Shown one piece after another: positions 1 through 64,000 of a stretch of 64,000 nucleotides of DNA. The position numbers and the translations under genes are program-made. The notes beneath the pieces are model-generated. The model saw only the letters and a program-made list of their open reading frames with translations. It had not been told where the DNA came from and made no database searches. How positions within the stretch are numbered: position 1 is the stretch's first letter; each line of letters starts with the position of its first letter. This DNA comes from Sphaerisporangium siamense (GTDB lineage Bacteria; Actinomycetota; Actinomycetes; Streptosporangiales; Streptosporangiaceae), in the NCBI RefSeq assembly GCF_014205275.1, contig NZ_JACHND010000001.1, forward strand, positions 4,092,001-4,156,000, in the 5' to 3' direction.

Positions 1-1
1 C

Positions 2-787
2 TCGGTCCCTGACGAGGAGCACGACTGGATCGTCCCCGACCTGCTGGAGCGCGGCGACCGCCTGGTGTGGACCGGGTTCGAGGGTCTCGGCAAGTCCATG
101 GCGATCCGGCAGATGGCCGTGATGATCGCCGCCGGTCTGCACCCGTTCAAGTGGACCGAAATCCCGCCCAAGCGGGTGCTGCTCATCGACTGCGAGAACT
201 CCGAAGTGCAGTCCCGCCGCAAGTTCCGGCCGCTCGCCGCCTGCTCGATCAAGTACGGGCACCGCGTCCCCGACGGCGCGCTCCGCCTCATCCACCGCCC
301 CGAAGGCATCGACGTCCTGCGGCCCGACGACGCCGCCTGGCTGCTCGAACGCGTCACCGCACACAAGCCCGACATCCTGTTCATCGGCCCCTTCTACCGG
401 CTCCACGCCGGCAACATCAACGACGAAGAAGCCGCCCGCAAGACCGTCGCCATCCTCGACCAGGCCCGCGTCCAAGCCGACTGCGCGATGGTCATCGAAG
501 CCCACGCCGGCCACGGCGAGCACGGCAAGAACCGCTCCGTCCGCCCGGTCGGCTCCAGCCTGCTGCTGCGCTGGCCCGAGTTCGGCCTGGGCATCGCCCC
601 CGACGACCCCGACCAGCGGCCCGGCGAGCGCTGCAAGACCGTCGCCGTCAAGCCCTGGCGCGGAGGCCGCGACGAACGCGACTGGCCCAACCGGCTCACC
701 TACGGCGGCGAAGGCAACTGGCCCTGGCAGATCGCCCCCGACTACATCCCGCCCGCGGGCTGGGAATCCTCCACCGGAAGGAACTGA
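2..787 (+). CDS. AAA family ATPase, RepA/RecA-like (5' partial)
   Basis: The frame is open from the window edge, so the true start lies upstream. The visible part carries a Walker A motif, GFEGLGKS, at 74-97 and a Walker B-like strand VLLIDCE about 35 residues later. An EAHAGHG motif follows near residue 165. This is the layout of AAA_25/RepA-like hexameric ATPases used in phage and plasmid replication to load or act as helicase. It sits directly before an SSB gene, with the ATG of ssb three bases after its stop, which supports a role in DNA replication or recombination. The exact activity (helicase, loader or recombinase) cannot be decided here. Confidence 0.8.
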   Translation, partial: SVPDEEHDWIVPDLLERGDRLVWTGFEGLGKSMAIRQMAVMIAAGLHPFKWTEIPPKRVLLIDCENSEVQSRRKFRPLAACSIKYGHRVPDGALRLIHRPEGIDVLRPDDAAWLLERVTAHKPDILFIGPFYRLHAGNINDEEAARKTVAILDQARVQADCAMVIEAHAGHGEHGKNRSVRPVGSSLLLRWPEFGLGIAPDDPDQRPGERCKTVAVKPWRGGRDERDWPNRLTYGGEGNWPWQIAPDYIPPAGWESSTGRN

Positions 788-789
788 CC

Positions 790-1203
790 ATGTCCGCGCA
801 GATCACCCTCGCCGGCCGCCTCGCCAGCGACCCGGAGATGAAGTTCACCCAATCCGGCAAGGCCATCACCCGGTTCACCGTCGTCACTTCCCGGCGCCGC
901 AAAAACGGCGACCAGTGGGAGGACGCCGACACCACGTTCTGGACGTGCACCGCGTGGGACCAGCTCGCCGAGCAGATCGTCGAACACCTGCGCAAGGGCG
1001 CCGCAGTCGTCGTCACCGGGCAGGCGTACCAGAACAACTGGGAGAAGGACGGCGAGAAGCACTCGCGCATCGAAGTCCGCGTCGACTCGGCCGGGCCAAA
1101 CCTGCGATGGCCGCCCAAGCAGGCCGAACGCTCCAAGCCGTCCTCGCCGGCTGCCGGTGACCCGTGGGCGAATGGGGGGACGCCGGATGAGCCGCCGTTC
1201 TGA
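790..1203 (+). CDS. ssb: Single-stranded DNA-binding protein
   Basis: A 137-residue OB-fold SSB. It starts MSAQITLAGRLASDPEM, followed by the usual FTVVTSRR and DTTFWTCTAWDQLAEQ segments of the OB fold. It ends in the acidic tip DEPPF that binds partner proteins in bacterial and phage SSBs. An AAGGAAC sequence lies just upstream of the ATG. Phages carry their own SSB to protect replicating DNA, and the upstream ATPase gene is the likely partner. Length and tail are normal for the family. Confidence 0.93.
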   Translation: MSAQITLAGRLASDPEMKFTQSGKAITRFTVVTSRRRKNGDQWEDADTTFWTCTAWDQLAEQIVEHLRKGAAVVVTGQAYQNNWEKDGEKHSRIEVRVDSAGPNLRWPPKQAERSKPSSPAAGDPWANGGTPDEPPF

Positions 1204-1402
1204 CGCGATGGTCCCTGCGTGCCCGAACTGCGGCGACTGCCTGCCCGACGCCGGACCGGACGACCAGGTGTGCACCTGCGGCTCGCAGTGGGGCGACCAG
1301 CCCTTAGTGCCCACGTGGGTCCCGTCGATGCGCCAGCTCATCGGCACGCTCGCCCAGCTCCTGACAAACCCTGGACCGCCCGACTTCGAGGAGTCTGCAT
1401 GA
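1187..1402 (+). CDS. Small zinc-ribbon protein
   Basis: A 71-residue protein with a CPNCGDC...CTCG pattern that should hold one zinc. I start it at ATG 1187 because a GGGGGGA ribosome site lies at 1175-1180; this overlaps the end of ssb by 17 bases, as is common in phage early operons. The function is not recognised. Confidence 0.65.
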   Translation: MSRRSDAMVPACPNCGDCLPDAGPDDQVCTCGSQWGDQPLVPTWVPSMRQLIGTLAQLLTNPGPPDFEESA

Positions 1403-1608
1403 CCCCCGCTCCCGAGCCCACCCACCTGGAGCACGGCCGCCCGGTGGCCGTGCTCATCAAGCCCTACCAGCGGCGCAAGGACCTGCCGCCGCGGCGCTGG
1501 CCGATGCCGCTGATCCGTGACTACGCCCCGGTGAACGTGCTCATCGAGCGGGAGGACGGGACGCGCGTGGTCCGGCCCCGGCGCGGCCTGAGGAGGCTCG
1601 ATGCCTGA
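1399..1608 (+). CDS. Small basic phage protein, unknown function
   Basis: A 69-residue protein, rich in Arg and Pro, whose ATG overlaps the stop of the zinc-ribbon gene (ATGA), suggesting translational coupling. No domain is recognised. The segment VAVLIKPYQRRKDLPPRRW repeats the character of many short actinophage early proteins. Confidence 0.55.
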   Translation: MTPAPEPTHLEHGRPVAVLIKPYQRRKDLPPRRWPMPLIRDYAPVNVLIEREDGTRVVRPRRGLRRLDA

Positions 1609-1843
1609 GACGCCTGATGTCCGGCCCGGCCAGGTGTGGGCGGGCTGCGACAAGCGCTCCGCCGGCCGGAAGGTGCACGTGGTCGAGGTCGGCGACACGC
1701 ACGCGGTCGTCGAGGCGTACATCCCGCCCGGCGCCCGCCACCTGCACACCCGGCCGCCGCGGCAGTCCCGGATCCGCCTGGATCGGTTCCGCCCGACCTC
1801 GACCGGCTACCGGCTTGTGTCCGCGGAGGCGCCCGATGCGTGA
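1601..1843 (+). CDS. Small actinophage protein, RPGQVW family
   Basis: An 80-residue protein beginning MPETPDVRPGQVWAGCDKR and ending with RFRPTSTGYRLV. This start-and-end pattern recurs in small actinobacterial phage and host proteins of unknown role (possibly DUF6354-like; I am not certain of the number). GAGGAGG at 1589-1595 gives a strong ribosome site. It overlaps both neighbours by a few bases, so it belongs to one translationally coupled operon. Confidence 0.7.
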   Translation: MPETPDVRPGQVWAGCDKRSAGRKVHVVEVGDTHAVVEAYIPPGARHLHTRPPRQSRIRLDRFRPTSTGYRLVSAEAPDA

Positions 1844-2484
1844 GATCCCGCCGCACGCCGTACAGGCCGCCGTCCGCGCGGTCCTCGGTCATCCGTGGGG
1901 GAGTGGGCCGTGGACGGCGCACGGCGCGCACGAGCGCGGGCGTGACGCCGAGTGCGCCGTCTGCCGCGGCGACGTCGAGGCGATCCTCGCGGTCGCGCTG
2001 CAGGCCGCTGCGCCGCTCCTGGCCGAGCACATCGCCCGCCTGATCGAGGCCAACGTCCACGGCGACGCGCAGGACCGGGGCGGTTGGTTGTCTCCGTCGC
2101 CGTGCATGGCGTACGTGGACGGCCACGACAACGCCGCCCGGATCGCGCGCGGAGCGTTCGGTGTGGGGGAGCGGTCGGTCGGCGATGCCCCTGTGCGGGC
2201 CTGTGAGGCCCCTCAGGGCGATTCGGTAGGCATTGCTCGGGACGTCCGCTCACCGGATGAATCGCGCGCCTCTGAGGGCCGTACAGCGCTTCGCGGCCAG
2301 ATCGCTCGCGTCCGCGAGGTCGCCGCCCAGTGGGCCGCGCTCGCGCACCGCCGACGACTGGGGGCTGACCCCGGCCGACACCGTCCTCGCTGACGCCGGG
2401 CGTGCGGTGCTCCTGTTGCTCGACCAGCCCGCCGACGGCGAGCAGACCCCGACCTCTGCAACCGAGGAGACCGACCATGGCTGA
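1836..2484 (+). CDS. Phage protein of unknown function with an apparent frameshift
   Basis: The frame from ATG 1836 runs to a stop at 2393 but its last 12 or so codons turn into a low-information Arg/Pro tail. Near 2350 the next frame continues with a better-looking sequence (ADDWGLTPADTVLADAGRAV, then LLLLDQPADG) to a stop at 2484. The joined product of about 215 residues ends seven bases past the next ATG, like the neighbouring overlaps. A CxxC pair (CAVC) is near residue 33. Either a one-base error or a real mutation explains this; no slippery heptamer is seen. Confidence 0.55.
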
Positions 2485-3121
2485 GACCACCTACGACAGC
2501 ACCGCAGACACCCTGAAGCATTCGCTGCGGGTTGGCGCCCTCATGGGTCAGCCGATCGCCGAGCTGGTCGAACGCTCCGTGCGACACGATCTGTCGAAGA
2601 CCGAGCCGCCCGAGTTGGAGATCTTCAACGAGTTCACACCGAAGCTGAAGGGCTCCACGTACGGCTCGGAGGAGTACAAGGGCTTCCTGGAGGCCATGGG
2701 CGAGGGCTTGCGGCACCACTACGCGAACAATCGCCACCACCCTGAGCACTTCGGCACGCGCGGCGTCTACGGGATGACCCTCGTGGACCTCATCGAGATG
2801 CTTGCCGACTGGAAGGCCGCCACCGAACGCCACGCTGACGGCGACCTCGCGCGCAGCCTAGAGATCCAGCGCGAACGCTTCAAACTCAGCCCGCAGCTCG
2901 CAGCGATCCTCCGCAACACCGCCGCGCACTTCGGCTGGATCCCGTCGGTGGAGTGCGGAGCCCGCGGCCACGCCCCGAACGGCGACGCCCTGACGTGCAA
3001 CGTCCACGCCGGCCACGACGGGCCGCACGCCGACGGCGCGATGGACTGCCTGGAGTTCGAAGGCGACGAGCGCACCCAGCCCTCGGCCGACGGCGAGCAG
3101 ACGGGAGGTGGCGATGTCTGA
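2477..3121 (+). CDS. DUF5662 family protein
   Basis: A 214-residue protein. The core HHYANNRHHPEHF, followed by LVDLIEMLADWKAATERH and a late LAAILRNTAAHFGW, is typical of DUF5662 proteins found in phages and bacteria. The HxxxNRHHPE motif suggests a metal site, but no activity is established to my knowledge. The C-terminal 45 residues add a Cys/His segment (CGARGH...CNVHAGHDGPH) that may bind zinc. Start chosen at ATG 2477 inside the end of the preceding gene. Confidence 0.8.
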   Translation: MAETTYDSTADTLKHSLRVGALMGQPIAELVERSVRHDLSKTEPPELEIFNEFTPKLKGSTYGSEEYKGFLEAMGEGLRHHYANNRHHPEHFGTRGVYGMTLVDLIEMLADWKAATERHADGDLARSLEIQRERFKLSPQLAAILRNTAAHFGWIPSVECGARGHAPNGDALTCNVHAGHDGPHADGAMDCLEFEGDERTQPSADGEQTGGGDV

Positions 3122-3374
3122 CCGTCCGGTTCTCGCCGTGATCCCGCTCCCGGCCCGCCTCGAGGTGTCGGCTGCCATCCTCGGCGCGCTCGCCGACGTC
3201 TGGGAGGAGCACCACGGCCAGACGTTGACCACCGCGCACATGGCCGAGGAGTTCACGCCGTGGGGGAGAGCGCTCGTCATCCGCGAACCCGAACCGTTCA
3301 CCGCCGACCACGACCATCAGACCGTCGCTGAGGAACCTCCGCAGGGGCCAGCCGCAACAAGGCCCGCCTCATGA
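3114..3374 (+). CDS. Small phage protein, unknown function
   Basis: An 86-residue protein, start MSDRPVLAVIPLPARLEV, with ribosome site ACGGGAGGTGG just upstream. It overlaps the preceding stop and the next start by a few bases. No recognised domain. Confidence 0.6.
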   Translation: MSDRPVLAVIPLPARLEVSAAILGALADVWEEHHGQTLTTAHMAEEFTPWGRALVIREPEPFTADHDHQTVAEEPPQGPAATRPAS

Positions 3375-4009
3375 CACGGGACATGGACACCATGCCTGAA
3401 GCGACAGGACATGGAGATAAATGCGGCGCCCGCAAACGCGACGGCTCTGGTGCAACCTGCCGGCACCCGGCCGGCTGGGGCACCGACCACGTCGGCATCG
3501 GGCACTGCCGCAAACACGGAGGCAACACCCCCAACCACGTCACCGCCGCCCGCGCGGAAGAGGCACGCCGCGCGGTCGCCACCTACGGTCTGCCTCGCAC
3601 CATCGACCCCGCAGCCGCGCTCTTGGAGGAGGTGCATCGCACCGCTGGGCATGTCACCTGGCTCGGCGAGAAGGTCGCCGAGCTCGCCGAGGACGACCTG
3701 GTATGGGGCGTCACCGAGGAAGTCGACAAGGCATCGGGGGAGTTCCCCGGCACCGACATGACCAGAGCGGCGAAGCCGAACGCGTGGCTGGTGCTCTACC
3801 AGCAGGAACGCAAGCACCTGGTGGATGTGTCCGCTGCGGCGATACGAGCGGGTGTGGATGCCGCGCTGGTCCGCATGACCGAGCAGCAAGGGGTGCTGCT
3901 CGCTGGCGTGATCTCACGGGTGCTGGCGCGGCTGGAGTTGTCGCCGGAGCAGCGAGCACTGGTTGGCGTGGTGGTACCGGAAGAACTACGGGCGGCGGTG
4001 GGGTCCTGA
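3371..4009 (+). CDS. Putative terminase small subunit
   Basis: A 212-residue protein. The N-terminus has a zinc-knuckle-like run (CGARKR...CRHPAGWGT...HCRKHGGNTPNH) followed by an alpha-helical body. The HCRKHGG-x-TPNH signature opens many actinophage proteins annotated as small terminase subunits, which recognise the packaging site. Its partner, the large terminase, lies 7.6 kb downstream rather than adjacent, which weakens the call. It ends with the last base of its stop forming the first base of the next ATG. Confidence 0.55.
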   Translation: MTRDMDTMPEATGHGDKCGARKRDGSGATCRHPAGWGTDHVGIGHCRKHGGNTPNHVTAARAEEARRAVATYGLPRTIDPAAALLEEVHRTAGHVTWLGEKVAELAEDDLVWGVTEEVDKASGEFPGTDMTRAAKPNAWLVLYQQERKHLVDVSAAAIRAGVDAALVRMTEQQGVLLAGVISRVLARLELSPEQRALVGVVVPEELRAAVGS

Positions 4010-4146
4010 TGGGCGGGTCAGCTGGTGACGTGGGTCCTTGCAGAGGATGCCGCAGAGGTTCTCCCATGCCGATCGCGGCCGGCCGCTGGATGCCCGAGCG
4101 CCGCCTCGCCCTGACCCGCACCCCGCTCTGCCTACACCCCCGTTAA
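4009..4146 (+). CDS. Possible small protein
   Basis: A 45-codon frame whose ATG overlaps the stop of the preceding gene (TGATG). It contains a CRGC pair near residue 11. Nothing else supports it, so it may be chance. Confidence 0.3.
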   Translation: MGGSAGDVGPCRGCRRGSPMPIAAGRWMPERRLALTRTPLCLHPR

Positions 4147-4154
4147 GGACGGCT

Positions 4155-4184
4155 GCGGCTCCCGGCCTGCCACCAGGGAGCCGC
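4155..4184 (+). terminator. Stem-loop terminator candidate
   Basis: Perfect 9-bp stem GCGGCTCCC/GGGAGCCGC around a 12-base loop, placed between the early gene run and the next gene. There is no T-run, as often in actinobacteria. Confidence 0.5.
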
Positions 4185-4255
4185 ACATAACCCGTCCGCC
4201 GTCATCACCCAAAAGATCACGGTCTGTCCTCATGCTACCTGGGGGGAGACCCGAT

Positions 4256-5167
4256 ATGCCCTACTACCTGCACAGCGACCCCGCAGCCGACGACGGGTAC
4301 TGGCGCAACGCAGGCCTCACCGAGTGCGCCCGCGGCGACCAGTGCACCGACCCCCGCCTCCTTGCCGTCGACGGCACCACGCGCCGGGCCCCCGCGCTCA
4401 CCCCGCGAGTGTTCTGCGCCGCCGACGAGGCCGTCATCGCTCAGGTCCTGGCGGTACTCCCCGCACGCTGGCGCGATGTCCACGCCGAGCTCGGCACCAA
4501 GAGGCAGTCCTCCGGCCCCAAGGTCGCCGTCTCCAAGACCGCGCCGATCCCACTCTCCGAGAACGCCGACGAGTTGCTCCGCGACATCGTCGCCATCCTC
4601 ACCTCCTGGGAGGAGCGCGTCGCCGCCGTGGCGCGGCTGCACATCGACACCGACGCCTCGCGCCGGCGCCGGGCGCACATCGCCGTCGACGCCGCCGCCC
4701 GCACTCTCACCAAGCACCTCGCCGTGCTCCTGGCGCTCCCGGCCGAACCCATGATGCGCGCCGTGTCGCTGACCACCGCGGCGACCCTCCCGCGCGGCAC
4801 CCGCGGCCTGGTCCGCGAGGCGGCCGGTTACGCCGAGGTCTTCCTCGACCTGTCCGGCGCCGACGCCGGCCTCGAGGTCCTACAGCTGCTCCGCCGCTGC
4901 CGCCGCCTTCTCGGCGAGACGCCACCGCCCGTGCGGCGACTCGACGGTGTCGCCTGCGGCGGGTGCGGGTTCTCCGAGCTACGCGAAGTCCTCGATGACG
5001 ACGGCGTCATGGCTGGTGCCCGCTGCTGGGAGTGCGGCACCGACTACACCACGATGACCTACAACGAGCTCGTCGACGAGCAGAGGGCGGCCGCAACCCG
5101 GGCTGGCTGCCGACGACGTGGCCTCGCTCGCGCCGACAACGACGATGTTCTCAGTCGTCGAGCCTGA
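4256..5167 (+). CDS. Phage protein with C-terminal zinc ribbon
   Basis: A 303-residue mostly helical protein. Two CxxC pairs near the C-terminus (CGGCGF ... CWECGT) form a likely zinc ribbon, which suggests nucleic-acid binding. The run LTKHLAVLLALPAEPMMRAVS is part of the helical core. I start it at ATG 4256 because GGGGGGAG at 4241-4248 is well placed; an ATG 24 bases upstream is in frame but lacks such a site. Similar proteins sit in early regions of actinophages; the function is unknown. Confidence 0.7.
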   Translation: MPYYLHSDPAADDGYWRNAGLTECARGDQCTDPRLLAVDGTTRRAPALTPRVFCAADEAVIAQVLAVLPARWRDVHAELGTKRQSSGPKVAVSKTAPIPLSENADELLRDIVAILTSWEERVAAVARLHIDTDASRRRRAHIAVDAAARTLTKHLAVLLALPAEPMMRAVSLTTAATLPRGTRGLVREAAGYAEVFLDLSGADAGLEVLQLLRRCRRLLGETPPPVRRLDGVACGGCGFSELREVLDDDGVMAGARCWECGTDYTTMTYNELVDEQRAAATRAGCRRRGLARADNDDVLSRRA

Positions 5168-5183
5168 CCTGCGCCACGGCATG

Positions 5184-5735
5184 CTACTGACCGTAGGCAG
5201 CATTGATGAGAGTTCCGTCGAGGGCCTCTGCGATCCGCGCGCCGTAATAGTGATCAGGGCAGTCGACTATCCAATTGTCGCCGACGACCGACCACAAGTC
5301 GGTGTAGCCGGGCTGCTGAGCTCTCGATAGCGCCACGGCGGTCTCGGCAACCGACTCTTGACGCTGATCGACGGAGTCGAAGATGACGACCGTCGCTGTC
5401 ATAGAGGGTTCGGAGCTTCTCGTGAACTCCAGCCTGCACGTCGCCATCTTGCGTTCTGGATGATCAGCCGGAGTGAAAATGGGAGTCTGTTCAGCGCAGA
5501 CGAGCCCGTGGTCCTTCATGACGGCCATCACGTCGTACGGGCTGAGATACCCAGAAGGCCGAATCTCTACTGGCGTTGGGTTTGCCGCGGTGACGAACAT
5601 GGAGATCACGAAGCCGAATAGCACCACGGAGCCTAGGACCGCGGCACCAACGGCTGCGGTCATAACCCACGATGTGCCGCCCTCTTGCTCCACCCCGTCA
5701 GCGGAGTACAAGGGATTCGGCTGAGGGGTGTCCAT
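5184..5735 (-). CDS. Single-pass membrane protein, likely moron
   Basis: A 183-residue protein with one transmembrane helix (about residues 24-48, VMTAAVGAAVLGSVVLFGFV) and an outside domain of about 130 residues with three cysteines. It runs against all neighbouring genes and the stretch looks less G+C-rich than its flanks. These are usual signs of a moron, an added gene expressed from the prophage. The function is unknown; changes to the cell surface would fit the topology. Confidence 0.65.
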   Translation of the reverse strand: MDTPQPNPLYSADGVEQEGGTSWVMTAAVGAAVLGSVVLFGFVISMFVTAANPTPVEIRPSGYLSPYDVMAVMKDHGLVCAEQTPIFTPADHPERKMATCRLEFTRSSEPSMTATVVIFDSVDQRQESVAETAVALSRAQQPGYTDLWSVVGDNWIVDCPDHYYGARIAEALDGTLINAAYGQ

Positions 5736-5858
5736 TGGTGGTTCCCTTCGAAGCGGCGGAGCGGTCGTGAGCGAGAGCTGGACCGATCGTGTGCCCTATC
5801 GTCCATTCGAAGACGCTCGGGGTCACGATCTGGATCACGTCGATGAGGAAGTACTGAC

Positions 5859-5888
5859 TTGGCGTTTGACCCAGCGGCGTGTTATAAA
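5859..5888 (+). promoter_or_regulatory. Candidate plus-strand promoter
   Basis: TTGGCG at 5859-5864 and TATAAA at 5883-5888 with an 18-base spacer. The predicted transcript would run into the stem-loop at 5911-5939 almost at once. Confidence 0.4.
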
Positions 5889-5910
5889 TCGCCTTGATTG
5901 TGGAACTGCC

Positions 5911-5944
5911 AGCCCTCGAACGGGAAACCGTCGAGGGCTTTCTG
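5911..5944 (+). terminator. Stem-loop terminator or attenuator
   Basis: Perfect 9-bp stem AGCCCTCGA/TCGAGGGCT with a loop of about 11 bases, followed by TTTCTGCTT. It lies between the candidate promoter and the start of the HTH gene at 5966. Confidence 0.65.
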
Positions 5945-5965
5945 CTTGCCGGGGGGGTGCTCGGC

Positions 5966-6232
5966 GTGCAGGAACCCCCGATCCGTGAGCCCATCACCAT
6001 CGCCGCGGCCGCTGCGCGGCTCGGCCGGCCCGAGCCCACGGTCCGCGTCTGGGCATCCCGCCACCACGCCCTCAAGCTGCGTAAACGTGGCAAGACGGCC
6101 TGGTACGACTGGCACGATTTGAAGACCATCTCCCGCCAGCTCGACCGCGGCGAACCGGTCCCGCAGACCCCCGAGGAGCGTGACGCGCTGCGCGCGCAGC
6201 TGCGCGCCGCCCGCGCGTCCGCCCTTCCATAG
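5966..6232 (+). CDS. Small winged-helix/MerR-like DNA-binding protein
   Basis: An 88-residue protein. ITIAAAAARLGRPEPTVRVW is a clear helix-turn-helix, followed by a wing (LKLRKRGKTAWYDWHDL). This size and fold match phage excisionases and small regulators. I start at GTG 5966, just after a run of seven G at 5951-5957; earlier in-frame starts would read through the stem-loop at 5911-5939. An integrase partner exists far away at 61,135, so an excisionase role is possible but unproven. Confidence 0.6.
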   Translation: MQEPPIREPITIAAAAARLGRPEPTVRVWASRHHALKLRKRGKTAWYDWHDLKTISRQLDRGEPVPQTPEERDALRAQLRAARASALP

Positions 6233-6309
6233 ACGGCGTGCCGCCTGCCCCGCAGCGGCGCGCCCCGCTGCGCTGGTCCGCACGCCCGCCGACTGGCGCA
6301 GCCCCACCC

Positions 6310-6359
6310 GGTACGGCCCGGCCCGTTCTGTATAGGGCCGCAGAGGGCCGGGCCGTACC
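6310..6359. repeat. Perfect 15-bp inverted repeat
   Basis: GGTACGGCCCGGCCC at 6310-6324 and its exact reverse complement at 6345-6359, separated by 20 bases. It lies 22 bases before the start of the next gene, with no T-run. Confidence 0.75.
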
Positions 6360-6381
6360 ACCGCCGGCCCTGGAGAACCAC

Positions 6382-6714
6382 GTGGAAGACAAGCTCAACG
6401 ACATCGAACGGGACAACCTGCGCAAGGCCGTCGCCAAGCTCCTGCGGTTCACGATGTGGATAGGCGCCGCAGCCGTCGCCTGCACGGCGGCCGCCATCTG
6501 GTTCAGCGACTGGCGCCTCGCTGGTATCGCCGGGCTGGCCTGGCTCGGCGTTCTGGCGCTGTACCTGCTCATGTGCTTCATGTCCCATCCGGACAACGAA
6601 GCAACGCTGGCCAAGCACATCCGGACGGCTGAGCGGGCGAAGAAGGCGAAGGAAGAGCAGCGCCGCCGCCACGTTGAGGATCTGGAGCGGGACCTGTTCG
6701 GCGCGGAGAGCTGA
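6382..6714 (+). CDS. Two-helix membrane protein
   Basis: A 110-residue protein with two transmembrane helices (about residues 24-42 and 49-70) and a charged C-terminal tail with KK/RRR runs. I start at GTG 6382, preceded by GGAG at 6372-6375. The upstream extension of the frame passes through the inverted repeat and is not used. The function is unknown. Confidence 0.6.
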   Translation: MEDKLNDIERDNLRKAVAKLLRFTMWIGAAAVACTAAAIWFSDWRLAGIAGLAWLGVLALYLLMCFMSHPDNEATLAKHIRTAERAKKAKEEQRRRHVEDLERDLFGAES

Positions 6715-6719
6715 GCGCG

Positions 6720-6905
6720 GTGCGCGGACGTTTGACCGCCGCGGACGTCGCCGAGGTCGCCGAGTGGGTCCGCCGGTGGCGCGGGCTGGACCTGCCCGTC
6801 ACGGTCGAGGCCGGGCCGGTGATCGTCCTGTATCAGGGCAACGGCCGGCTCCTGGAGTTCGGCGCCGACGCCATACGACGTCTTGTCCCAGTCAGGAAGA
6901 GGTGA
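6720..6905 (+). CDS. Small protein, unknown function
   Basis: A 61-residue protein, GTG start five bases after the preceding stop. It has an alpha/beta pattern (LTAADVAEVAEWVRRW ... VIVLYQGNGRLLEF). No family recognised. Confidence 0.5.
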   Translation: MRGRLTAADVAEVAEWVRRWRGLDLPVTVEAGPVIVLYQGNGRLLEFGADAIRRLVPVRKR

Positions 6906-6908
6906 CCC

Positions 6909-7196
6909 GTGGCCGGCGGTCTTCGGAGCATGCCCGCGCCTGAGGGGCCCGCCCTCGTGTACGTCACTCAGGGAGCGGGCGCCACGACCGTGGTCCTCGA
7001 CCGCGCCGACCTATCCGTGCTGGCTCCGCGTGAGCGCGCCATCTGCCGCGCGCTGCTGACGCATGTGCTCAACGGCCTGGACGCCCTCGAAGAGCCACGG
7101 GAACGCCTGGTGATCGACACCTACCACCAGGAGCTCAAGCACAGCATCGCCGCGGAGACTGCGGAGGCGCTGGGGTATCTCACCAGGCGTGCATGA
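6909..7196 (+). CDS. Small protein, unknown function
   Basis: A 95-residue protein with GTG start and GAGG ribosome site at the end of the preceding gene. Likely co-translated with the gene at 6720. No family recognised. Confidence 0.55.
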   Translation: MAGGLRSMPAPEGPALVYVTQGAGATTVVLDRADLSVLAPRERAICRALLTHVLNGLDALEEPRERLVIDTYHQELKHSIAAETAEALGYLTRRA

Positions 7197-7283
7197 TCTT
7201 CGACCCGGCAGTCTGCGTGTCCACGGAATCACGCGTGGCCGGCCGGGTTGAGAGGATCGGCCGCCGTGGCGATCCGGTCCTAT

Positions 7284-7356
7284 GGCGGAGTAGAGCAGTT
7301 GGTAGCTCGTCGGCCCCATAAGTCGAAGGTCCTCGGTTCGAATCCGAGCTCCGCTA
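7284..7356 (+). tRNA. tRNA with anticodon CAU (Met type)
   Basis: A full cloverleaf can be drawn: acceptor GGCGGAG/CTCCGCT (first pair G-T), D-arm GAGC...GCTC, anticodon stem TCGGC/GTCGA with loop CCCATAA (anticodon CAT), and T-arm CTCGG-TTCGAAT-CCGAG. CCA is not encoded. It lies inside the phage operon, so it is a phage tRNA rather than a host insertion site. An isoleucine identity after lysidine modification cannot be excluded. Confidence 0.88.
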
Positions 7357-7443
7357 CGAAGGGCGCCGCGTGGGAACCCCACGCCCCCGTGGCGCCCTGA
7401 TCCACCGTGCCCCCGTACCCGCCGATTCCCCATGGAGGCCCCC

Positions 7444-7905
7444 ATGCCGGCGAACCACAACCGGAAGCGTACGATCCGCGCGCTGATGGCCGAGACAGGC
7501 TTGAAGTACACGGCGGCCGCTCGCGAGTTCGACCGGCGGCAGGCGGAATCGCAGGCCGCGGAGGCGACTGCTGAAGAGCCCATGGCCTCCACCGGTGCTC
7601 CGCTGTTCCTTTTCGACCCCAACGAGCGGGGCGAACCGGGCAACGCGTACTGCGCAGAGTTCTATGCGAACCCCTTCCACGGTGAGTTCCTGGCGTGGGC
7701 CAGGAGCAACGGCATCGATCCGACGAACTCCTCCCGGCTCGAGGTGTATGAAGGCGACTCGGGGTTGTTCGCCAAGGTCACCGTGTACGACCTCGACGAC
7801 AAGGGCGTTAAGTTCGTGGTCCCTGGTACCGAGGACTTCTCCAAGCACGTGGCGACGATCCCTCTGTCGTCCATGCCTCCTCGGCCGGGGTGCACCGATG
7901 AGTGA
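7444..7905 (+). CDS. Phage protein with N-terminal helical motif
   Basis: A 153-residue protein. The N-terminus (RTIRALMAETGLKYTAAARE) is a short helix-turn segment that recurs at the start of many small actinobacterial proteins. The rest shows an alpha/beta pattern without recognised family. I start at ATG 7444 because GGAGG at 7434-7438 is correctly spaced. Confidence 0.6.
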   Translation: MPANHNRKRTIRALMAETGLKYTAAAREFDRRQAESQAAEATAEEPMASTGAPLFLFDPNERGEPGNAYCAEFYANPFHGEFLAWARSNGIDPTNSSRLEVYEGDSGLFAKVTVYDLDDKGVKFVVPGTEDFSKHVATIPLSSMPPRPGCTDE

Positions 7906-8032
7906 CAGGCCGCGCTGCTGCGCCTGCCGCACCGGCAGCACAACGATCTGCCAGTGTGGCGCCAGATGGCGGCAACTGGCAGCAGGCAGCAGCGGCCTGG
8001 TCCCTCTGCTCCCGCTCGGGTCGGTGCAGTAG
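7898..8032 (+). CDS. Small zinc-ribbon protein
   Basis: A 44-residue protein beginning MSDRPRCCACRTGSTTICQC. CxxC and CxC pairs suggest one zinc. Its ATG overlaps the end of the preceding gene, so it is probably translationally coupled. Confidence 0.5.
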   Translation: MSDRPRCCACRTGSTTICQCGARWRQLAAGSSGLVPLLPLGSVQ

Positions 8033-8103
8033 GTTCTTGGGGCGGTCCTGGTGGCAGGACGACCGGTCAAATCGCTGCGCCGCCAGGACCGCACCTGACC
8101 CTC

Positions 8104-8134
8104 TCGAATGCACGTTCGAAGTTCTGGGTACGCT
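8104..8134 (+). promoter_or_regulatory. Candidate LexA (SOS) box and -10 element
   Basis: TCGAATGCACGTTCGA at 8104-8119 differs at one base from the actinobacterial SOS box TCGAAC-N4-GTTCGA. A -10 like TACGCT follows at 8129-8134. ATG 8142 begins eight bases after that element, the spacing of leaderless actinobacterial transcripts. LexA bound here would block the promoter. An inverted repeat GCGGTCCTGG/CCAGGACCGC (8042-8051 and 8083-8092) precedes it. Confidence 0.6.
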
Positions 8135-8141
8135 CACCTGC

Positions 8142-8378
8142 ATGGAGGAGCGTCCACCACCCGTCTGGCTGCCGTCACTCGGCCACGGCGCTCACCTGCT
8201 CGCCTGGCTGCTGCACCACAACGACTGGTGGGCTCATCTGGCGGTGATCCAGACCGTCCCGCCAGGCGGATTCGGCCAGCAGGACACGTTCTATTCGTGG
8301 GAGCTCTGCGCGCACGCCGCGATGGTCCAGCCACGCGAAGGCTGGGACTACACGCGCGTGCCGCGACTCCGCGCCTGA
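8142..8378 (+). CDS. Small protein with candidate SOS control
   Basis: A 78-residue protein rich in Trp and His (LGHGAHLLAWLLHHNDWWAH). It appears leaderless: its ATG coincides with the expected transcription start. I do not recognise the family. Control by a LexA box would fit a gene used at prophage induction. Confidence 0.55.
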   Translation: MEERPPPVWLPSLGHGAHLLAWLLHHNDWWAHLAVIQTVPPGGFGQQDTFYSWELCAHAAMVQPREGWDYTRVPRLRA

Positions 8379-8550
8379 CGTCTCGGCTGCCCCGTACGTG
8401 CCCCTCCGGCTGATGGCCGGCTGCGTCTTACGGGCCGCGTTGGCGTCGCGGTGTAGGGCGGGGAACTAGCCAGCCCGCAGCGGCGGGGCGGCCGAGCATA
8501 CCTTCACCAGCGTCAAGGCCTCGCGGCCACCAACCACCAGGGAGGCCGCC

Positions 8551-9747
8551 GTGACCGACTACAAGCTCTGGCCCGCCACCAACGGCCCCGACACCGCCGC
8601 CTCGGACTCGGCGGTCACGGCAGGCGTGGAATGGCGCACCACACGAAACGACCTGTATCTCAAGGGCTACAGGTACTACCGAGGCACCACGGCGGTCCGC
8701 GGAACCGACGTGGCGACGTGGAACCACGACACCACCAGCATGATCACCGGCAGCCAGACAGCGTTCACCACACCCACCGCCACCGGGTGGCAGGAAGCTC
8801 TCCTCACCACGCCGTACCCGGCTGTCGCCTCCGGCGTGAAATACGTGAGCGGCGTCCTGTTCACCGACCCAGGAGATACCGCTAACTGCCACTACACGGC
8901 CACCACGGGTTACTGGAGCTCAGGCGCAGGCACCAGCGGCATCGGCGACACCAACCTGTCGGCCCCCGGCATCAACGACTCCGCCGGCGGCCAGGGCAAG
9001 TTCGTGGCGGGCTCCACGCTGGCCAGGCCGGTCACCAACGCCAACGGGATCAACTTCTGGGTCGAACCCATCTTGAGCGACTCCGATGGCAGCGGCGGAG
9101 GAGGAGACCCGGAGGAGACCGGCACCGTCAGCGCCCAGCTCGTCGGCACCGCGCTCCCAGACGCGTTCGCCGGGCTCATCGACTGGGAGAACGGCACGAT
9201 CGTCGCCACCCTCCACACCGCCGCCTGGACTCCCGACATCACCACCCTGTCGCGGGTCTCGGGCCTGGCCAACGAGGTCGTGACGGGCCATGGATACGTC
9301 CAAGGGACCGGACAGGTGCTCACAGGCAAGTCTTCGACGTTCGTGTCGGCCGCCTCCCTCACCGCGCGCGCCAACTCCACCGCCTATGCCGTGGGCGACC
9401 TGGTCAGGCCGGCCTCCTCCAACGGCCACGTCTACCGGTGCATCGCCGCCGGCACCTCCGCATCCAGTGCCCCGACTTGGCCGACCACCCCGCTCACCAC
9501 GGTGACCGACGGCACGGTGACCTGGATCGAGTGCGGCCGCGGTGTGGCCATCCTGGACTGCGACCCCATCGAGTTCGGCGGCATCACCGGTGAGGCGTTG
9601 TACCTGGTGCTCTCCGACCGCACCGCCAGCGGCGCGGCCAACCAGCCGGTCATCCTGCTGGTGCAGTTCGAGCAGGCCGAGTCCGGAACCACGCAGTTCG
9701 ACTACCATCCCCCTGCCGGTGGGCTCGTGCACTTCCCGGTCTTCTGA
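8551..9747 (+). CDS. Tail fibre / minor tail protein with DUF4082-like domain
   Basis: A 398-residue protein. Residues 20-160 resemble a DUF4082-type jelly-roll (YRYYRGT...TGWQEALLTTPYPAVASG). After a Gly-rich hinge near residue 180 comes a beta-rich part, then a segment AYAVGDLVRPASSNGHVYRC...TVTWIECG that is a common carbohydrate-binding-like module of phage fibres. GGGAGG precedes the GTG. It likely binds the host surface. Its place ahead of the terminase is unusual. Confidence 0.7.
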   Translation: MTDYKLWPATNGPDTAASDSAVTAGVEWRTTRNDLYLKGYRYYRGTTAVRGTDVATWNHDTTSMITGSQTAFTTPTATGWQEALLTTPYPAVASGVKYVSGVLFTDPGDTANCHYTATTGYWSSGAGTSGIGDTNLSAPGINDSAGGQGKFVAGSTLARPVTNANGINFWVEPILSDSDGSGGGGDPEETGTVSAQLVGTALPDAFAGLIDWENGTIVATLHTAAWTPDITTLSRVSGLANEVVTGHGYVQGTGQVLTGKSSTFVSAASLTARANSTAYAVGDLVRPASSNGHVYRCIAAGTSASSAPTWPTTPLTTVTDGTVTWIECGRGVAILDCDPIEFGGITGEALYLVLSDRTASGAANQPVILLVQFEQAESGTTQFDYHPPAGGLVHFPVF

Positions 9748-10724
9748 TGCCGCACAAGCTGATCGTCGGCTCGCGTGTCGGGCGACTGCCGCCCGCGTCG
9801 CCCACTGCGGCCACGACGGGGCCGGAGGCGTGGCCAGGGTGGACAGGTTCGTTCGCGCAGACGATCGTAGGTGGGCCGGACATCATCATCGATGAGAGCG
9901 GCACCGAGGATGAGCACCTGGTCATCTCCGGGTTGCACCTGATCGGCCCGACCATCCACACCGCGCCAGGCGTGCAGTGGGTGGACATCGTCGGGTGCTG
10001 GGTCGAGGGCTGGCAGCCGTCGCTGGGAGGCATCAACCTCTCCCACGCCGACAACAGCAACTGCTCCATCCAGTACTGCCGAATCGCGGCCAGGAGCGAC
10101 CAGGACGGCACGCCGGAGTCCTACGACGGGATGCGCCTGAACTACGGCATCCGCGTCTTCTCCGACGACGTGCTCATCGCGCACAACGAGATCCACTGGA
10201 CCCCGGACGCCATCCAGATCGCCGGGTCTCGGAACACGATCACGGGCAACTACTGCCACGACACCACCTACTGGGACAATGACCAGGGCGGCGTGGGCGC
10301 CTCGCCCGGCGGCGACCACAACAACGGGTTACTCCACAACGGGGGCGTCGTCTCAGACCTGGTCATCACGGGCAACACCTTCGTCCTCGACCGCCAAGGC
10401 GCCGGCATGCCACAGACGGGCGCACTGTCGCTCCAGCAGAGCGCAGAGTTCCCCGGCCAGTACACCAACATCCTGATCGAGGGCAACCTCATCGCCGGCG
10501 GCGGCTACGGCTTGTACGCGGGCTATGAGCCGTCCAAGCCCGGCAACTCGTCCGCGACCGGTTTCGTCGTGAGGAACAACAGGTTCTCCACCAGGTACTT
10601 CCAGGACTGCGGATTCTTCGGGCACACGACCGGTGCGCAGCCTTGGGGCGTGGACGGCAACGTGTGGGAGGGGAACCGGTGGGCTGAGGGCGTCCGCGAC
10701 GGCCAGCTCGTGCCGCCCCCGTAG
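9747..10724 (+). CDS. Right-handed beta-helix tailspike-like protein
   Basis: A 325-residue protein. Repeating short strands with Asn/Gly turns (VLIAHNEIHWTPDAIQIAG, NTITGNYCHD, NILIEGNLIAGGGYG, FVVRNNRFS) give the coil pattern of a pectin-lyase-like beta-helix. Such proteins form phage tailspikes that bind or cleave surface polysaccharide. The ATG overlaps the preceding stop, so fibre and spike are coupled. Catalytic residues cannot be assigned by eye. Confidence 0.75.
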   Translation: MPHKLIVGSRVGRLPPASPTAATTGPEAWPGWTGSFAQTIVGGPDIIIDESGTEDEHLVISGLHLIGPTIHTAPGVQWVDIVGCWVEGWQPSLGGINLSHADNSNCSIQYCRIAARSDQDGTPESYDGMRLNYGIRVFSDDVLIAHNEIHWTPDAIQIAGSRNTITGNYCHDTTYWDNDQGGVGASPGGDHNNGLLHNGGVVSDLVITGNTFVLDRQGAGMPQTGALSLQQSAEFPGQYTNILIEGNLIAGGGYGLYAGYEPSKPGNSSATGFVVRNNRFSTRYFQDCGFFGHTTGAQPWGVDGNVWEGNRWAEGVRDGQLVPPP

Positions 10725-10736
10725 GGAGGCGACGCC

Positions 10737-11219
10737 GTGGCCGTCATCCGTCAGTCCGCCCCCGCGCTCGCGGTGACCATCACCCCCGACGCCGGCCTGG
10801 AGGCCCAGTCCATCACGATCTTCGGGTGGCCGGCGCTGGCCCTGGCGATGGGCCCGCCCGGCTCGATGGAGACCGCGGGCAGCGAACAGGTCGCCGCGAT
10901 CGTCCGGCAGTCCGCGCCCGCGCTGGCGTTGCCCGTGGGCGGTCTCGGCAGGCTGCTGACGGGCGGCGTGCCGTCTGCGGCCGCGATCATCCGCCAGAGC
11001 GCACCTGCCTTCGCGCTCGTCCTGGGCGGCGCCGGGACGCTTCTGGCCCAGGGCACGCCCAAGGCGCGGGCCGTGATCCGGCAGAGCGCGCCGGCGCTGG
11101 CGCTCGCGTTGCCGGGCCGCGCGGGGAGCTTGGACGTGCTGACCCCGCCGCCGCTGGACATCCGGATCGTGATCGGGCGGCCGCGGTCCCGGTGGGCTGC
11201 AGGCCAGGTCTGGACGTGA
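10737..11219 (+). CDS. Repeat protein with four RQSAPA motifs
   Basis: A 160-residue protein with four copies of the pattern [IV][IV]RQSAPA[LF]A[LV] at about residues 3, 55, 85 and 113. The residues between are Gly/Ala/Leu-rich. GGGAGG precedes the GTG. The position between tailspike and terminase suggests a virion part. The family is not recognised. Confidence 0.65.
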   Translation: MAVIRQSAPALAVTITPDAGLEAQSITIFGWPALALAMGPPGSMETAGSEQVAAIVRQSAPALALPVGGLGRLLTGGVPSAAAIIRQSAPAFALVLGGAGTLLAQGTPKARAVIRQSAPALALALPGRAGSLDVLTPPPLDIRIVIGRPRSRWAAGQVWT

Positions 11220-11237
11220 CAGGAGCGGGGGTGCGCT

Positions 11238-11543
11238 GTGCTGCAAAAGCGCATCCCCGCCTCGTCGACGGAGTTCCTCCACCTGGACTTCGACGTGGCG
11301 CCCGGCAACATCACCACGCTGCCCGTGCAGATGGCGATCACGGTGTACCCGCGGGGGCCGGTGAGCGGGGACTGGGTGGATGCCGCCTGGACTCCCGGGG
11401 CGGCGCCGCCGGCGTCTCGCATCCTCATCGGCCCGGATTCAGCTCGCCCGCTAGCGCGGGCGACGTATTGCGTGTGGGGGCGGGTGACGGCGGCACCGGA
11501 GCTGCCGGTGGTGGAGGCGCCGTGGGTGCTGACGGTTACGTGA
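11238..11543 (+). CDS. Small structural-type protein, unknown
   Basis: A 101-residue beta-rich protein (ITTLPVQMAITVYPRGPVSG ... YCVWGRVTAAPELPVV) with GTG start. Probably a small virion protein by context. No family recognised. Confidence 0.55.
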   Translation: MLQKRIPASSTEFLHLDFDVAPGNITTLPVQMAITVYPRGPVSGDWVDAAWTPGAAPPASRILIGPDSARPLARATYCVWGRVTAAPELPVVEAPWVLTVT

Positions 11544-11628
11544 GTCAAGCTGAGGTTTCGTAAGGGTCGATTACTTTTGGGAATACCCATTCCCGTTGGT
11601 TAGCGAAGATCGCGTGGGAGGGCCGTTC

Positions 11629-13133
11629 ATGACGACCCTCACCGCTTGGGAGGCCGCGGCCCGCATGTTCGAGCCGCCGGTGCACCGCTGGGCCACCCCC
11701 GGCGAGCTCGCCGCCGCGATCGACCCCACCACGGTCCAGACCGAAGCCCTCCACCTCATCGACCAGGCGCTCGTCGACGTCGCCGAAGGCCGCTGCGACC
11801 GGCTCATCGTCACGGTGCCGCCCCAAGAGGGAAAAGCACCCGGGTCACCACAGTCGGTCCCCTGTGGATGCTGACCCGCAACCCGGACCTGCGCATCGCA
11901 ATCGCCTGCTACGCCCAGGACCTGGCCGATGAGTTCGGCCGCAACATCCGCAACCACATCACCGGCAACGACGGCACCGACGGCAGCCTCGACCTTGGCC
12001 TGCGCATCGCCCCCGACAACGGCGCCGCCCGCCGCTGGCGCATCGCCGGCCGCCGCGGCGGCGTCCGCGCCGTCGGCCTCACCGCCGGCCTCACCGGCAA
12101 ACCCGCCGACGCGATCTTCATCGACGACCCGATCGCCGACCTCATCCAGGCCAACTCCGCCGCCTGGCGCGAGGTCGTCTGGGGCTTCTGGACAGCCGTC
12201 GCCAACACCCGCCTGGCCCCCGGCGCGCCCGTGGTAGTGATCTTGACTCGCTGGCATGAGGACGACCTCGTCGGCCGGCTCCTGGCCGCCGAGGACGCCC
12301 ACCGCTGGCGCGTGATCAACATCCCCGCGCAGGCCGACCACGACCCGGCCAAGGGCGAGACCGACCCGCTCGGCCGCGAGCCCGGCGAATATCTCAACTC
12401 CGCGCGCGGCCGCACCGTCGAGCAGTGGGAGCAGATCCGCGTCGCTGTCGGCTCCCGGGTCTGGAACGCCCTCTACCAGGGGCGGCCCACGGCACCCGAG
12501 GGTGACCTGTTCGAACGCGGCTGGTGGCGCGAGTACACCTCGCCGCGGTGGATCGTCCGCGACGACGGCTCCTACTGGGCGATCAACCCCGACGAGGTCA
12601 TCCAGTCCTGGGACATGGCCTTCAAGGACACCGACAGCAGCGACTGGGTCGTCGGCCAGGTCTGGGCCCGCTGGGGCCTGCAGGTCTACCTGCTCGACCA
12701 GGTCCGCGACCGGATGACCTTCGTCGAGACCCGCAAGGCGGTCCGCCGCCTGGCCGTCAAGTGGCCCCAGGCCACGCTGAAGCTCGTGGAGGACAAGGCC
12801 AACGGCCCCGCCGTAATCAACAGCCTCAGCAACACGGTGGCCGGGCTCATCCCCGAGGAACCCCACGGCAGCAAGTACGCGCGGGCCGCCGCGGTCTCCC
12901 CCTTCGCCGAGGCCGGGCAGGTCTTCCTCCCGGCCCCCGAGCTCGCCCCGTGGGTCGGCGACTTCATCGAAGAACACGCCTCCTTTCCCAACGGCCGCCA
13001 CGACGACCAGGTCGACGGCACCTCTCAGGCCATCAACCGGCTCCTGCTGGCCCCGCTACTCGCCGGCACCCTCATCGTCGAGGCCGACGAGCTCGACAGC
13101 GAGCTGGACGACTACGAGATCAGCCCGATCTGA
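11629..13133 (+). CDS. Terminase large subunit, expressed by -1 frameshift
   Basis: The packaging motor ATPase/nuclease. From ATG 11629 (ribosome site GGGAGG) the first frame gives about 69 residues ending TVPPQEGK and would stop at 11874. The -1 frame continues as STRVTT and on to 13133. Together they make an intact Walker A, PPQEGKST. Walker B is AIFIDDP, followed by a conserved VVVILTRWHEDDL segment. The nuclease half has SWDMAFKDTDSSDWVVGQ, LVEDKANG and HDDQVDG, typical of Terminase_6. Neither frame alone makes an ATPase. The junction is a canonical slippery heptamer with downstream stem; a one-base sequencing error is the alternative. Confidence 0.85.
11829..11877 (+). promoter_or_regulatory. 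Candidate -1 programmed frameshift signal
   Basis: Slippery heptamer G GGA AAA at 11829-11835, in the correct frame for the first reading frame. A six-base spacer follows. Then comes a stem of GGGTCA CCACAG (11842-11853) paired with CTGTGG (11862-11867) and TGACCC (11872-11877), with a four-base bulge and an eight-base loop. The zero-frame stop TGA lies within the stem at 11872-11874. Confidence 0.65.
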
Positions 13134-13151
13134 CCATGCGGGGAGGTGACC

Positions 13152-14876
13152 GTGGGTTTCACCGACACCGTGCGTGAACGCGTTGGTCTTCCCCTCCGGG
13201 AGACGTTCGCGCGCTGGACAGGCCACACCGAGCTGGCCGAGCAGCTGCGGCAGGAGCGCGAGAACGCCGCGTTCTTCCGCGAGAGCCTGTCCGAGCTCGA
13301 AAACCGGATGCGCGAGCCCGGCTATGTCCACCTCACCGCGCTCGCCGAGCGGGAGTTCTCCCGCGAGGGCCTGGCCGACATCACCGCGGTGGTCCGGGTC
13401 ATGGCGATCAAGAACCCGTTGATCAAGCGGGGGCTGGCTCTGCGCGCCTCCTACGTGTGGGGCCAGGGCGTGCAGGTCACGGCCCGGGCCGCGGGGCAGC
13501 GCGACCGGCAGGGCCGCCGCCTGCAGGACGTCAACACCGTCATCCAAGGCTTCCTCGACGACCCGGGCAACCGCCGTGCGTTCTCCTCCCAGCAGGCCCG
13601 CCAGGAGCTGGAGCGCGCCCTCGGTACCGACGGCAACCTGTTCTTCCCCCTGTTCACCAGCCCGCGGACCGGGCGGGTGCAGATCCGCACGGTGCCGTGG
13701 GACGAGATCGTCGAGGTCATCACCAACCCCGAGGACTCCAGCGAGCCCTGGTACTACCGGCGCGAGTACTGGATCGACCGGCGCGACATCGAATCCGGCG
13801 GCGTGATCACCGAGCGCCGCTCGGCGATCTACCCGGCGCTCGGGTACCGGCCCAAGATCCGGCCGCGCCGCATCGCCACCGTCACCGGCGGCAAGGCCGA
13901 CGTCATGTGGGACGCCCCGATCCTGCACGTCAGCGTCAACCGGCCCCTGGGCTCCCGGTGGGGCATCCCCGACGCCTACGCCGCGGTGGACTGGGCCAAC
14001 GCCTACCGGGAGTTCCTGACCGACTGGGCCCGGCTGGTCAAGTCCTTGAGCCGGTTCGCCTGGCGCTTCACCAGCAAGGGCAGCAAGCAGGCCGCCGCGC
14101 GAGCCCGGCTCGCCGCCGCCCCGGCCCGCGACACCGTCACCGGCGACCCGCAGTACGCCGGCGCGACCGCGCTCGGCACCCCCGACATGGTCTTGGAGGC
14201 CATCCCCAAGTCCGGCGCCACCATCGACAGCGACTCCGGCCGGCCGCTGGCGGCGATGACCGCCGCAGCGCTCGACGTCCCGGTCACCATGCTGCTCGGC
14301 GACCCCGGGCAGACCGGCGCCCGCGCGGTCGCCGAGACCCTCGACCAGCCGACCGAGCTGGCCATGCAGATGCGCCGCGAGCTGTGGACCGACGTCCAGC
14401 GCACCATCTACGACTACGTGATCGACCAGTCGGTCAAGGCGCCCATGGGCATGCTCAAGGGCGCCGTCACCGTGGACGAGGACGGCCAGGAGGTCGTCAC
14501 GCTGCGCGGCGTGACCGAGCGCACCATCGACATCGTCTGGCCCGACCTGGACGACGTCGACCAGGGCCAGCTCATCAAGGCCATCGTCGAGGCCGACTCC
14601 ACCCAGTACCTGCCTCCGCTGATCGTGCTGAGGCAGTTGCTGCAGGCGCTGAAGGTCAGAGACGTGGACGAGATCCTGGCGCGCGTGACCGACGACAACG
14701 GAGAGTTCGTCGCGCCGAAGGCCAACGCCGGCCAGCAGGCGGTGGACCGGTTCCGCCGCGGTGAGGACCCCGCGGCCGCGTTCGGCGGCGGTGACTCCCC
14801 GCCGGCGCGGCCCGACCAGCCGCGCCGCGACGAGCGCCGGCCACCCCGTGGGGAGAAGGACCCGGTGTCGGTATGA
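13152..14876 (+). CDS. Portal protein
   Basis: A 574-residue portal, the dodecameric channel through which DNA enters the head. Signs include a long N-terminal helix, YVHLTALAEREFSREGLADI, a wing region with VPWDEIVEVITNP, and the stem-crown region AMTAAALDVPVTMLLGDPGQTGARAVAETLDQPTELAM (read in parts). The C-terminus is Pro/Arg-rich. GTG 13152 is chosen because GGGGAGG at 13140-13146 is well spaced. It follows the terminase directly, as usual. Confidence 0.88.
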   Translation: MGFTDTVRERVGLPLRETFARWTGHTELAEQLRQERENAAFFRESLSELENRMREPGYVHLTALAEREFSREGLADITAVVRVMAIKNPLIKRGLALRASYVWGQGVQVTARAAGQRDRQGRRLQDVNTVIQGFLDDPGNRRAFSSQQARQELERALGTDGNLFFPLFTSPRTGRVQIRTVPWDEIVEVITNPEDSSEPWYYRREYWIDRRDIESGGVITERRSAIYPALGYRPKIRPRRIATVTGGKADVMWDAPILHVSVNRPLGSRWGIPDAYAAVDWANAYREFLTDWARLVKSLSRFAWRFTSKGSKQAAARARLAAAPARDTVTGDPQYAGATALGTPDMVLEAIPKSGATIDSDSGRPLAAMTAAALDVPVTMLLGDPGQTGARAVAETLDQPTELAMQMRRELWTDVQRTIYDYVIDQSVKAPMGMLKGAVTVDEDGQEVVTLRGVTERTIDIVWPDLDDVDQGQLIKAIVEADSTQYLPPLIVLRQLLQALKVRDVDEILARVTDDNGEFVAPKANAGQQAVDRFRRGEDPAAAFGGGDSPPARPDQPRRDERRPPRGEKDPVSV

Positions 14877-15091
14877 CCTTGCACCTCATCCCGGCGGCCG
14901 ACGCGGGTGAGCACACCGCGTCGGGGACATGCCCCTGCGGGCCCCGCGCGCGGACGGTGCGGCATGAGGGCGGGCGTCGCGTGGCCGTCGTCCACGGGCC
15001 CCTCGGGCGGGACGGGGGCGGGCGTGGCGATCACCGAGCGGACCCTGCGACTGGTCCGGGAGATGCGGGCCAACCTCGACAAGATCGTTGA
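14873..15091 (+). CDS. Small phage protein, LHLIPADD-type
   Basis: A 72-residue protein whose ATG overlaps the portal stop. The start (LHLIPAADAGEHTASGTCPC) matches a small family often found among head genes of actinophages, with a CxC pair and a VHGPLGRDG end. The reading frame runs on into the MuF gene. The function is unknown. Confidence 0.6.
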   Translation: MTLHLIPAADAGEHTASGTCPCGPRARTVRHEGGRRVAVVHGPLGRDGGGRGDHRADPATGPGDAGQPRQDR

Positions 15092-16925
15092 TGAGCAGAC
15101 CCGGGCCACCACCCGGGCGTGGGTCCGCGCGTGGGACGAGCTCATCGACGCCTTCAACGCCGCGGCTGATGCGCTCATCGCCGCAGCGACCGGCGGCCGG
15201 TGGCCCTCCCGGCGCGAGGTGACCCGCTCCCAGCGGGTGCAGCGCGCCCTGGACCTGGCCGCGCGCAGCCTCGGCGACCTTGCCCTCAAGGCCAGCAACG
15301 ACGTCGCCCAAGCCGCCTGGCAGGCGGTGCATCTGGCGGTCGAGGGCACCGACCCGATCTTGCTGTCGCAGATGCCGGGCAGCCCCCGTGCCCGGGCCGG
15401 TATCCGGTTCGGCCGGATCGACGAGCGCGCGGTCGGGTGGATCGTGCAGCGCACCACCGAGCAGATCAACGCGCGGCACTGGCCGCTGGCAGCTGATGCC
15501 ACTGAGGCGATGCGCCGGGAACTCGTCCGCGGCGTGGTCCTCGGGAGCAACCCGCGCGAGGCGGCCCGGCGCATGGTCGATCGGTGCGAGGGCGAGTTCA
15601 ACGGCGGCTTGGCCAGAGCGACCAACATCGCCAGGACCGAGATCCTCGACGCGCACCGCGCCGGCGCTCAGGCCGCCCAGGACGCCAACGCCGCCACGCT
15701 CGCCGGGTGGGTGTGGACGGCCAAACTGGACGCCCGGTCATGTGCGAGCTGCTGGGCCCAGCACGGCCAGCTTCATCCCCTCGATGAGCCGGGGCCGCTG
15801 GATCACCAGTCCGGCAGATGCGCGCGCACCCCGAAGACCAAGAGCTGGCGCGAACTCGGTATCGACCTCGATGAGCCGGACGACGTGATCCCCGACGCCC
15901 GGGCCGTCTTCGACGCACTATCCCGCAGCGAGCAGTTGGCGATCCTCGGCCCGGCCCGGCTCGGCATGCTGGAGGACGGTGAAATCTCCTGGGACGATCT
16001 GTCCACCCGCCGGAGCGTCGACGGGTGGCGGGATAGCTACAACGTCACGCCACTCAGGGATCTGGGAGCAGACCGCGGTCCTGCCGGCACGCTGCCCGAG
16101 CCTCACACGCGGCTGACCCCCGACACACTGCCCGCCACCGATCAACAAGACACCCGGGCACCGCGCCCCGAGCCCAAGCCGGGCTCCCCGGCCAACTCCT
16201 CACGTCCGGGCATCGGTGCCCTCATTCCCACAGACGCCGACGACGCCGCGGCCCGCGAGACAGACATTCGGGCTGCCGTCACCCAGCACATCGAGGGCAC
16301 CTACGCGGGGTTCACCGCCACGGTGAGTGCCGTCCGGGTTATGCCAAACCGTCTGATCATCAGCGGCACCTTCCATCGCGCGGATGCCGAGCTTGGCGAG
16401 TTCATCCGGTCGTTGCATCGCGACAGCGATGGCACGTTGTGGGCCAAGCACGGGCTGCTGGAACTCCAGCCCGACGCACAGGGCCAAGGCCTGGCCGCCG
16501 CGTTCAATCGCCACCTGCTGGAGTGGTACGTCGACTCGGGGGTCGACCGTGTGGAGCTGCTGGCGAACATCGACGTGGGCGGATATGCATGGGCGCGCGC
16601 CGGGTACGACTGGGCCGCTGAGAGCTCGGCGCGCCGGTGCCTGAACCGCCTCGAGCAGGTCCTGGACCGGGCCCGGTATGACCTGGCCGATGCGCAGTCC
16701 AGCGGAGACGACGCGCAGGCAGCGGAGCTGGTGACGCAACTTCAGATGGAGATCGGCGATGCCGAGCAGATTCTGGAGCGGGGCCGTACTGTGGAGTTCG
16801 GCGCCGACGATTTCCCGACGCCGTACGAGATAAGCCAGGCCGGGCGCCGGTCAGGCCGCACGAGGTGGATCGGAAAACAGGCGATGCTCGGCACGACATG
16901 GCAGGCGGTGCGATGGCTCCGGTGA
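15024..16925 (+). CDS. MuF-type head morphogenesis protein with C-terminal GNAT-like domain
   Basis: A 633-residue fusion. The N-terminal 270 residues form a Mu gpF-like minor head protein, with the signature NIARTEILDAHRAGAQAA and a Cys/His cluster (SCASCWAQHG...HQSGRC). A disordered Pro-rich linker spans about residues 350-400. The C-terminal part contains LLELQPDAQGQGLAAAFNRH followed by VELLANIDVGGYAWARAGY, which reads like the acetyl-CoA-binding and late strands of a GNAT fold. MuF proteins are known to carry variable C-terminal toxin domains, so this may be a head-borne effector. I start at GTG 15024; the earlier frame overlaps the preceding gene. Confidence 0.75.
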   Translation: MAITERTLRLVREMRANLDKIVDEQTRATTRAWVRAWDELIDAFNAAADALIAAATGGRWPSRREVTRSQRVQRALDLAARSLGDLALKASNDVAQAAWQAVHLAVEGTDPILLSQMPGSPRARAGIRFGRIDERAVGWIVQRTTEQINARHWPLAADATEAMRRELVRGVVLGSNPREAARRMVDRCEGEFNGGLARATNIARTEILDAHRAGAQAAQDANAATLAGWVWTAKLDARSCASCWAQHGQLHPLDEPGPLDHQSGRCARTPKTKSWRELGIDLDEPDDVIPDARAVFDALSRSEQLAILGPARLGMLEDGEISWDDLSTRRSVDGWRDSYNVTPLRDLGADRGPAGTLPEPHTRLTPDTLPATDQQDTRAPRPEPKPGSPANSSRPGIGALIPTDADDAAARETDIRAAVTQHIEGTYAGFTATVSAVRVMPNRLIISGTFHRADAELGEFIRSLHRDSDGTLWAKHGLLELQPDAQGQGLAAAFNRHLLEWYVDSGVDRVELLANIDVGGYAWARAGYDWAAESSARRCLNRLEQVLDRARYDLADAQSSGDDAQAAELVTQLQMEIGDAEQILERGRTVEFGADDFPTPYEISQAGRRSGRTRWIGKQAMLGTTWQAVRWLR

Positions 16926-17158
16926 GGCCGAGCGCGGCACGCATCGCGCGTCTTGCCGCCCTCGCCGCCGCCCACGACGCCTGGGTGGCGGAGCGCCTCC
17001 CTGGCGCCGAGTTCCGTCCCGAGGGACGGCGCCCCGGATCGGACTACAACCAGCACTACCTGGATGTGAACCCGTCGGCCGACGCCGAGGACGACTTCCA
17101 GCGTCGCGCCCGCCAGGCCATGGGCCTGGACCCGCAGACCGGCCGCCGCCCCTCCTAA
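16913..17158 (+). CDS. Small phage protein, unknown function
   Basis: An 81-residue protein starting MAPVRPSAARIARLAALAAA and containing GSDYNQHYLDVNPSADAEDDF. ATG 16913 overlaps the MuF gene end, with AGGCGG just upstream. Probably co-translated with MuF; if MuF carries an effector, this could be a partner, which is only inference. Confidence 0.55.
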   Translation: MAPVRPSAARIARLAALAAAHDAWVAERLPGAEFRPEGRRPGSDYNQHYLDVNPSADAEDDFQRRARQAMGLDPQTGRRPS

Positions 17159-17191
17159 ACCGCGGCGTACGCCGTACGTCAGCACACCCCC

Positions 17192-17220
17192 AGCCCCGAG
17201 CAGGTCTGGCTCGGGGCTTT
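17192..17220 (+). terminator. Stem-loop terminator
   Basis: Perfect 10-bp stem AGCCCCGAGC/GCTCGGGGCT with a seven-base loop, followed by TTTCGCAT. It lies inside the structural operon. Confidence 0.75.
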
Positions 17221-17254
17221 CGCATTCCCGCACTTGCCCCACTGGAGACTCGCC

Positions 17255-17407
17255 ATGAGCGGCCCAGATGTGTTCACCCTGCTCGCGATCATCTTGTTCG
17301 GCACCGCCGCCGTCGTGGCCGGCATCCGTAAGTCGTGGGTCGCCGCGCTTGTCTGCGCCGCCGCGGTGTGCCTGCTGCTTGTCGGCGCGCCCATCATCCG
17401 CTCCTGA
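17255..17407 (+). CDS. Small two-helix membrane protein
   Basis: A 50-residue protein. Two hydrophobic helices are clear (VFTLLAIILFGTAAVVAGI and a second, AALVCAAAVCLLLVGAPII), joined by RKSWV. CTGGAGAC precedes the ATG. It follows a terminator and precedes the protease. The function is unknown; size and topology resemble small holin-like proteins, but it is far from the lysis genes. Confidence 0.6.
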   Translation: MSGPDVFTLLAIILFGTAAVVAGIRKSWVAALVCAAAVCLLLVGAPIIRS

Positions 17408-17432
17408 GCCACTCTCACAGCGAGGACTGACC

Positions 17433-20400
17433 ATGCCCGACCGGCAGCTCTTGGCCGAGGCCACGGCCAGCCTCGGCACCATCCGGCAGACCCAGCCCGG
17501 CACCGGCCGCTTCCGTGCGCTGCTCATCCGCGAGGGCTGGGGCAGCAGCGGCTACTACAGCGAGGCCCTGCTCCGGCGGGACGGCGCGAAGACGTGGCCC
17601 GCCGGCACGCAGATGTACCTGGACCACCCCTCGGTCAGTGAGTCCGCTGAGCGGCCCGAGCGGTCGGTGCGCGACCTGGCCTCGGTCACGCTCACCGACG
17701 CGCAGTGGGACCCGGCCCTGCGCGGTCTGGTCGCCGAGGTTCAGGTGTTCCCCCAGTGGCGGGACTTGCTGAACGAGGAGTTCGCGCGCGCGATCGGCCT
17801 GTCGATCCGCGCCGCGGGCACGGTGGAGTACGGCGAGGCCGAAGGACGTCAGGGTCCCCTGGTCGCGAGCCTGGATGACGGCGTCTCGGTCGACTGGGTG
17901 ACCAAGGCGGGCGCCGGCGGCCGCGTGCTGGAGCTGATCGAGTCCGCGCGCGGCTCCCTGGCCGAGGGCCGGCACTCGGCGGGCTGGGACGAGGACAAAC
18001 ATCCGCGGGCGTCGGATGGCCGGTTCGGTAGCAAGGCCGGCGTCCACTCTGGAGGCGGCGACTCCGGTGGCGGCCGGTCGCATGGCGGCTCCTCCAGGGG
18101 CGGTTCGGGCGGCCGTCACGCGGCCGGGAGCGGGTCTTCGGGCGGCGGGGACCCCAGCAGCGGCCGGTCGGCCGGGAGCGGCGCACGGCGTAGCGACAGC
18201 TCTGATGGTGATCGCGCCAAGGACAGCCGCTCCTACTCGGCGAAGACCAGCAGGGGTTCCGCAGAGGTCACCAACCACCGTGACGGCAGCGCAACCGTCC
18301 GAATCGGCGACTCCAGCATCGACGTTGACCAGGACGAATACAAGGACCTGGCAGGCGGCTTGGCCGCTTTGGCGATGGTGAAGGCAGGCGTCACGTCATC
18401 GGGCCGGTCCTTCACCGTCGGCAAAGACCGGCCCATCCCCACAGACGCCGGTGACGAGCCTCTCGCGATTGTGAAGCGCACCGACTCCGACACCTTCCAG
18501 GTGCATCTGCGCCCCCGAAAAGGAGCGACCCGCGACGAGATCCTGGCCTCCCCCGGCACAGAGATATCCGGGAATGATGGCGACCGCATCTCCTCTGCCA
18601 TGAGGCAGTACGAGCTCGAACGCGCGCAGGAGGAGAAGGCGGCCAAGGCCGCGGAGCGTGCGGAGAACGTCCGCGCCAACCGCACCGACCCTGAGGCGGC
18701 CCGGCGGCGCGCCACCAGCAGGCAGCCCACGCCCACCGACTCCGACGAGCGGGGCATGCCCAACACGATCGCCCGGCGCGAGGTGACCGCCACCGGCGGC
18801 CGGAAGATCACCGTGCACCGCGAAGAGGGGGACGACTACACCCACCTGTCCAGCGACGACGGCCGGTCCTTCGCCCTGACCGGCGACGAGATAACCGAGA
18901 TCGACGACCGGATCGGCACGGCCGACGACGACAGGCTGGAGAGGGGCGAGCACGACCCGCTCATCGACGAGGATGGTTTCACCTTCGGCCGCATCACCAA
19001 AACCGGCTCCCGGTCCTATGACGTCGAGATCGACGGCCAGCCCGCCTTCACACTCAGCACCAGGGACGCTGAGAAGATCCGAGAAGCCCATGAGTCGCTC
19101 GTCGGGACCCGGCGTTTCAACACCTCCACGGGGAAGATTGATCTGTTCCCCGCCGGTGGCGGCAAGCTGGGCCTGCGCCACCTCGGCGATGACGGACGCC
19201 CCGTGGAGACGGTGTTCAACGCTCAGTCCAAGGAGCGGCTCGACCACGCCGTCGATGTCATTTTCGAGGGCTTCGACGAAGAGGACACCAGTCCCGACGC
19301 CCCTGACGCCGGTGTCACCAGCACGGAGTTCCAGTCCAATGTGGGGCCGGTACGGGTCGAGATCACCGACGGCGAGTGGGGCGAGCCCGGCGCCAAGCTG
19401 TGGATCACCCCCGTTACCGGCGACGCCTGGGGCGCAGTCATCGATGCCCCCAACATGGACGACTTCACATCGGCCCTGAGCGACCTGATGGAAGCCCGCA
19501 CGGCAGGCCGGCCTGCGGGGCGCACCCTTCTGAATGAGAGAGCGATGAGCGAGACCATCTCCACCAAGCCCTGGTCTGGCTTCTCCGCCGCGGACTACTC
19601 CATTGAGCAGTGGCGCAAGGCGTGCCTGATCGGGCCGGCGGAGGCCTCCGACAGCAAGGGCGACTACTCCCTGCCGGTCCGCGAGCCGGACGGCACGCTG
19701 AACCGCAACGCCGTGCACGCCGCGGCCGCCCGGATCGGGCAGGTCAAGGCGGATACGGGTGCCAAGAGCTCCGCCGCGAAGACGTTGGCCGCCCTCTACC
19801 GCCAGCTGGATGAGGACCCGCCCGAATCTCTCGCCGCGCTCGCCGAACCTCAGACCAAGCCGGCGAAGGAGGCCGCGTCTGACCGGCACGCCGAGCTGGT
19901 CGAGGGTGGCGGCAGCATCGGCGCCTACCTCGAGTCGCGCATCCACGCCGTGTTCACCCAGCTCACCGACGACATGTACGGCGAAGGCCACCTCACCCGG
20001 GACGAACGCATCGCCCTGTCCAGCGCGATCGGCGATGGGCTGAAGGCCTTCGTCGCGCGCGTCGAGGCCGACCAGCCGGGCCTGTACCGGCGCGGCCTCT
20101 ACGACACCCTCCAGGACGCGCCCGCCATGGTGTCGGAGACCTCCGGCGCCACGCTGCCCGCACCCGCCGAGGCGGCCCCCGCCGCAGCCTCCCAGCCCGT
20201 CGACGCGCCGCCGGCGGCCGTCGAGGAGTCCACCCCACCGGGCACCCCGCCCGTCCCCACAGAACAGATCAAGGAGAGCGAGATGCCCGAGCTCACCGAA
20301 GAGCTGCAGCGCCAGCTGGCCGAAGCCGCCACGCTGGGCAGCAAGCTCGAGGAGGCCATGGCCCTGCTCGGCACGGCCACCACCCAGCTCCAGGCCCTCA

Positions 20401-20825
20401 CCGAGCGCGCTGACGCCGCCGACGCCCGTGCGGACGCCGCCGACGCCAAGGCACTGCGCCTGGAGAACGACAAGGCCGCCCGTACCGCGGTCGCCGAGGC
20501 GCTGCAAAACAGCACGCTGCCCGCCCGTTGCCACGCCCGGGTCACCGAGTCGGTGTGCCGCGCGTTGCCCACGCTCGAGAGCGGCGAGCTGGACACCGCG
20601 GCGCTGAGCGAGTCCATCACCGCGGCGATCGACGCCGAGAACAGCTACGCCGCCGGACTGCTGGAGGACAGCGGGGCCGGGCAGGTCCGCGGCCTGGGCG
20701 AGAGCAAGCCGCTCGCCACCGAACCGCTCAGTGAGTCCGACTTCGAGACCGGCCTGGCCGAGCAGTTCGCCCGGCTCGGCCTGACCAGCGACGCCGCCAA
20801 GGCCGCGGCCGCAGGAAGGCGGTAA
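17433..20825 (+). CDS. Capsid maturation protease fused to a long repeat region and scaffold
   Basis: A 1,130-residue protein, far longer than usual phage prohead proteases (200-400). Residues 1-180 look like a prohead protease (LIREGWGSSGYYSEALL ... AIGLSIRA). DKHPRASDGRFGSKAG near 190 is a common linker motif. Residues 195-260 are Gly/Ser-rich. Residues 265-695 form about six beta-beta-beta-alpha repeats. PWSGFSAADYSIEQWRKACL (near 710) and LNRNAVHAAAARIGQVK belong to a module often attached to phage proteases. The last 180 residues are a helical scaffold with its own start. The protease cleaves the scaffold during head maturation. Confidence 0.75.
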   Translation: MPDRQLLAEATASLGTIRQTQPGTGRFRALLIREGWGSSGYYSEALLRRDGAKTWPAGTQMYLDHPSVSESAERPERSVRDLASVTLTDAQWDPALRGLVAEVQVFPQWRDLLNEEFARAIGLSIRAAGTVEYGEAEGRQGPLVASLDDGVSVDWVTKAGAGGRVLELIESARGSLAEGRHSAGWDEDKHPRASDGRFGSKAGVHSGGGDSGGGRSHGGSSRGGSGGRHAAGSGSSGGGDPSSGRSAGSGARRSDSSDGDRAKDSRSYSAKTSRGSAEVTNHRDGSATVRIGDSSIDVDQDEYKDLAGGLAALAMVKAGVTSSGRSFTVGKDRPIPTDAGDEPLAIVKRTDSDTFQVHLRPRKGATRDEILASPGTEISGNDGDRISSAMRQYELERAQEEKAAKAAERAENVRANRTDPEAARRRATSRQPTPTDSDERGMPNTIARREVTATGGRKITVHREEGDDYTHLSSDDGRSFALTGDEITEIDDRIGTADDDRLERGEHDPLIDEDGFTFGRITKTGSRSYDVEIDGQPAFTLSTRDAEKIREAHESLVGTRRFNTSTGKIDLFPAGGGKLGLRHLGDDGRPVETVFNAQSKERLDHAVDVIFEGFDEEDTSPDAPDAGVTSTEFQSNVGPVRVEITDGEWGEPGAKLWITPVTGDAWGAVIDAPNMDDFTSALSDLMEARTAGRPAGRTLLNERAMSETISTKPWSGFSAADYSIEQWRKACLIGPAEASDSKGDYSLPVREPDGTLNRNAVHAAAARIGQVKADTGAKSSAAKTLAALYRQLDEDPPESLAALAEPQTKPAKEAASDRHAELVEGGGSIGAYLESRIHAVFTQLTDDMYGEGHLTRDERIALSSAIGDGLKAFVARVEADQPGLYRRGLYDTLQDAPAMVSETSGATLPAPAEAAPAAASQPVDAPPAAVEESTPPGTPPVPTEQIKESEMPELTEELQRQLAEAATLGSKLEEAMALLGTATTQLQALTERADAADARADAADAKALRLENDKAARTAVAEALQNSTLPARCHARVTESVCRALPTLESGELDTAALSESITAAIDAENSYAAGLLEDSGAGQVRGLGESKPLATEPLSESDFETGLAEQFARLGLTSDAAKAAAAGRR
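20283..20825 (+). CDS. Nested scaffolding protein (internal in-frame start)
   Basis: AAGGAG at 20271-20276 stands six bases before an in-frame ATG at 20283. Translation from it gives a 180-residue protein with a coiled coil (LTEELQRQLAEAATLGSKL, ERADAADARADAADAKAL) and an acidic C-terminal end. This repeats the arrangement of lambda C and Nu3, where the scaffold is the separately translated tail of the protease. Separate expression is inferred from the ribosome site. Confidence 0.65.
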   Translation: MPELTEELQRQLAEAATLGSKLEEAMALLGTATTQLQALTERADAADARADAADAKALRLENDKAARTAVAEALQNSTLPARCHARVTESVCRALPTLESGELDTAALSESITAAIDAENSYAAGLLEDSGAGQVRGLGESKPLATEPLSESDFETGLAEQFARLGLTSDAAKAAAAGRR

Positions 20826-20832
20826 CCACCCG

Positions 20833-21177
20833 ATGGCCACCAACACCGAGCACATGTGGACCAAGAGCCTCAGCGTGCCGTGCACCGCGCCGACCACACC
20901 GAACTCCGGGGACCCCGTGCTGTACGGGCAGCTCCCCGGTGTCGCGCTCATCGACGAGCAGGCCGACGGCCTCACCACCATCGCCCTGGACGGCGTGTTC
21001 CGGCTGCCGGTCAAGGGCGAGACCACGACCAACGCCGCGGTGAACGCCGGCGACATCCTCTACTACGACTCGGGTGTGATCAACAAGGACTCCAGCAACG
21101 GCGTGCGCTTCGGGTACGCGCTGGACGCCGTCGCCTCCGGGGCCACCACCACCATCGGCGTCCTCGTCGGCTACTAG
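20833..21177 (+). CDS. Head decoration protein, DUF2190 family
   Basis: A 114-residue protein. GVFRLPVKGETTTNAAVNAG followed by DILYYDSGVI and GYALDAVASGATTTIGVL is typical of DUF2190 capsid cement proteins. These trimers bind the outside of the capsid and stabilise it. Position between scaffold and major capsid is standard. Confidence 0.85.
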   Translation: MATNTEHMWTKSLSVPCTAPTTPNSGDPVLYGQLPGVALIDEQADGLTTIALDGVFRLPVKGETTTNAAVNAGDILYYDSGVINKDSSNGVRFGYALDAVASGATTTIGVLVGY

Positions 21178-21190
21178 GAGAACCACTTCC

Positions 21191-22411
21191 ATGACGCTCA
21201 CCACCGACTCCGGCACCTCGCTCGGTCTGGTCGACTCCTACACCGGCGGCACCGAGCACGCCGCCACCTCCCGCATCTACGCCAGCGAGGGCCGCCGGAT
21301 CACCCGCCGCACCCAGGACCCGCGCTACCAGCGCGACCTGACCGAGGCGCTCAGGCTCTACGAGCGGGTCCTGGGCGGCAATCGGCGCGCCGCCCTGGAC
21401 TTCCAGGAATCCATGTCCCGCTCGGACTTCCAGTTCCTGTTCGGCGACGTCATCGACCGCCAACTGCTGGCCTTCTACAACACGATGCCCGTCAACTGGG
21501 ACATCACCGCCCGCCGCGGCCGCGTCCGCGACTTTCGCACCGTCAAGCGGTTCACCCTGGACGGTGGCCGCGGCGTGCTGTCGGAGGTCGGCGAGCTCGC
21601 CCCGTACAAGGCCCGCGCGGTCGTCGACGGCGCCTACGAGTACTCGGTCAAGAAGTACGGCGCGGAGATCCCGATCTCATGGGAGACCGTCGTCAACGAC
21701 GACCTGGACGCCCTGTCGGACCTGCCCAGCACGCTCGGCCTGGCCGCGCGGCGCACCGAGGAACGGTTCGCCACCGCCCTGTACGCCAGCAGCTCGGGCC
21801 CGAACTCGACGTTCTTCTCCAACGCCCACAAGAACGTGATCAACCCCACCGTCGGCGGCGCCGGGGTCACCGTCACCAACCCCGCGCTGTCGGTGTCGGC
21901 GCTGCAGGTCGCCATGCAGATCATGGGCCAGCAGGTCGACTCCGACGGCGGCCCGATCTACGTGCAGTCGGTGGTGCTGGAGGTGCCTCCGGCGCTGGAG
22001 GTCGTGGCCAACAACATCGTCAACTCCACCGAGATCCTGTCGGCCAGCGGCGGCGGTGACGGCACCGGCAACGACCAGCTGCGCGTCCAGAACTGGATGC
22101 GCAACCGTGTCACCGTCCGCGTCAACCCCTGGCTCCCGCTGATCGACACCACCACCGGCAACTCCGCGTGGTACCTGTTCGCCTCCCCCAGCTCGGGCCG
22201 CCCGGCGATGGAGGTCGGCTTCCTGATCGGCCACGAGACCCCCGAGCTGTGGATGAAGTCCCCCGACGCGGTTCGTGTCGGCGGCGGCCCGGTCGCACCG
22301 GAGGAGGGCGACTTCGAGCACGACGGCATCCGCTACCGCGTCCGCCACGTCCTGGGCGGCACGCCGATGGACCACAAGATGGCGATCGCCTCCACCGGCA
22401 CCAGCTCCTGA
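21191..22411 (+). CDS. Major capsid protein (HK97 fold, Mu-like)
   Basis: A 406-residue protein. FQFLFGDVIDRQLLAFYNTM opens the N-terminal arm, VGELAPYKARAVVDGAYEYS fits the E-loop, and KYGAEIPISWETVVNDDLDAL the long spine helix. EERFATALYASSSGPNSTFF lies in the body, and FLIGHETPELWMKSPDAVRVGGG near the end is typical of Mu gpT-like capsids. TAGGAGA precedes the ATG. This is the main shell protein. Confidence 0.88.
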   Translation: MTLTTDSGTSLGLVDSYTGGTEHAATSRIYASEGRRITRRTQDPRYQRDLTEALRLYERVLGGNRRAALDFQESMSRSDFQFLFGDVIDRQLLAFYNTMPVNWDITARRGRVRDFRTVKRFTLDGGRGVLSEVGELAPYKARAVVDGAYEYSVKKYGAEIPISWETVVNDDLDALSDLPSTLGLAARRTEERFATALYASSSGPNSTFFSNAHKNVINPTVGGAGVTVTNPALSVSALQVAMQIMGQQVDSDGGPIYVQSVVLEVPPALEVVANNIVNSTEILSASGGGDGTGNDQLRVQNWMRNRVTVRVNPWLPLIDTTTGNSAWYLFASPSSGRPAMEVGFLIGHETPELWMKSPDAVRVGGGPVAPEEGDFEHDGIRYRVRHVLGGTPMDHKMAIASTGTSS

Positions 22412-22412
22412 C

Positions 22413-22727
22413 ATGGGACACCCGCTGCCGACGCCTCGCAGTGATGCCGAGGAGTACGCCGCCGCGCAGCTTCAGGTGCTGGACGACATCCGGGGCCTGC
22501 TGCGGGATGTCCGCGACCGGCTGCCCGAGCGGCCGGCGGCCCAGGTGGGGGGCCGGGTGGAGCTGCGCGAGCCTGTTCCCGCTCCGTCCCCCGGCGGGGA
22601 GGAGGCCGCGCCGCAGGCCAAGCCCGCCACCAACTCCGCCCCCGGGAAGTCCGCTGCGGCGACGGCCGGTCCCACACGGCCCGGCCGCGCGCGGCGCAAG
22701 ACCACGCCCAACAAGGAGAGCTCCTGA
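22413..22727 (+). CDS. Small head-region protein, unknown
   Basis: A 104-residue protein with a helical N-terminus (DAEEYAAAQLQVLDDIRGLL) and a disordered Lys/Arg/Pro-rich C-terminus. It starts right after the capsid gene. No family recognised. Confidence 0.55.
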   Translation: MGHPLPTPRSDAEEYAAAQLQVLDDIRGLLRDVRDRLPERPAAQVGGRVELREPVPAPSPGGEEAAPQAKPATNSAPGKSAAATAGPTRPGRARRKTTPNKESS

Positions 22728-23080
22728 TGAGCGCTACCGCCAAGGGCCAGCCGAACGGGCTGGCCACCCTGGACTCCACCGGCAAGGTCCCGGCGACGCA
22801 GCTGGCGGGCCGGTCGGCCGTCGCGCCGCTCACCGCCACCGCGACCCTGGACTTCGCCTCCATCAGCGCGGGCGCGATCGGCACCCACACCGTGACCGTG
22901 ACCGGCGCGGCCGCCGGCGACAAGGTCGCCCTGGGCCCGCCGGCCGCCATCGAGGCCGGGCTGATCTGGTGCGCGTATGTCTCGGCCGCCAACACCGTGA
23001 CGATCCGGCTGCTCAACACCACCGGCGGCGCCGTCGACCCGGCCAGCGCGAGCTGGAAGGTCGCCGTCTTCACCACCTGA
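22727..23080 (+). CDS. Small virion protein, head fibre-like
   Basis: A 117-residue beta-rich protein. The N-terminal GLATLDSTGKVPATQL is the short repeat seen in phage fibres and decoration proteins. AAGGAG precedes the ATG, which overlaps the preceding stop. It probably projects from the head or connects head and tail. Confidence 0.6.
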   Translation: MSATAKGQPNGLATLDSTGKVPATQLAGRSAVAPLTATATLDFASISAGAIGTHTVTVTGAAAGDKVALGPPAAIEAGLIWCAYVSAANTVTIRLLNTTGGAVDPASASWKVAVFTT

Positions 23081-23082
23081 TC

Positions 23083-23451
23083 ATGGCGATCGACTACTCC
23101 ACCCCCGCAGGCCAGGTGCGGCTGCTGATCCCGGACACCGACGAGCAGAACCTGCTGCTCAACGACCCGCAGATCGAGGCGTTCCTCTCATTGAACAGCG
23201 GCAATGTCCGGCTCGCCGCTGCTCAGGCCCTGGACGTCATCGCCGCATCAGAGGCGCTGATCTCCAAGAAGCTCACGATCGACGGGCGCTCCACCGACGG
23301 GCCCGCCGTGGCCGCCTCCCTCAAGGCCGCCGCCACCGAGCTGCGCCGCCAGGTCGACGCGGGCGAGGGCGACGACACCGCGGGCGGGTTCGACATCGTG
23401 AACTTCGACCCGCAGGCGGGCCTGCGCGGCTGGGGCGCCGGCTTCCTGTGA
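23083..23451 (+). CDS. Head-tail connector protein
   Basis: A 122-residue helical protein. VRLLIPDTDEQNLLLNDPQI followed by ALDVIAASEALISKK is typical of connector or adaptor proteins in actinophages (gp6/gp15-like), which attach beneath the portal. Confidence 0.72.
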   Translation: MAIDYSTPAGQVRLLIPDTDEQNLLLNDPQIEAFLSLNSGNVRLAAAQALDVIAASEALISKKLTIDGRSTDGPAVAASLKAAATELRRQVDAGEGDDTAGGFDIVNFDPQAGLRGWGAGFL

Positions 23452-23464
23452 AGGAGGCGATCGC

Positions 23465-23902
23465 GTGCCGCTCGGAGGCCACACGCCGATCCATCCTCGC
23501 TGGTCGGAGCACCATCGGCCGGTGGCCACAGGCACTCAGACCGGACGCTGCCGCATCACCCGGCACACCGGTAGCACCGGGAATCTGGACACAGACCTGG
23601 TCTGGCACCCCGGGATGACGCGGATCACGCTCTACACCGGGCCTTGCCACATCGCCCCGCCGGTGCCCGTCGGCTACCAGGCCGTCGGGGAGCGCCGCAC
23701 CGGCACCACCGACTACCAGGTCGCCATCGGATGGGACGCCCCGGAGATCCTCGACGGCGACGACGTCGAGATCCTGGCCGCCGAGGACCCCGAGCTGGTC
23801 GGCCGACGCCTGAGGGTCACCAGCGCGGTCGGCGATGGCGGTACCCAGCAGTGGGAGCGGCTGCTGACCTGCGTGCAGGACACCACCAACCGGGAGCGGT
23901 GA
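23465..23902 (+). CDS. Head closure protein, DUF6093-like
   Basis: A 145-residue beta-rich protein with AAGGAGG ahead of the GTG. The end, DPELVGRRLRVTSAVGDGG then QQWERLLTCVQD, resembles head-closure proteins of actinophages (DUF6093, from memory). Its place between the connector and the gp10-like gene supports this. Confidence 0.65.
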   Translation: MPLGGHTPIHPRWSEHHRPVATGTQTGRCRITRHTGSTGNLDTDLVWHPGMTRITLYTGPCHIAPPVPVGYQAVGERRTGTTDYQVAIGWDAPEILDGDDVEILAAEDPELVGRRLRVTSAVGDGGTQQWERLLTCVQDTTNRER

Positions 23903-24333
23903 TGGCGGAGTTCGAGTTCGATGAGGTCATCACTCACATCCGGCGCATCGAAAAGGCCACCGCCGAGGTGACGGCCAAAAGTCGCCTGGTCGTGGAGAAG
24001 ACCGGCCACAACACTGTCGGCTACGCCCAGAACCTGGCGCCCGTGGACACCGGCAACCTGCGTGCCTCGATCGGAGTGGACTTCGACGACGACGGCCTGG
24101 GGTTCGAGGCCGGGCCGACGGCGGAGTACGGCGCCGATGTGGAGTACGGGACCCGGCCGCACGTGATCCGCCCTCGCGAGAAGAAGGCCCTGTACTGGCC
24201 GGACGCCAAGCACCCGATGCGGAAGGTCAACCACCCGGGGACCACGCCGCAGCCCTACATGCGGCCGGCGTTCGACCGGGCGACACAGGAGTTCGACGCG
24301 GCGATCGATGCGATTCTCCGGGATGCCTTCTGA
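23902..24333 (+). CDS. HK97 gp10-like tail connection protein
   Basis: A 143-residue protein. LAPVDTGNLRASIGVDFDDD, then EYGADVEYGTRPHVIRP and PQPYMRPAFDRATQ, is the standard HK97-gp10-like pattern. Such proteins connect head and tail. The ATG overlaps the preceding stop. Confidence 0.85.
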   Translation: MAEFEFDEVITHIRRIEKATAEVTAKSRLVVEKTGHNTVGYAQNLAPVDTGNLRASIGVDFDDDGLGFEAGPTAEYGADVEYGTRPHVIRPREKKALYWPDAKHPMRKVNHPGTTPQPYMRPAFDRATQEFDAAIDAILRDAF

Positions 24334-24773
24334 TGGCGGTCAGCCCGGCGGCGCCGGCCGCCCCTCACACCGTGGCCTTCACCACGGCGTTGGCCGCCGC
24401 AGATCTCGCTGTCGATGTCGGCGTCGCTCCCGCGGGGGCTGGCTGGCAGGGCGAGCCGGGCGAGTCGCAGTTCGTGCCGTACGTCGTCCTGTTCCCCTCG
24501 CCCGGCAGCACTGACGGCGACCTCGGCGATCCCAACGCCTATCTCGACTACGAGACGCAGGCCACGGTCGTCGGTGTCACCCCGGCGCAGGTCGAGCGGG
24601 CCATGGACAAGGTCAAGGCCACGCTGGTCGGCCGCCAGCTCGACGTGACCGGCCGCAACTCCTACCGCGTGCAGCTGGGCGAGGGCGGTCGGCCGATCAG
24701 CCGCGACGACTCGGTCCAGCCTCCGGAGTACTACGCCAGCGCGCTGTTCACCCTGCGCACCGGCCCCGCCTAA
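24333..24773 (+). CDS. Tail terminator protein
   Basis: A 146-residue protein with FVPYVVLFPSPG...YLDYETQATVVGVTPAQVERAMDKV and a C-terminal strand. This is the layout of tail terminators, which cap the tail tube and join it to the head. The ATG overlaps the gp10-like stop, giving the usual connector-closure-gp10-terminator order. Confidence 0.72.
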   Translation: MAVSPAAPAAPHTVAFTTALAAADLAVDVGVAPAGAGWQGEPGESQFVPYVVLFPSPGSTDGDLGDPNAYLDYETQATVVGVTPAQVERAMDKVKATLVGRQLDVTGRNSYRVQLGEGGRPISRDDSVQPPEYYASALFTLRTGPA

Positions 24774-24789
24774 CCACCTCATCTCCCGA

Positions 24790-24820
24790 GCCCGGCGCCT
24801 GAGGCGTGCGGGCCCTTTCG
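24790..24820 (+). terminator. Stem-loop terminator
   Basis: GCCCG/CGGGC and CGCC/GGCG pairs with a small internal loop and a three-base loop (24790-24813), followed by CTTTCGCATG. It separates head-joining from tail genes. Confidence 0.6.
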
Positions 24821-24841
24821 CATGTCCTGGAGGAGCCCCTC

Positions 24842-25171
24842 GTGGCGACATACGGCATCCAGAGCCCGAGCCCGAACGGTGTGACGCTGACGTTCCGTTC
24901 CGCGGCGTCGAGCGACAAGATCAGCGGTCTGCGCACCAAGGCCGGCCGCATCCTCGTCAACAACGCCTCCGGCGCCTCGGTGAACCTCACGTTCTCACCG
25001 CCCGGCAACACCGGGTACGGCGTCGCCAACCCCACCAAGGTCGTCGCGTGCGCGGCGGGCCAGATCACCGAGATCACCCTGCTGCCGGAGTACCGGGACG
25101 CCACCGACGGCTACAACATCGCGCTCGCCTGGTCGGCCACCAGCAGCGTGACCTGGGCGGCGATCCGCTGA
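24842..25171 (+). CDS. Small beta-rich virion protein
   Basis: A 109-residue protein, start VATYGIQSPSP at GTG 24842, with GGAGGAG at 24829-24835. Alternating short strands suggest a beta-sandwich. Likely a tail or decoration protein by position just before the tail tube gene. No family recognised. Confidence 0.6.
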   Translation: MATYGIQSPSPNGVTLTFRSAASSDKISGLRTKAGRILVNNASGASVNLTFSPPGNTGYGVANPTKVVACAAGQITEITLLPEYRDATDGYNIALAWSATSSVTWAAIR

Positions 25172-25404
25172 TGCCGCGCCGCATGATCCCGGTCCGCAAC
25201 AAGACGACCGGCCAGGAAGCACTGGTGTCCGAGCGCGCCTTCCCCCTGTTCGCCGCCTCCCACGAGCGGCTCGACCACGACACCCCCACCGATGCCACCG
25301 AGGCCGCCTCCCCGGACGCCTCTCCGGCGGTGTCCTCACCTGCCCCGCAGGCCACAACCCCCAAGCCCCAGCGCCGCGGTGCGGCCACCGACGACAAGGA
25401 GTAG
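25171..25404 (+). CDS. Small protein with disordered tail
   Basis: A 77-residue protein. MPRRMIPVRNKTTGQEALVS is followed by a short helix and a Pro/Ser/Ala-rich disordered tail. Its ATG abuts the preceding stop. Similar short proteins precede the tail tube gene in many actinophages. Confidence 0.55.
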   Translation: MPRRMIPVRNKTTGQEALVSERAFPLFAASHERLDHDTPTDATEAASPDASPAVSSPAPQATTPKPQRRGAATDDKE

Positions 25405-25410
25405 CCGCCC

Positions 25411-25899
25411 ATGGCTGGTGCAGACCTTCTCGGCGACGGCAACGTCAAGGTCACCTTCTGCCTGACCATCGCCGACATCGACAACCCCACCGCTGCAGAG
25501 CTGAACGGCGGCGTGGACCTGCAGGAGCACATCACCAAGCAGGGCCTGGACATCCAGCCCGACCAGGCGTCGGTGGACAACACCGCGCTCGCCTCGCGCA
25601 CCGAGACCGAGGACGCCGGCACCGTGTCCTACAAGATCGAGCTGACCTGCAAGCGCAAGCAGCTCACGCTGGAGGACATCGCCTGGCACACCCTCACCGA
25701 CGGCCAGCTCGGCTACCTGGCGGTGCGGCGCAACCTGCCGCACGAGACCGCCTGGGCCGCAGGGCAGGACGCCGAGGTCCACCCGGTCCGCTGCGGCCGC
25801 CCGAACATGCAGCCGCCTGAGCTGAACACCGCCCAGCAGTTCAAGAGCAAGCTGTTCAACCACGCCGAGTCCGCGCCGTCTGCGGTGGTGGCCGCCTGA
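25411..25899 (+). CDS. Major tail tube protein
   Basis: A 162-residue protein. LLGDGNVKVTFCLTIADIDN then ELNGGVDLQEHITKQGLD and TYKIELTCKRK-like strands match the tail tube proteins of actinobacterial siphoviruses. It polymerises into the tail tube around the tape measure. AAGGAG precedes the ATG; the tail assembly chaperone follows at once, as expected. Confidence 0.82.
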   Translation: MAGADLLGDGNVKVTFCLTIADIDNPTAAELNGGVDLQEHITKQGLDIQPDQASVDNTALASRTETEDAGTVSYKIELTCKRKQLTLEDIAWHTLTDGQLGYLAVRRNLPHETAWAAGQDAEVHPVRCGRPNMQPPELNTAQQFKSKLFNHAESAPSAVVAA

Positions 25900-26435
25900 T
25901 GGACCTGAAGATCGATGACATCCTCGGGAAGCTGCAGCTGCCGGAGAAGAGCGTCCCGCTGTGCCTGCGCGCTGACCTGCAGGCCCGCTTCGACACCCTG
26001 GAGCGGGACCTGCGGGCGGCGCAGCGCGCACCCGAGCAGGACTCCCTGGCCGGCAGCGGCGCCACCGCGCGGGAGATCGCCAACCAGATCGAGGCGATCC
26101 GGACGGAGATGCAGGCCCACACCGTCGCCTTCCTGCTGAGGGCCTTGCCCAACAAGGAGTGGTCCGACCTTCTCAAGCAGCACCCACCCCGCAAGGGCAA
26201 CCAGGGCGACCTCGTCTCGGACTACAACACCGAGACCTTCCCCGTCGCGGCGCTGGCGGCGTGCTGCAAGTCGCCCAAGATGACCGAAGACCAAGCGGGG
26301 CAGCTGGTGGATGCGATCACCAACGGCCAGTGGTCCCGGCTCACCATGGCGATCGGCGAGCTGAACAACGGCGGTGGGGACATCCCTTTCTCCGTCGCCG
26401 CATCCGCGCTGGCGGGCGGCACGCCGACGAGCTAA
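25899..26435 (+). CDS. Tail assembly chaperone (short form)
   Basis: A 178-residue helical protein, the gpG-like chaperone. Its ATG overlaps the tail tube stop. Near its end, C CCT TTC at 26384-26390 is a canonical slippery heptamer in the right frame; a -1 shift there gives the long form with the next frame. Chaperones of this class coat the tape measure during tail assembly. The pattern fits siphoviruses in general. Confidence 0.8.
   Translation: MDLKIDDILGKLQLPEKSVPLCLRADLQARFDTLERDLRAAQRAPEQDSLAGSGATAREIANQIEAIRTEMQAHTVAFLLRALPNKEWSDLLKQHPPRKGNQGDLVSDYNTETFPVAALAACCKSPKMTEDQAGQLVDAITNGQWSRLTMAIGELNNGGGDIPFSVAASALAGGTPTS
26384..26390 (+). promoter_or_regulatory. Slippery heptamer for tail chaperone frameshift
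   Basis: C CCT TTC in the zero frame of the chaperone, 43 bases before its stop. CCGC/GCGG pairs within 26400-26420 could form a small downstream stem. Confidence 0.7.
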
Positions 26436-26791
26436 CCCTGGCCGCCTACTACCGGATTCCGCGGTCCAAGCTGCTGGGCCGCGAGCCGGTGGAGACGACG
26501 ACCTACCACTACGACGAGCAGGGCCGGCTCACCCACACGGTGACCCTTCGGGAGCCGGAGTGGCTGGAGGATGACGTCGCGTGGGCGTTGGCGTGGAAGC
26601 AGGAGCAGGCCGGTCTGTGCCCGGGGTGCAAGCTGCCGTTGGAGGAGACGACCGACCCGGCCAACGACGGACGCTACCGGGTGCCTCCGGCAACTCGGTG
26701 CTTTGCGTGCACTCCGCTAGCCGAGGCGCATAAGGAGTATGCCGCCTCAGCCCCAGGGGTACTGCTGCACGCGGAAAAGGACGAGGAATAA
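26390..26791 (+). CDS. Tail assembly chaperone, frameshift extension (gpGT-like)
   Basis: The -1 frame after the slippery site 26384-26390 gives 133 residues joined to the first 164 of the short form. The extension contains IPRSKLLGREPVETT, WLEDDVAWALAWKQEQAGLC and a zinc-like pair set CPGCKLPLEETTD ... RCFACTPL. This Cys-rich extension is common in actinophage chaperones. There is no good independent start, which supports expression by frameshift. Confidence 0.75.
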   Translation, partial: LRRRIRAGGRHADELTLAAYYRIPRSKLLGREPVETTTYHYDEQGRLTHTVTLREPEWLEDDVAWALAWKQEQAGLCPGCKLPLEETTDPANDGRYRVPPATRCFACTPLAEAHKEYAASAPGVLLHAEKDEE

Positions 26792-26796
26792 GACGG

Positions 26797-27333
26797 CTAC
26801 TCGGCGCAAGCCAGGATTTCCTCTTGCGTTTCGGCCCCCTGAAGGCATTCCACGGTCTTCTGATTATTGTCGCTGACCTGGTTAACCGTGTTGTTGAACT
26901 CGTTCACGGCGGTGAAGGTGACGCGGGCGCCGTTGAACGCGGCGATCAAGGCCAGGAGGCTGAGGAAGACCGCGATGTTGGTCGTGCGGCTGTTGTTGGC
27001 GGTGCCGCGGCGCACACGTCCCATGCCGGCGATGCCCAGGGCCATGGCGATGATGGCCAGCGGCCCGCCGATGACGAAGGCGATGGGGACGATACCGCAC
27101 AGTAGGCCGATAATCGCGCAGATCATCGCGGCTAAGCCCAGGCCGTTGCGGGGTTCGGGCATGGCCATGGGCATAGGCATGGGGTGCTGGTAGCCGTACG
27201 GCGGCTGCGCAGGGTGGGGATGGCCGGGCGGCGGCCCGTACTGCTGAGGGTGGCCGTACTGCTGCGGCGGACCGTAGGACTGCGGCGGGTAGGGCGGCTG
27301 GCCATGGCCGTAGGGCTGCTGATTCATCGGCAC
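26797..27333 (-). CDS. DUF4190-like membrane protein, moron in the tail operon
   Basis: A 178-residue protein. The N-terminal 50 residues are a Pro/Gly/Gln/Tyr-rich tail with repeated PQQYG and YGPP units. Two membrane helices follow (LGLAAMICAIIGLLCGIVPI and IGGPLAIIAMALGIAGMG), then a third after RTTNIAVFLS. This is the DUF4190-type layout common in actinobacterial hosts. It is coded against the tail operon between the chaperone and the tape measure, so it is probably a moron. The function is unknown. Confidence 0.75.
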   Translation of the reverse strand: MPMNQQPYGHGQPPYPPQSYGPPQQYGHPQQYGPPPGHPHPAQPPYGYQHPMPMPMAMPEPRNGLGLAAMICAIIGLLCGIVPIAFVIGGPLAIIAMALGIAGMGRVRRGTANNSRTTNIAVFLSLLALIAAFNGARVTFTAVNEFNNTVNQVSDNNQKTVECLQGAETQEEILACAE

Positions 27334-27465
27334 TCCTGATCAACATGGCGCGCGCGGCGCTTCCAGTCCCCCGACCGGTCTCGATGATGACGGCCATCTC
27401 GCTCACGCGGTTGTCAATCGTCGCAAGTCGTTATGCGGTGATTTCTGGGGCGGGGGTGGTCCGCC

Positions 27466-30400
27466 TTGGCCGACCGCACGATCACCACCCGCCTCCGCTT
27501 GGATGTCTCCCAGTTCGTCGCCGGGGAGAGCAAGGCCAAGGGCAGCCTCAACAACCTGAACCGGCAGTTCGCCGAGACCGCGGGCGCGGCCGAGGGGTTC
27601 CGTAAGAAGCTCGAGGCGTCGTTCAAGCGGCTGCCGGACATCAAGATCACGGCGGATTCTCTTCCGGCCGAGGTCAAGCTGGCCGAGCTGCGCGCCAGGA
27701 TGCAGACGCTGGCGGCGCAGAAGATCGGCGTGGACATCGACGCCAGCGCGGCGCTGGTGCAGATGGCCGCCATCCAGGCCGAGCTGCAGGAGCTCGAGGG
27801 CCAGACCTCGTTCGAGGTCCGGGCCGACGTCGGCAAGGCCCTGGCCGACATCGAGTCGGTGATCCGCGAGGTCCAGCGGCTCGACAACAGCGCGGTGCAG
27901 GTCCCCGTCGAGGTGGAGATCCGCGGCGGCGCCTTCGCTGAGCGGCTGCGCGCCCAGGTCGATGCGGCCGCCCGGTCCCTGCCGAAGATCCCGCTCGACG
28001 CCGACTCCACCCCGGCGCAGCGGCAGGTCGCCGACCTGCGGGCGCGCCTGGAGTCACTGGGCAGCAAGCGGGTCGGGATCGACATCGACGCCGCGAGTGC
28101 GATCGCGCAGGTGCGGTCCATCGAGTCTGAGCTGTCCCGGATCGACGGCGACTCGGCCACCATCGACATCCGCGCGGACGCGGCCTCGGCGGCGGCCGCG
28201 CTGGCGGTGATCAGCGGCGAGGTGTCCCGGCTGGACGGCCGTACCGCTAACGCGCGCGTCAACGTGGACATCGCCGGTGCGCTGGCCGCGATCGGGACGG
28301 TGGCCGCCGCGCTGGCTGGGCTTGCCGCGGTGCCTGCGCTGGCGTCGGTGGGGTTCGCCGCCGCCGGGCTGGGCGCGGCGTTCGGCGCGGCGGGCGTCGG
28401 CGCGGCCTCTTTCGCCGCAGTGGCGGTGCCGTCGCTGGGCCGGGTCAACGAGGCGCTGAAGGAGCAGGAGTCCGCGAGCCGGTCGGCTGGCGGGGCGGGC
28501 AAGAGCTTGGCGGCGTCCCAGGCCGAGGCCGCGGCTCGGGCGTTGCAACTGGCCGAGGCGCAGAACCGGGTGCGGGATGCGGCTGTCGCCGTGGTGCAGG
28601 CCAAGCGCGCTCTGCGGTCGGCGATCGATGACGTGACGCGGGCCCAGGAGGATGAGCGCCGCGCGTCCGATGATCTTGCACGGGCGGTTGAGGACGGCGC
28701 CCGCCGGCACGCTGAGGCGCTTAGGCAGGTCGAGGACGGCGAGCGCGCCGTCCGCGACGCACAGGCCGATGCGCTGCGCGCGCAGGAAGCTCTGAACGAC
28801 GCCCGTCGTGAAGAGGAGCGCAGCCTCCAGGACCTGGGCAACCGGCTGATCGACACTCGACTTGACCAGCGGCAGGCCGCGGTCGACCTGCAGGACGCGG
28901 AAGCGCGGCTGAACGCGACCCGGGCCGATCCGCGAGCGACGCCCAAGGACATCGAGCGCGCGGAGATCGCCTACGAGCGTGCCAAGCAGCGCGTCACCGA
29001 GCTGCAGATCTCCATCGAGCGGCTTCAGCAGGAGCAGAGCGAGGCCGACAAGAACGGCGTCGAGGGCTCCGACCGCGTCAAGAACGCAAAAGACGCCCTT
29101 GAGCAGGCAAATCGCCGTATAGAGGAATCCGAGCGGGCTCTGGCGGAAACCAGGGCAAATGTCGCTCGCGTTGATGAGGAAAGCGCACGCCGTGTAGCCG
29201 ACTCGCAACGGCAGGTTGCTGAGTCGCATCGGCGTGTAGCCGACGCCCAGGCCAAGGTGATCGACTCCCAGGAGCGGCTCGTCCGGAGCCAGCGCGACGC
29301 CGAGATGGCGGCCCGCCGGCTCAAGGTCGAGCAACTGCAGGCCAAGGCCGCCATGGAGCAGACCGGCGGTTCGGCAGGCGGAGCGATCACCAAGATGTCG
29401 CAGCTGTCCAAGGCCGAGAAGGAGCTGGCCAAGGACATGGCCGCCTTCAAGACGACCTACGAGGACTGGCAGAAGAGCCTCCAGCCGGACGTCTTCCCGG
29501 TCATCTCCGGCGGCCTGGACCTCATCGCCGATGCCCTGCCGAAGCTGAACCCGCTGGTCAGGGGCGCAGCGGCCGGGTTCACCTTGCTGGAGAAGCGTGC
29601 CGGCGAGGCGTTGAAGGATCCCTTCTGGGATGAGTTCATCCGCCGGCTCAGCGCCGAGATCCCGGGGGCGATCGACGATTTCGGTGCCGCTGCGTTGAAT
29701 GTCGGCAAGGGCGCCGCCGGGATGATCCAGGCGTTCCTCCCCTACGCAGGTGACCTGACCGATTGGGTAGTCGGCATCACCAAGCGGTTCGCCGACTGGG
29801 GGACCAACCTGGAGACCAGCCCGGGCTTCAAGGCGTTCGTGGCCTACGCCCAGGCGAACCTGCCCAAGGTGCAGAAGATCGTCGAGAACATCGGCACCGC
29901 CGTGGCGAAGATCCTCCAGGCGGCGGCCGCGCCCGGGCAGGGGGCCCTGGACTTCCTGGTCGGCCTGTCTCAGAAGCTGGCCGAGCTGTCGCCGGACCAG
30001 ATTCAGGCCATCGCCGGCGGTATCGGGGCGATCTTCACGGCGGCCAAGCTCGGTACGACGATCAAGCTCGGCGGCTTCCTCGTCCTGGCCGACGTACTGT
30101 CCGAGATGAGCCCGGGCCAGATCCAGGCGCTGGCTGGGGCCATCGTCGCGGTCATGCTCGCGGTCAAGGGCTACCAGACCGCGACCGATGCCATCGAGTT
30201 CTTTCAAGGGCTGCGCGGCGAGGTCGGCAAGGCCGGCGATGCCGCCGGCGCCGCCCGCGGGAAGTTCTCCGGCCTCGGAGGAGTCCTGCAGGGCGCGGGG
30301 ATCGCCGCCGGCATAACCGCCATCGCCGCGGGCGTGGGCCTGCTCGACGACAAGTTGTCGGGGCTGAGTCCCAACATGTCGAACCTGACCCGGCACCTCG

Positions 30401-32646
30401 GCGACTGGGTCAAGGGCGGCAAACCGGCCGCTGATGTCCTCGATCAGATCCAGGGCAAGATCAGCATTCTGGACCCGCGCGGGCTGCAGGGCATCGGCGA
30501 TGTCGTGCAGCGGATGAGCAGCGGGCATTGGTGGGACGAGCTCGACACCCAGATGGCCGGCTTCGCCAACACGCTCGGGGGGAAGATCGGCGTCACGCTG
30601 GATCACGGCACGAAGCGGGTCCAGAACCTCGACCAGGCCATGGCCAGCATGGTGGCCTCGGGCAACCCGCAGGAAGCGGCGAAGCTCTTCGACGCCATCA
30701 CCAAGCAGGCGCAGAACGCCGGCACCCCCCTGAACCGGCTGAAGGACCTGTTCCCGCAGTACACCGACGCCGTTGGGAAGTCGGTCCAGCCGACCAACGA
30801 AGCCGGCAGCGCGATCGATACGGCCAAGCAGAAGCTCGACGGCTTCAATACCTCCCTGTCGACCTTCTCAGGCCGGACGGATGCCTTTACCGCGCTGCAG
30901 AACATGCGCCAGGCATACAACGACGCCCGGGACGCCATCGACGCCGCCAACGGCAAGCTGGACATTAACGCCCAGATGACCGATAAGCAGCGCGACGCGG
31001 TGATCCGGGCCCGTGACATGTTCGTCGGCTACCTGGAGAGGGTCCGCGACGGCGCCGATGCTCAGGCCAAGCTGTCGGGGAAGACCACTGACGCCACGCG
31101 CACGGTCCTTGAGCAGCTTCCCAAGCTCAGCGACCTGGCCGGGTCGAACAAGGAAGCCCGCGCCCAGGTTCTGCTGCTGGCCGATGCCTATGGAATTTCC
31201 CGCAGTGACGCGCTCAAAGCGATGGAGGGCGGCAAGAAACTCAAGGAGGTCTTGGACAAGCTGAAGTCGAAGCAGATTCGCATCGACATGGAAACCAAGG
31301 CTGCGGAGGAAAAGCTTAAGAAGCTGTATGACTGGCAGCTGAAAATCCTCGGAGTGAATACTAAGCTGCCCGAGACCATCGCGGCGCCGAAGACCAAGAC
31401 CAAGGCCGACGGCGGCGTGAGTTTCAACCCATACGCTGCGGGCGGCATCGCCTATTTCGCATCCGGCGCGGAGAATCACATCGCGCAGATCGCCCCGGCC
31501 GGGGCGATGCGTGTGTGGGCCGAGCCGGAGACCGGAGGCGAGAGCTACATCCCGCTGGCGCCCAGCAAGCGGGAGCGCAGCACGCAGATCCTCGCGGCGA
31601 CCGCCCAGATCATGGGCTACCAGCTCATGCCCGCGGGCAAGCTCGCGCTGATCGCCATGGCCGCCGGCGGGCTGGTCGCCGGCCAGAGGACGCCGGTGCT
31701 GTCCACCGGCCCGGCGACCGGCGGGCTGACGGTGAGCATCGACAATCTCGGCCAGATGACGGCCAGCCTGGATGCGGTGAACGCCGGGCTCAACGAGCAG
31801 CTCGCCGGAGCCACCGGCGTGCTTACCTCCACCATCAGCGAGACCGGCACCCTGACCAAGACCATCTCCTCGGCGGGGCAGGCGGCAGGCAAGGTGGCCA
31901 CCACCACCGGCCAGGCCGCCACCACCACGGCCTCGGGCACGGCGAAACTGACCACGGCGATCACCTCCCTGACCAAAGCGATCACGAGCCTGACCGCCGC
32001 GGTGAACAAGGCCGGGTCGCTGGCCGGCGGCGGGGCGGGCAGCAAGGCGCCCGCGAAGAAGACCACCGCCACCAAGAAGCCCGCGGCCCGCACTGACCCG
32101 AACGATGTCACCTACGACCGGGGCCCGACCAGGAAGAACAACACGGGCACGCTGACCGCGGAGCTGCCCCCCAAGCCGTCCAACCAGGTCGAACCTTACG
32201 GCGGCAGCGGCGATGGCAGCGGGTCGATCGTGGGGGCCGCGGCGTACGCCGGGGCGTTGGCCGGGGTCGGCGGCGCGGCGGGGCTGATCGGCGCGTCGGC
32301 GGGCCGGGCGTTCGGTTCGGTCATGGCGGGATCGGCGGCGCAGGTGGCACGGTCGCTGCCGCTGAACGGCACCGGCTCGGGCGGCACCCAGGCCCGGTCG
32401 GCGCAACGGTCCGCGCCGCAGATGGGCGGTGGCGGCGCATCCTACTCCGGGGTGTACGGGGCTGGGGCGGCGCAGAGCGGATCGCTGGCAGGGCGGCTGG
32501 CGCACGACGCCGCGACGGGCACGGCTGGTTCAGCCAAGTCGAGCAGCGGCCGAGACGGGCCGTTGATCGAGAACTTCTACGCCGCGCCGAACAGCTCGCC
32601 TCGGCAGCTCGCCGAGGAGCTGAACTTCCTGCAGCGTCGCCGGTGA
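27466..32646 (+). CDS. Tape measure protein
   Basis: A 1,726-residue protein, start TTG 27466 after a G-rich stretch. The N-terminal part has repeated RLRLDVSQF/AELRARMQTL/VGIDIDA-type units. An Ala/Gly-rich hydrophobic stretch lies near 260-330. Long coiled coils follow at about 340-640 (EDGERAVRDAQADALRAQEA). Membrane-like segments near 880-960 (FTAAKLGTTIKLGGFLVLAD) come next, and the end is Gly/Thr/Lys-rich. It sets tail length; at roughly 1.5 angstrom per residue the tail would be near 260 nm. A short stretch near 29,100-29,260 looks lower in G+C. Confidence 0.93.
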   Translation: MADRTITTRLRLDVSQFVAGESKAKGSLNNLNRQFAETAGAAEGFRKKLEASFKRLPDIKITADSLPAEVKLAELRARMQTLAAQKIGVDIDASAALVQMAAIQAELQELEGQTSFEVRADVGKALADIESVIREVQRLDNSAVQVPVEVEIRGGAFAERLRAQVDAAARSLPKIPLDADSTPAQRQVADLRARLESLGSKRVGIDIDAASAIAQVRSIESELSRIDGDSATIDIRADAASAAAALAVISGEVSRLDGRTANARVNVDIAGALAAIGTVAAALAGLAAVPALASVGFAAAGLGAAFGAAGVGAASFAAVAVPSLGRVNEALKEQESASRSAGGAGKSLAASQAEAAARALQLAEAQNRVRDAAVAVVQAKRALRSAIDDVTRAQEDERRASDDLARAVEDGARRHAEALRQVEDGERAVRDAQADALRAQEALNDARREEERSLQDLGNRLIDTRLDQRQAAVDLQDAEARLNATRADPRATPKDIERAEIAYERAKQRVTELQISIERLQQEQSEADKNGVEGSDRVKNAKDALEQANRRIEESERALAETRANVARVDEESARRVADSQRQVAESHRRVADAQAKVIDSQERLVRSQRDAEMAARRLKVEQLQAKAAMEQTGGSAGGAITKMSQLSKAEKELAKDMAAFKTTYEDWQKSLQPDVFPVISGGLDLIADALPKLNPLVRGAAAGFTLLEKRAGEALKDPFWDEFIRRLSAEIPGAIDDFGAAALNVGKGAAGMIQAFLPYAGDLTDWVVGITKRFADWGTNLETSPGFKAFVAYAQANLPKVQKIVENIGTAVAKILQAAAAPGQGALDFLVGLSQKLAELSPDQIQAIAGGIGAIFTAAKLGTTIKLGGFLVLADVLSEMSPGQIQALAGAIVAVMLAVKGYQTATDAIEFFQGLRGEVGKAGDAAGAARGKFSGLGGVLQGAGIAAGITAIAAGVGLLDDKLSGLSPNMSNLTRHLGDWVKGGKPAADVLDQIQGKISILDPRGLQGIGDVVQRMSSGHWWDELDTQMAGFANTLGGKIGVTLDHGTKRVQNLDQAMASMVASGNPQEAAKLFDAITKQAQNAGTPLNRLKDLFPQYTDAVGKSVQPTNEAGSAIDTAKQKLDGFNTSLSTFSGRTDAFTALQNMRQAYNDARDAIDAANGKLDINAQMTDKQRDAVIRARDMFVGYLERVRDGADAQAKLSGKTTDATRTVLEQLPKLSDLAGSNKEARAQVLLLADAYGISRSDALKAMEGGKKLKEVLDKLKSKQIRIDMETKAAEEKLKKLYDWQLKILGVNTKLPETIAAPKTKTKADGGVSFNPYAAGGIAYFASGAENHIAQIAPAGAMRVWAEPETGGESYIPLAPSKRERSTQILAATAQIMGYQLMPAGKLALIAMAAGGLVAGQRTPVLSTGPATGGLTVSIDNLGQMTASLDAVNAGLNEQLAGATGVLTSTISETGTLTKTISSAGQAAGKVATTTGQAATTTASGTAKLTTAITSLTKAITSLTAAVNKAGSLAGGGAGSKAPAKKTTATKKPAARTDPNDVTYDRGPTRKNNTGTLTAELPPKPSNQVEPYGGSGDGSGSIVGAAAYAGALAGVGGAAGLIGASAGRAFGSVMAGSAAQVARSLPLNGTGSGGTQARSAQRSAPQMGGGGASYSGVYGAGAAQSGSLAGRLAHDAATGTAGSAKSSSGRDGPLIENFYAAPNSSPRQLAEELNFLQRRR

Positions 32647-32702
32647 CCCGCCCGGCCGGCGGTGCTGCTCATCCACCCATTTTGTGATCTTGGGGGTTTC
32701 GC

Positions 32703-32927
32703 ATGCCCAGACCCGATCCCGACGAGCCGGGTATCACCTACGGCGAGAAGCTGCGCCGCAAGGGCCTGCAGATCCGCCCGCGCGGCTGGACCGACGCCAC
32801 CCGTGACCAGCACGCCTTCGGCCGGCGCGCTGATGGGGTGCGGTGGAAGCGCACCCGCGACCAGCTCGGCCACGACACCACCGAGCACGCCGACGACCGC
32901 GTCGATGTGCAGATCAACCTGCGCTGA
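32703..32927 (+). CDS. Small tail-region protein, unknown
   Basis: A 74-residue charged protein (ITYGEKLRRKGLQIRPRGWT...VDVQINLR). The ATG is the end of a TTTCGCATG motif. It is probably a minor virion or assembly protein by position. No family recognised. Confidence 0.6.
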   Translation: MPRPDPDEPGITYGEKLRRKGLQIRPRGWTDATRDQHAFGRRADGVRWKRTRDQLGHDTTEHADDRVDVQINLR

Positions 32928-32936
32928 GGGGGCCGG

Positions 32937-33404
32937 GTGGCTATCACCACAGAGGGCTGGTTCGTCGACACCCAAGTCAAGATCGCGACGAACGCGATCG
33001 CCCTCAACCTGGGCGACACCACGCCGGGCATGTTCAAGTTCGCCCTGTTCCTCGACACCATCACCCCCAACTTCTCGCAGGCCAACCCCGCCTACGGCAG
33101 TGCGCCGTTCAACAGCGGAGAGGCCTCGGGCGCGGGCTACACCGCCGAGGGCATCGCGCTGAGCGGGGTGGTCTACGAGGAACACCCCTCAGCGGCCGGG
33201 TGGGTGCGCTGGGACTTCAACAACCTGTCCTGGGCGGGGTCCACCATCACCGGCGCCAAGGCCGGTCTGATCCACGTGCCGAGCCTGTCGTACCGGGCCG
33301 TGCTGCTGCGCACCTTCGGCCAGGCCTACTCCACCAACGACGGCACCTTCGGCATCAACCTGCCGAGCGACGGCGTCGCCAAGTCTCGGGTCATCACGGC
33401 CTGA
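32937..33404 (+). CDS. Virion structural protein, unknown
   Basis: A 155-residue protein, GTG start after GGGGGCC. WFVDTQVKIATNAIALNLGD and a beta-rich body suggest a minor tail protein. Proteins of this type sit between tape measure and distal tail genes in actinophages. Confidence 0.6.
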   Translation: MAITTEGWFVDTQVKIATNAIALNLGDTTPGMFKFALFLDTITPNFSQANPAYGSAPFNSGEASGAGYTAEGIALSGVVYEEHPSAAGWVRWDFNNLSWAGSTITGAKAGLIHVPSLSYRAVLLRTFGQAYSTNDGTFGINLPSDGVAKSRVITA

Positions 33405-33424
33405 CGGGTCCCGGCAACGACCTC

Positions 33425-33452
33425 ACCCCTGCCCCTGTAGGGCAGGGGTTTC
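33425..33452 (+). terminator. Stem-loop terminator
   Basis: Perfect stem CCCCTGCCC/GGGCAGGGG (33426-33434 and 33440-33448) with a five-base loop and an added A-T pair, followed by TTTCGCATG. Confidence 0.75.
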
Positions 33453-33468
33453 GCATGAAAGGGGCCCG

Positions 33469-33927
33469 ATGGCCACCTATGCAATCGACACCAACGGCGA
33501 TATCGCCCTGTCGGCGGCGACTGCCAAAACGATCCTGAACGTGATCGCGGCCTCGGGTGGCCTGGTGAAGATCACCGAGCTGAGTGTCTCCTTCGATGGC
33601 ACCAGTTCCACCGCCGAACCGGTCACGGTCGAGCTGTGCGCCTCCACCCAGGCGGGCGCCGGCACCTCGACCTCCCACACCCCGCTCCAGGTGTCCGGCG
33701 CGACCCGGACCGTCAGCGCGACCGGCGCGCGCAACTACTCAGCGGAGCCGACCGTGCTGACCGTCCGCAAGCGGTGGCTGGTCCACCCCCAGGGCGGGCT
33801 GCTCGTGGTGCAGTTCCCGCTCAGCCGCGAGCCGCAACTGGCGGCCACCGGCGGCTGGGCGCTGCGCTGCACCGCCCCGGCGACCGTGAACGTGCAGGCC
33901 TACCTGGAATTCGCCGAGAACGAGTAG
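33469..33927 (+). CDS. Beta-rich virion protein
   Basis: A 152-residue protein with AAAGGGG before the ATG. ATAKTILNVIAASGGLVKIT followed by beta strands resembles small fibre or decoration proteins of phages. Not assigned further. Confidence 0.6.
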   Translation: MATYAIDTNGDIALSAATAKTILNVIAASGGLVKITELSVSFDGTSSTAEPVTVELCASTQAGAGTSTSHTPLQVSGATRTVSATGARNYSAEPTVLTVRKRWLVHPQGGLLVVQFPLSREPQLAATGGWALRCTAPATVNVQAYLEFAENE

Positions 33928-33939
33928 GAGAACCACCTG

Positions 33940-34164
33940 ATGGTGTACCTGTACTGGCGGTGGCCCGGCACGCACACCGACGCCGACGGGCGTCCGGTCA
34001 CCGAGCGGCGCGCGCCCTACGGCAGCCTGAGCGACGCACGCGGCCAAGCCGACCACGACCTCGCCCTGTGTAAGGCGTCCGACGACTATGCCGCGGCGCC
34101 GCTTCGAGTCCTGGACGACGGCGGCCGGGTGCTGTGGGAGGCCACGATCCCTGCGGGCAGGTAG
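33940..34164 (+). CDS. Small protein, unknown function
   Basis: A 74-residue protein (VYLYWRWPGTHTDADGRPVT ... ALCKASDDYAAAPLRVLDDG) with TAGGAGAA before the ATG. No family recognised. Confidence 0.5.
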   Translation: MVYLYWRWPGTHTDADGRPVTERRAPYGSLSDARGQADHDLALCKASDDYAAAPLRVLDDGGRVLWEATIPAGR

Positions 34165-34167
34165 CCG

Positions 34168-34839
34168 ATGATCGGTTTCGCGTCCTCGCCGAATGTCGCC
34201 GTGTCCGACACAAGCACCGTCGAGACGGCGCTGTTCTCCCCTCCCGCAGGTTCTTTGCTGGTGGCGGTGCTGATGTGCTTCGACACCGGCTCCAGGCCAC
34301 CAACCAACACCGGGACGGCCTTGACGTGGACACCTCGGATGCTCACCTCGGGGGTACGCATCTACACCGCCCCCAACAACACCGATCAGACGAACATCAA
34401 GGTGTCAGCCCCGTTCGACACCGAGCAGGGAGCCGTCAAGGTCCACGTCGCCACCGGTGTTGACCTCACAGTGCCCGTGGGAGCGACGGGGAGCGGCAGC
34501 ACCGCCACCAACAACGCGACCATCACCGCCTACACCAGCACCGTGGACGGATCCCGCGGTATCTGCGGCGCGGTCGAAGAGAACGCTCTGGGCACCCCCT
34601 CGAGCACTGACCAGGCGGAGCCCTGGAGTGTGAACCTCGGCCTCAAGGGTCTGTCGCTGCTCAAAGCCACCAACACCACACCGGTCGGCTCCACCGTCAC
34701 CTTCAACCTCGACGCGGCCGGCTCCTCTCCCGCCTCCTGGGAGTGGGCGGCGCTCGAACTTCTCCCCTCGCTCAGCCCCAGCCGCCCCATCCGGCTGATG
34801 AATGTCGGCCAAGCCGTCAAACGCGGCACCATCTGGTAG
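34168..34839 (+). CDS. Minor tail / fibre protein
   Basis: A 223-residue beta-rich protein starting MIGFASSPNVAVSDTSTVET. The middle is Thr/Ser/Asn-rich; the end, WEWAALELLPSLSPSRPIRL, closes a lectin-like sandwich pattern seen in phage minor tail proteins. The start lies four bases after the preceding stop. Confidence 0.6.
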   Translation: MIGFASSPNVAVSDTSTVETALFSPPAGSLLVAVLMCFDTGSRPPTNTGTALTWTPRMLTSGVRIYTAPNNTDQTNIKVSAPFDTEQGAVKVHVATGVDLTVPVGATGSGSTATNNATITAYTSTVDGSRGICGAVEENALGTPSSTDQAEPWSVNLGLKGLSLLKATNTTPVGSTVTFNLDAAGSSPASWEWAALELLPSLSPSRPIRLMNVGQAVKRGTIW

Positions 34840-34854
34840 CCGAGGGGAGCGTGC

Positions 34855-35910
34855 GTGGCTCGTATCGGGCGCGGGTTCCCCTCCCGGATCACCGCGATCA
34901 AACCGGCAAGATCCACCGACGCGATCGTCGAGCTGGAGACGTTCGCCACCGTCTGGGAATTCCCCGCCCTTGAGGTCACCTCGCCCTCGATCGGCATCGA
35001 GCTGCCGGTGTTCGCCACCACCTGGGAATTCCCCGCGCTCGAGGTTGTCTACGACACCGAGATCAACCTGACGGCCTTCTCCACGGTGTGGGAGTTCCCG
35101 CCGCTGGCGGTGGACACACCGATCCTGCCCGGCATCACGATCACCCGCGACGGCGAGATCGAGTGGCGAGGCGTCCTGTGGTCCTCGGCCAACAAGTTCC
35201 GCCCCCAGAACGATCTCGCCGGGTGGGACGACCTGCCCGGGCTGGACTCCGGTAACGCGCCCCGGGCCAACGACGACGGCTCGTGGGCCGGTCCGGACTA
35301 TCCCGAGCAGCGCTCCGTCAGCGTGACCGTGCAGATCGACGACCAGACCGCCTTCGCCGCCTCCCGCAAGGCCATCCGCGACCTGCTGACCCCCGGCGAC
35401 GATGAGAGCGAGTACCCGCTGGTGATCCGGATCAGCGGGGAGACCTTGCTGGCCTACGGCAAGGTCGCCAAGCGGATCATCCCCTCGACGCTGGCGGGCA
35501 TCGGCAAGGCCGACGTCGCGATCCAGTGGGTCTGCGCCGACCCCTACCGGTACTGGCTGACCGAGTTCGGGATCACCGTCACCCCTGAAGGGCCGCAGGT
35601 CATCTCCAACGGCGGCGGCGCGCGCACCAAGCCGCGGCTGCGCTTCCACGGCCCCGCCAGCGTCCCCCGCATCCGGGTGGCCGGCCGGATCCTGGCGTTC
35701 CAGGTCGAACTCGGCGCCGGAGATGTCTTCGACGTCAACTGCCGGACCGGCGACACCACGATCGGCGAACTGGACTACGTGCGCGTCCATGACTTCTCGG
35801 TGGCCATCACCGACCTGGTGATCCCCCCGGGTGACTGGGAGCTGGAGTACATCCCCGACTCCGGCGGCGCCGCCGGGGTGGATGTGTTCTGGCGGCCCGC
35901 CGAAAGCTGA
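34855..35910 (+). CDS. Distal tail protein (Dit-like) with N-terminal triple repeat
   Basis: A 351-residue protein. Residues 24-90 hold three copies of a 22-residue unit with the core F[AS]T[VT]WEFP[AP]L[EA]V. After that, ITRDGEIEWRGVLWSSAN and the block RSVSVTVQIDDQTAFAASRK to IQWVCADPYRYW match siphovirus distal tail proteins. The C-terminal galectin-like part ends GDWELEYIPDSGG. Dit forms the hub of the baseplate. GAGGGGAG precedes the GTG. Confidence 0.75.
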   Translation: MARIGRGFPSRITAIKPARSTDAIVELETFATVWEFPALEVTSPSIGIELPVFATTWEFPALEVVYDTEINLTAFSTVWEFPPLAVDTPILPGITITRDGEIEWRGVLWSSANKFRPQNDLAGWDDLPGLDSGNAPRANDDGSWAGPDYPEQRSVSVTVQIDDQTAFAASRKAIRDLLTPGDDESEYPLVIRISGETLLAYGKVAKRIIPSTLAGIGKADVAIQWVCADPYRYWLTEFGITVTPEGPQVISNGGGARTKPRLRFHGPASVPRIRVAGRILAFQVELGAGDVFDVNCRTGDTTIGELDYVRVHDFSVAITDLVIPPGDWELEYIPDSGGAAGVDVFWRPAES

Positions 35911-35935
35911 CCTTGCGCGCGGATCGGGGGTCGGT

Positions 35936-37099
35936 GTGGCCGTCCGGTACAGGTATGTATTCGCCGACCTGCTCACCGACCAGACCATCGATGACCTGCC
36001 GCTCAGCAAGGTCTCCTTCGACCACCGCATCAACCAGCCGGGCACCTTCGCCGGCGGCCTGCCGATCACCAACCGGCGGATCGCCCGCCGGCTGGACCGG
36101 GTGATCCCCGCCGACATCGACGACCTGTCAGCGGGCCCAGGCCGGATCGTGTGCCACTGCCTGCGCGACAACGGCACGCGCGTGGACCTGTGGGGGACGT
36201 ACTGGATCTGGTACGCCAAAACCAGCCAGGGCCGCAAGGGGCCGCCGCAGGTGGACCTGCGCGGCATGTCCTTGGACGGCTACCTGGCGTCGGTGGAGAT
36301 CCAGCAGAACTTCATCCGGTACGGCACCGACCGGGTCACCATCGCCCGGGACCTGCTCACCGAGGCCCAGGCCCTGCCGTACACCGGGCTCGGCATCGCC
36401 TTCGCTTCCGGCACCAGCGGCGTGCTCCAGGACCTGATCGTCGCGGCCACCGACAAGGCCAACTACGGCGAAACCGTACGCAAGCTGGCCGAGCAGACCA
36501 ACGGGTTCGAAACCCACATGGACACCTACCTGGCCGACGGACAGCGGCGGCGCGAGCTGCGCTGGGCGTTCCCCAAGCTCGGCGACGTCGACGGCCGCCA
36601 CCACGAGTTCTCCCAGCCAGGCAACGTGCTCGAATGGTCGCAGGAGTCCGACGCGCTGCGCGGCGGCACCCGGTGGCGGGCCCGCGGCGACTCGGCCAAC
36701 AACGACCTGTCGGCGGCGTCCGGGCCGCAGTTCTCCACCCCGGTGGAGGCCACCGCGCACCTGCAGGCCGGGTGGCCGCGCATCGACCGGACCCTGGACC
36801 TGCAGGGGGAGATCGACCCCTCGGCGCTGAAGTCGTATGCGGCGTACTGGGCGGCGACCGCGGCCGGCGCCGTGCGGGTACACACCGCGACCGTGCGCCT
36901 GGACCCGGCCACCTCGCTCACCCCGCACCGGCTCGGGGACTACGCCACGCTGCGGCTCACCAACCAGCGTTTCCCCCGCCGCAACGGGGTCGCAAGCTTC
37001 GTGCGCAGCTGGAGGGTGATCGGCATGGAGATCAGGCCGCCCGAGCGGGGCAACGGCATCGAAGAGGCCAATCTGATCTTCGAGGAGCTGGTGGCCTGA
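35936..37099 (+). CDS. Minor tail protein, tail-associated hub type
   Basis: A 387-residue protein, start GTG 35936. YRYVFADLLTDQTIDDLPLS followed by VSFDHRINQPGTFAGGLPI is the standard start of baseplate hub proteins of actinophages, related to gp27-like hubs. It follows Dit directly, as expected. It forms the central baseplate channel. Confidence 0.78.
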   Translation: MAVRYRYVFADLLTDQTIDDLPLSKVSFDHRINQPGTFAGGLPITNRRIARRLDRVIPADIDDLSAGPGRIVCHCLRDNGTRVDLWGTYWIWYAKTSQGRKGPPQVDLRGMSLDGYLASVEIQQNFIRYGTDRVTIARDLLTEAQALPYTGLGIAFASGTSGVLQDLIVAATDKANYGETVRKLAEQTNGFETHMDTYLADGQRRRELRWAFPKLGDVDGRHHEFSQPGNVLEWSQESDALRGGTRWRARGDSANNDLSAASGPQFSTPVEATAHLQAGWPRIDRTLDLQGEIDPSALKSYAAYWAATAAGAVRVHTATVRLDPATSLTPHRLGDYATLRLTNQRFPRRNGVASFVRSWRVIGMEIRPPERGNGIEEANLIFEELVA

Positions 37100-37854
37100 T
37101 GCCCGTCGGATACCCCCAGGACGCCCTGGTACGGATCGAACGGCTCGAAAAGCTGGTCGACCAGCTGTACACCGCCTCCCAGACCCGGCCGGCCCAAGAC
37201 GTCATCCGCTCGGCTGCGGTCACCATCGGCGACCCCGATGGGGCCCACATCAAGCTGATCCCGATGGGCGACATCGGCGCCGAGATCCACCTCACCCCCG
37301 CCTCCGGGACGAACCCGACCAAGCTGCAGGCCGACACCAGCGCCGGGTACCCGGGCGAGGCGGCCCTGCACATCGTCTCCGGCGACGCCGGCGCGGTGTC
37401 CTCAGAGCTGCTGCTGGCCTCCGGCCAGGTGTCCATGCGGATCCTGGACGGCGGCGGCGACGCCGGCGGGTTTGCCTACTGGGGGTCTGATCGGGCGAGG
37501 TTCGGGTTCATCGACGGGAGCAACGACAACTACTTCGACTTCTCCGGCAACGGCATCTCCCGGCATTACGGGCAGTGGGAGGACTTCGGTTCGCTGGCCT
37601 CCAACGCCGGCGTGCTGTCGGGGTCCTGGACGATCGCCAGCGGCTTCGTCGGGGCGACGGTCCACTATCCCTCCACCATGGACAGCAACATGGGGCCTGT
37701 CGCCTCCCTTCGGGACGGCGCGTCCAACCCGAACTTCTACCACTGCCTGACCTCGAGCACGACGAGCTCCTACGACCACGACTGGTCGCCTTCTGGCGGC
37801 TTGGGGGGTCCGCTCACCGGCAAGGCGGGCTACTTCTGGAGCTTCCGCCACTGA
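37099..37854 (+). CDS. Tail fibre protein
   Basis: A 251-residue protein. A short coiled coil (ALVRIERLEKLVDQLYTA) is followed by beta-rich repeats (AAVTIGDPDGAHIKLIPMGD) and a C-terminal domain with ASGFVGATVHYPSTMDSNMG. This is a small trimeric receptor-binding fibre layout. ATG overlaps the hub gene stop. Confidence 0.68.
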   Translation: MPVGYPQDALVRIERLEKLVDQLYTASQTRPAQDVIRSAAVTIGDPDGAHIKLIPMGDIGAEIHLTPASGTNPTKLQADTSAGYPGEAALHIVSGDAGAVSSELLLASGQVSMRILDGGGDAGGFAYWGSDRARFGFIDGSNDNYFDFSGNGISRHYGQWEDFGSLASNAGVLSGSWTIASGFVGATVHYPSTMDSNMGPVASLRDGASNPNFYHCLTSSTTSSYDHDWSPSGGLGGPLTGKAGYFWSFRH

Positions 37855-37871
37855 CCTGAAAGGAGGGGCGC

Positions 37872-38591
37872 GTGCCTGAGTTGGTCGAGATCTACGACAG
37901 TGAGGCCTCCTACCAGGGCCGGCCGCCGGACTTGACCTCCCCGCGGTTGGACCCGGACGCGAGCGTGGAGCCGACGTGGGGTGTGCACCTGTGGGATCCG
38001 GGGCGCGGCGGCCGCCGGATGGCGATCATCCCGCACGTCCGGCTTGAGACGACTGTGGTGCAGCGCGGTCACGACCCTGAGGACCTGGAGGGCATCGTGG
38101 CCACGATCTTGCACCTGCCCTACCTGCCCGACCCGGGCGACCCGCTCTCCTACGACGACCCCGCTCAGATGGCGCTGCTGAACGCCGTCGCCGACGTGCC
38201 CGACGCGCTGATGCCAGGCATGCCGCAGGCCGAGAAGTTGGAAGCGACCCTGGCGCTGGTCGCCGCGGTGCGCGAGCACCGCATCACCGTGGATCCGGCC
38301 TCCCGGCAGGACCGGCAGGGGGCACTGGACTGGCGGCGCGCGGTGATCCTCGCAGCGGGTGACCGGCTTCCGGCGGAGTACCGGCTCGGGCTGGAGGATC
38401 AGGCGCCGGAACATCCGCTGGACGCGATCCTGGCCGGCGTGCGGTTGGACCCGGCACGGATCGCCGCCCGCCGGCAGCGCGAAGCGTGGGCGGCCGCGAG
38501 ACGCGAGCGGGTGGCGAGCCGCGCTGTGGCGCTCATGGGGCCGCGCAACTTCGGGTTCGGCCGAATCGTGCCGACCGACCCTGCGGGCTGA
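37872..38591 (+). CDS. Phage protein, unknown function
   Basis: A 239-residue protein with a strong AAAGGAGGGG site before GTG. VEIYDSEASYQGRPPDLTSP opens it; the C-terminal half is helical and Arg-rich. It lies between the fibre and lysis genes. No family recognised. Confidence 0.6.
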   Translation: MPELVEIYDSEASYQGRPPDLTSPRLDPDASVEPTWGVHLWDPGRGGRRMAIIPHVRLETTVVQRGHDPEDLEGIVATILHLPYLPDPGDPLSYDDPAQMALLNAVADVPDALMPGMPQAEKLEATLALVAAVREHRITVDPASRQDRQGALDWRRAVILAAGDRLPAEYRLGLEDQAPEHPLDAILAGVRLDPARIAARRQREAWAAARRERVASRAVALMGPRNFGFGRIVPTDPAG

Positions 38592-38740
38592 CGACTTTTG
38601 CGTGCAGCACGCCAACCTTGTAGCCGGTCGACCGTCCGCCTCACCTTCTGACGGGCGTTGCACCACTCTCTCCCCCCTGACGTGCTGCCCCTGATCTCGG
38701 GCGCGGTCGGCACCCACCCATGCCCGAGACCGGAGGCCGA

Positions 38741-39103
38741 GTGGAACTGCTGTCGATCACGGCGGCACAGGCGAGCGTCCTCGGCAGCATCATCGCCGCG
38801 CTGGTCGGAACCGTCGTGTACGGCTTCCGACTGGTCTACGTCGGCCGACTGGTCCCGAGGTCCACGGTCGACGCGCTCACCGACTCCGCCGAGCAGCGCG
38901 TCAAGGCCGCCAAGGAGTACGCCGAGCAGAAGGCCGCCGAAGCCGCCGAGTACAAGGCGGCGTGGCTGGCCTCCGAAAAGGCGCGGCACGAGCAGGACGT
39001 GCAGATCGGCGAGCTGATGGAGTCCAGCCGCACCACGGTCGCGATCCTGCGGTCCATCGCCCCCGTACCCCCCGGAGAGGCCCGCGATGTGGTGGCCCCG
39101 TAG
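38741..39103 (+). CDS. Membrane-anchored protein of the lysis region
   Basis: A 120-residue protein, GTG 38741 after GGAGG at 38732-38736. One transmembrane helix (about residues 11-32, VLGSIIAALVGTVVYGFRLV) is followed by a long charged helix (EQRVKAAKEYAEQKAAEAAE). The layout recalls spanin-like or holin-accessory proteins; no more can be said. Confidence 0.55.
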   Translation: MELLSITAAQASVLGSIIAALVGTVVYGFRLVYVGRLVPRSTVDALTDSAEQRVKAAKEYAEQKAAEAAEYKAAWLASEKARHEQDVQIGELMESSRTTVAILRSIAPVPPGEARDVVAP

Positions 39104-39344
39104 ACGCCGGCCCGCGCCGGACCCCGCGCCCGAACCGCAGATCACCACCGAAGAGCCTCAGCGCCTGGCCGCCGCGCGCGCCGCGCGCCGCCAGGCCGAG
39201 CGGCAGCTGGAGCTGGCCCGGGCGCGGCGGCCGGAGGTCGAGCAGATCGCCTCCTCGCTGCGCCGGGTCCGCGAACGCAACGGGTTCGCCGAGATCTTCG
39301 CCAACGCCTTGAGAGGAACCCCTGGTGATCCATCAGCTGGGTAG
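39087..39344 (+). CDS. Small helical protein of the lysis region
   Basis: An 85-residue protein, Arg/Pro-rich at the N-terminus, ending in SSLRRVRERNGFAEIFANAL. This ending recurs in small proteins near the lysis genes of many actinophages. Function unknown. It overlaps both neighbours. Confidence 0.6.
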   Translation: MWWPRRRRPAPDPAPEPQITTEEPQRLAAARAARRQAERQLELARARRPEVEQIASSLRRVRERNGFAEIFANALRGTPGDPSAG

Positions 39345-39651
39345 CGTCCTGGTCGTCCTGGCCACGACCGAGGCGCTCGCCTGCGCAGTGTTCTACGGGC
39401 TGTTCTTCCGCTGGTGGACCAGCGACGAGGGCCGCCACCTGTTCACCTTCATGGGCGTGGTCGCCGCGGCGATGACCTTGTGGACGGTCCTGCTGGTCGC
39501 TGGCGGGACCGCATGGACTCCGGCACCGGCAGGGCCCCGGGAGTGGGCGCGGACGCTCACCTTCGCCGCGATCGCCTGGATCCTCGGCGACCGGCTTCGC
39601 CTGCTGGCCAAGGGCAAACGCAACGAACGGCGAGACGGAAGGAGACGCTGA
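39325..39651 (+). CDS. Putative holin, three membrane helices
   Basis: A 108-residue protein with three hydrophobic stretches (about 5-27, 40-64 and 72-92) and a C-terminal tail of Lys/Arg (LLAKGKRNERRDGRRR). Charge and topology fit a holin that opens the membrane for the endolysin. It stands directly before the endolysin gene. Confidence 0.65.
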   Translation: MIHQLGSVLVVLATTEALACAVFYGLFFRWWTSDEGRHLFTFMGVVAAAMTLWTVLLVAGGTAWTPAPAGPREWARTLTFAAIAWILGDRLRLLAKGKRNERRDGRRR

Positions 39652-39652
39652 C

Positions 39653-40630
39653 ATGCCGTATCTGACCCAGCTCGCCGAGGTGGCCCGCCGCACCGGATAC
39701 CCCGTGACCGAGTGCCCCGGGTGGAAGACCCGCGGCCACGGCCCCCAGCCCGCAGTCGAGGGGGTGGTGTGCCACCACACCGCCGACCGGGAGGACCTGC
39801 ACGTAGTCCGCGACGGCCGGCCCGGGCTGGACGGGCCGCTGTCGCAGATCTGGCTGCGCCATGACGGGCGAATCTTCATCGTCGCTGCGGGCCGGTGCTG
39901 GCATAACGCCCCCTCCACCTCGCCGAACCATACCAACAGCGCCTCGATCGGCATCGAGGCCGAAAACAACGGCCGCTCGCCTTGGCCGGCGGGACAGCTC
40001 GACGCCTACCGCCGGTTGTGCGCCGAACTGTGCAAGGAGTTCGGTCTGCCGGCCTCTCGGGTGCGGGGCCACAAGGAAGTCAACACCGCCAAGTCCGACC
40101 CCCACACCTTGTCCATGAACGACTTCCGTGCCGAGGTGGCACGGCTCATGACCGGCGCCGGGCCGACCCCGGCCAGCGCCACGCGTGTAGAGGAGGACGC
40201 CGTGCCCGAAATCGTGTCCCTGGGCGCCGGCCGCGACCAGGATGTGCCCGCCGCGGGCGAACTGGTGGTGCGCTGGCACACCGAGTACGTGGACGACCCC
40301 GACGACCACGGCGCCGACGGTGTGGCGGTGTTCGCCGACGGCGCGCGGTGGGCGCTGTGTGACGCACTGGTCAAGCTGCGCGGCCTGCAGCCTGGCGAGG
40401 ACGTGGACCTGGCGTGGACGCGGTGCTCCCGCGACGGCACGAAGGTTCTGGACGACCCGTGGCGGTTGACCGTGCACGCCGACCCCGACGGCCGGATCGA
40501 GCGCAACCTGGGTGGCCAGTTCGCGCTGAGCGCGGACAACCAGCTGCGGCTGCGGATCCTCAACCCCGGGCCGCGGCCGGTGACGCTGGAGAAGGTGACG
40601 ATGGCGAAGATCGCCTTGTTCCGGCGTTGA
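39653..40630 (+). CDS. Endolysin, N-acetylmuramoyl-L-alanine amidase
   Basis: A 325-residue lysin. Residues 1-165 are an amidase_2/PGRP domain: zinc ligands are likely in VVCHHTAD and in TAKSDPH, with the SIGIEAEN strand between. Residues 185-325 form a separate beta-rich domain (VVRWHTEYVDDPDDHGADGV ... FALSADNQLRLRILNPG) that may bind the wall. It cuts the bond between muramic acid and the stem peptide. AAGGAG precedes the ATG. Confidence 0.87.
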   Translation: MPYLTQLAEVARRTGYPVTECPGWKTRGHGPQPAVEGVVCHHTADREDLHVVRDGRPGLDGPLSQIWLRHDGRIFIVAAGRCWHNAPSTSPNHTNSASIGIEAENNGRSPWPAGQLDAYRRLCAELCKEFGLPASRVRGHKEVNTAKSDPHTLSMNDFRAEVARLMTGAGPTPASATRVEEDAVPEIVSLGAGRDQDVPAAGELVVRWHTEYVDDPDDHGADGVAVFADGARWALCDALVKLRGLQPGEDVDLAWTRCSRDGTKVLDDPWRLTVHADPDGRIERNLGGQFALSADNQLRLRILNPGPRPVTLEKVTMAKIALFRR

Positions 40631-40672
40631 CCAGAGGCTGAGGCTCGGCGAACTCTCAGACCACTTTTCTGT

Positions 40673-40698
40673 GACCTGCGGCGACGCGGGTCCTTTTT
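40673..40698 (+). terminator. Stem-loop terminator with T-run
   Basis: GACCTGCG/CGCGGGTC stem (one G-T pair) with a GCGA loop, followed by CTTTTTG. It ends the endolysin transcript. Confidence 0.7.
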
Positions 40699-40726
40699 GT
40701 TGCCCGGCTTCGTCCGAGGAGACCGC

Positions 40727-41293
40727 GTGCCCCCATCTGACGGCGCGGCCATGCGAGCGGCAGCTCTCACGGCCGCCATCAAGACCCACCTGCTCGTGGG
40801 TGACCTGCGGCTGTGTCTCGGCGTGAGCCGGGATGAGGCCATCGCTCACGCCGAGGACGCGATCCGACAGACCGCCGACACGTTCGCGGCGTGGATCGCC
40901 GGCACGACCCGACTCCGCCTCATCCCCGGCCCCGTCGTCGACGAGGCCACCGGCGCGCCCGCGGGCGCAACCTTCACTGGAGAGAAGATGCAGCTCAACA
41001 CCGGCCAGAAGATCACGTACACGGTCGACACCGAGGACGCCTCCGGCTACGACACCAACGAGACCATCGAGTGGTCTGTCGACAACGCCGACTCGCTGGT
41101 GCTCACCGTCTCGGAGGACACCCGCTCGGCGACCGTCGTGTCCGGCGCCCCGGGTTCCGGCGTGCTGAAGGCGTCGATCCCCGCGCTTGGCCTGGAGGCC
41201 ACCGAGGCCATCGACATCGTCCCGGCCGGCACCGCCACCATCAAGCTCGTCGCGGGCCCGGTCGAGGAGGAGAACCCGGCCCCCGAGCAGTAA
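40727..41293 (+). CDS. Lysis-region protein with Ig-like domain
   Basis: A 188-residue protein. The first 65 residues are helical (AALTAAIKTHLLVGDLRLCL, DAIRQTADTFAAW). The rest is a Big-2/Ig-like sandwich (LNTGQKITYTVDTEDASGYD, VTVSEDTRSATVVSGAPGSG-like strands). CGAGGAGA precedes GTG 40727. Ig-like domains on phage proteins aid surface attachment; here the role is unknown. Confidence 0.6.
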   Translation: MPPSDGAAMRAAALTAAIKTHLLVGDLRLCLGVSRDEAIAHAEDAIRQTADTFAAWIAGTTRLRLIPGPVVDEATGAPAGATFTGEKMQLNTGQKITYTVDTEDASGYDTNETIEWSVDNADSLVLTVSEDTRSATVVSGAPGSGVLKASIPALGLEATEAIDIVPAGTATIKLVAGPVEEENPAPEQ

Positions 41294-41340
41294 CAGCAAG
41301 TCCCCGCCTCGGCGGGCCCTGAACCCCTGAGGAGGGGTAC

Positions 41341-41601
41341 ATGCACATCTCACCCGATCCGGCGCCCTCGAAGCGGCCGGTCGAAGCCAAGGTCAAGGCG
41401 GCCGGCGTCGGGGCTTTCCTCGGCTCGATCGGTCTGCTGGCCATCCTCCAGGCCGTGGACGCCGACCACAGCCTCATCGACTTCCTGCCCGACTGGCTGG
41501 AAACCGTCCTCATCCCGCTGATCCCGACCGGCATCACGGTCGCCGCGGGCTGGAGGGCCCAGCACACCCCGCGCCCGGACCTACCGGACGACCAGCGATG
41601 A
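41341..41601 (+). CDS. Holin
   Basis: An 86-residue protein with two hydrophobic segments (AAGVGAFLGSIGLLAILQAV and LIPLIPTGITVAAGW). The short end RAQHTPRPDLPDDQR is the usual ending of actinophage holins. GAGGAGGGG precedes the ATG. With the protein at 39,325 the phage may use a two-holin system. Confidence 0.75.
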   Translation: MHISPDPAPSKRPVEAKVKAAGVGAFLGSIGLLAILQAVDADHSLIDFLPDWLETVLIPLIPTGITVAAGWRAQHTPRPDLPDDQR

Positions 41602-41722
41602 CCCCAGGTGGCCAGGGCTAGCGTGAGTCGTTGTCCTAACGGTCACAGGTACTGCCGCGGTCATGGGTGGACATCGACGCCAGCACGCCCCGCGATAGTC
41701 CGGTCATGTCACTTGCGTGCGC

Positions 41723-41766
41723 AGCAGCCCGTATCCCTCCCCAAGGAGGGGTACGGGCTGCTTTTG
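41723..41766 (+). terminator. Strong terminator ending the phage late operon
   Basis: An 18-bp stem (41723-41740 with 41745-41762, one T-G pair) around a CCAA loop, followed by TTTTGGCGTTTT. No gene is seen between the holin stop and 41,826. Confidence 0.9.
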
Positions 41767-41826
41767 GCGTTTTCAGACGTCGTTTCGCTCCGCCCCACAC
41801 GCCCGGCGGGAGTACGCTCAGTGGCC

Positions 41827-42801
41827 GTGGATGTGCTGAAGGAACATGGGCTTGCCCGGTCCGAAGAAGAGGTCCTCGAGCACCTCGTGTTGGACATGCT
41901 CTACGAATACGCCGCCTTGGATCCCAGCCTCGTCCCTCGCCTGCACGAACTCGCTGAGGCCGTAGGGCGGCACGGCGACGTGCCACGGCTCCTAGAGCAC
42001 GCGGAGAGCATCATCCATGGCCTCGATTCTCGGGGCGTGATCTCTGTTGCAAGGTCGGTGGGCGGCTGGGTGAACTTCGGCCTCGCGATCACCCCGGATG
42101 GTAAGCGGGAAGCCCAGCGGGTGCGGCGGAGGCGTGCGGACATCGCCGCGCGCCGCGCGGCGTGTCGAATCGCGCTCCTTCGGTGGCTCTATGGCCAGGA
42201 CGCGAAGGTCGAGACGCCCAGCATGGCGAATGCCGAGCACTTCTTCCTGGACTGCCTCTCGTTCTTCTGGGGCGAGCAGTTCCAGGCGGGCGAGGTGGAC
42301 CGCGCTGCGGCACGGCTGCGTGAGGACAAGCTCATCACGGGGGGCGAGAGCTGGGGAGGGCACACCCCGCGCGCGCAGATCACGTCGAGGGGGATTGACT
42401 GCGTGGAGCAGGACCAAGGGGATATCGCGGCATACATGGGGAGGATGGCGATGAGCGGCGGCCAGCACGTCAGTGTCGGCGGGGACTTCCACGGCCAGCT
42501 CGGTATGACCGGACAAGGGGACGTCACGCAGACGCAGGACCAGAAGGTCGACATCAAGAAGATCATGAGTGTGCTGGACGGGGTCCGCGCTCAGCTGCCC
42601 ACCCTGGGCCTCGACGCGGAGGATGCCGAGGGCCTGGATCGAACGATCGCTGAGATCGAGGAGAAGGGCAACGCTGGCGAGCTCACCCAGGAGGAGAAGA
42701 AGACTCTGCTCCAGCGGATCGGGGGCTTCCTGGGGAAGGCGACGGCCTTTCTTGGGCCGGCGCTTCTGGCGGCGGTGCAGCAGCTGGCCGAGTCCTCCTA
42801 G
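41827..42801 (+). CDS. Accessory protein with Gly/Gln repeat motif and hydrophobic end
   Basis: A 324-residue protein. Start GTG 41827 is chosen because a -10 like TACGCT at 41813-41818 puts the transcription start there (leaderless); GTG 41821 is also possible. Residues 1-200 are helical with a winged-helix feel (ESIIHGLDSRGVISVARSVG, LAITPDGKREAQRVRRR). Residues 209-240 are a Gly/Gln/Asp-rich strip, HVSVGGDFHGQLGMTGQGDV then TQTQDQKVD. After a helical part, residues 298-324 are hydrophobic (LGKATAFLGPALLAAVQQL). The strip resembles amyloid- or RHIM-like linkers in bacterial immune proteins. The role is unproven. Confidence 0.6.
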   Translation: MDVLKEHGLARSEEEVLEHLVLDMLYEYAALDPSLVPRLHELAEAVGRHGDVPRLLEHAESIIHGLDSRGVISVARSVGGWVNFGLAITPDGKREAQRVRRRRADIAARRAACRIALLRWLYGQDAKVETPSMANAEHFFLDCLSFFWGEQFQAGEVDRAAARLREDKLITGGESWGGHTPRAQITSRGIDCVEQDQGDIAAYMGRMAMSGGQHVSVGGDFHGQLGMTGQGDVTQTQDQKVDIKKIMSVLDGVRAQLPTLGLDAEDAEGLDRTIAEIEEKGNAGELTQEEKKTLLQRIGGFLGKATAFLGPALLAAVQQLAESS

Positions 42802-42817
42802 TAGCACGGGCACTAAG

Positions 42818-42843
42818 GGCGCCCGCCCCGGAGGGCGGGCGCC
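42818..42843. terminator. Bidirectional stem-loop terminator
   Basis: Perfect 11-bp stem GGCGCCCGCCC/GGGCGGGCGCC with a four-base loop, between two convergent genes. Confidence 0.75.
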
Positions 42844-42871
42844 GAGGAGTTCCTTGGCAACCTGGGTGCGG

Positions 42872-43039
42872 TCAGATGCCCAGGGAGTCAAGGACCGGCG
42901 GAACGGCGCCGAGCAGGACCGCCAGGGCCACAACCACTCCAACAAGCAGCTTGGGGGCTGTGATGGAGGTACGGCGGACTGCGTAGGCCGCGGTCGTAAG
43001 GATGGCGATGACGCCGATCAGCGGGATGTGCTGGTGCAT
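42872..43039 (-). CDS. Small membrane protein, family C copy 1
   Basis: A 55-residue protein starting MHQHIPLIGVIAILTTAAYA, with a second helix LVGVVVALAVLLGAVPPVLD. AAGGGGA precedes the ATG on the minus strand. It is a paralogue of the protein at 57,267: both share AYA[VI]RR[TS]S, AP and LLGAVP. Function unknown. Confidence 0.6.
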   Translation of the reverse strand: MHQHIPLIGVIAILTTAAYAVRRTSITAPKLLVGVVVALAVLLGAVPPVLDSLGI

Positions 43040-43337
43040 GGGCAGTTCCCCTTCGCCTATGTTAGTCGACCTCTGTCTCGATTCCGCCCGAATTGCTCAC
43101 GGTTGGTAATTGTCCGCGTACGGTCGGCAATCGAAGGCAAACTCTAGCGGCTCGCTTGACTGTGCGGCCCATGTGTTTGCCGATCCTGAGGAAGATTCGG
43201 GGGGCGCGTTCGCAGCTACACGCTAAGTGAACGTCTGAACACGCTAGGGTTGAGGGTTGGTGCATGGTTTTCTTAGTCGACCTCTGCGCCCAAGGGCGGG
43301 AAGCCCCCGGCTGGTAACCGCGGGGCCCCCGCCCGCT
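43040..43337. other. Intergenic stretch with conserved promoter of family C
   Basis: No gene seen. It holds ACTCTAG, which on the minus strand reads as a -10 TAGAGT. The stretch around 43,095-43,150 aligns by eye with the region upstream of the paralogue at 57,267 (57,500-57,555). Confidence 0.45.
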
Positions 43338-43517
43338 TCAACGCGACGGCAGGGAGACGACCTCGACCAGGTCCTCCAGCGCGACGTGCTCGGCGACCTC
43401 GGCCACCGACCGGGCGTACGCGACCAGAACTCCGTACTGGCGGATCCTCAGCACCTGTCGGCCGTTCAGCACGATCCGATCGATCACGAAACGATCCGGC
43501 CCAGCCCATATTGACAC
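43338..43517 (-). CDS. Small protein, family B copy 1
   Basis: A 59-residue protein from GTG 43517. It contains IVLNGRQVLRIRQYGVLVAY and VALEDLVEVVSLPSR. It is a close paralogue of the protein at 57,734. A single alpha/beta unit is likely. Function unknown. Confidence 0.55.
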   Translation of the reverse strand: MSIWAGPDRFVIDRIVLNGRQVLRIRQYGVLVAYARSVAEVAEHVALEDLVEVVSLPSR

Positions 43518-43596
43518 CCCGCCAGGCTAAGAATTCGCAGGTCAAGGGATGGCAAAGCGAGCGTAGATCCCCTCGTGAGCGCTGTACCGGTGGTGC

Positions 43597-44262
43597 ATGC
43601 CATTCACACCCCCGCGGCGGTCCGCCGCTCTCATCTCCCTGAGCATGCTCCTGGCCGCTCTCCTTGGCGGATCACCGGCGTCCGCCGCACCGGTCACGCT
43701 GCCTGAGCCCTCGCCGGCCGCGACCGCACGCGTCGAACTCGCCGAGCTCGCGGTTGACGTGCCCCATGCGATGACCGGCTACTCCCGGGCGAAGTTCCCG
43801 CACTGGATCGAGCAGGGCGGGTCGTGCTCCACCCGCGAGGTCGTCCTCGAACGCGACGGGACCGCCGTCGAGCGAGACGAGGAGTGCCGGGCGGTCTCGG
43901 GCACCTGGCACAGCGAGTACGACGGCAAGACACTCACGGCCGCTGCCCAGGTCGACATCGACCACGTGGTGCCGCTGGCCAACGCCTGGCGCTCGGGTGC
44001 GGACGCCTGGTCGACGGCCAAGCGGAGAGCCTTCGCCAACGACCTCGTAAACCCACAGCTCATCGCCGTGTCCGCCGCCAGCAACCGGGCCAAGGGCGAC
44101 CAGAACCCGGCGCAGTGGAAGCCGCCGCTGCGCTCCTACTGGTGCACCTACGCCCGCGCCTGGACGGACGTTAAGCACCTCTACGGGCTCGCCGTCACCA
44201 CCGAGGAGAAGACGGCGCTCGACCAGATGCTCGACACCTGCCCCGACGGCCAGAACCCATGA
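43597..44262 (+). CDS. Secreted HNH-family nuclease
   Basis: A 221-residue protein. Residues 1-30 form a signal peptide (RRSAALISLSMLLAALLGGS, ending ASAAP). The core VDIDHVVPLANAWRSGADAW then NLIAVSAASNRAKGD-like motifs (here NPQLIAVSAASNRAKGDQNP) is the DUF1524/HNH pattern of secreted nucleases common in Streptomyces and relatives. The DH pair and the Asn/Asn-Lys residues should bind metal and cut DNA. The target, free DNA or competing cells, is unknown. Confidence 0.78.
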   Translation: MPFTPPRRSAALISLSMLLAALLGGSPASAAPVTLPEPSPAATARVELAELAVDVPHAMTGYSRAKFPHWIEQGGSCSTREVVLERDGTAVERDEECRAVSGTWHSEYDGKTLTAAAQVDIDHVVPLANAWRSGADAWSTAKRRAFANDLVNPQLIAVSAASNRAKGDQNPAQWKPPLRSYWCTYARAWTDVKHLYGLAVTTEEKTALDQMLDTCPDGQNP

Positions 44263-44534
44263 GCGACCGACTTGAAGCCCACGTCGTCGCCGGCCCTGGT
44301 GGCGTCATGACGGACGAGGTCGGCGTGGTCACCGGGGACCTCACCGTGGCCACCGAGGTCCGCGGCGACCAAGCCACCATCACCGTCCAGTACACCGGAG
44401 CCGAGGAGTGGTACACCGTCACCGGCAGCCCGCTCACGGTCGTCGGCTGCGACGGGCCATGGGTGCACGCCGCGGTGGTGCGCGCCGTTGCGGCGGGACT
44501 GCCTGAGGGGCTCGCGGAGATGGAGGCCGAGTAG
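44259..44534 (+). CDS. Small protein following the nuclease
   Basis: A 91-residue beta-rich protein (VVTGDLTVATEVRGDQATIT ... WYTVTGSPLTVVG). Its ATG overlaps the nuclease stop, so the two are co-translated. It lacks a signal peptide, so it could act inside the cell, perhaps on the nuclease; this is inference. Confidence 0.55.
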   Translation: MSDRLEAHVVAGPGGVMTDEVGVVTGDLTVATEVRGDQATITVQYTGAEEWYTVTGSPLTVVGCDGPWVHAAVVRAVAAGLPEGLAEMEAE

Positions 44535-44574
44535 CAAGCCCTCGGGCGCGAGGAACCCGCCATAGATACGAATA

Positions 44575-44604
44575 GGCCCCGGTCCTCCGCGAAGGATCGG
44601 GGCC
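44575..44604. terminator. Stem-loop terminator
   Basis: GGCCCCGG-TCCT with AGGA-TCGGGGCC around a six-base loop, between convergent genes. Confidence 0.6.
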
Positions 44605-44615
44605 GACGCGAACGG

Positions 44616-44873
44616 CTATGCGCGCTTCCAGCGCCACCGGCCATTGCTGTACCGGGTGCACCGATAGCGATTTCCGGTCTTCGAGATGCCGAGCTTGCCG
44701 TGCGCGGCGGCCGGGCAGTACGCGCCCGGGGTGATGCAGTTCCAGTGGTTGCCGACGCGCTTGTACTGGCAGGCCGCGGCGGCCGTGGTGGCGTCGGCGG
44801 CGCCTACGGCGACGGGGGCGACCAGCAGCCCGGCGGCCAGGGCGGCGGTGGAAACGAGAGAGCGGAAGCGCAA
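44616..44873 (-). CDS. Small secreted cysteine-containing protein
   Basis: An 85-residue protein. AGGAGG precedes TTG 44873. A signal peptide (RFRSLVSTAALAAGLLVAPV, ending GAADA) leads a mature part of about 60 residues with four Cys (CQYKRVGNHWNC ... YCPAA ... RCTRYSNG). Family not recognised. Confidence 0.6.
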   Translation of the reverse strand: MRFRSLVSTAALAAGLLVAPVAVGAADATTAAAACQYKRVGNHWNCITPGAYCPAAAHGKLGISKTGNRYRCTRYSNGRWRWKRA

Positions 44874-45006
44874 GAGGACCTCCTGTGGGGATGAACACGA
44901 AGAAGACGAGGGTCGCCCGCGCGTGGTTTGCGTGGTGTCCGGATCCGGACGTTCGCAGCGGCTTCGCCGTAGTCGGGGTGTTCTCGCTGATCGGAATCGC
45001 TGCTCG

Positions 45007-45041
45007 TAGGATCGGCCACAACCCGCGGCCGGGGGAGCTTC
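45007..45041 (+). promoter_or_regulatory. Conserved promoter of family A, copy 1
   Basis: CTCGTAGGATCGGCC with -10 TAGGAT at 45007-45012, followed by GGGGGAG before the ATG. The same block precedes the genes at 56,755 (TAGGAT 56718) and 58,439 (TAGGAT 58402), with 30-32 bases to the ATG each time. Confidence 0.6.
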
Positions 45042-45555
45042 ATGGCCGACTACGAGATCCCTGACGACCTGCTGAAGCCTCAGGTGGCCTTCGAGCGCGG
45101 GCAAAGGGATTGACTGCTGGCGCGCCGGCCGCTCGGGCGGTGGGACACGGCCAGGGCACCTTGCACGACAGGCATGCAGCACGGTTTGCAGGGTGAGGCG
45201 AATGCAGATGTTGGATCGCGGTGCGTAGCTGCTGGTACTTGTCGTCTGACTCGCTCGCCGCCTTGCCGCGGAGGACAAGCGAGACCATGAAAGCGCCCCA
45301 CCCTCCCAGCAGGAGAACGACGCCGATTGCGACGGGGGACATCGCCTGCGCCTGGCACTGCTGGACAGCCATCGCGGTCAAGGAGCCATCGTCGACAACC
45401 TGGCCACCAGAGGCGAAAAGGGCGAACACAGCCGGCCCGCAAGACGCGGTAGTGCCCAGTACGTTCAGCGACACCGGCCAGAAGGCAGCGATCAGGCCGA
45501 CGACCGTCCCCAGCAGCGCGGCTATCGGGCCCCACGGTAATCGGCGCGACTTCAT
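45040..45555 (-). CDS. Membrane protein with CxxC-PWPCP motif
   Basis: A 171-residue protein; GAGGGAG precedes ATG 45555. Two membrane helices (about 8-30 and 71-92) are followed by a C-terminal CLSCKVPWPCPTARA motif seen in many actinobacterial proteins. The last 30 residues (FARARRPPEASAGRQGSRSR) are read antisense across the family A remnant, so its natural end seems replaced. Confidence 0.6.
   Translation of the reverse strand: MKSRRLPWGPIAALLGTVVGLIAAFWPVSLNVLGTTASCGPAVFALFASGGQVVDDGSLTAMAVQQCQAQAMSPVAIGVVLLLGGWGAFMVSLVLRGKAASESDDKYQQLRTAIQHLHSPHPANRAACLSCKVPWPCPTARAAGAPAVNPFARARRPPEASAGRQGSRSRP
45042..45113 (+). pseudogene. Family A gene, truncated remnant
   Basis: MADYEIPDDLLKPQVAFE matches the start of the intact gene at 56,755 (MADYEIPDDMLKAQVAFY), but the frame ends after 23 codons. 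The promoter and ribosome site are kept. The cut marks a recombination junction; the minus-strand gene beginning at 45,555 reads into this remnant. Confidence 0.7.
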
Positions 45556-45708
45556 CGTGCGGCTCCCTCTTTACCCAGTACGTGACGCGGCAACGCTAGT
45601 CCTGGTGTGCGCGGGCAGGGCGTCGTGTGTACGAAATGTGACCCCCGTACGATCGGCGCCGCACCGCGAGCACGGGGAGCATCCGTCGCAGTAGCGCCAG
45701 CGTTAGAT

Positions 45709-45753
45709 TTGGGGCGCATCAAGCGTGCGTTAGGTTGTGCGACAAACCATGCC
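45709..45753 (+). repeat. Dispersed 45-bp repeat, copy 1
   Basis: The stretch TTGGGGCGCATCAAGCGTGC and the following CGTTAGGTTGTGCGACAAAC through CATGCC recurs with changes at 57148-57192. It lies in a 630-bp stretch (45,556-46,185) in which I see no intact gene. Confidence 0.6.
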
Positions 45754-45937
45754 GTCCTGGTATCGCGAACGAGTGGCAAGCGAGGAATGGTGCAAGCGCA
45801 TGGTTGCGGCTATGACACGCCTCCGCCTTCGGATCGGCGTGAATGCGGACGGTCGGCCGCGGCTGAAGCTCCCATTAAGAGGCGAGGGGGGAATACACGA
45901 AAGGTGACGGGTGGATCACTCTTCTACTACCGCAGCT

Positions 45938-46045
45938 GACCCGGTGTGCATGGTCGGAGTCAGCGGCTGGGGGCTCCGGCGCCGCTCACGCCGACGACGG
46001 TGAGGTCACTCGCCGCCGCGGCCTGAAGCTCCAGGTCTAGGACGA
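45938..46045 (+). pseudogene. Decayed copy of the 50,429 gene
   Basis: By eye about 80 bases match the middle of the minus-strand gene at 50,429-50,749 (there encoding VGVSGWDPGAAHPDHGEVTC). Here the match is on the plus strand, has an indel after GVSGW and has lost two cysteine codons. Only a fragment remains. Confidence 0.55.
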
Positions 46046-46185
46046 CGCCGGCCCCGGGCAGCTCGGCCTCTTGACGCCCCCGGCCCAGCTCCACAGCAGA
46101 TAACCGCCTGGTTGGAGTCCCGACGACGGTGATCACTAAGTCGTCAACACGACCGTTACCCCAGATCAGAGGCAACTTCGTCAGG

Positions 46186-47847
46186 TCAGTCCTGCGCCGT
46201 TGTAGCGCTGCGGATGTCTGCAGGTGTTGCTACTGGTCGGCGCGTGCGTCCGGTCACAAGGCCGATGATCGAGCTGATCTCGGTGATCCGCGCTTTGTGG
46301 GCGATGACGAGGTAGAGGAACATGCCAAGGCCACCACCAACGGCCAGAGAGAGCAGCGCGTTGGAAAATCCTGGCGAGCGGAACAGTTGCTGAGCAATCC
46401 AGAGCGAGGCCAGCGCGAGCACGGCGCCGGGCAGTGAGCACCAGTACATCTTGGTCAAGATCGAGCCGATAGCCCATCCCCCGAGCCCTTGCGCGCGGCG
46501 ACTGGCTAGCATCCACGCCGCGACGGCACCCGCCGCATAGGCGACGGCGTAGGCGAAGGCGAGTCCCATGACGACATACCGGGCAGGCAGCACGAAGTAC
46601 AGGGTCATCATAAGCAAGGCGTGAAGTGCCGTTGTGCCCGCACCTACCAGTACCGGCGTGCGGGTGTCGCCGAAGCTGTAGAAGACGCGGAGCAGTAACT
46701 GGAAGATCGTGAACGGCATCAGCGCCAGGCCGTACACCTGCAGCACGTTGCCGATGTAGACGGCGTCGTCCACCGTTGTGGCCCCGTGCGCGTAGATCGG
46801 CACGGTGATGGCCGGTCCCAGGATCATCAGCAGCAACGACATCGGCACCATCACCGCGCTGATGAGGCGCACGCCCGACTGGAACTCATCACGGACCAGG
46901 TCGAGCCGCCCTTCACCGGCCGCGCGGCTCATCCGGGGCAGCATGGCGGTGATCACCGAGACGCCGATGACGCCGTAGGGCAGTTGGAAGAGCTGGAAGG
47001 CGAAGGTGTAGGGAGTGATGCCGTGGCCGGGCACCTGGTCGCCGGCCGAGCTGGACAAATTTGTGGTGAGCATGAAGCCCAGCTGGGTGATCACCACATA
47101 CCCTATGGTCCAAATACCCATTCTGGACATCTCGCCCAGTCGGGCGTTGCGCACGTCGAAGCGGGGGCGGAAAGAGAACCCGGCCCGCTTGAGCGACACG
47201 ATCAGAACCACCGACTGGGCCACGATCCCGGCCGTGGTACCCAAGCCGAGTAGTGCGAGCTGCGCATCGGTGACCTGCGAGATGTTGCCGCCCGCGTGGC
47301 CGGTGACTAGCGCGAAGGCCAGTAGGACGCAGATCACCACGAGGTTGTTGACCACTGGTGCCCACATGGGCGCCGCGAAGCGGTCGCGGGTGTTGAGTAT
47401 GGCGCCGGCCACGGCGCCGATGCCGAAGAAGGCCAGCTGCGGCAGGATGAACCTGGCCAGCGTCACCGCGACCTTGAATTCGTTGCTGTCGGGCGCCCAG
47501 TTGGTGGTGTACAGGTCGATCAGCAGTGGTGCGGCGAGCACCGCCACGACCGCCACAACGATCAGCGTGAGCGTGACGATGGTCATCAGCCGTTGTTCGT
47601 AGGCCCGTCCGCCGTCGGGGTCCTGCTGCTGCGCTTTGACGATCATGGGGACCACGACGCTGCTCAGCACGCCGAGCAGGAGCAGATCCAGGATGCTGTA
47701 CGGAATGGCGTAGGCCGCGTTGTACGCGTCGCCCATCGCCGCCGTGCCGATGGCATAGGCGAGCACCATCGTGCGAACGAATCCGGTGACCCTGGACACC
47801 ATCGTGCCTGCCGCCATGATCGCGCTGACACGCAGGCTGCGACTCAT
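46186..47847 (-). CDS. murJ: Lipid II flippase MurJ (extra copy type)
   Basis: A 553-residue protein with about 14 membrane helices and the MurJ/MviN pattern: VSRVTGFVRTMVLAYAIGTA at the start, GDAYNAAYAIP, FFGIGAVAGAILNTRDRFAA, and LLRVFYSFGDTRTPV. It flips lipid II across the membrane for wall synthesis. I start at ATG 47847, nine bases after GGAGG; an ATG 9 bases earlier is too close. It lacks the kinase-like C-terminal extension of the usual actinobacterial MurJ, so it is probably an accessory copy. No wall-synthesis gene is next to it. Confidence 0.88.
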   Translation of the reverse strand: MSRSLRVSAIMAAGTMVSRVTGFVRTMVLAYAIGTAAMGDAYNAAYAIPYSILDLLLLGVLSSVVVPMIVKAQQQDPDGGRAYEQRLMTIVTLTLIVVAVVAVLAAPLLIDLYTTNWAPDSNEFKVAVTLARFILPQLAFFGIGAVAGAILNTRDRFAAPMWAPVVNNLVVICVLLAFALVTGHAGGNISQVTDAQLALLGLGTTAGIVAQSVVLIVSLKRAGFSFRPRFDVRNARLGEMSRMGIWTIGYVVITQLGFMLTTNLSSSAGDQVPGHGITPYTFAFQLFQLPYGVIGVSVITAMLPRMSRAAGEGRLDLVRDEFQSGVRLISAVMVPMSLLLMILGPAITVPIYAHGATTVDDAVYIGNVLQVYGLALMPFTIFQLLLRVFYSFGDTRTPVLVGAGTTALHALLMMTLYFVLPARYVVMGLAFAYAVAYAAGAVAAWMLASRRAQGLGGWAIGSILTKMYWCSLPGAVLALASLWIAQQLFRSPGFSNALLSLAVGGGLGMFLYLVIAHKARITEISSIIGLVTGRTRRPVATPADIRSATTAQD

Positions 47848-48443
47848 GCTGCTCATCCTCCAACCGGTGTTCTACTGACGACGATCAGGTCGCGCACGGA
47901 CTGGCTCCGCTTGAACGCCGGTCCCGCCGTGTGAGGACTCCGGCAATATGCCAGTCGAAAATACCGCAGTACTGCGGCTGTACTGAACCGACGGCAACAG
48001 CCCACGAGCGTATCGGAAGCGGCGATAGCCCGCGTCGGTGTAGCGCCGTGTTGGAGAATCACCATTCGCTGTGATATGGACCGGCGGCGGCAGTGAAGGC
48101 TCGGCGTCGAAGTCGCGGTCAACGCCTGAGTACGGGGAGCACTACTGACCGTGCCCCAATTCGGCCACACTCCCAAGTAGTAGACGACATCCGTTTCAGT
48201 TCGCCTACCCGTAATTAGGGTATCCATCTTTCCGAAAACTCATCGTTTTTAACCCAGAGCGAAATACTATGCCCACCTCCGTACCGGCGAAGATCTGAAT
48301 TGGTTAATATCTGCAGTGCGGCGCTGGTTTGGTCGGGGCGCACGGCCTCCCCCCATTCCGAATTCACGCCGCGCGCGGCACGCTGGCTTCGGTTCCAGCG
48401 TGCATTTCGGCAAGGTTTCATACCTACCCCCGAAAGGCGGGAC
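47848..48443. other. Intergenic stretch, 596 bp
   Basis: No convincing gene. The right half (48,180-48,440) is markedly less G+C-rich than the rest. The divergent genes murJ and the secreted protein at 48,444 must have their promoters here. Confidence 0.5.
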
Positions 48444-48803
48444 ATGAAAAAGCGACTCGTGCTGGCATCGGTATTGACGGGTGGGGCTTTAGCCACTTCC
48501 CTTCTGGTAACAGGCCCGCCGGCCTCTGCCACCAGCACATCAGCCGCACTTCTTCTCTGCACGCACGCGCCACTGTCCAGCGGAGGTAAGGCAGGTGGCA
48601 AGTCCTGGTGCCCCAGCCACCCGGCCCAGCACACACACCGTGTGTGGGTCGACTGCAGGCCTCAGGGAAGTCCCTTCACCCACAGGGTCTACGGCCCTTA
48701 CGTCGGCGGAACATCCACTTCAACGGCTTGGTGTGATTTGGGTGAGACTTCACCCAACGTCGGCCACGAGGAGTTCGCCGAACCCCCTCTTCTGGGTAGG
48801 TAA
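48444..48803 (+). CDS. Small secreted protein
   Basis: A 119-residue protein. A signal peptide (MKKRLVLASVLTGGALATSL, ending SASAT-like ASAT) is followed by a mature part with four Cys (LLCTHAPL, SWCPSHPA, VDCRPQG, WCDLGE). GAAAGGCGGG precedes the ATG. Two possible disulfides. Family not recognised. Confidence 0.6.
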   Translation: MKKRLVLASVLTGGALATSLLVTGPPASATSTSAALLLCTHAPLSSGGKAGGKSWCPSHPAQHTHRVWVDCRPQGSPFTHRVYGPYVGGTSTSTAWCDLGETSPNVGHEEFAEPPLLGR

Positions 48804-49622
48804 GGATCGCCAGGCGTAAACGCTGGCAGAATAGTAAGCAGGACTAAAACGCGATAGCGTGGGCCGGTGGCGGAGTAACGTGATCCGCCACCGGTTCGGT
48901 GCGTAAGAAGGATGAATCGTCGCCATATCGCTAATGCCATGCCAGGAAGCTGATAGGTGCGAGCCTTGTGCATTAGTCGTCGATATGGCCTTCACGCGCC
49001 ATTGACCAGCTTCCTATCCGGATCAATTCAGGATGTTGATGTATACGCGAACTGCCTCGGCATGAGCAGCTTCTGTTGTTACACAGCGTCGGCGACCTTG
49101 TCATCCAGCAGCACGTACAACCGGGCGGTGTTAGTGCAGGCATTGCCGAGGCGGCAGTCCACGACCTCGATGGAGACGCCAACCTCTACGCACGCGTGCT
49201 GAGAGCTCTTGTAGCTGCATAGGCAGATACCCGGATGGCCACCCGCCTGCGCGGGCGGCTAGGTAGGCCGGTGGTTGTGCCTGGGTCTGCATTCGGCAAG
49301 ACGGCGGCGTGTCATCCCAAGGGGCCGCCGTTCGGGCGGCAGTAATTGGGGTGCCACCGGAGTACGGCGGAAACGGGCCGCATCTGCCGGAGACCGCACG
49401 TCAGGCGGTGGGAGCGGACGCCGGGGTTTCGCCTGTGGATGGCGGTGCCGGCGGGTACCGCTAACGGCTGTCCTGCGGTTCCTCAACCCCCGATGCGGGG
49501 TGACTCTCCACCGCGCGTCATGTGATTCCCATGGTGTGGCCGGTCTCGGCGCGCGCCGGTCGATGACCGGCGGCGTCATCGCTTAGAGCTGGGAACGTTG
49601 GTTCCCGTCAGAAGGATGAATC
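48804..49622. other. Intergenic stretch, 819 bp, with a possible gene remnant
   Basis: No intact gene seen. On the minus strand, 49,079-49,245 reads YKSSQHACVEVGVSIEVVDC, which recalls the start of DUF397 proteins, but no start codon is available. The right half holds GC-rich sequence without clear coding. Confidence 0.35.
49255..49268. repeat. 14-bp direct repeat, copy 1
   Basis: GCGGCTAGGTAGGC, identical to 50364-50377. Both copies are followed within 25 bases by GTGGTTG and GCCT. They flank the gene at 49,623. Confidence 0.6.
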
Positions 49623-50069
49623 ATGCCGACCGAATCACTTCAGGAACTGAAGGACTACTACCGCCAAAGCGGCGCTAGGACGGGGATCAAGCTCGGTGAC
49701 GACGAGATGCGCCGGGTCATCTCGCTGCTCCCTGAGCTGGGGCCCATGGTCGAGACGCCGCCCGCTGAGCTCCGCTACATCGAGGGACTCCTGCGCCTAC
49801 CGCTCGGGGCGGTTGGTGGCTTCTGGGTCATCCCTGCCTCGGGCGGATCGCCCTGTCCGTGCGGTCGCACGCCGACCGCGCTGGACATCGTCGCGTATGC
49901 CGTCAACCAACGGGTGCATGAGGAGCGGCTGCTGCGTGACACCGTGCTCGGCGTGCACAACGTCTTCGAGTTCGCCGACGAGGGGCGCACTGCGCCGTGC
50001 CATGTTTGCGGACGGGAGTTCACCAGCCGCTCCTACTGGATCGACAGGCACAAGTACCTGTACGCATGA
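49623..50069 (+). CDS. Protein with C-terminal zinc motif, unknown
   Basis: A 148-residue protein, with AAGGAT before the ATG. The first half is helical (LQELKDYYRQSGARTGIKLG). The end carries CPCG and CHVCGREFTSRSYWIDRH, a zinc-finger-like C2H2 arrangement. Flanked by the 14-bp direct repeats. No family recognised. Confidence 0.6.
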   Translation: MPTESLQELKDYYRQSGARTGIKLGDDEMRRVISLLPELGPMVETPPAELRYIEGLLRLPLGAVGGFWVIPASGGSPCPCGRTPTALDIVAYAVNQRVHEERLLRDTVLGVHNVFEFADEGRTAPCHVCGREFTSRSYWIDRHKYLYA

Positions 50070-50428
50070 AGAAGCGTCGCGTTGGCCGCGGCCTTGGCGC
50101 GGCTGGCGTGCGCCTCGGCGCAGCCGACCAGCGCGTGGGAGATGCTTCCATAAGGTGTACATCAGGGGCGGCCGGAGTAATACGACCTGCGGAGCCACGG
50201 ACTTTCGCAGAGCGGAGCCCCGACTTATCCCTCGCTGTTAGAGCCGGAACGTCAGGCCCCCACCAAGGTCGCCACCGATGGGTGGCCCTTTCGGGCGCAT
50301 TCCGGCCGTACCCCTAATTGTGCGTACGCGCCGAGGCGCGCAGGTACGCGCGTACCCGCGCGAGCGGCTAGGTAGGCGCCTAGGAATGTAGGTGGTTGCC
50401 TATGCATGGACCTAGGTCCGCGCCCGGG
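50070..50428. other. Intergenic stretch, 359 bp, with repeat copy 2
   Basis: No gene seen. Around 50,325-50,365 alternate GTACGCGC/GCGCGTAC words give local palindromes. The second copy of the 14-bp repeat is at 50364-50377. Confidence 0.45.
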
Positions 50429-50749
50429 TCACCAGGCGGGCAGCTGCTGCGGGGCTGGACCGGGGGCGAGGGCGCCGAACAGGTCGAGCTGCCCATCGGC
50501 GGCGGGCTGGTGGAGCTTCAGGCAGCGGCGGCAGGTGACCTCGCCGTGGTCGGGGTGGGCGGCGCCGGGGTCCCAGCCGCTGACGCCGACCATGCACGCC
50601 GGGCCGGGCATCAGGTGCCCGCCCAGCCAGCGCGTCATCGCGACCTGGTGGACGATGCCGCTGGAGCGCACCCGCAGGTGCGCCCCGCCGGCGTAGGCGG
50701 CGCGGGCGGCGGCCGCGATGTCGGCCAGCGCCTCGTAGGTGCCGCTCAC
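50429..50749 (-). CDS. Small zinc-binding protein next to the integrase
   Basis: A 106-residue protein. YEALADIAAAARAAYAGGAH leads a part with HPDHGEVTCRRC, a likely zinc site, and ends near LDLFGALAP. Its GTG overlaps the integrase stop (GTGA), so it is co-translated with that gene. Its middle part occurs as a decayed copy near 45,950. Confidence 0.6.
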   Translation of the reverse strand: MSGTYEALADIAAAARAAYAGGAHLRVRSSGIVHQVAMTRWLGGHLMPGPACMVGVSGWDPGAAHPDHGEVTCRRCLKLHQPAADGQLDLFGALAPGPAPQQLPAW

Positions 50750-51809
50750 AGCCCGGTCACCGGGTTGTCGGTCCAGCGGTCGCCCTCTTCGAGGTAGCCG
50801 AGCAGCGCGCGGGAGCCGTCGGCCCAGCCGCCGTGGCGGCCGATGCGCTCCAGGGTCTTGCCGTCGCGCCGGGCGGCGGTGGCGAACCCGCGGCGCAGGC
50901 TGTGGCCGCTCCAGCGGCCTTCCAACCCGGCGGCCGCGGCGATGCGCGCCACAACGTCGGCGACGGCCTCGGCGGTCATCCGCCCGGCCGGGTCGCCGAT
51001 GGTGCGGCCTTCCCGGCGCAGGGGCGGAGCGATGCGGCCGTGCCGGTCGATGCGCACCAGCAGCGGCCCGGCGGTGCTGCCGGCCTGTCCATGGCGGCCA
51101 GCAGGTCGCGCACCGCGCGCACCGGGCACGTCGCGGGGACGCGGCCGTAGGGGATGGCCGCCTCGGTGAACTTCTTGATCTTCCGCCGGTAGACGGTGAC
51201 CAGCAGCCCGTCAGAGGTCTCGGCGACGTCGGCGATGTCCAGCGCGGCCAGCTCGCTGACGCGGGCCGCGCAGGCGTAGCCGAGCAGCAGCGCGACCGCG
51301 TCGCATTTGCCGGCCAGCGTGGCCCGGTCGAGGGTGGCGAGCATGGCGCGCAGGGCGTCGGGCACGGCGGGGTCGGCCTTGCGGGGCCGGGCGGCGGGAT
51401 CCTTGGCCAGGGCCAGGCGCTCGCGGTACCCGGCCAGCACCTTACGGGCGGCCTTGGTCTGCGGCGGGCCCGCGTCGGCGGCCTGGTGCATGGTGCGGAT
51501 CGCCGCCAGGGCCCGCTCGATGGACGGCGGGGCGAGCGGCCGACCGGTGCGCGCCGAGGGCACGGCGGTCAGGTGGGTGACGTACTCGGTGACGGTCTGG
51601 GCGGTCGCCGGCATCGGCGCGCGGCCGCGCTCGGCGCACCAGGCGGCGAAGGCGCTCCAGTCGCGGGCGTAGGCGCGGCGGGTCGACTCCGGGACGCCGG
51701 CCTCGATCGCCGCGCGGGCGGCCGGGCTCAGCCAGTGGTCGACGGCGGTGTGCGCCGGGAGGGTCGCCGGGTCGGCCGGGCCGGTCCGGCGGGGTGCGAG
51801 CGCGGTCAC
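50746..51809 (-). pseudogene. Tyrosine recombinase with a frameshift
   Basis: From GTG 51809 the frame gives an N-terminal SAM-like domain and the start of the catalytic domain (ACAARVSELAALDIADV, with catalytic Arg). Near 51,085 homology moves to the -1 frame: GPLLVRIDRHGRI, then HSLRRGFATAARR (H-x-x-R), GRHGGWADGSRALLGYL (His and Tyr). The catalytic half is thus out of frame. I see no slippery heptamer, so the gene looks inactive or carries a base error. Confidence 0.75.
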
Positions 51810-52120
51810 GGGTGTGCCTCCCGGGGCGAATGTTGACTCCTGACAAGAATTATCAGGAGCCAGAACGAGACGACGGGGGACCACACCAGCCGACACCAGC
51901 CAACACCGGGCCCAGACTCAACGGCCTGTCGGCCGATCATCTGAGCTCGTCAATTGATGAACACTTCGCGCGCGGCTCGCCGTCGATAGGCTTTGCCTCA
52001 GCTTGGTCTTGGTTGGTCGCTGTCTCATCGGACGGCTCCACGTGGTTGCCCGAAGGGCGGCCCCACCGGCCGGTCTCTGCGGAGTCGGCTTGGTGGTCCA
52101 ACCAGGAGACAGGTAGTGCC
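51810..52120. other. Intergenic stretch with inverted repeat
   Basis: No gene seen. Near the recombinase start lies the inverted repeat CTCCTGA (51837-51843) and TCAGGAG (51853-51859), with an added AA/TT pair inside; it could be an operator or a recombination site. Confidence 0.5.
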
Positions 52121-52294
52121 ATGGGAAAGCACCGTCGTTCGGATGCTGAGGGGCCAAGGTCTGGGGGAGTTCCCTGGGGCCGGCTTATCGCCTTTGGCGG
52201 GCGCGGCCTGGTTCGCGTGCTGCTGTGGGAGATCGGCCGGCGTCTTTGGTCACTGCTGACCGATGACGACGGCCCTGGTCCTCTCTCGCGCTGA
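52121..52294 (+). CDS. Small basic protein
   Basis: A 57-residue protein starting MGKHRRSDAEGPRSGGVPWG with an amphipathic helix (LVRVLLWEIGRRLWSLL). Function unknown. Confidence 0.45.
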   Translation: MGKHRRSDAEGPRSGGVPWGRLIAFGGRGLVRVLLWEIGRRLWSLLTDDDGPGPLSR

Positions 52295-52435
52295 CACGCG
52301 AGGAGGACCGAGGACCGCCCGAACTGGGGGAGGAGCCACCAGCGCCCGAGTCCGGCAAGACTCACCGGGCACGGGGTTTCTCCCCCATCTCTTTTCTCAA
52401 GCCTTCGCCACGGTGGTCGTCAGTGCGACCGGCGA

Positions 52436-52712
52436 GTGTAAGCGTCCGCGCTTACACATCACGGTACACATGCGCGGGGGGTTTCTCGACCGAAGAAACC
52501 TCACCACCGAAGTCGCGGCGCATCCGGGTGTCATGACCGCCCGGGACGTCCCCCGCGGTTGACCTGACAGCACAGTGCTCCAGACGCGCCGCCGGGACTG
52601 CAAGGGACCGGGTGCGTGTGGTCGCATTGGAAGGCGGTGCGACCGGAGAGTGTAAGCATCCGCGCTTACACGAATCACGGGGCCGGGCGCGTGTCGTCGC
52701 ACTGGAAGGCGG
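52436..52712. repeat. Array of paired palindromes and direct repeats
   Basis: Two palindromes: GTGTAAGCG-tccg-CGCTTACAC (52436-52457) and GTGTAAGC-N6-GCTTACAC (52650-52671), both preceded by GCGACCGG and followed by TCACGG. A 24-bp direct repeat (52614-52637 and 52689-52712) flanks the second. The surrounding 483 bp (52,295-52,777) show no gene. They may be operators or iterons. Confidence 0.75.
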
Positions 52713-52777
52713 ATAGCTGGAGCCCTAGGGAGCGATCACGGCGGTGGCCTGCCACTCGGGGTGATTACGGTGCGCTC

Positions 52778-53599
52778 GTGGACAGCCTCGCCAAGCTCGC
52801 CCGGTCGGTCGCCGAGTTCGCCGATACCGCCTCGCTCACGCTGGTGCCCGCCGTTCCTGGGCATGCCCTCGGGGCGGAGGTGTGCCTGGCCCCGGACGTG
52901 CTGGATCTGCCCGGGTTCTTGGCTCTGGCGCGCAAGCTCGGGGGCGGGGTGCTCTACCTGAAGGCCGCACCGTTCGACCCCGGCGATGATGAGTACGAGG
53001 TCGACGATCCGCCCGAGCACCTGCTTAAGCGCAATGGGCAGATCGGTCAGCTCAGCGTCGCGTTCGCCACGAACGGCATCGTGCACTTCTGGAAGCATCG
53101 CGCCGGCTGGTACGCCGAGTGGCAGCAGCTCGCCGAGGATGAGGAGTCGCCGGACGACGCCGAGGACGAAGACGGCCGGCTCACCGAGGAGGAGCGGGAG
53201 CGGCTCACCGCCGAACTCGTCGAGGCGCTGCTGGCCAACCCGGAGTTCCGGGCCGCCAAGGCAGGAGCCCGGCACCGGACCGGCAGCCTGCTGATCCCGC
53301 CGGACACTCCTCGGGTGGTCGAATGGGAGGCGCTCCGGATCGCCTACGACCGGGCCGATGAGCTGGCCAGAGCGGCGTATGCGCAGATCAGCGATGACCG
53401 CCTCGATGAGCTGGCGGCCGAGCTGCTGGCCACGCCCGAATACCAGCGGGCCAGCGCGCCGGCGACCCGCAAGCAGACCACCGAGCGGTTCCTCACCCGT
53501 CACGCGGACGGATTCAGCCCGCCGGCCCCGATACGCGATGAGCTGTACGCGCGGGCCCAGAAGCTCGCCAAGGCCAACAAGTCGGGGGGGCTATTCTAA
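52778..53599 (+). CDS. Conserved-looking protein, unknown, leaderless
   Basis: A 273-residue acidic protein. GTG 52778 stands eight bases after a -10 like TACGGT (52765-52770), so the transcript is probably leaderless. The N-terminal part is alpha/beta (ASLTLVPAVPGHALGAEVCL); then come an acidic linker (EDEESPDDAEDEDGRLTEEE) and a helical end (TRKQTTERFLTRHADGFSPP). It lies behind the palindrome array. Family not recognised. Confidence 0.65.
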   Translation: MDSLAKLARSVAEFADTASLTLVPAVPGHALGAEVCLAPDVLDLPGFLALARKLGGGVLYLKAAPFDPGDDEYEVDDPPEHLLKRNGQIGQLSVAFATNGIVHFWKHRAGWYAEWQQLAEDEESPDDAEDEDGRLTEEERERLTAELVEALLANPEFRAAKAGARHRTGSLLIPPDTPRVVEWEALRIAYDRADELARAAYAQISDDRLDELAAELLATPEYQRASAPATRKQTTERFLTRHADGFSPPAPIRDELYARAQKLAKANKSGGLF

Positions 53600-53697
53600 C
53601 CGCCGACCGAAGCGGCCGCGCGTCGGCCGACGGCAGGGCCGATGCCTGCATAGCTCAGCTGCGACAACGTAGGCCGACCCTCTTGGGAAGGTCTATC

Positions 53698-53748
53698 GCG
53701 GTCCGGGGCGACGATCGCCAGAGGTGGCGAATCAGCGGCCCGGACCGC
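53698..53748. terminator. Stem-loop terminator between convergent genes
   Basis: Perfect 10-bp stem GCGGTCCGGG/CCCGGACCGC with a 31-base structured loop. The whole 53,600-53,907 stretch holds no gene. Confidence 0.55.
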
Positions 53749-53907
53749 GCCTATAGAACTACGCGCACGACGGCGTCCCGGCGAGGAAGCGTGGATCGGG
53801 ATCGCGCCAGGCCATCCTGCGCCGTGCGCGCTCGGCGCTATCCCCGTGCATGCCGTACGAAGTACTGGGTTTCGTGAAGTAAGGACAGGCGCTGAAGGTG
53901 TCGGCTG

Positions 53908-54159
53908 CTACGGGGTACCGGCGGGCAGACCAGTCTCCGGGTCGTGCCCAGTCGCCACGCGCGAGGCGCGCAGGAATTCCGGATCCTCATCCGGGTCGAC
54001 GTTGTACTCCAGCGCCCAACTTCGGTACAGCTCGTTGAACACACGGTCGGCGTCGCGGCCGACCAGCAGCGGCCGGGGCAGTTCGTTGTCATCATCCTTG
54101 ACCGTTCTAGGGCACGGGTTCCGCGACCGGGGCCTGGGGGATTGTTCCGAGGGGTTCAT
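53908..54159 (-). CDS. Small acidic protein downstream of HTH regulator
   Basis: An 83-residue protein (VFNELYRSWALEYNVDPDED). Its ATG overlaps the regulator stop (ATGA), so it is translationally coupled. Actinobacterial HTH regulators often have a small acidic partner; here the pairing is inferred from coupling. Confidence 0.6.
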   Translation of the reverse strand: MNPSEQSPRPRSRNPCPRTVKDDDNELPRPLLVGRDADRVFNELYRSWALEYNVDPDEDPEFLRASRVATGHDPETGLPAGTP

Positions 54160-55358
54160 ACGGCTTTTTCAACCCGCCTCGACTGGGGTGCGAATTGCGC
54201 CGACTCTAGATCCACTCCTTGTAGCCATCGGATGTAGGCCTCTCGCTCATTCTTGCGGCGGTCCAGTGACTCGCCAGCCATGTGCAGCGTGGTCATCTCC
54301 TTGCCCAGGATTTTGTCGTAGCGGGTCTCCCGTGCGGCCTCGTAGACCCCGTAGCCAGTGATGTCGCCGGCCGACATCCGCCCGGTCCGGCCGAAGATCA
54401 GCGCAGGTTCCAGATCCTTGAAGAACACCCAAGTCTGCCGGAGTCCGCCGCCGCGCATGCCGACCACGTAGCCGCGCTCGACAACGTGCGCCCTGGTGTC
54501 CCGGGCGAGGGGCAGCGTCCCAGCCTGGGCCAGGTTGATGTGGTCATATTTCGGCGGGTTGTTGCCGACTATCCGTCGGTCGTCGCGCGCTCTCGCCATC
54601 TCCTCGGACTGTCCGCCGAGCGGCTTACGGCCGTTGGCATCGGGGCCTGTGAGAACTGTGGCCAGGTCAGGAGGGGGCGAGAGGAAAGGGTCGCGGCGAC
54701 TGATGCTTGGGCGAGTTGGGAGCGGGGCCCGCTGGTGTTCCCGCAGACGCAGGTGCTGCCAGGCTTGGGTCCAGGTCTCGAGGTCGGCGCGGCAGGCGAT
54801 CACGATGGCGCGGACGATCTCCAGCGGGGGCATACGTTCCCGGTTGGGGTTGAGCGCGTCGTACACGGTGCTTTTGGCCAGCCGAATCTCGGCTGCGGAT
54901 GCCACGTCGTAGTAGCTACGCTGCCCGCTCCAAGCCCGCAACTCGCGCAGCGCCAGCACGAACTCGCGGGCTGAGTGTGCCTGCCAGGGATCGGGGGCCG
55001 ACGGTGTGGGGTGCTGGGGTGCGGTGTGGGCCCTGGCCATGCTGCTGCTTGTCGCGGACGTCTGGCGCGAGACTGCCGGGCGCCGACGCCGGGGGGCTTT
55101 GTGTGCTCGTTCCCACCGCTCCTGCCAGTCCTCGGGCTGTTCGCCGCACGCGATGACGTAGTCACGCAGAACCTCCCAGGTCGGGCAGGTCCGCCCGCGG
55201 GCGGCTTCCGCCAGCGGGGAGTGCCTGCTGAGGCAGCGGGGATCTTCGGCCATCTTGCGATAGGTGGGTTGGCCGGCCCGTGCGCGCAAGTCACGCAGCG
55301 CAAGCGCCAGCTCAACGACCGGGCCTTCCCCAGTGATGGGGCTCTCGGGTCTTCCCAT
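54156..55358 (-). CDS. HTH regulator with two XRE-like domains
   Basis: A 400-residue protein from ATG 55358. Two related XRE-like domains occur: residues 12-85 (LALALRDLRARAGQPTYRKM) and about 120-195 (FVLALRELRAWSGQRSYYDV ... LAKSTVYDALNPNRERMPP). A disordered Pro-rich linker follows, then a C-terminal alpha/beta domain (AHVVERGYVVGMRGGGLRQT). The first helices match actinobacterial HTH regulators. It might be the prophage or element repressor. Confidence 0.7.
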   Translation of the reverse strand: MGRPESPITGEGPVVELALALRDLRARAGQPTYRKMAEDPRCLSRHSPLAEAARGRTCPTWEVLRDYVIACGEQPEDWQERWERAHKAPRRRRPAVSRQTSATSSSMARAHTAPQHPTPSAPDPWQAHSAREFVLALRELRAWSGQRSYYDVASAAEIRLAKSTVYDALNPNRERMPPLEIVRAIVIACRADLETWTQAWQHLRLREHQRAPLPTRPSISRRDPFLSPPPDLATVLTGPDANGRKPLGGQSEEMARARDDRRIVGNNPPKYDHINLAQAGTLPLARDTRAHVVERGYVVGMRGGGLRQTWVFFKDLEPALIFGRTGRMSAGDITGYGVYEAARETRYDKILGKEMTTLHMAGESLDRRKNEREAYIRWLQGVDLESAQFAPQSRRVEKAV

Positions 55359-55369
55359 CGGGGTCTCGC

Positions 55370-55570
55370 TCAGCGCTCGGACGCGATCTGGGTCACCACC
55401 GCGTCCAGGCGCGCGATCGCGGTGACCGCCGCGAGCGCCACGCCCAGCGCCAGGGCCGGGTCCCGGCCCGTCACCGACAGCACGACGACGAACAGCAGCA
55501 CCACGAGCAGGATCACCAGGCGCCCGGACGAGCCGGGGCGCGGGACGGGCAGGCAGGGCAGGAACGGCAT
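55370..55570 (-). CDS. Small membrane protein heading the HTH operon
   Basis: A 66-residue protein, two hydrophobic stretches (GRLVILLVVLLFVVVLSVTG and LALGVALAAVTAIARL). It ends 11 bases before the HTH regulator. Membrane helix plus regulator suggests surface sensing, which is inference. Confidence 0.55.
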   Translation of the reverse strand: MPFLPCLPVPRPGSSGRLVILLVVLLFVVVLSVTGRDPALALGVALAAVTAIARLDAVVTQIASER

Positions 55571-56257
55571 GAATGCCTCCAAGCGTGTTGTGGTCCGGAC
55601 GAGCGTGGTTCGACGGTGTGAGGGGACGCGCGACGGGGTTGCCCTCCCCGTGCGCCTCAGACGTCGATACACGCATCATCGCGGCTGATCGCCGTGGCGG
55701 GGAGCGGGACGTGACGATCGGCTTTCGCGAACAATCCCACACAGACCGGACCGGCATACGACAACCGTTTCTTCCCTGCTCGGCGGCCTAAGCAAGAGAT
55801 TGTGCGGGCCGGTGGCGCGATCCACGACGGTCCGCCTCAGTCCGGAGCAGTCCTAGACGATCCGATGGGGGCCGTAGGTGTTCCTGGTCCTCGGGGTCAT
55901 GGCCGATGATGGTTGGGTAGCGCCGGGAACAGCGGCCTCCGAATCGGAGCATCGCCCCTGGTCGCAGCCCCAAAGCGTCAGTTTGTTGGTCCGGACGAGC
56001 GCCGTGGGCTATTACATGAACGGCCCTCCGCCATTGCCCGGCGGGGGGCCGTTGTCGGTGGCAAACCTGAGACAATCCTCCGGACAATCTGATGCCGCAC
56101 AACCTCCGACGGCGTGCACGACCAGATGTCCCACCAGGAGATGACCTCCCTGGCCGTGCAACACCGGGCCGACACGCAGGGCGTGGCCGACGCCCTCACC
56201 GTGGCCGCCGCCGGGCCGGGGCGGGGGTGAAGCGAAGGGGGGCGGGCAGGCAGGGCT
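55571..56257. other. Intergenic stretch, 687 bp, with 15-bp direct repeat
   Basis: TGGTCCGGACGAGCG occurs at 55591-55605 and again at 55987-56001. The first copy is 21 bases upstream of the small membrane gene. A short frame at 56114-56230 (MSHQEMTSLAVQHRADTQGV) could be a 38-residue protein but lacks support. Confidence 0.45.
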
Positions 56258-56613
56258 TCACTCGGGGAGCAGTGTCCTGCGATCCGGTGCGAGCGGGGAC
56301 TGGCTGGTACAACCGCCGTCCACCACGAGTGTCTGCCCTGTCATGTAGCGCGACTCGTCGGAGGCGAGGAAGAGCATCGTGTTGCCGATGTCTTCGGGAG
56401 CCCCCAGATACGGCAGCGCGTTGTGACTCTGGAGCCGCTCGATGGCCTCGGCCGGCATGTTGTCGCGCAGTGCCGGAGTCATCACCGCCCCCGGGGCGAC
56501 GGCGTTGCAGCGGACCCGCTGCGGCCCGTACTGGACGGCGATGTATCTGGTGACGTTGATCAACGCCGCCTTCACCGCGCCGTAGGCGATCTGCAAGGAG
56601 TCGCCCAGCAGGC
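56258..56613 (-). pseudogene. Short-chain dehydrogenase, 5'-truncated
   Basis: The C-terminal half of an SDR enzyme: YGAVKAALINVTRYIA holds the catalytic Y-x-x-x-K, then NAVAPGAVMTPAL, LGAPEDIGNTMLFLASDESR and GQTLVVDGG. The Rossmann N-terminus with the NAD motif is missing; homology begins abruptly near 56,613. No intact start. The break lies about 100 bp from the conserved family A promoter. Confidence 0.75.
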
Positions 56614-56754
56614 GGACCAGAGCGCCCCGGAGGGCGCCGTGACCCACTGCGTCGATCGTTCTACGCGTGCTCGGATCGTGGCGGCAGGGCGCCATCCTCA
56701 CGCCAGGAGGCCCCTCGTAGGATCGGCCCGTACCGCGCGACCCGGGGGAGCATC

Positions 56755-57057
56755 ATGGCCGACTACGAGATCCCTGACGACATGCTCAAGGCACAGGTGG
56801 CCTTCTACGAGGCCGACGCCGTGGTGCAGTCCTTCGAGGGGAACCTGCCGCCGGCGTCCGAGATTGTTGCCGGTGAGGCGGCCATCAGTCCGGCGCAGGA
56901 GGAGGAGCTGGCCGCGGCGCGCCGCGAGCGTGGGCTGGCGCTGGATGCCCTGTACGCGCCTCACGACTGGTGGGGCCAGGCGGACAGCAGGCTGGCGGCC
57001 CGTGAGGCGCTGCAGAAGGCCGGCTGGGAGGCATTCCAGAAGCCGCCGCGGAGCTGA
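56755..57057 (+). CDS. Family A small protein, copy 2
   Basis: A 100-residue helical protein, MADYEIPDDMLKAQVAFYEA then an Ala/Glu-rich helix (AQEEELAAARRERGLALDAL). Promoter block with TAGGAT at 56718-56723 and GGGGGAG before the ATG. Paralogue of the genes at 58,439 and (broken) 45,042. Function unknown. Confidence 0.65.
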   Translation: MADYEIPDDMLKAQVAFYEADAVVQSFEGNLPPASEIVAGEAAISPAQEEELAAARRERGLALDALYAPHDWWGQADSRLAAREALQKAGWEAFQKPPRS

Positions 57058-57147
57058 GGGCTCAAGGTGTGGCTGGGCCCTCTCACACCCTCGCAGCGAA
57101 AGGGCCGCAACGCCGCCCTCGCCGTCGCCCCCGCGACAGCGTCACCA

Positions 57148-57192
57148 TTGGGACGCACCAAACGAACGTTAGGTTGCGCGTGAAACCATGCC
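57148..57192 (+). repeat. Dispersed 45-bp repeat, copy 2
   Basis: TTGGGACGCACCAAACGAAC followed by GTTAGGTTGCGCGTGAAACC and ATGCCC, similar to 45709-45753. Confidence 0.6.
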
Positions 57193-57206
57193 CGCTGGCT
57201 ATGAGA

Positions 57207-57239
57207 ACGCGCCCGCCTCCAGCGTGGAGACGGGCGCGT
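57207..57239 (-). terminator. Stem-loop terminator
   Basis: ACGCGCCCG-c-CTCCA paired with TGGAG-a-CGGGCGCGT around a three-base loop, just after the family C gene copy 2. Confidence 0.7.
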
Positions 57240-57266
57240 CATGCTATGTCGGCAGCCTGGATGCGG

Positions 57267-57446
57267 TCAGTCTGGAAGCGCGTCGAGGATCAGGGGGACG
57301 GCGCCGAGCAGCGCGGCCAACGCGAGGACGAGTTTCGCCATGCCACCGGGGGCGGCAGTGGAGGATCGTCTGATCGCGTAGGCGGCCACCGCGAGCACGG
57401 CAAGCACAATGCTCGCTTTGGCGGCTTTGAGCAGGGTGGACTCCAT
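57267..57446 (-). CDS. Small membrane protein, family C copy 2
   Basis: A 59-residue protein, MESTLLKAAKASIVLAVLAV, AYAIRRSSTAAPGG, then MAKLVLALAALLGAVPLILD. AGGAGA precedes ATG 57446. Paralogue of the gene at 42,872. Two membrane helices. Function unknown. Confidence 0.6.
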   Translation of the reverse strand: MESTLLKAAKASIVLAVLAVAAYAIRRSSTAAPGGMAKLVLALAALLGAVPLILDALPD

Positions 57447-57733
57447 TCGGTCTCCTAGTAGGGATTGCCGGGCATCGCCGACCTCGCCCGCAGTCGCTAC
57501 GGCTGGTATCTGTCCGTATGCGAAACGCGATCGGCAGTCGCACTCTAGTGGAGTGATCGGAGATGCGTATCAGGATCGACGATCCATCCCACTCGATCGT
57601 CATGGATCCCTCTGAGTCCCTGGACAACGAGCAGAGAGACGCTATTGTCGCCCGGGAGCAGGGACCGATTGCCGGGCCCGTGCGTAGGGCGGGGCGCCTC
57701 CCGGCTGGTATCCGCGGAGCCGCCCCGCCCGCT

Positions 57734-57916
57734 TCACCGCCTCGGCAGAGAGACGACCTCCACCAGGTCCTCCAGTGCAACGATCGCGGCCAGCTCCCGC
57801 ACGGAGTGGACGTAGGCGACCACATAGCCCAGCTGGCAGACCCGCATCGTCGGCCGGCCGTTCAGCACGATGCACTCCACCTCGAAGCCGTCCGTGCCGA
57901 CCCGCCGCGCTGCCAT
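57734..57916 (-). CDS. Small protein, family B copy 2
   Basis: A 60-residue protein with CIVLNGRPTMRVCQLGYVVA and VALEDLVEVVSLPRR. Paralogue of the gene at 43,338. The flanking DNA also matches (GGCTGGTA-CCGCGG blocks). Function unknown. Confidence 0.6.
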   Translation of the reverse strand: MAARRVGTDGFEVECIVLNGRPTMRVCQLGYVVAYVHSVRELAAIVALEDLVEVVSLPRR

Positions 57917-57959
57917 GGGGACAGGATAGGAAAGGGCAGGTCAGAGGATGGCAAGAGCC

Positions 57960-58322
57960 CTAGCTGGGTAGCTTCGCGAGCGCGTCCAGCATGGCTTGAG
58001 CGGAAGCGACGTCCGCCTCTGTGTAGCAATGAGGGTTATTGATGATCATATGGGCGCCGGTTCGGGATTCATGCGAACCGTCGGTGACTCCGTTGTTGAT
58101 CTTGAACTGTCGGGTGCCTTCCTCAATGTGTTCTGCGGCCTCCTTCTGAATCGCGGCGCAGTCCCCGCCTTCACTCTCTGGCACCAGAACGGTGAACTCG
58201 GCGCCACCGGCGAGATACCCCGCATAGAAGATGGCCCCGGCCCCGAGGAGCCACCCGCAGATCTTAAGGAAGATCTTTTCGCCGGGCAGTAATCGAGAGG
58301 GGCGGGAGGGCTTAGAGGTCAT
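57960..58322 (-). CDS. Single-pass membrane protein
   Basis: A 120-residue protein with one helix near residue 20-38 (ICGWLLGAGAIFYAGYLAGG) and an outer domain with two Cys (GDCAAIQKEAAEHIEEGTRQ ... NNPHCYTEADVASAQAML). Possible disulfide. Unknown function. Confidence 0.6.
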   Translation of the reverse strand: MTSKPSRPSRLLPGEKIFLKICGWLLGAGAIFYAGYLAGGAEFTVLVPESEGGDCAAIQKEAAEHIEEGTRQFKINNGVTDGSHESRTGAHMIINNPHCYTEADVASAQAMLDALAKLPS

Positions 58323-58438
58323 GCGAGTGTGACGCGGACTGGTCGCTGCTGGTGTACTTCGCTACCGGTGGGGCGTCGCCGATGATCGAGATCAGCCCTC
58401 GTAGGATCGGCCCGAAACGCACGATCCAGGGGAGCACC

Positions 58439-58729
58439 ATGGCCGACGACACCGAGATCGAGTTCCCTGCCGACCTGCTGCAGGCCCAGCGGGACTACTA
58501 CGCCGCCGACGCCGAAGTTGAGCGGCTCGTCGCCCAGCTCCCCTCGTCAGTGGACGTCGTCGCCGGCGAAGCCGCGTGGGACGAGGATCTGCGCGCTGCG
58601 GTCGAGGGTGCCCGGGCTGAGCGAGGCCGGCTCGTGGGGATCCTGTACGGACACGAGTACTGGGAGACCGCGATGGACAAGTACGCCCGACGGCTGGAAC
58701 TGCAGAAGCTGGCCCGCGCTCAAGGCTGA
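58439..58729 (+). CDS. Family A small protein, copy 3
   Basis: A 96-residue protein, MADDTEIEFPADLLQAQRDY, with DVVAGEAAW matching EIVAGEAAI of copy 2. Promoter TAGGAT at 58402-58407; GGGGAG before the ATG. More divergent than copies 1 and 2. Function unknown. Confidence 0.65.
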   Translation: MADDTEIEFPADLLQAQRDYYAADAEVERLVAQLPSSVDVVAGEAAWDEDLRAAVEGARAERGRLVGILYGHEYWETAMDKYARRLELQKLARAQG

Positions 58730-58744
58730 GCCTGGACATGGTAA

Positions 58745-58772
58745 CGCCCCGCCACCCGAGGGTAACGGGGCG
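58745..58772. terminator. Stem-loop terminator
   Basis: CGCCCCG/CGGGGCG with inner ACCC/GGGT pairs, between convergent genes. Confidence 0.6.
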
Positions 58773-58785
58773 AGAGGCGCGCTGC

Positions 58786-59292
58786 CTATCGCGACTGGGC
58801 GGGTTCCGCGTCGAGGCAGGGTTGGCACATGGCCACGTCCACGGTTCCCACGCTCGCGCTGCGGTAGCGCACCGTACCGGCCGCTTCCCCGGCGCAGATA
58901 CCCATTCGATCGTCGTGACGGCGACCGCAGAAGCAGTGGCAGCGGCCGGGATCGGGCTCGATCTCGCCGCGCTCGTGGGCTTCGATCAAGGTGCGACCCT
59001 GCGGAGAATTCGCGAACTCGACGAAAGCCTGCCACTCCGGCGACTGCGCCAGGGTTCGCGCCATGCTGGCGTACGCTTCACCGATCTGGCGAATGGATTC
59101 CTGCATTGCCATGGCCAGCGGCACGAACGCCTGCGTGAGGCCCTCAAGCTGCTCCGGAGTGATCACAGGAAGCTTGGGAGGCTGCACTCGGTGCGGTGCT
59201 TCCGGCGTCCACCGCATAGCGTCGCCCTCATGTGGATCCCACTCCAGGGCGCCATCGATCGCGGCGAGAATGTGGTCGGTGCGGTCCTGCAT
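58786..59292 (-). CDS. Phage-type protein with zinc site
   Basis: A 168-residue protein from ATG 59292 with AGGATC upstream. DHILAAIDGALEWDPHEGDA then MRWTPEAP is a start seen in actinophage proteins. A helical middle is followed by RCHCFCGRRHDD and CQPCL, a likely zinc site. It belongs to the phage side of the right end. Function unknown. Confidence 0.6.
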   Translation of the reverse strand: MQDRTDHILAAIDGALEWDPHEGDAMRWTPEAPHRVQPPKLPVITPEQLEGLTQAFVPLAMAMQESIRQIGEAYASMARTLAQSPEWQAFVEFANSPQGRTLIEAHERGEIEPDPGRCHCFCGRRHDDRMGICAGEAAGTVRYRSASVGTVDVAMCQPCLDAEPAQSR

Positions 59293-59361
59293 GGGTCGAT
59301 CCTCTCGCACAGTCAAGATCATTAGGGGTGGCTGATAATCGGCGTTATCGGTACATGGAGC

Positions 59362-59405
59362 GCGACGGCCGTTCTCCCTGTTGTCAGAGGGAGGGCGGCC
59401 GTCGC
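59362..59405 (-). terminator. Strong stem-loop at the end of the RexAB-like operon
   Basis: GCGACGGCCG/CGGCCGTCGC outer stem with CTCCCT/AGGGAG inner stem and an eight-base loop. No T-run follows. Confidence 0.65.
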
Positions 59406-59422
59406 GTGTGGATCAGCTCTGA

Positions 59423-59974
59423 TTAGGAAGCGTGCCTGTCCAGCCAACCTGGCTTGATCGCAGGGGCGGGCACTCGGCCTTGGTCCACGGCATCCAGGTC
59501 GGTCATGTCGAGCATGATCTGGAAGAGGTACAGAACGCGCAGCACCTTGACCGCCGCCAAGCACACGGCGGCCTCGAAGATCCAGCGAGCGGCGACCAGC
59601 TCGCCCGATTTGTTACCGTCAAGCGCCATGGCCACCAGGCAAGCCAGAGCGGCGAGCATTGGGAGCGCCAGCGTCCCGAGCCATTGATTACGTAGGGTCT
59701 TGCCGAACGTGCGCTTGGCGGTTCGGGCGCGATCTCCTTGGGCGCTGGAGTAGTGGGCTACGGCGGCTGACGCGAACCCGAAGATGATCGCGATGACGGT
59801 AGCGCCGGTCGTGTACAGATCCTTGCGATCGTCCTGCGCCATCCATCCGATGACGTCCCCATGGTGGAACTTGAGCACGACGAACAGGTGCAAGCCGACG
59901 AGCGCGGCGGAGAACAGAAGGTCGATTGCTGGGTGCTCGATGATCAGGTCAGCCAAGCGACGCTCAGACGTCAT
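59423..59974 (-). CDS. Four-helix membrane protein, RexB-like candidate
   Basis: A 183-residue protein from ATG 59974, GGAAGG seven bases upstream. Four membrane helices are likely: about 18-37 (LLFSAALVGLHLFVVL), 59-76 (TGATVIAIIFGFASAAVAHY), 103-122 (LGTLALPMLAALACLVAMAL) and 132-155 (IFEAAVCLAAVKVLRVLYLF). It follows the 307-residue gene by 37 bases. In lambda, RexB is a small four-helix membrane protein said to form an ion channel, coded after rexA. Sequence similarity to RexB itself is not claimed. Confidence 0.65.
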   Translation of the reverse strand: MTSERRLADLIIEHPAIDLLFSAALVGLHLFVVLKFHHGDVIGWMAQDDRKDLYTTGATVIAIIFGFASAAVAHYSSAQGDRARTAKRTFGKTLRNQWLGTLALPMLAALACLVAMALDGNKSGELVAARWIFEAAVCLAAVKVLRVLYLFQIMLDMTDLDAVDQGRVPAPAIKPGWLDRHAS

Positions 59975-60011
59975 GGCGCACCCTTCCCTGGTCACACCGT
60001 GAACACGGACA

Positions 60012-60935
60012 CTAGCGGTCGATGGCGTCCACAGCCAGGCGCAACGCGTGTTCGACTTCGGCCGCTACTGTCATGATTGCACCCACGGCCGACGAATTTC
60101 GGATCAGCTGTCCCTGGGCGTCGAAACTCGATATCCGCCTCTTGGCCGTGATTCGCTCCTGCATGAGGTTGACGCTCTCGGCCTCCGCCTCCTCGGTGGC
60201 GTCGAAGTAGGTGAGCTTGGCTCTGGCGTTCTCGGCCACGTCGGTGATAGCGGCCAACTGCATGACATCGTCAAGGAGCTCGCGGTGTGCCCTGCGGTAG
60301 GACTTGTCCTTGGGGACGTCGACGATGATCGTGATCTTCGCGTCGCCGTACTCCTGCCGGAGTGTGTGGATGGTGCGGCCCAGTCTGGTGTTGGCGTCGG
60401 CCACGGCTGCCGCCTTGCTGGTCCCCACGCGGAATTCCATCGTCTGCGCGCCGTCGGCCTTCTGGATCTTGTCCATCGCGCTTTTGCTCACGATGGCACG
60501 GACATCGACCTCACCTTCTAGGATGTCGATGCCATTGATCCACTCGGCGAGAGCGTTGGACCCGGGGGCCGAGGTCGAGCCTCGGATCATTCCAACGATG
60601 TTTCCATAGGGCAAGAAGCACATGACCGAGGTCTCGAGGAGACCGCGGTTCTCGGCGCTGTTGAACTGTTCGATGGACCCGTCCTCGAAGTTCACTTGCT
60701 CGATCCACTCGGCGGCGTCCTTGACCTTCCCGAGCAGGAGGTGGTCCGTTTCCTGGTAGGTCACGACCTGGCCGACTAGGGTCCGCAGCCGGCCCCGGAC
60801 CATCCGGTCCTTGATCGGTGCGCCAAACAGCCCGGCGAGGATCTTGGGCCAGTCGATCTGTGTCATCCGCTCGTGCTTGTCGCTGACTATCTCGTAAAAC
60901 GCAACGGTTCGTTCCCTGTCTTTCCTGTTCGTCAT
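60012..60935 (-). CDS. Cytosolic exclusion protein, RexA-like candidate
   Basis: A 307-residue protein with no membrane helix. It begins MTNRKDRERTVAFYEIVSDK. The stretch CFLPYGNIVGMIRGSTSAPG, NALAEWING and VDVRAIVSKSAMDKIQKADG followed by MEFRV parallels, from memory of lambda RexA, the order FLFVEGDTIGFAR, DFLIGKG and ERVQIEPLMRG then MHFIG. RexA is 279 residues and senses infection. The next gene is a four-helix membrane protein, the same order as rexA-rexB. The C-terminal third is helical (LDDVMQLAAITDVAENARAK). Related to DUF4747/DUF6731-type families at most distantly; no search was run. Confidence 0.65.
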   Translation of the reverse strand: MTNRKDRERTVAFYEIVSDKHERMTQIDWPKILAGLFGAPIKDRMVRGRLRTLVGQVVTYQETDHLLLGKVKDAAEWIEQVNFEDGSIEQFNSAENRGLLETSVMCFLPYGNIVGMIRGSTSAPGSNALAEWINGIDILEGEVDVRAIVSKSAMDKIQKADGAQTMEFRVGTSKAAAVADANTRLGRTIHTLRQEYGDAKITIIVDVPKDKSYRRAHRELLDDVMQLAAITDVAENARAKLTYFDATEEAEAESVNLMQERITAKRRISSFDAQGQLIRNSSAVGAIMTVAAEVEHALRLAVDAIDR

Positions 60936-60965
60936 GGAACGACACCGCCTTCGATAGGAGTGGGA

Positions 60966-61115
60966 GTGGAGCGACTATCCCACATTGCGGACGGTCTCGA
61001 ATGGGATCTAACGGGCAATCCGGAGACAGTTGGTCATAACGGATTGCTATGGGCCGAGGTTGAAGAAGACGAGCAACTAGTGCATCACCCTCTGCGGTCG
61101 CCCTTGCGTGAATAG
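60966..61115 (+). CDS. Possible small divergent protein
   Basis: A 49-residue frame from GTG 60966 with GGAGTGGGA before it (SHIADGLEWDLTGNPETVGH). It diverges from the RexA-like gene and is less G+C-rich than its surroundings. It may be real or a remnant. Confidence 0.35.
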   Translation: MERLSHIADGLEWDLTGNPETVGHNGLLWAEVEEDEQLVHHPLRSPLRE

Positions 61116-61134
61116 TGGGCGGAAGCAGCCCGCG

Positions 61135-62103
61135 TCAGCCCAGAACGGCGGCGACGATCTGTGACGGGTCCTGCTCCAGCCGATTGCGCGCGTGGATGTA
61201 CCGGCGGGTCGTCTCCGGCGAGGCGTGGCCGAGCGCGTCCTGCAGGTGCGACAGCGGTGCCTTGTACTCATCCGCCACCGTGGCGAACGTGTGCCGCAGC
61301 GTGTGCGGCGTCACCCGTTCCGGATGCTCCAGCCCGGCGTCTCGAGCGATCCGCTGGACAAGGGCGAACAGGTACCGCGAGGCGAGCGGTTGGCCCGACG
61401 CGGTGACGAACAGCGAGCCGTCGAGGTCGGCCACCGCGACGCCTTCCGCCCGGGCGCGCGCCTCGAGGTAGGCGTCCAGAGCCGCGGCGGGCGCGGGCGG
61501 CAGGTTTCGCACCCGCACCTTCTTGCCCTTGCCGACGATCCGCACTGTGCGGTGGCCGCGTTCGAAGCCGAGCGAGGACATCTGGAGCGCGCACACCTCG
61601 GCCACGCGCGGGCCGATCGCGACCATCAACCGGATGACGGCCGCCGTGCGCAGCGCCGCCGGCGCGCGGTCGGCGTCCGCCGCGGCGATGAGCGCCCGCG
61701 CCTCCTCCTCGGTCAGCCCGACCGTCTCCGAGTGCATCCGGTCGAGCTTCGGCCGCGCCGCCGCGGTGAACCGGGGCGGGTCGATCGCGTCCTCCTCGAC
61801 CAGGAAGCCGTACCAGGAGGAGACCGCGGCGAGCTTCGCCGCCACGGTGGCTGGCTTGCAACTGCGCGGCGGGACCTCCAGCCACCTCGCCCACAAGTTC
61901 CCCTCCCCACGGGAGGCGGTGAGCGGGTTGATGTCCGCGCCGGCGGCGAACGCGAGCCACTGGGCCAGGTGCACCCGGTAGGCGCGGCGGGTCGCAGGGG
62001 AGGAGAACGACAGCAGCCAGTCCATCGTCAGCTGCTGGATCCGGTCGGGCAGCGGCGTTGGGACAGTTAGGTCGGCGGCCGGGGCTCGGTCGACGATCGT
62101 CAC
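61135..62103 (-). CDS. int: Tyrosine recombinase / integrase
   Basis: A 322-residue integrase, intact. The N-terminal core-binding domain (WLLSFSSPATRRAYRVHLAQ) is followed by the catalytic domain: Arg in VAIGPRVAEVCALQM, Lys in VGKGKKVRVRNL, H-x-x-R in TPHTLRHTFAT, and His then Tyr in LGHASPETTRRYIHAR. It cuts and joins attP and attB for integration. AGGAG precedes the GTG. The upstream stretch holds short direct repeats that could be arm sites. Confidence 0.9.
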   Translation of the reverse strand: MTIVDRAPAADLTVPTPLPDRIQQLTMDWLLSFSSPATRRAYRVHLAQWLAFAAGADINPLTASRGEGNLWARWLEVPPRSCKPATVAAKLAAVSSWYGFLVEEDAIDPPRFTAAARPKLDRMHSETVGLTEEEARALIAAADADRAPAALRTAAVIRLMVAIGPRVAEVCALQMSSLGFERGHRTVRIVGKGKKVRVRNLPPAPAAALDAYLEARARAEGVAVADLDGSLFVTASGQPLASRYLFALVQRIARDAGLEHPERVTPHTLRHTFATVADEYKAPLSHLQDALGHASPETTRRYIHARNRLEQDPSQIVAAVLG

Positions 62104-62315
62104 TCTCGCTCCTCATAGGGTGGTCAGGGGATTGTGAGACATCAAGACTTTTGATCACGTTTCCGAACACCACGCGGGCCCGGATCGGAGTCTCGCACCA
62201 GTCCGTACGGATCTTGCTCGGAAACCGTCGATTCCGAACACCAGGGGCCGCAGGACTGGCGCGCGAGAACAAGCCTTGTCATGCCCCAGAGCTGCCGGAT
62301 TTGCCTGAATCGAAC
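62104..62315. other. Candidate attP region
   Basis: A 12-bp direct repeat TTCCGAACACCA at 62161-62172 and 62232-62243. GAATCGAAC at 62307-62315 is the minus-strand form of a tRNA T-loop (GTTCGATTC). No gene seen. Integrases of this class often insert at tRNA genes, so this may hold the core site. Confidence 0.4.
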
Positions 62316-62717
62316 TCACCGCCTCCGCGCGGCCGACGCGCGCCCGAGCTGGAAAGCGATCAGCACGGTCAGCTCGGCCACCACCGCGCGCAACCCGGCA
62401 TCCACGTCGTCCTCGCCGCCGGCATCGGTCCACGCCGCCCGCGCGGCCGGGAGGAGCTCCTCGATGGCGCGCCGGCTGAGCAGCCGGGGCCGGGTGATGG
62501 TCATGGAGCGCGCGGCGAGTGCGGCGAGGATGTCGGAGGTGGCCTTCTCCACGGCCTGGTCGTCGACCGGGCCGAACGCCCCGCCGCCCCGCTCGTGGCC
62601 TTGCCCGTATTGGAGGGTGTTGGCGATCACGACGCGGGCGCCCGGGTCGAGCAGCGCTGCCACCAGGTGGTCGCGGTCGGTGTAGTACTGGGCCACCCTG
62701 TCGGTGCTGTCGCTCAT
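62316..62717 (-). CDS. Phage protein, unknown function
   Basis: A 133-residue helical protein from ATG 62717 (VAQYYTDRDHLVAALLDPGA). It is followed by AVEKATSDILAALAARSMTI. Small proteins of this look are common in actinophage early regions. No family recognised. Confidence 0.6.
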   Translation of the reverse strand: MSDSTDRVAQYYTDRDHLVAALLDPGARVVIANTLQYGQGHERGGGAFGPVDDQAVEKATSDILAALAARSMTITRPRLLSRRAIEELLPAARAAWTDAGGEDDVDAGLRAVVAELTVLIAFQLGRASAARRR

Positions 62718-62891
62718 GGCGTTCCTCTCCTGGGGGCGTCCCGCTCGGGCGAGGCGAGCGGGGCGCGTAGCGGTAAGGGTGGGGCTCAACGGGCAGCGCG
62801 GTCCAGTGCGACCGGTCGGCGCCCGCATCGTGTGGTCTTTTCGTGGGGCGTCCCACCCGCGCCTTCCCCGCGGGCGGGACGCGGGTACGGG

Positions 62892-63263
62892 CTACGCCTG
62901 GATGACGGGACTGTGCACGTCCCGGTGGGTGAGCTGCACGGCCACGCCGCAGTCGCGCAACCCGCGAGCGATCTCGGCGGCCAACACCACCGAGCGGCGC
63001 CGCCCGCCGGCGCATCCGGCGGCGATGGTGCAGTCCAGGCCGCAGGAGGCCAGGCCGATGGCGTAGTGGATGGCCGCGGCGATGGTGGAGCCGATGCCCG
63101 GGGTGGCCATGACGTGGTCGCGGACGTCCGCGTCGAGGCCGGTGGCGTGCCGCATGGCGGGGTCGTCGCAGCGGTTGCGGAACAGGCGGCGGGCGTCGAT
63201 GGTCAGGTCGGCCTCAGGCGCCGGGGCGTGGCCGTAGCCGAAAGACATGACGTGGATGGTCAC
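62892..63263 (-). CDS. RapZ C-terminal domain-like protein
   Basis: A 123-residue protein. DLTIDARRLFRNRCDDPAMR, RDHVMATPGIGSTI and the ending CTIAAGCAGGRRRSVVLAAE then VQLTHRDVHSPV match the C-terminal domain of RapZ/YvcJ proteins (usually CxGG+HRSV and HRDV). In RapZ this domain binds small RNA or a nucleotide-type ligand. Single-domain versions occur in actinophages; the role there is unknown. Its GTG overlaps the NUDIX stop. Confidence 0.75.
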   Translation of the reverse strand: MTIHVMSFGYGHAPAPEADLTIDARRLFRNRCDDPAMRHATGLDADVRDHVMATPGIGSTIAAAIHYAIGLASCGLDCTIAAGCAGGRRRSVVLAAEIARGLRDCGVAVQLTHRDVHSPVIQA

Positions 63264-63946
63264 CGGCTACCGCCCTCGGGGCAGGCGTCGAGGATGTCGG
63301 CGAGCATCTGGCGGTGGGCGGCGAACACCCGGCCGCCGTAGCCTGCGATGTGGTGGACGAGGTCGTTGTAGGTGTCGGCCCTGACCCACTCGGCGCGCTT
63401 GGCGTCGTCGGCGCCCACCAGTGCGGGCAGGTCGGCGCGGTGCATGGTGCCCATGTGCGCGCGGACCGGGACGGTGACCATCCACGCCTCGTCGCTCTGG
63501 CGCGGGTCGGGGACGACGCGGGCCGGGAGCGCGACCCACAGGGCGTTGTGCTCCCCGAGGACGAGTCCGGTCTCCTCGGCTAGCTCGCGGATCGCCGTCG
63601 CGGTCGGCTCCTCGCCGGGGTCCGCTTTGCCACCGGGGAGCGCCCAGCCGTGGCCGTCGGCGCGCTCCACCATGACGATCCACCGGTGGCCGTCCTCGTC
63701 CCAGGCAGTGGGGATCGCATCAGCGCACACCTGCTCACCCCAATGGCCCAACTCGTTGCGGCCGTACCGGATGCCGGTCGGTGCGCACGGGTTGAGCGGA
63801 CGGCCGTCGACGACCTCGAAGGCGATCAGGGCGGCGGCCTGCCGGGGCGGCCAGTCGATCCGGGTCGGGTCGGTCTGCGGGTCGGCCCAGCCCTCGGTGA
63901 CGCCGGTGGTGAGGACGTCGGGGTGGGTGTACTGGCGGCCGGGCAT
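63260..63946 (-). CDS. NUDIX hydrolase
   Basis: A 228-residue protein from ATG 63946 with GGAGG upstream. The NUDIX box is complete: GGKADPGEEPTATAIRELAE then ETGLVLG. Residues 1-85 carry an extra N-terminal domain (TEGWADPQTDPTRIDWPPRQ). It cleaves a nucleoside diphosphate linked to another group, possibly ADP-ribose or NAD-type compounds. It is co-translated with the RapZ-like gene. Confidence 0.85.
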   Translation of the reverse strand: MPGRQYTHPDVLTTGVTEGWADPQTDPTRIDWPPRQAAALIAFEVVDGRPLNPCAPTGIRYGRNELGHWGEQVCADAIPTAWDEDGHRWIVMVERADGHGWALPGGKADPGEEPTATAIRELAEETGLVLGEHNALWVALPARVVPDPRQSDEAWMVTVPVRAHMGTMHRADLPALVGADDAKRAEWVRADTYNDLVHHIAGYGGRVFAAHRQMLADILDACPEGGSR

Positions 63947-63999
63947 CACATGCCTCCGTCGAGGTAGCGGGCGACGATGCCGCGCTCGGCGTCGTCCAG
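63946..63999 (-). CDS. C-terminal end of another early gene (partial)
   Basis: The frame reads LDDAERGIVARYLDGGM and stops at 63946-63948, overlapping the NUDIX start. Only 17 codons are visible; the rest lies outside. Confidence 0.5.
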   Translation of the reverse strand: MDDAERGIVARYLDGGM

Positions 64000-64000
64000 G

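Follow-up and report, generated by a model that had tools for sequence, protein, structure and literature searches.

A probable −1 ribosomal frameshift site within the Walker A motif of a prophage large terminase from Sphaerisporangium siamense

The window, which is the whole 64,000-nucleotide stretch of Sphaerisporangium siamense DNA analysed here, harbors a large terminase (TerL) gene that is distributed over two reading frames of the plus strand. The zero frame starts at ATG 11629, with a GGGAGGG close to its 5′ side, and terminates at the TGA at 11872–11874. Its 81-residue product (11629–11874) ends with PPQEGK and 12 additional codons before the stop, and residues 1–70 match TerL relatives. 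The −1 frame (11835–13133, 432 amino acids plus stop) contributes the Ser and Thr of the Walker A motif, the remaining ATPase, and the nuclease domain. Read from the last A of the AAA codon, it begins with STRV and contains no stop before the one ending at 13133. This frame is matched by PHROG 38 (E 7.2e-92) and Terminase_6C (E 1.1e-13). The read-through product of 501 residues reaches E 2e-102 and 7e-14 against the same two families, and Terminase_6N is barely reached (22.3 bits at a cut-off of 22). TerL relatives are matched by both halves, with the junction at residues 68–70, and the intact Walker A motif PPQEGKST is present only in the −1 shifted product. The split across two frames, which a preliminary description of this DNA had proposed, is confirmed by the coordinates, the open −1 frame, and the TerL homology; that slippage yields PPQEGKST is borne out by the read-through translation.

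The portal protein gene lies directly 3′ of TerL (13146–14876, plus strand; PHROG 10963, E 1.3e-117) and is followed by a Mu F-like gene at 14907. The genes for the portal, the Mu F-like protein, the head protease/capsid, the major tail protein, the tape measure, and a Dit-like minor tail protein are all open. Domain homology, the intact Walker A of the shifted product, and the adjoining portal and head genes place the protein in the TerL family. The only match to it in the whole genome (8.5 Mb, two contigs) is the gene itself. The nearest TerL is that of Sphaerisporangium album (locus L002), which shows 96% identity over the matched part and is in frame. This relative carries an interruption of about 1.2 kb close to the C-terminal end (L002 6137–7334), at a point where the window gene is continuous (12974–12977). 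Independent initiation of the second half of the window gene was considered and rejected, as the first −1 frame ATG 3′ of the site lies past the Walker A motif.

The frames meet at the slippery heptamer G_GGA_AAA (11829–11835, plus strand), which is located at the Gly and Lys codons of Walker A and is in phase with the surrounding zero-frame codons CAA GAG GGA AAA GCA. The heptamer and its phase had been correctly recognized previously, with 11829–11836 named as the stretch. It is followed by a predicted hairpin (11840–11886, plus strand) whose first pair forms four bases after the heptamer and which spans the zero-frame stop. RNAfold pairs 11840–11845 with 11881–11886 and 11848–11853 with 11862–11867, and an alternative outer stem that includes the stop can be read from the sequence between 11841–11847 and 11872–11878. 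The 12-bp bulged stem containing the zero-frame stop that had been described is thus roughly recovered, but it is not the unique fold. Taken alone, the fold of the window does not stand out from dinucleotide shuffles (z −0.86; 39 of 200 shuffles fold equally well), and 3.5% of synonymous codon choices fold equally well. The case for more than chance rests on the comparison with relatives.

Including the window gene, 13 non-identical shifted TerLs were found, all of which carry GGGAAAA in the same phase at the same codon. Two additional loci were dropped before counting, L116, whose compared stretch is the same as that of L098, and L119, which shares its contig with L091. The near copies L105/L122 and L117/L120 were kept among the 13 and merged in the control tests. 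None of the 13 −1 frames contains a stop as far as fetched: eight are complete with 418–472 codons, and the other five remain open up to where the retrieved sequence ends (118–698 codons). The zero-frame tails past AAA vary from 12 to 249 codons.

Shifted genes are rare among their relatives. A heptamer-blind fetch with the C-terminal protein returned 94 loci, of which 86 are in frame, two carry an intein, two are shifted, and four lack a visible Walker A; the two shifted among the 90 classed loci (L025 and L091) both contain GGGAAAA. Fetches with shifted genes as queries returned at least 97 loci. Among the matches listed, four of the 95 classed loci are shifted, each with the heptamer, four have an insertion ending in HN/S, and 87 are in frame; two were left unclassed. 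Those four shifted loci all lie on contigs already found, one being the query's own. Nine of the 87 in-frame loci among the matches listed have another residue in place of the motif Gly, and L294, L321, L322, L334, L339, L347, and L354 were classed as in frame by a long in-frame upstream region. Scanning for the pattern of the shifted form hit 28 contigs, 10 of them in TerLs, and the same scan with AGT instead of AGC hit 22 contigs, three of them in TerLs. Matching genomes in a pattern search of the order numbered 3 of 345, with only the match of the window genome falling in TerL, and in a sample of the class 2 of 394, namely the window genome and one already found. No TerL break at Walker A was seen in plaque-forming isolates among the best 60 of 1461, 40 of 2436, and 40 of 1908 records; in these listed records (60, 40, and 40) TerL is a single piece except in Staphylococcus phage S-CoN_Ph27, where it is in three. 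The preliminary description had suggested looking for the heptamer in homologues and had regarded homologues with a continuous frame and no slippery site as speaking against a programmed shift. The heptamer is present in 12 other non-identical shifted TerLs; most homologues are nevertheless continuous (86 of 90, the nearest at 96% identity included), so that the site is recurrent and not conserved by descent.

The dependence of the shift on the heptamer was assessed by codon context. With AAA AGC held fixed, genes with GAG before the Gly codon were compared to genes with GAA, which precludes the heptamer. GAG contexts comprise 10 shifted genes and six in-frame genes with GGG or GGA (18 with any Gly codon), whereas GAA contexts comprise no shifted gene and eight in-frame genes with GGG or GGA (21 with any Gly codon). 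The difference is significant in both versions (Fisher p 0.0064 and 0.0026, respectively), also after merging of near copies (p 0.0068 and 0.0049) and when the window is additionally omitted (p 0.015). The scan with the GAA pattern revealed no shifted TerL with a destroyed heptamer. Its three matches near TerL homology are the zero-frame inteins of L058 and L160 and a weak hit with 24% identity, L149. The Gln codon before the heptamer is CAA in 7 of 13 shifted and 14 of 98 in-frame genes (p 0.0027).

Folding behind the site was compared between shifted and in-frame TerLs: the 51-base stretch that follows the Ser codon was folded and set against 200 synonymous sequences, weighted according to the codon use of each gene. 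The mean z is −2.43 in shifted genes (n = 13) versus −0.44 in in-frame genes (n = 98; p 1.3e-6), and the contrast persists at p 1.1e-5 when near copies and duplicates are merged (11 versus 90). A z of −2 or lower is reached by 10 of 13 shifted and, with 32 in-frame loci added, by 10 of 130 in-frame TerLs. Six later stretches of the gene served for comparison; three of them differ in the same direction at a nominal p of 0.03–0.05, with a lowest mean z of −0.86. The folding effect is far stronger behind the heptamer than elsewhere in the gene, but it is not exclusive to this place. The number of pairs in a fixed register does not exceed that of shuffles (59 and 78 of 500), partly because other pairings are formed in L104, L098, L276, and the window. 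As to the stem that the preliminary description had suggested seeking in homologues, the shifted TerLs as a group show an excess of folding, with exceptions on both sides: L276 has none (z +0.45) and L117/L120 are weak among the shifted genes, and L057, L172, L193, and L322 fold strongly in frame.

When mapped on a quick 107-row tree, the 12 shifted rows require 10 changes, nine of which are forced by supported branches, as compared to 11.5 with shuffled labels. An earlier tree required eight changes for 10 shifted rows. The two trees include 12 of 13 and 10 of 11 shifted rows, respectively; L117 is too short, and long-branch rows were omitted from the second tree. In nine independent pairs of a shifted and an in-frame gene, a hairpin with z of −2 or lower goes with the shift in 5.4 pairs on average, the opposite never occurs, and 3.6 are equal (sign test, median p 0.06). 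Between shifted genes (L091/L287, L114/L120, and L114/L277), dN/dS amounts to 0.13–0.35, and in-frame pairs give 0.13 and 0.26. The insertion in the S. album gene spoils a dN/dS value, and the window gene was therefore compared with it by codon position: the 360 codons after the site show 11, 4, and 33 differences at positions 1, 2, and 3. At the site itself, the two genes differ by several bases and not by one lost base.

Taken together, the window gene probably encodes a functional large terminase, the full-length form of which would be generated by −1 programmed ribosomal frameshifting at G_GGA_AAA. For heptamers of this kind, the standard model is a tandem slip of two tRNAs by one base. 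Ribosomes would translate TerL as far as the lysine of Walker A, where the tRNAs for Gly and Lys on the heptamer would re-pair one base back while the downstream hairpin holds the ribosome. Shifted ribosomes would go on with S-T-R to yield the 501-residue TerL, and unshifted ribosomes would halt after 12 codons, leaving an 81-residue fragment that has no ATPase. Production of the motor probably requires a −1 slip, because other phage lineages show the same heptamer at this place, usually with a hairpin; the ATPase would thus exist only when the ribosome slips. The 81-residue product looks like a by-product, as the zero-frame product is not conserved between lineages. Slippage on transcription was set aside since four A seem too few. 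From the sequences we infer that slippage actually takes place, at some rate, and that the phage tolerates, or benefits from, having less TerL. A passage in Sharma 2014 quotes earlier E. coli work in which this heptamer was inefficient (PMC4066793), and a slippage of 6–7% is given as measured for phage tail chaperone genes in a passage of PMC3711429. A few percent would still yield some TerL, and few motors are presumably needed per cell.

Other explanations account for parts of these observations. The G and A runs are of a type that is error-prone in some methods, and the window lies on one of two contigs of its assembly, but a sequencing or assembly error in the homopolymer is highly improbable: separate records hold 12 other non-identical genes in the same state, no shifted genes come from GAA contexts that have similar runs, shifted genes show the excess of hairpins, and the several base differences to the nearest relative do not resemble one lost base. 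Scarcely more probable is a broken TerL in a decaying prophage. The prophage does reside on a chromosome, and the genome holds no second match to its TerL; however, its neighboring phage genes are open and recognizable, none of the 13 −1 frames has a stop as far as fetched, and substitutions follow a coding pattern. A mutational bias, in which a pre-existing hairpin causes polymerases to drop an adjacent base so that shifted genes are frequent mutants and not selected alleles, would fit the joint occurrence of shift and hairpin and the in-frame genes with a fair hairpin (L322, L172, and L165). It leaves unexplained why only heptamer-bearing shifted genes are seen, and in-frame genes one base from the heptamer fold ordinarily on average (mean z −0.57, n = 10, versus −0.41 for the remaining 120), which makes this bias an improbable cause, if slightly less so than decay.

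A far more serious alternative, to which we give a little less than an even chance, concerns the purpose of the shift and not whether slippage occurs. An accidental base loss in the G/A run may survive when it happens to leave G_GGA_AAA, since sufficient TerL would still be produced, with a yield-raising hairpin selected later; the frameshift would be real but would regulate nothing. The scattering of shifted genes with at least nine changes on the tree, close in-frame relatives that are one base longer (e.g., L120/L165 and L287/L322), and the unconserved zero-frame products agree with such a rescue. The strong hairpins are not predicted by it unless tuning comes fast, and the shifted pair L091/L287 is far apart (dS 0.73), though possibly of separate origins. 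Inteins offer a further reading. They are inserted exactly between the Lys and Ser of Walker A in L028, L058, and L160 (Ala-type start), the insertions ending in HN/S in L303, L343, L344, and L372 (among the matches listed) occupy the same K/S junction, and this is the very point of the frame change in the window. Passages of PMC5050341 describe TerL inteins of mycobacteriophages at this Walker A junction as well as active endonucleases of TerL inteins, and the bypassed insert of T4 gene 60 is suggested to protect from a homing nuclease in a section of a review (PMC5009743). On these grounds, shifted alleles may represent an escape from homing, in which a one-base change spoils the endonuclease site and the motor survives through slippage, with a hairpin selected to tune it, although this appears unlikely; control of the TerL dose by frameshifting would in that case have followed as a repeatedly evolved consequence. 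Elsewhere in the gene, L115 and L187 have TerL insertions of about 0.8 kb near query residue 207, L115 itself being shifted, and L014, a TerL from a metagenome-assembled genome, shows a late frame change (query residues 437–456) that is possibly an error.

The interpretation given in the preliminary description is supported in part. A programmed −1 frameshift at the TerL Walker A, as it had put it, is well supported by the 12 other shifted TerLs, the heptamer dependence, and the hairpin excess, but not by conservation through descent; its tie of motor dose to frameshift efficiency would be one possible purpose beside mere rescue. The slippery site would have arisen several times among related TerLs, and a genuine −1 programmed frameshift that evolved repeatedly is very probable.

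The site shares the X_XXY_YYZ heptamer, the −1 shift, and the location in a phage late gene with the tail chaperone frameshift of the lambda G/GT type. Tail chaperone frameshifting makes use of both products, whereas the zero-frame product of the window lacks the ATPase, is unconserved, and belongs to a packaging motor gene. The use of both chaperone products is also stated in a passage of PMC12846349. The position differs likewise: the site lies in TerL, 5′ of the portal gene, and the chaperone position is 25899–26791. There, C_CCT_TTC at 26384–26390 is in phase in the gene 25899–26435, and the −1 frame is open to 26791, which makes it a candidate chaperone frameshift; the chaperone identity of 25899–26435 is assigned by position alone (PHROG 19248, unknown function). 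In the actinophage Hau3, recoding of the terminase has been proposed as well, as described in a section of a review (PMC5009743), but there bypassing is linked to a UUA codon, in contrast to the −1 shift at a slippery heptamer. The IS1/IS3 transposases resemble the window in that the enzyme is obtained only as the shifted product; passages of PMC4066793 include G_GGA_AAA among their motifs and list it among the more efficient ones used by IS elements. They differ as two overlapping genes in transposons compared to a phage motor. The Walker A inteins of phage TerLs interrupt the same motif at the junction of Lys and the next residue (excerpts of PMC5050341), but act through protein splicing of an inserted element and not through a one-base frame change. 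Listings and passages of the open-access literature revealed no −1 frameshift site in a terminase, and the word “terminase” is absent from the main text of PMC3711429. In phages, tail chaperones are the known case of frameshifting, and as far as the open-access literature shows, a −1 site in a terminase appears to be new.

For annotation, the finding is a warning, as genes of this type are readily annotated as a pair of broken fragments, with their prophages scored as defective. If the interpretation is true, a catalytic P-loop would exist only in a recoded product, with the site regained repeatedly in one gene family. The repeated origin at the insertion point of inteins makes the question of why the shift arises a testable one. 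Frameshifting in phages would gain a new place, and the amount of packaging motor that a phage requires could be probed directly.
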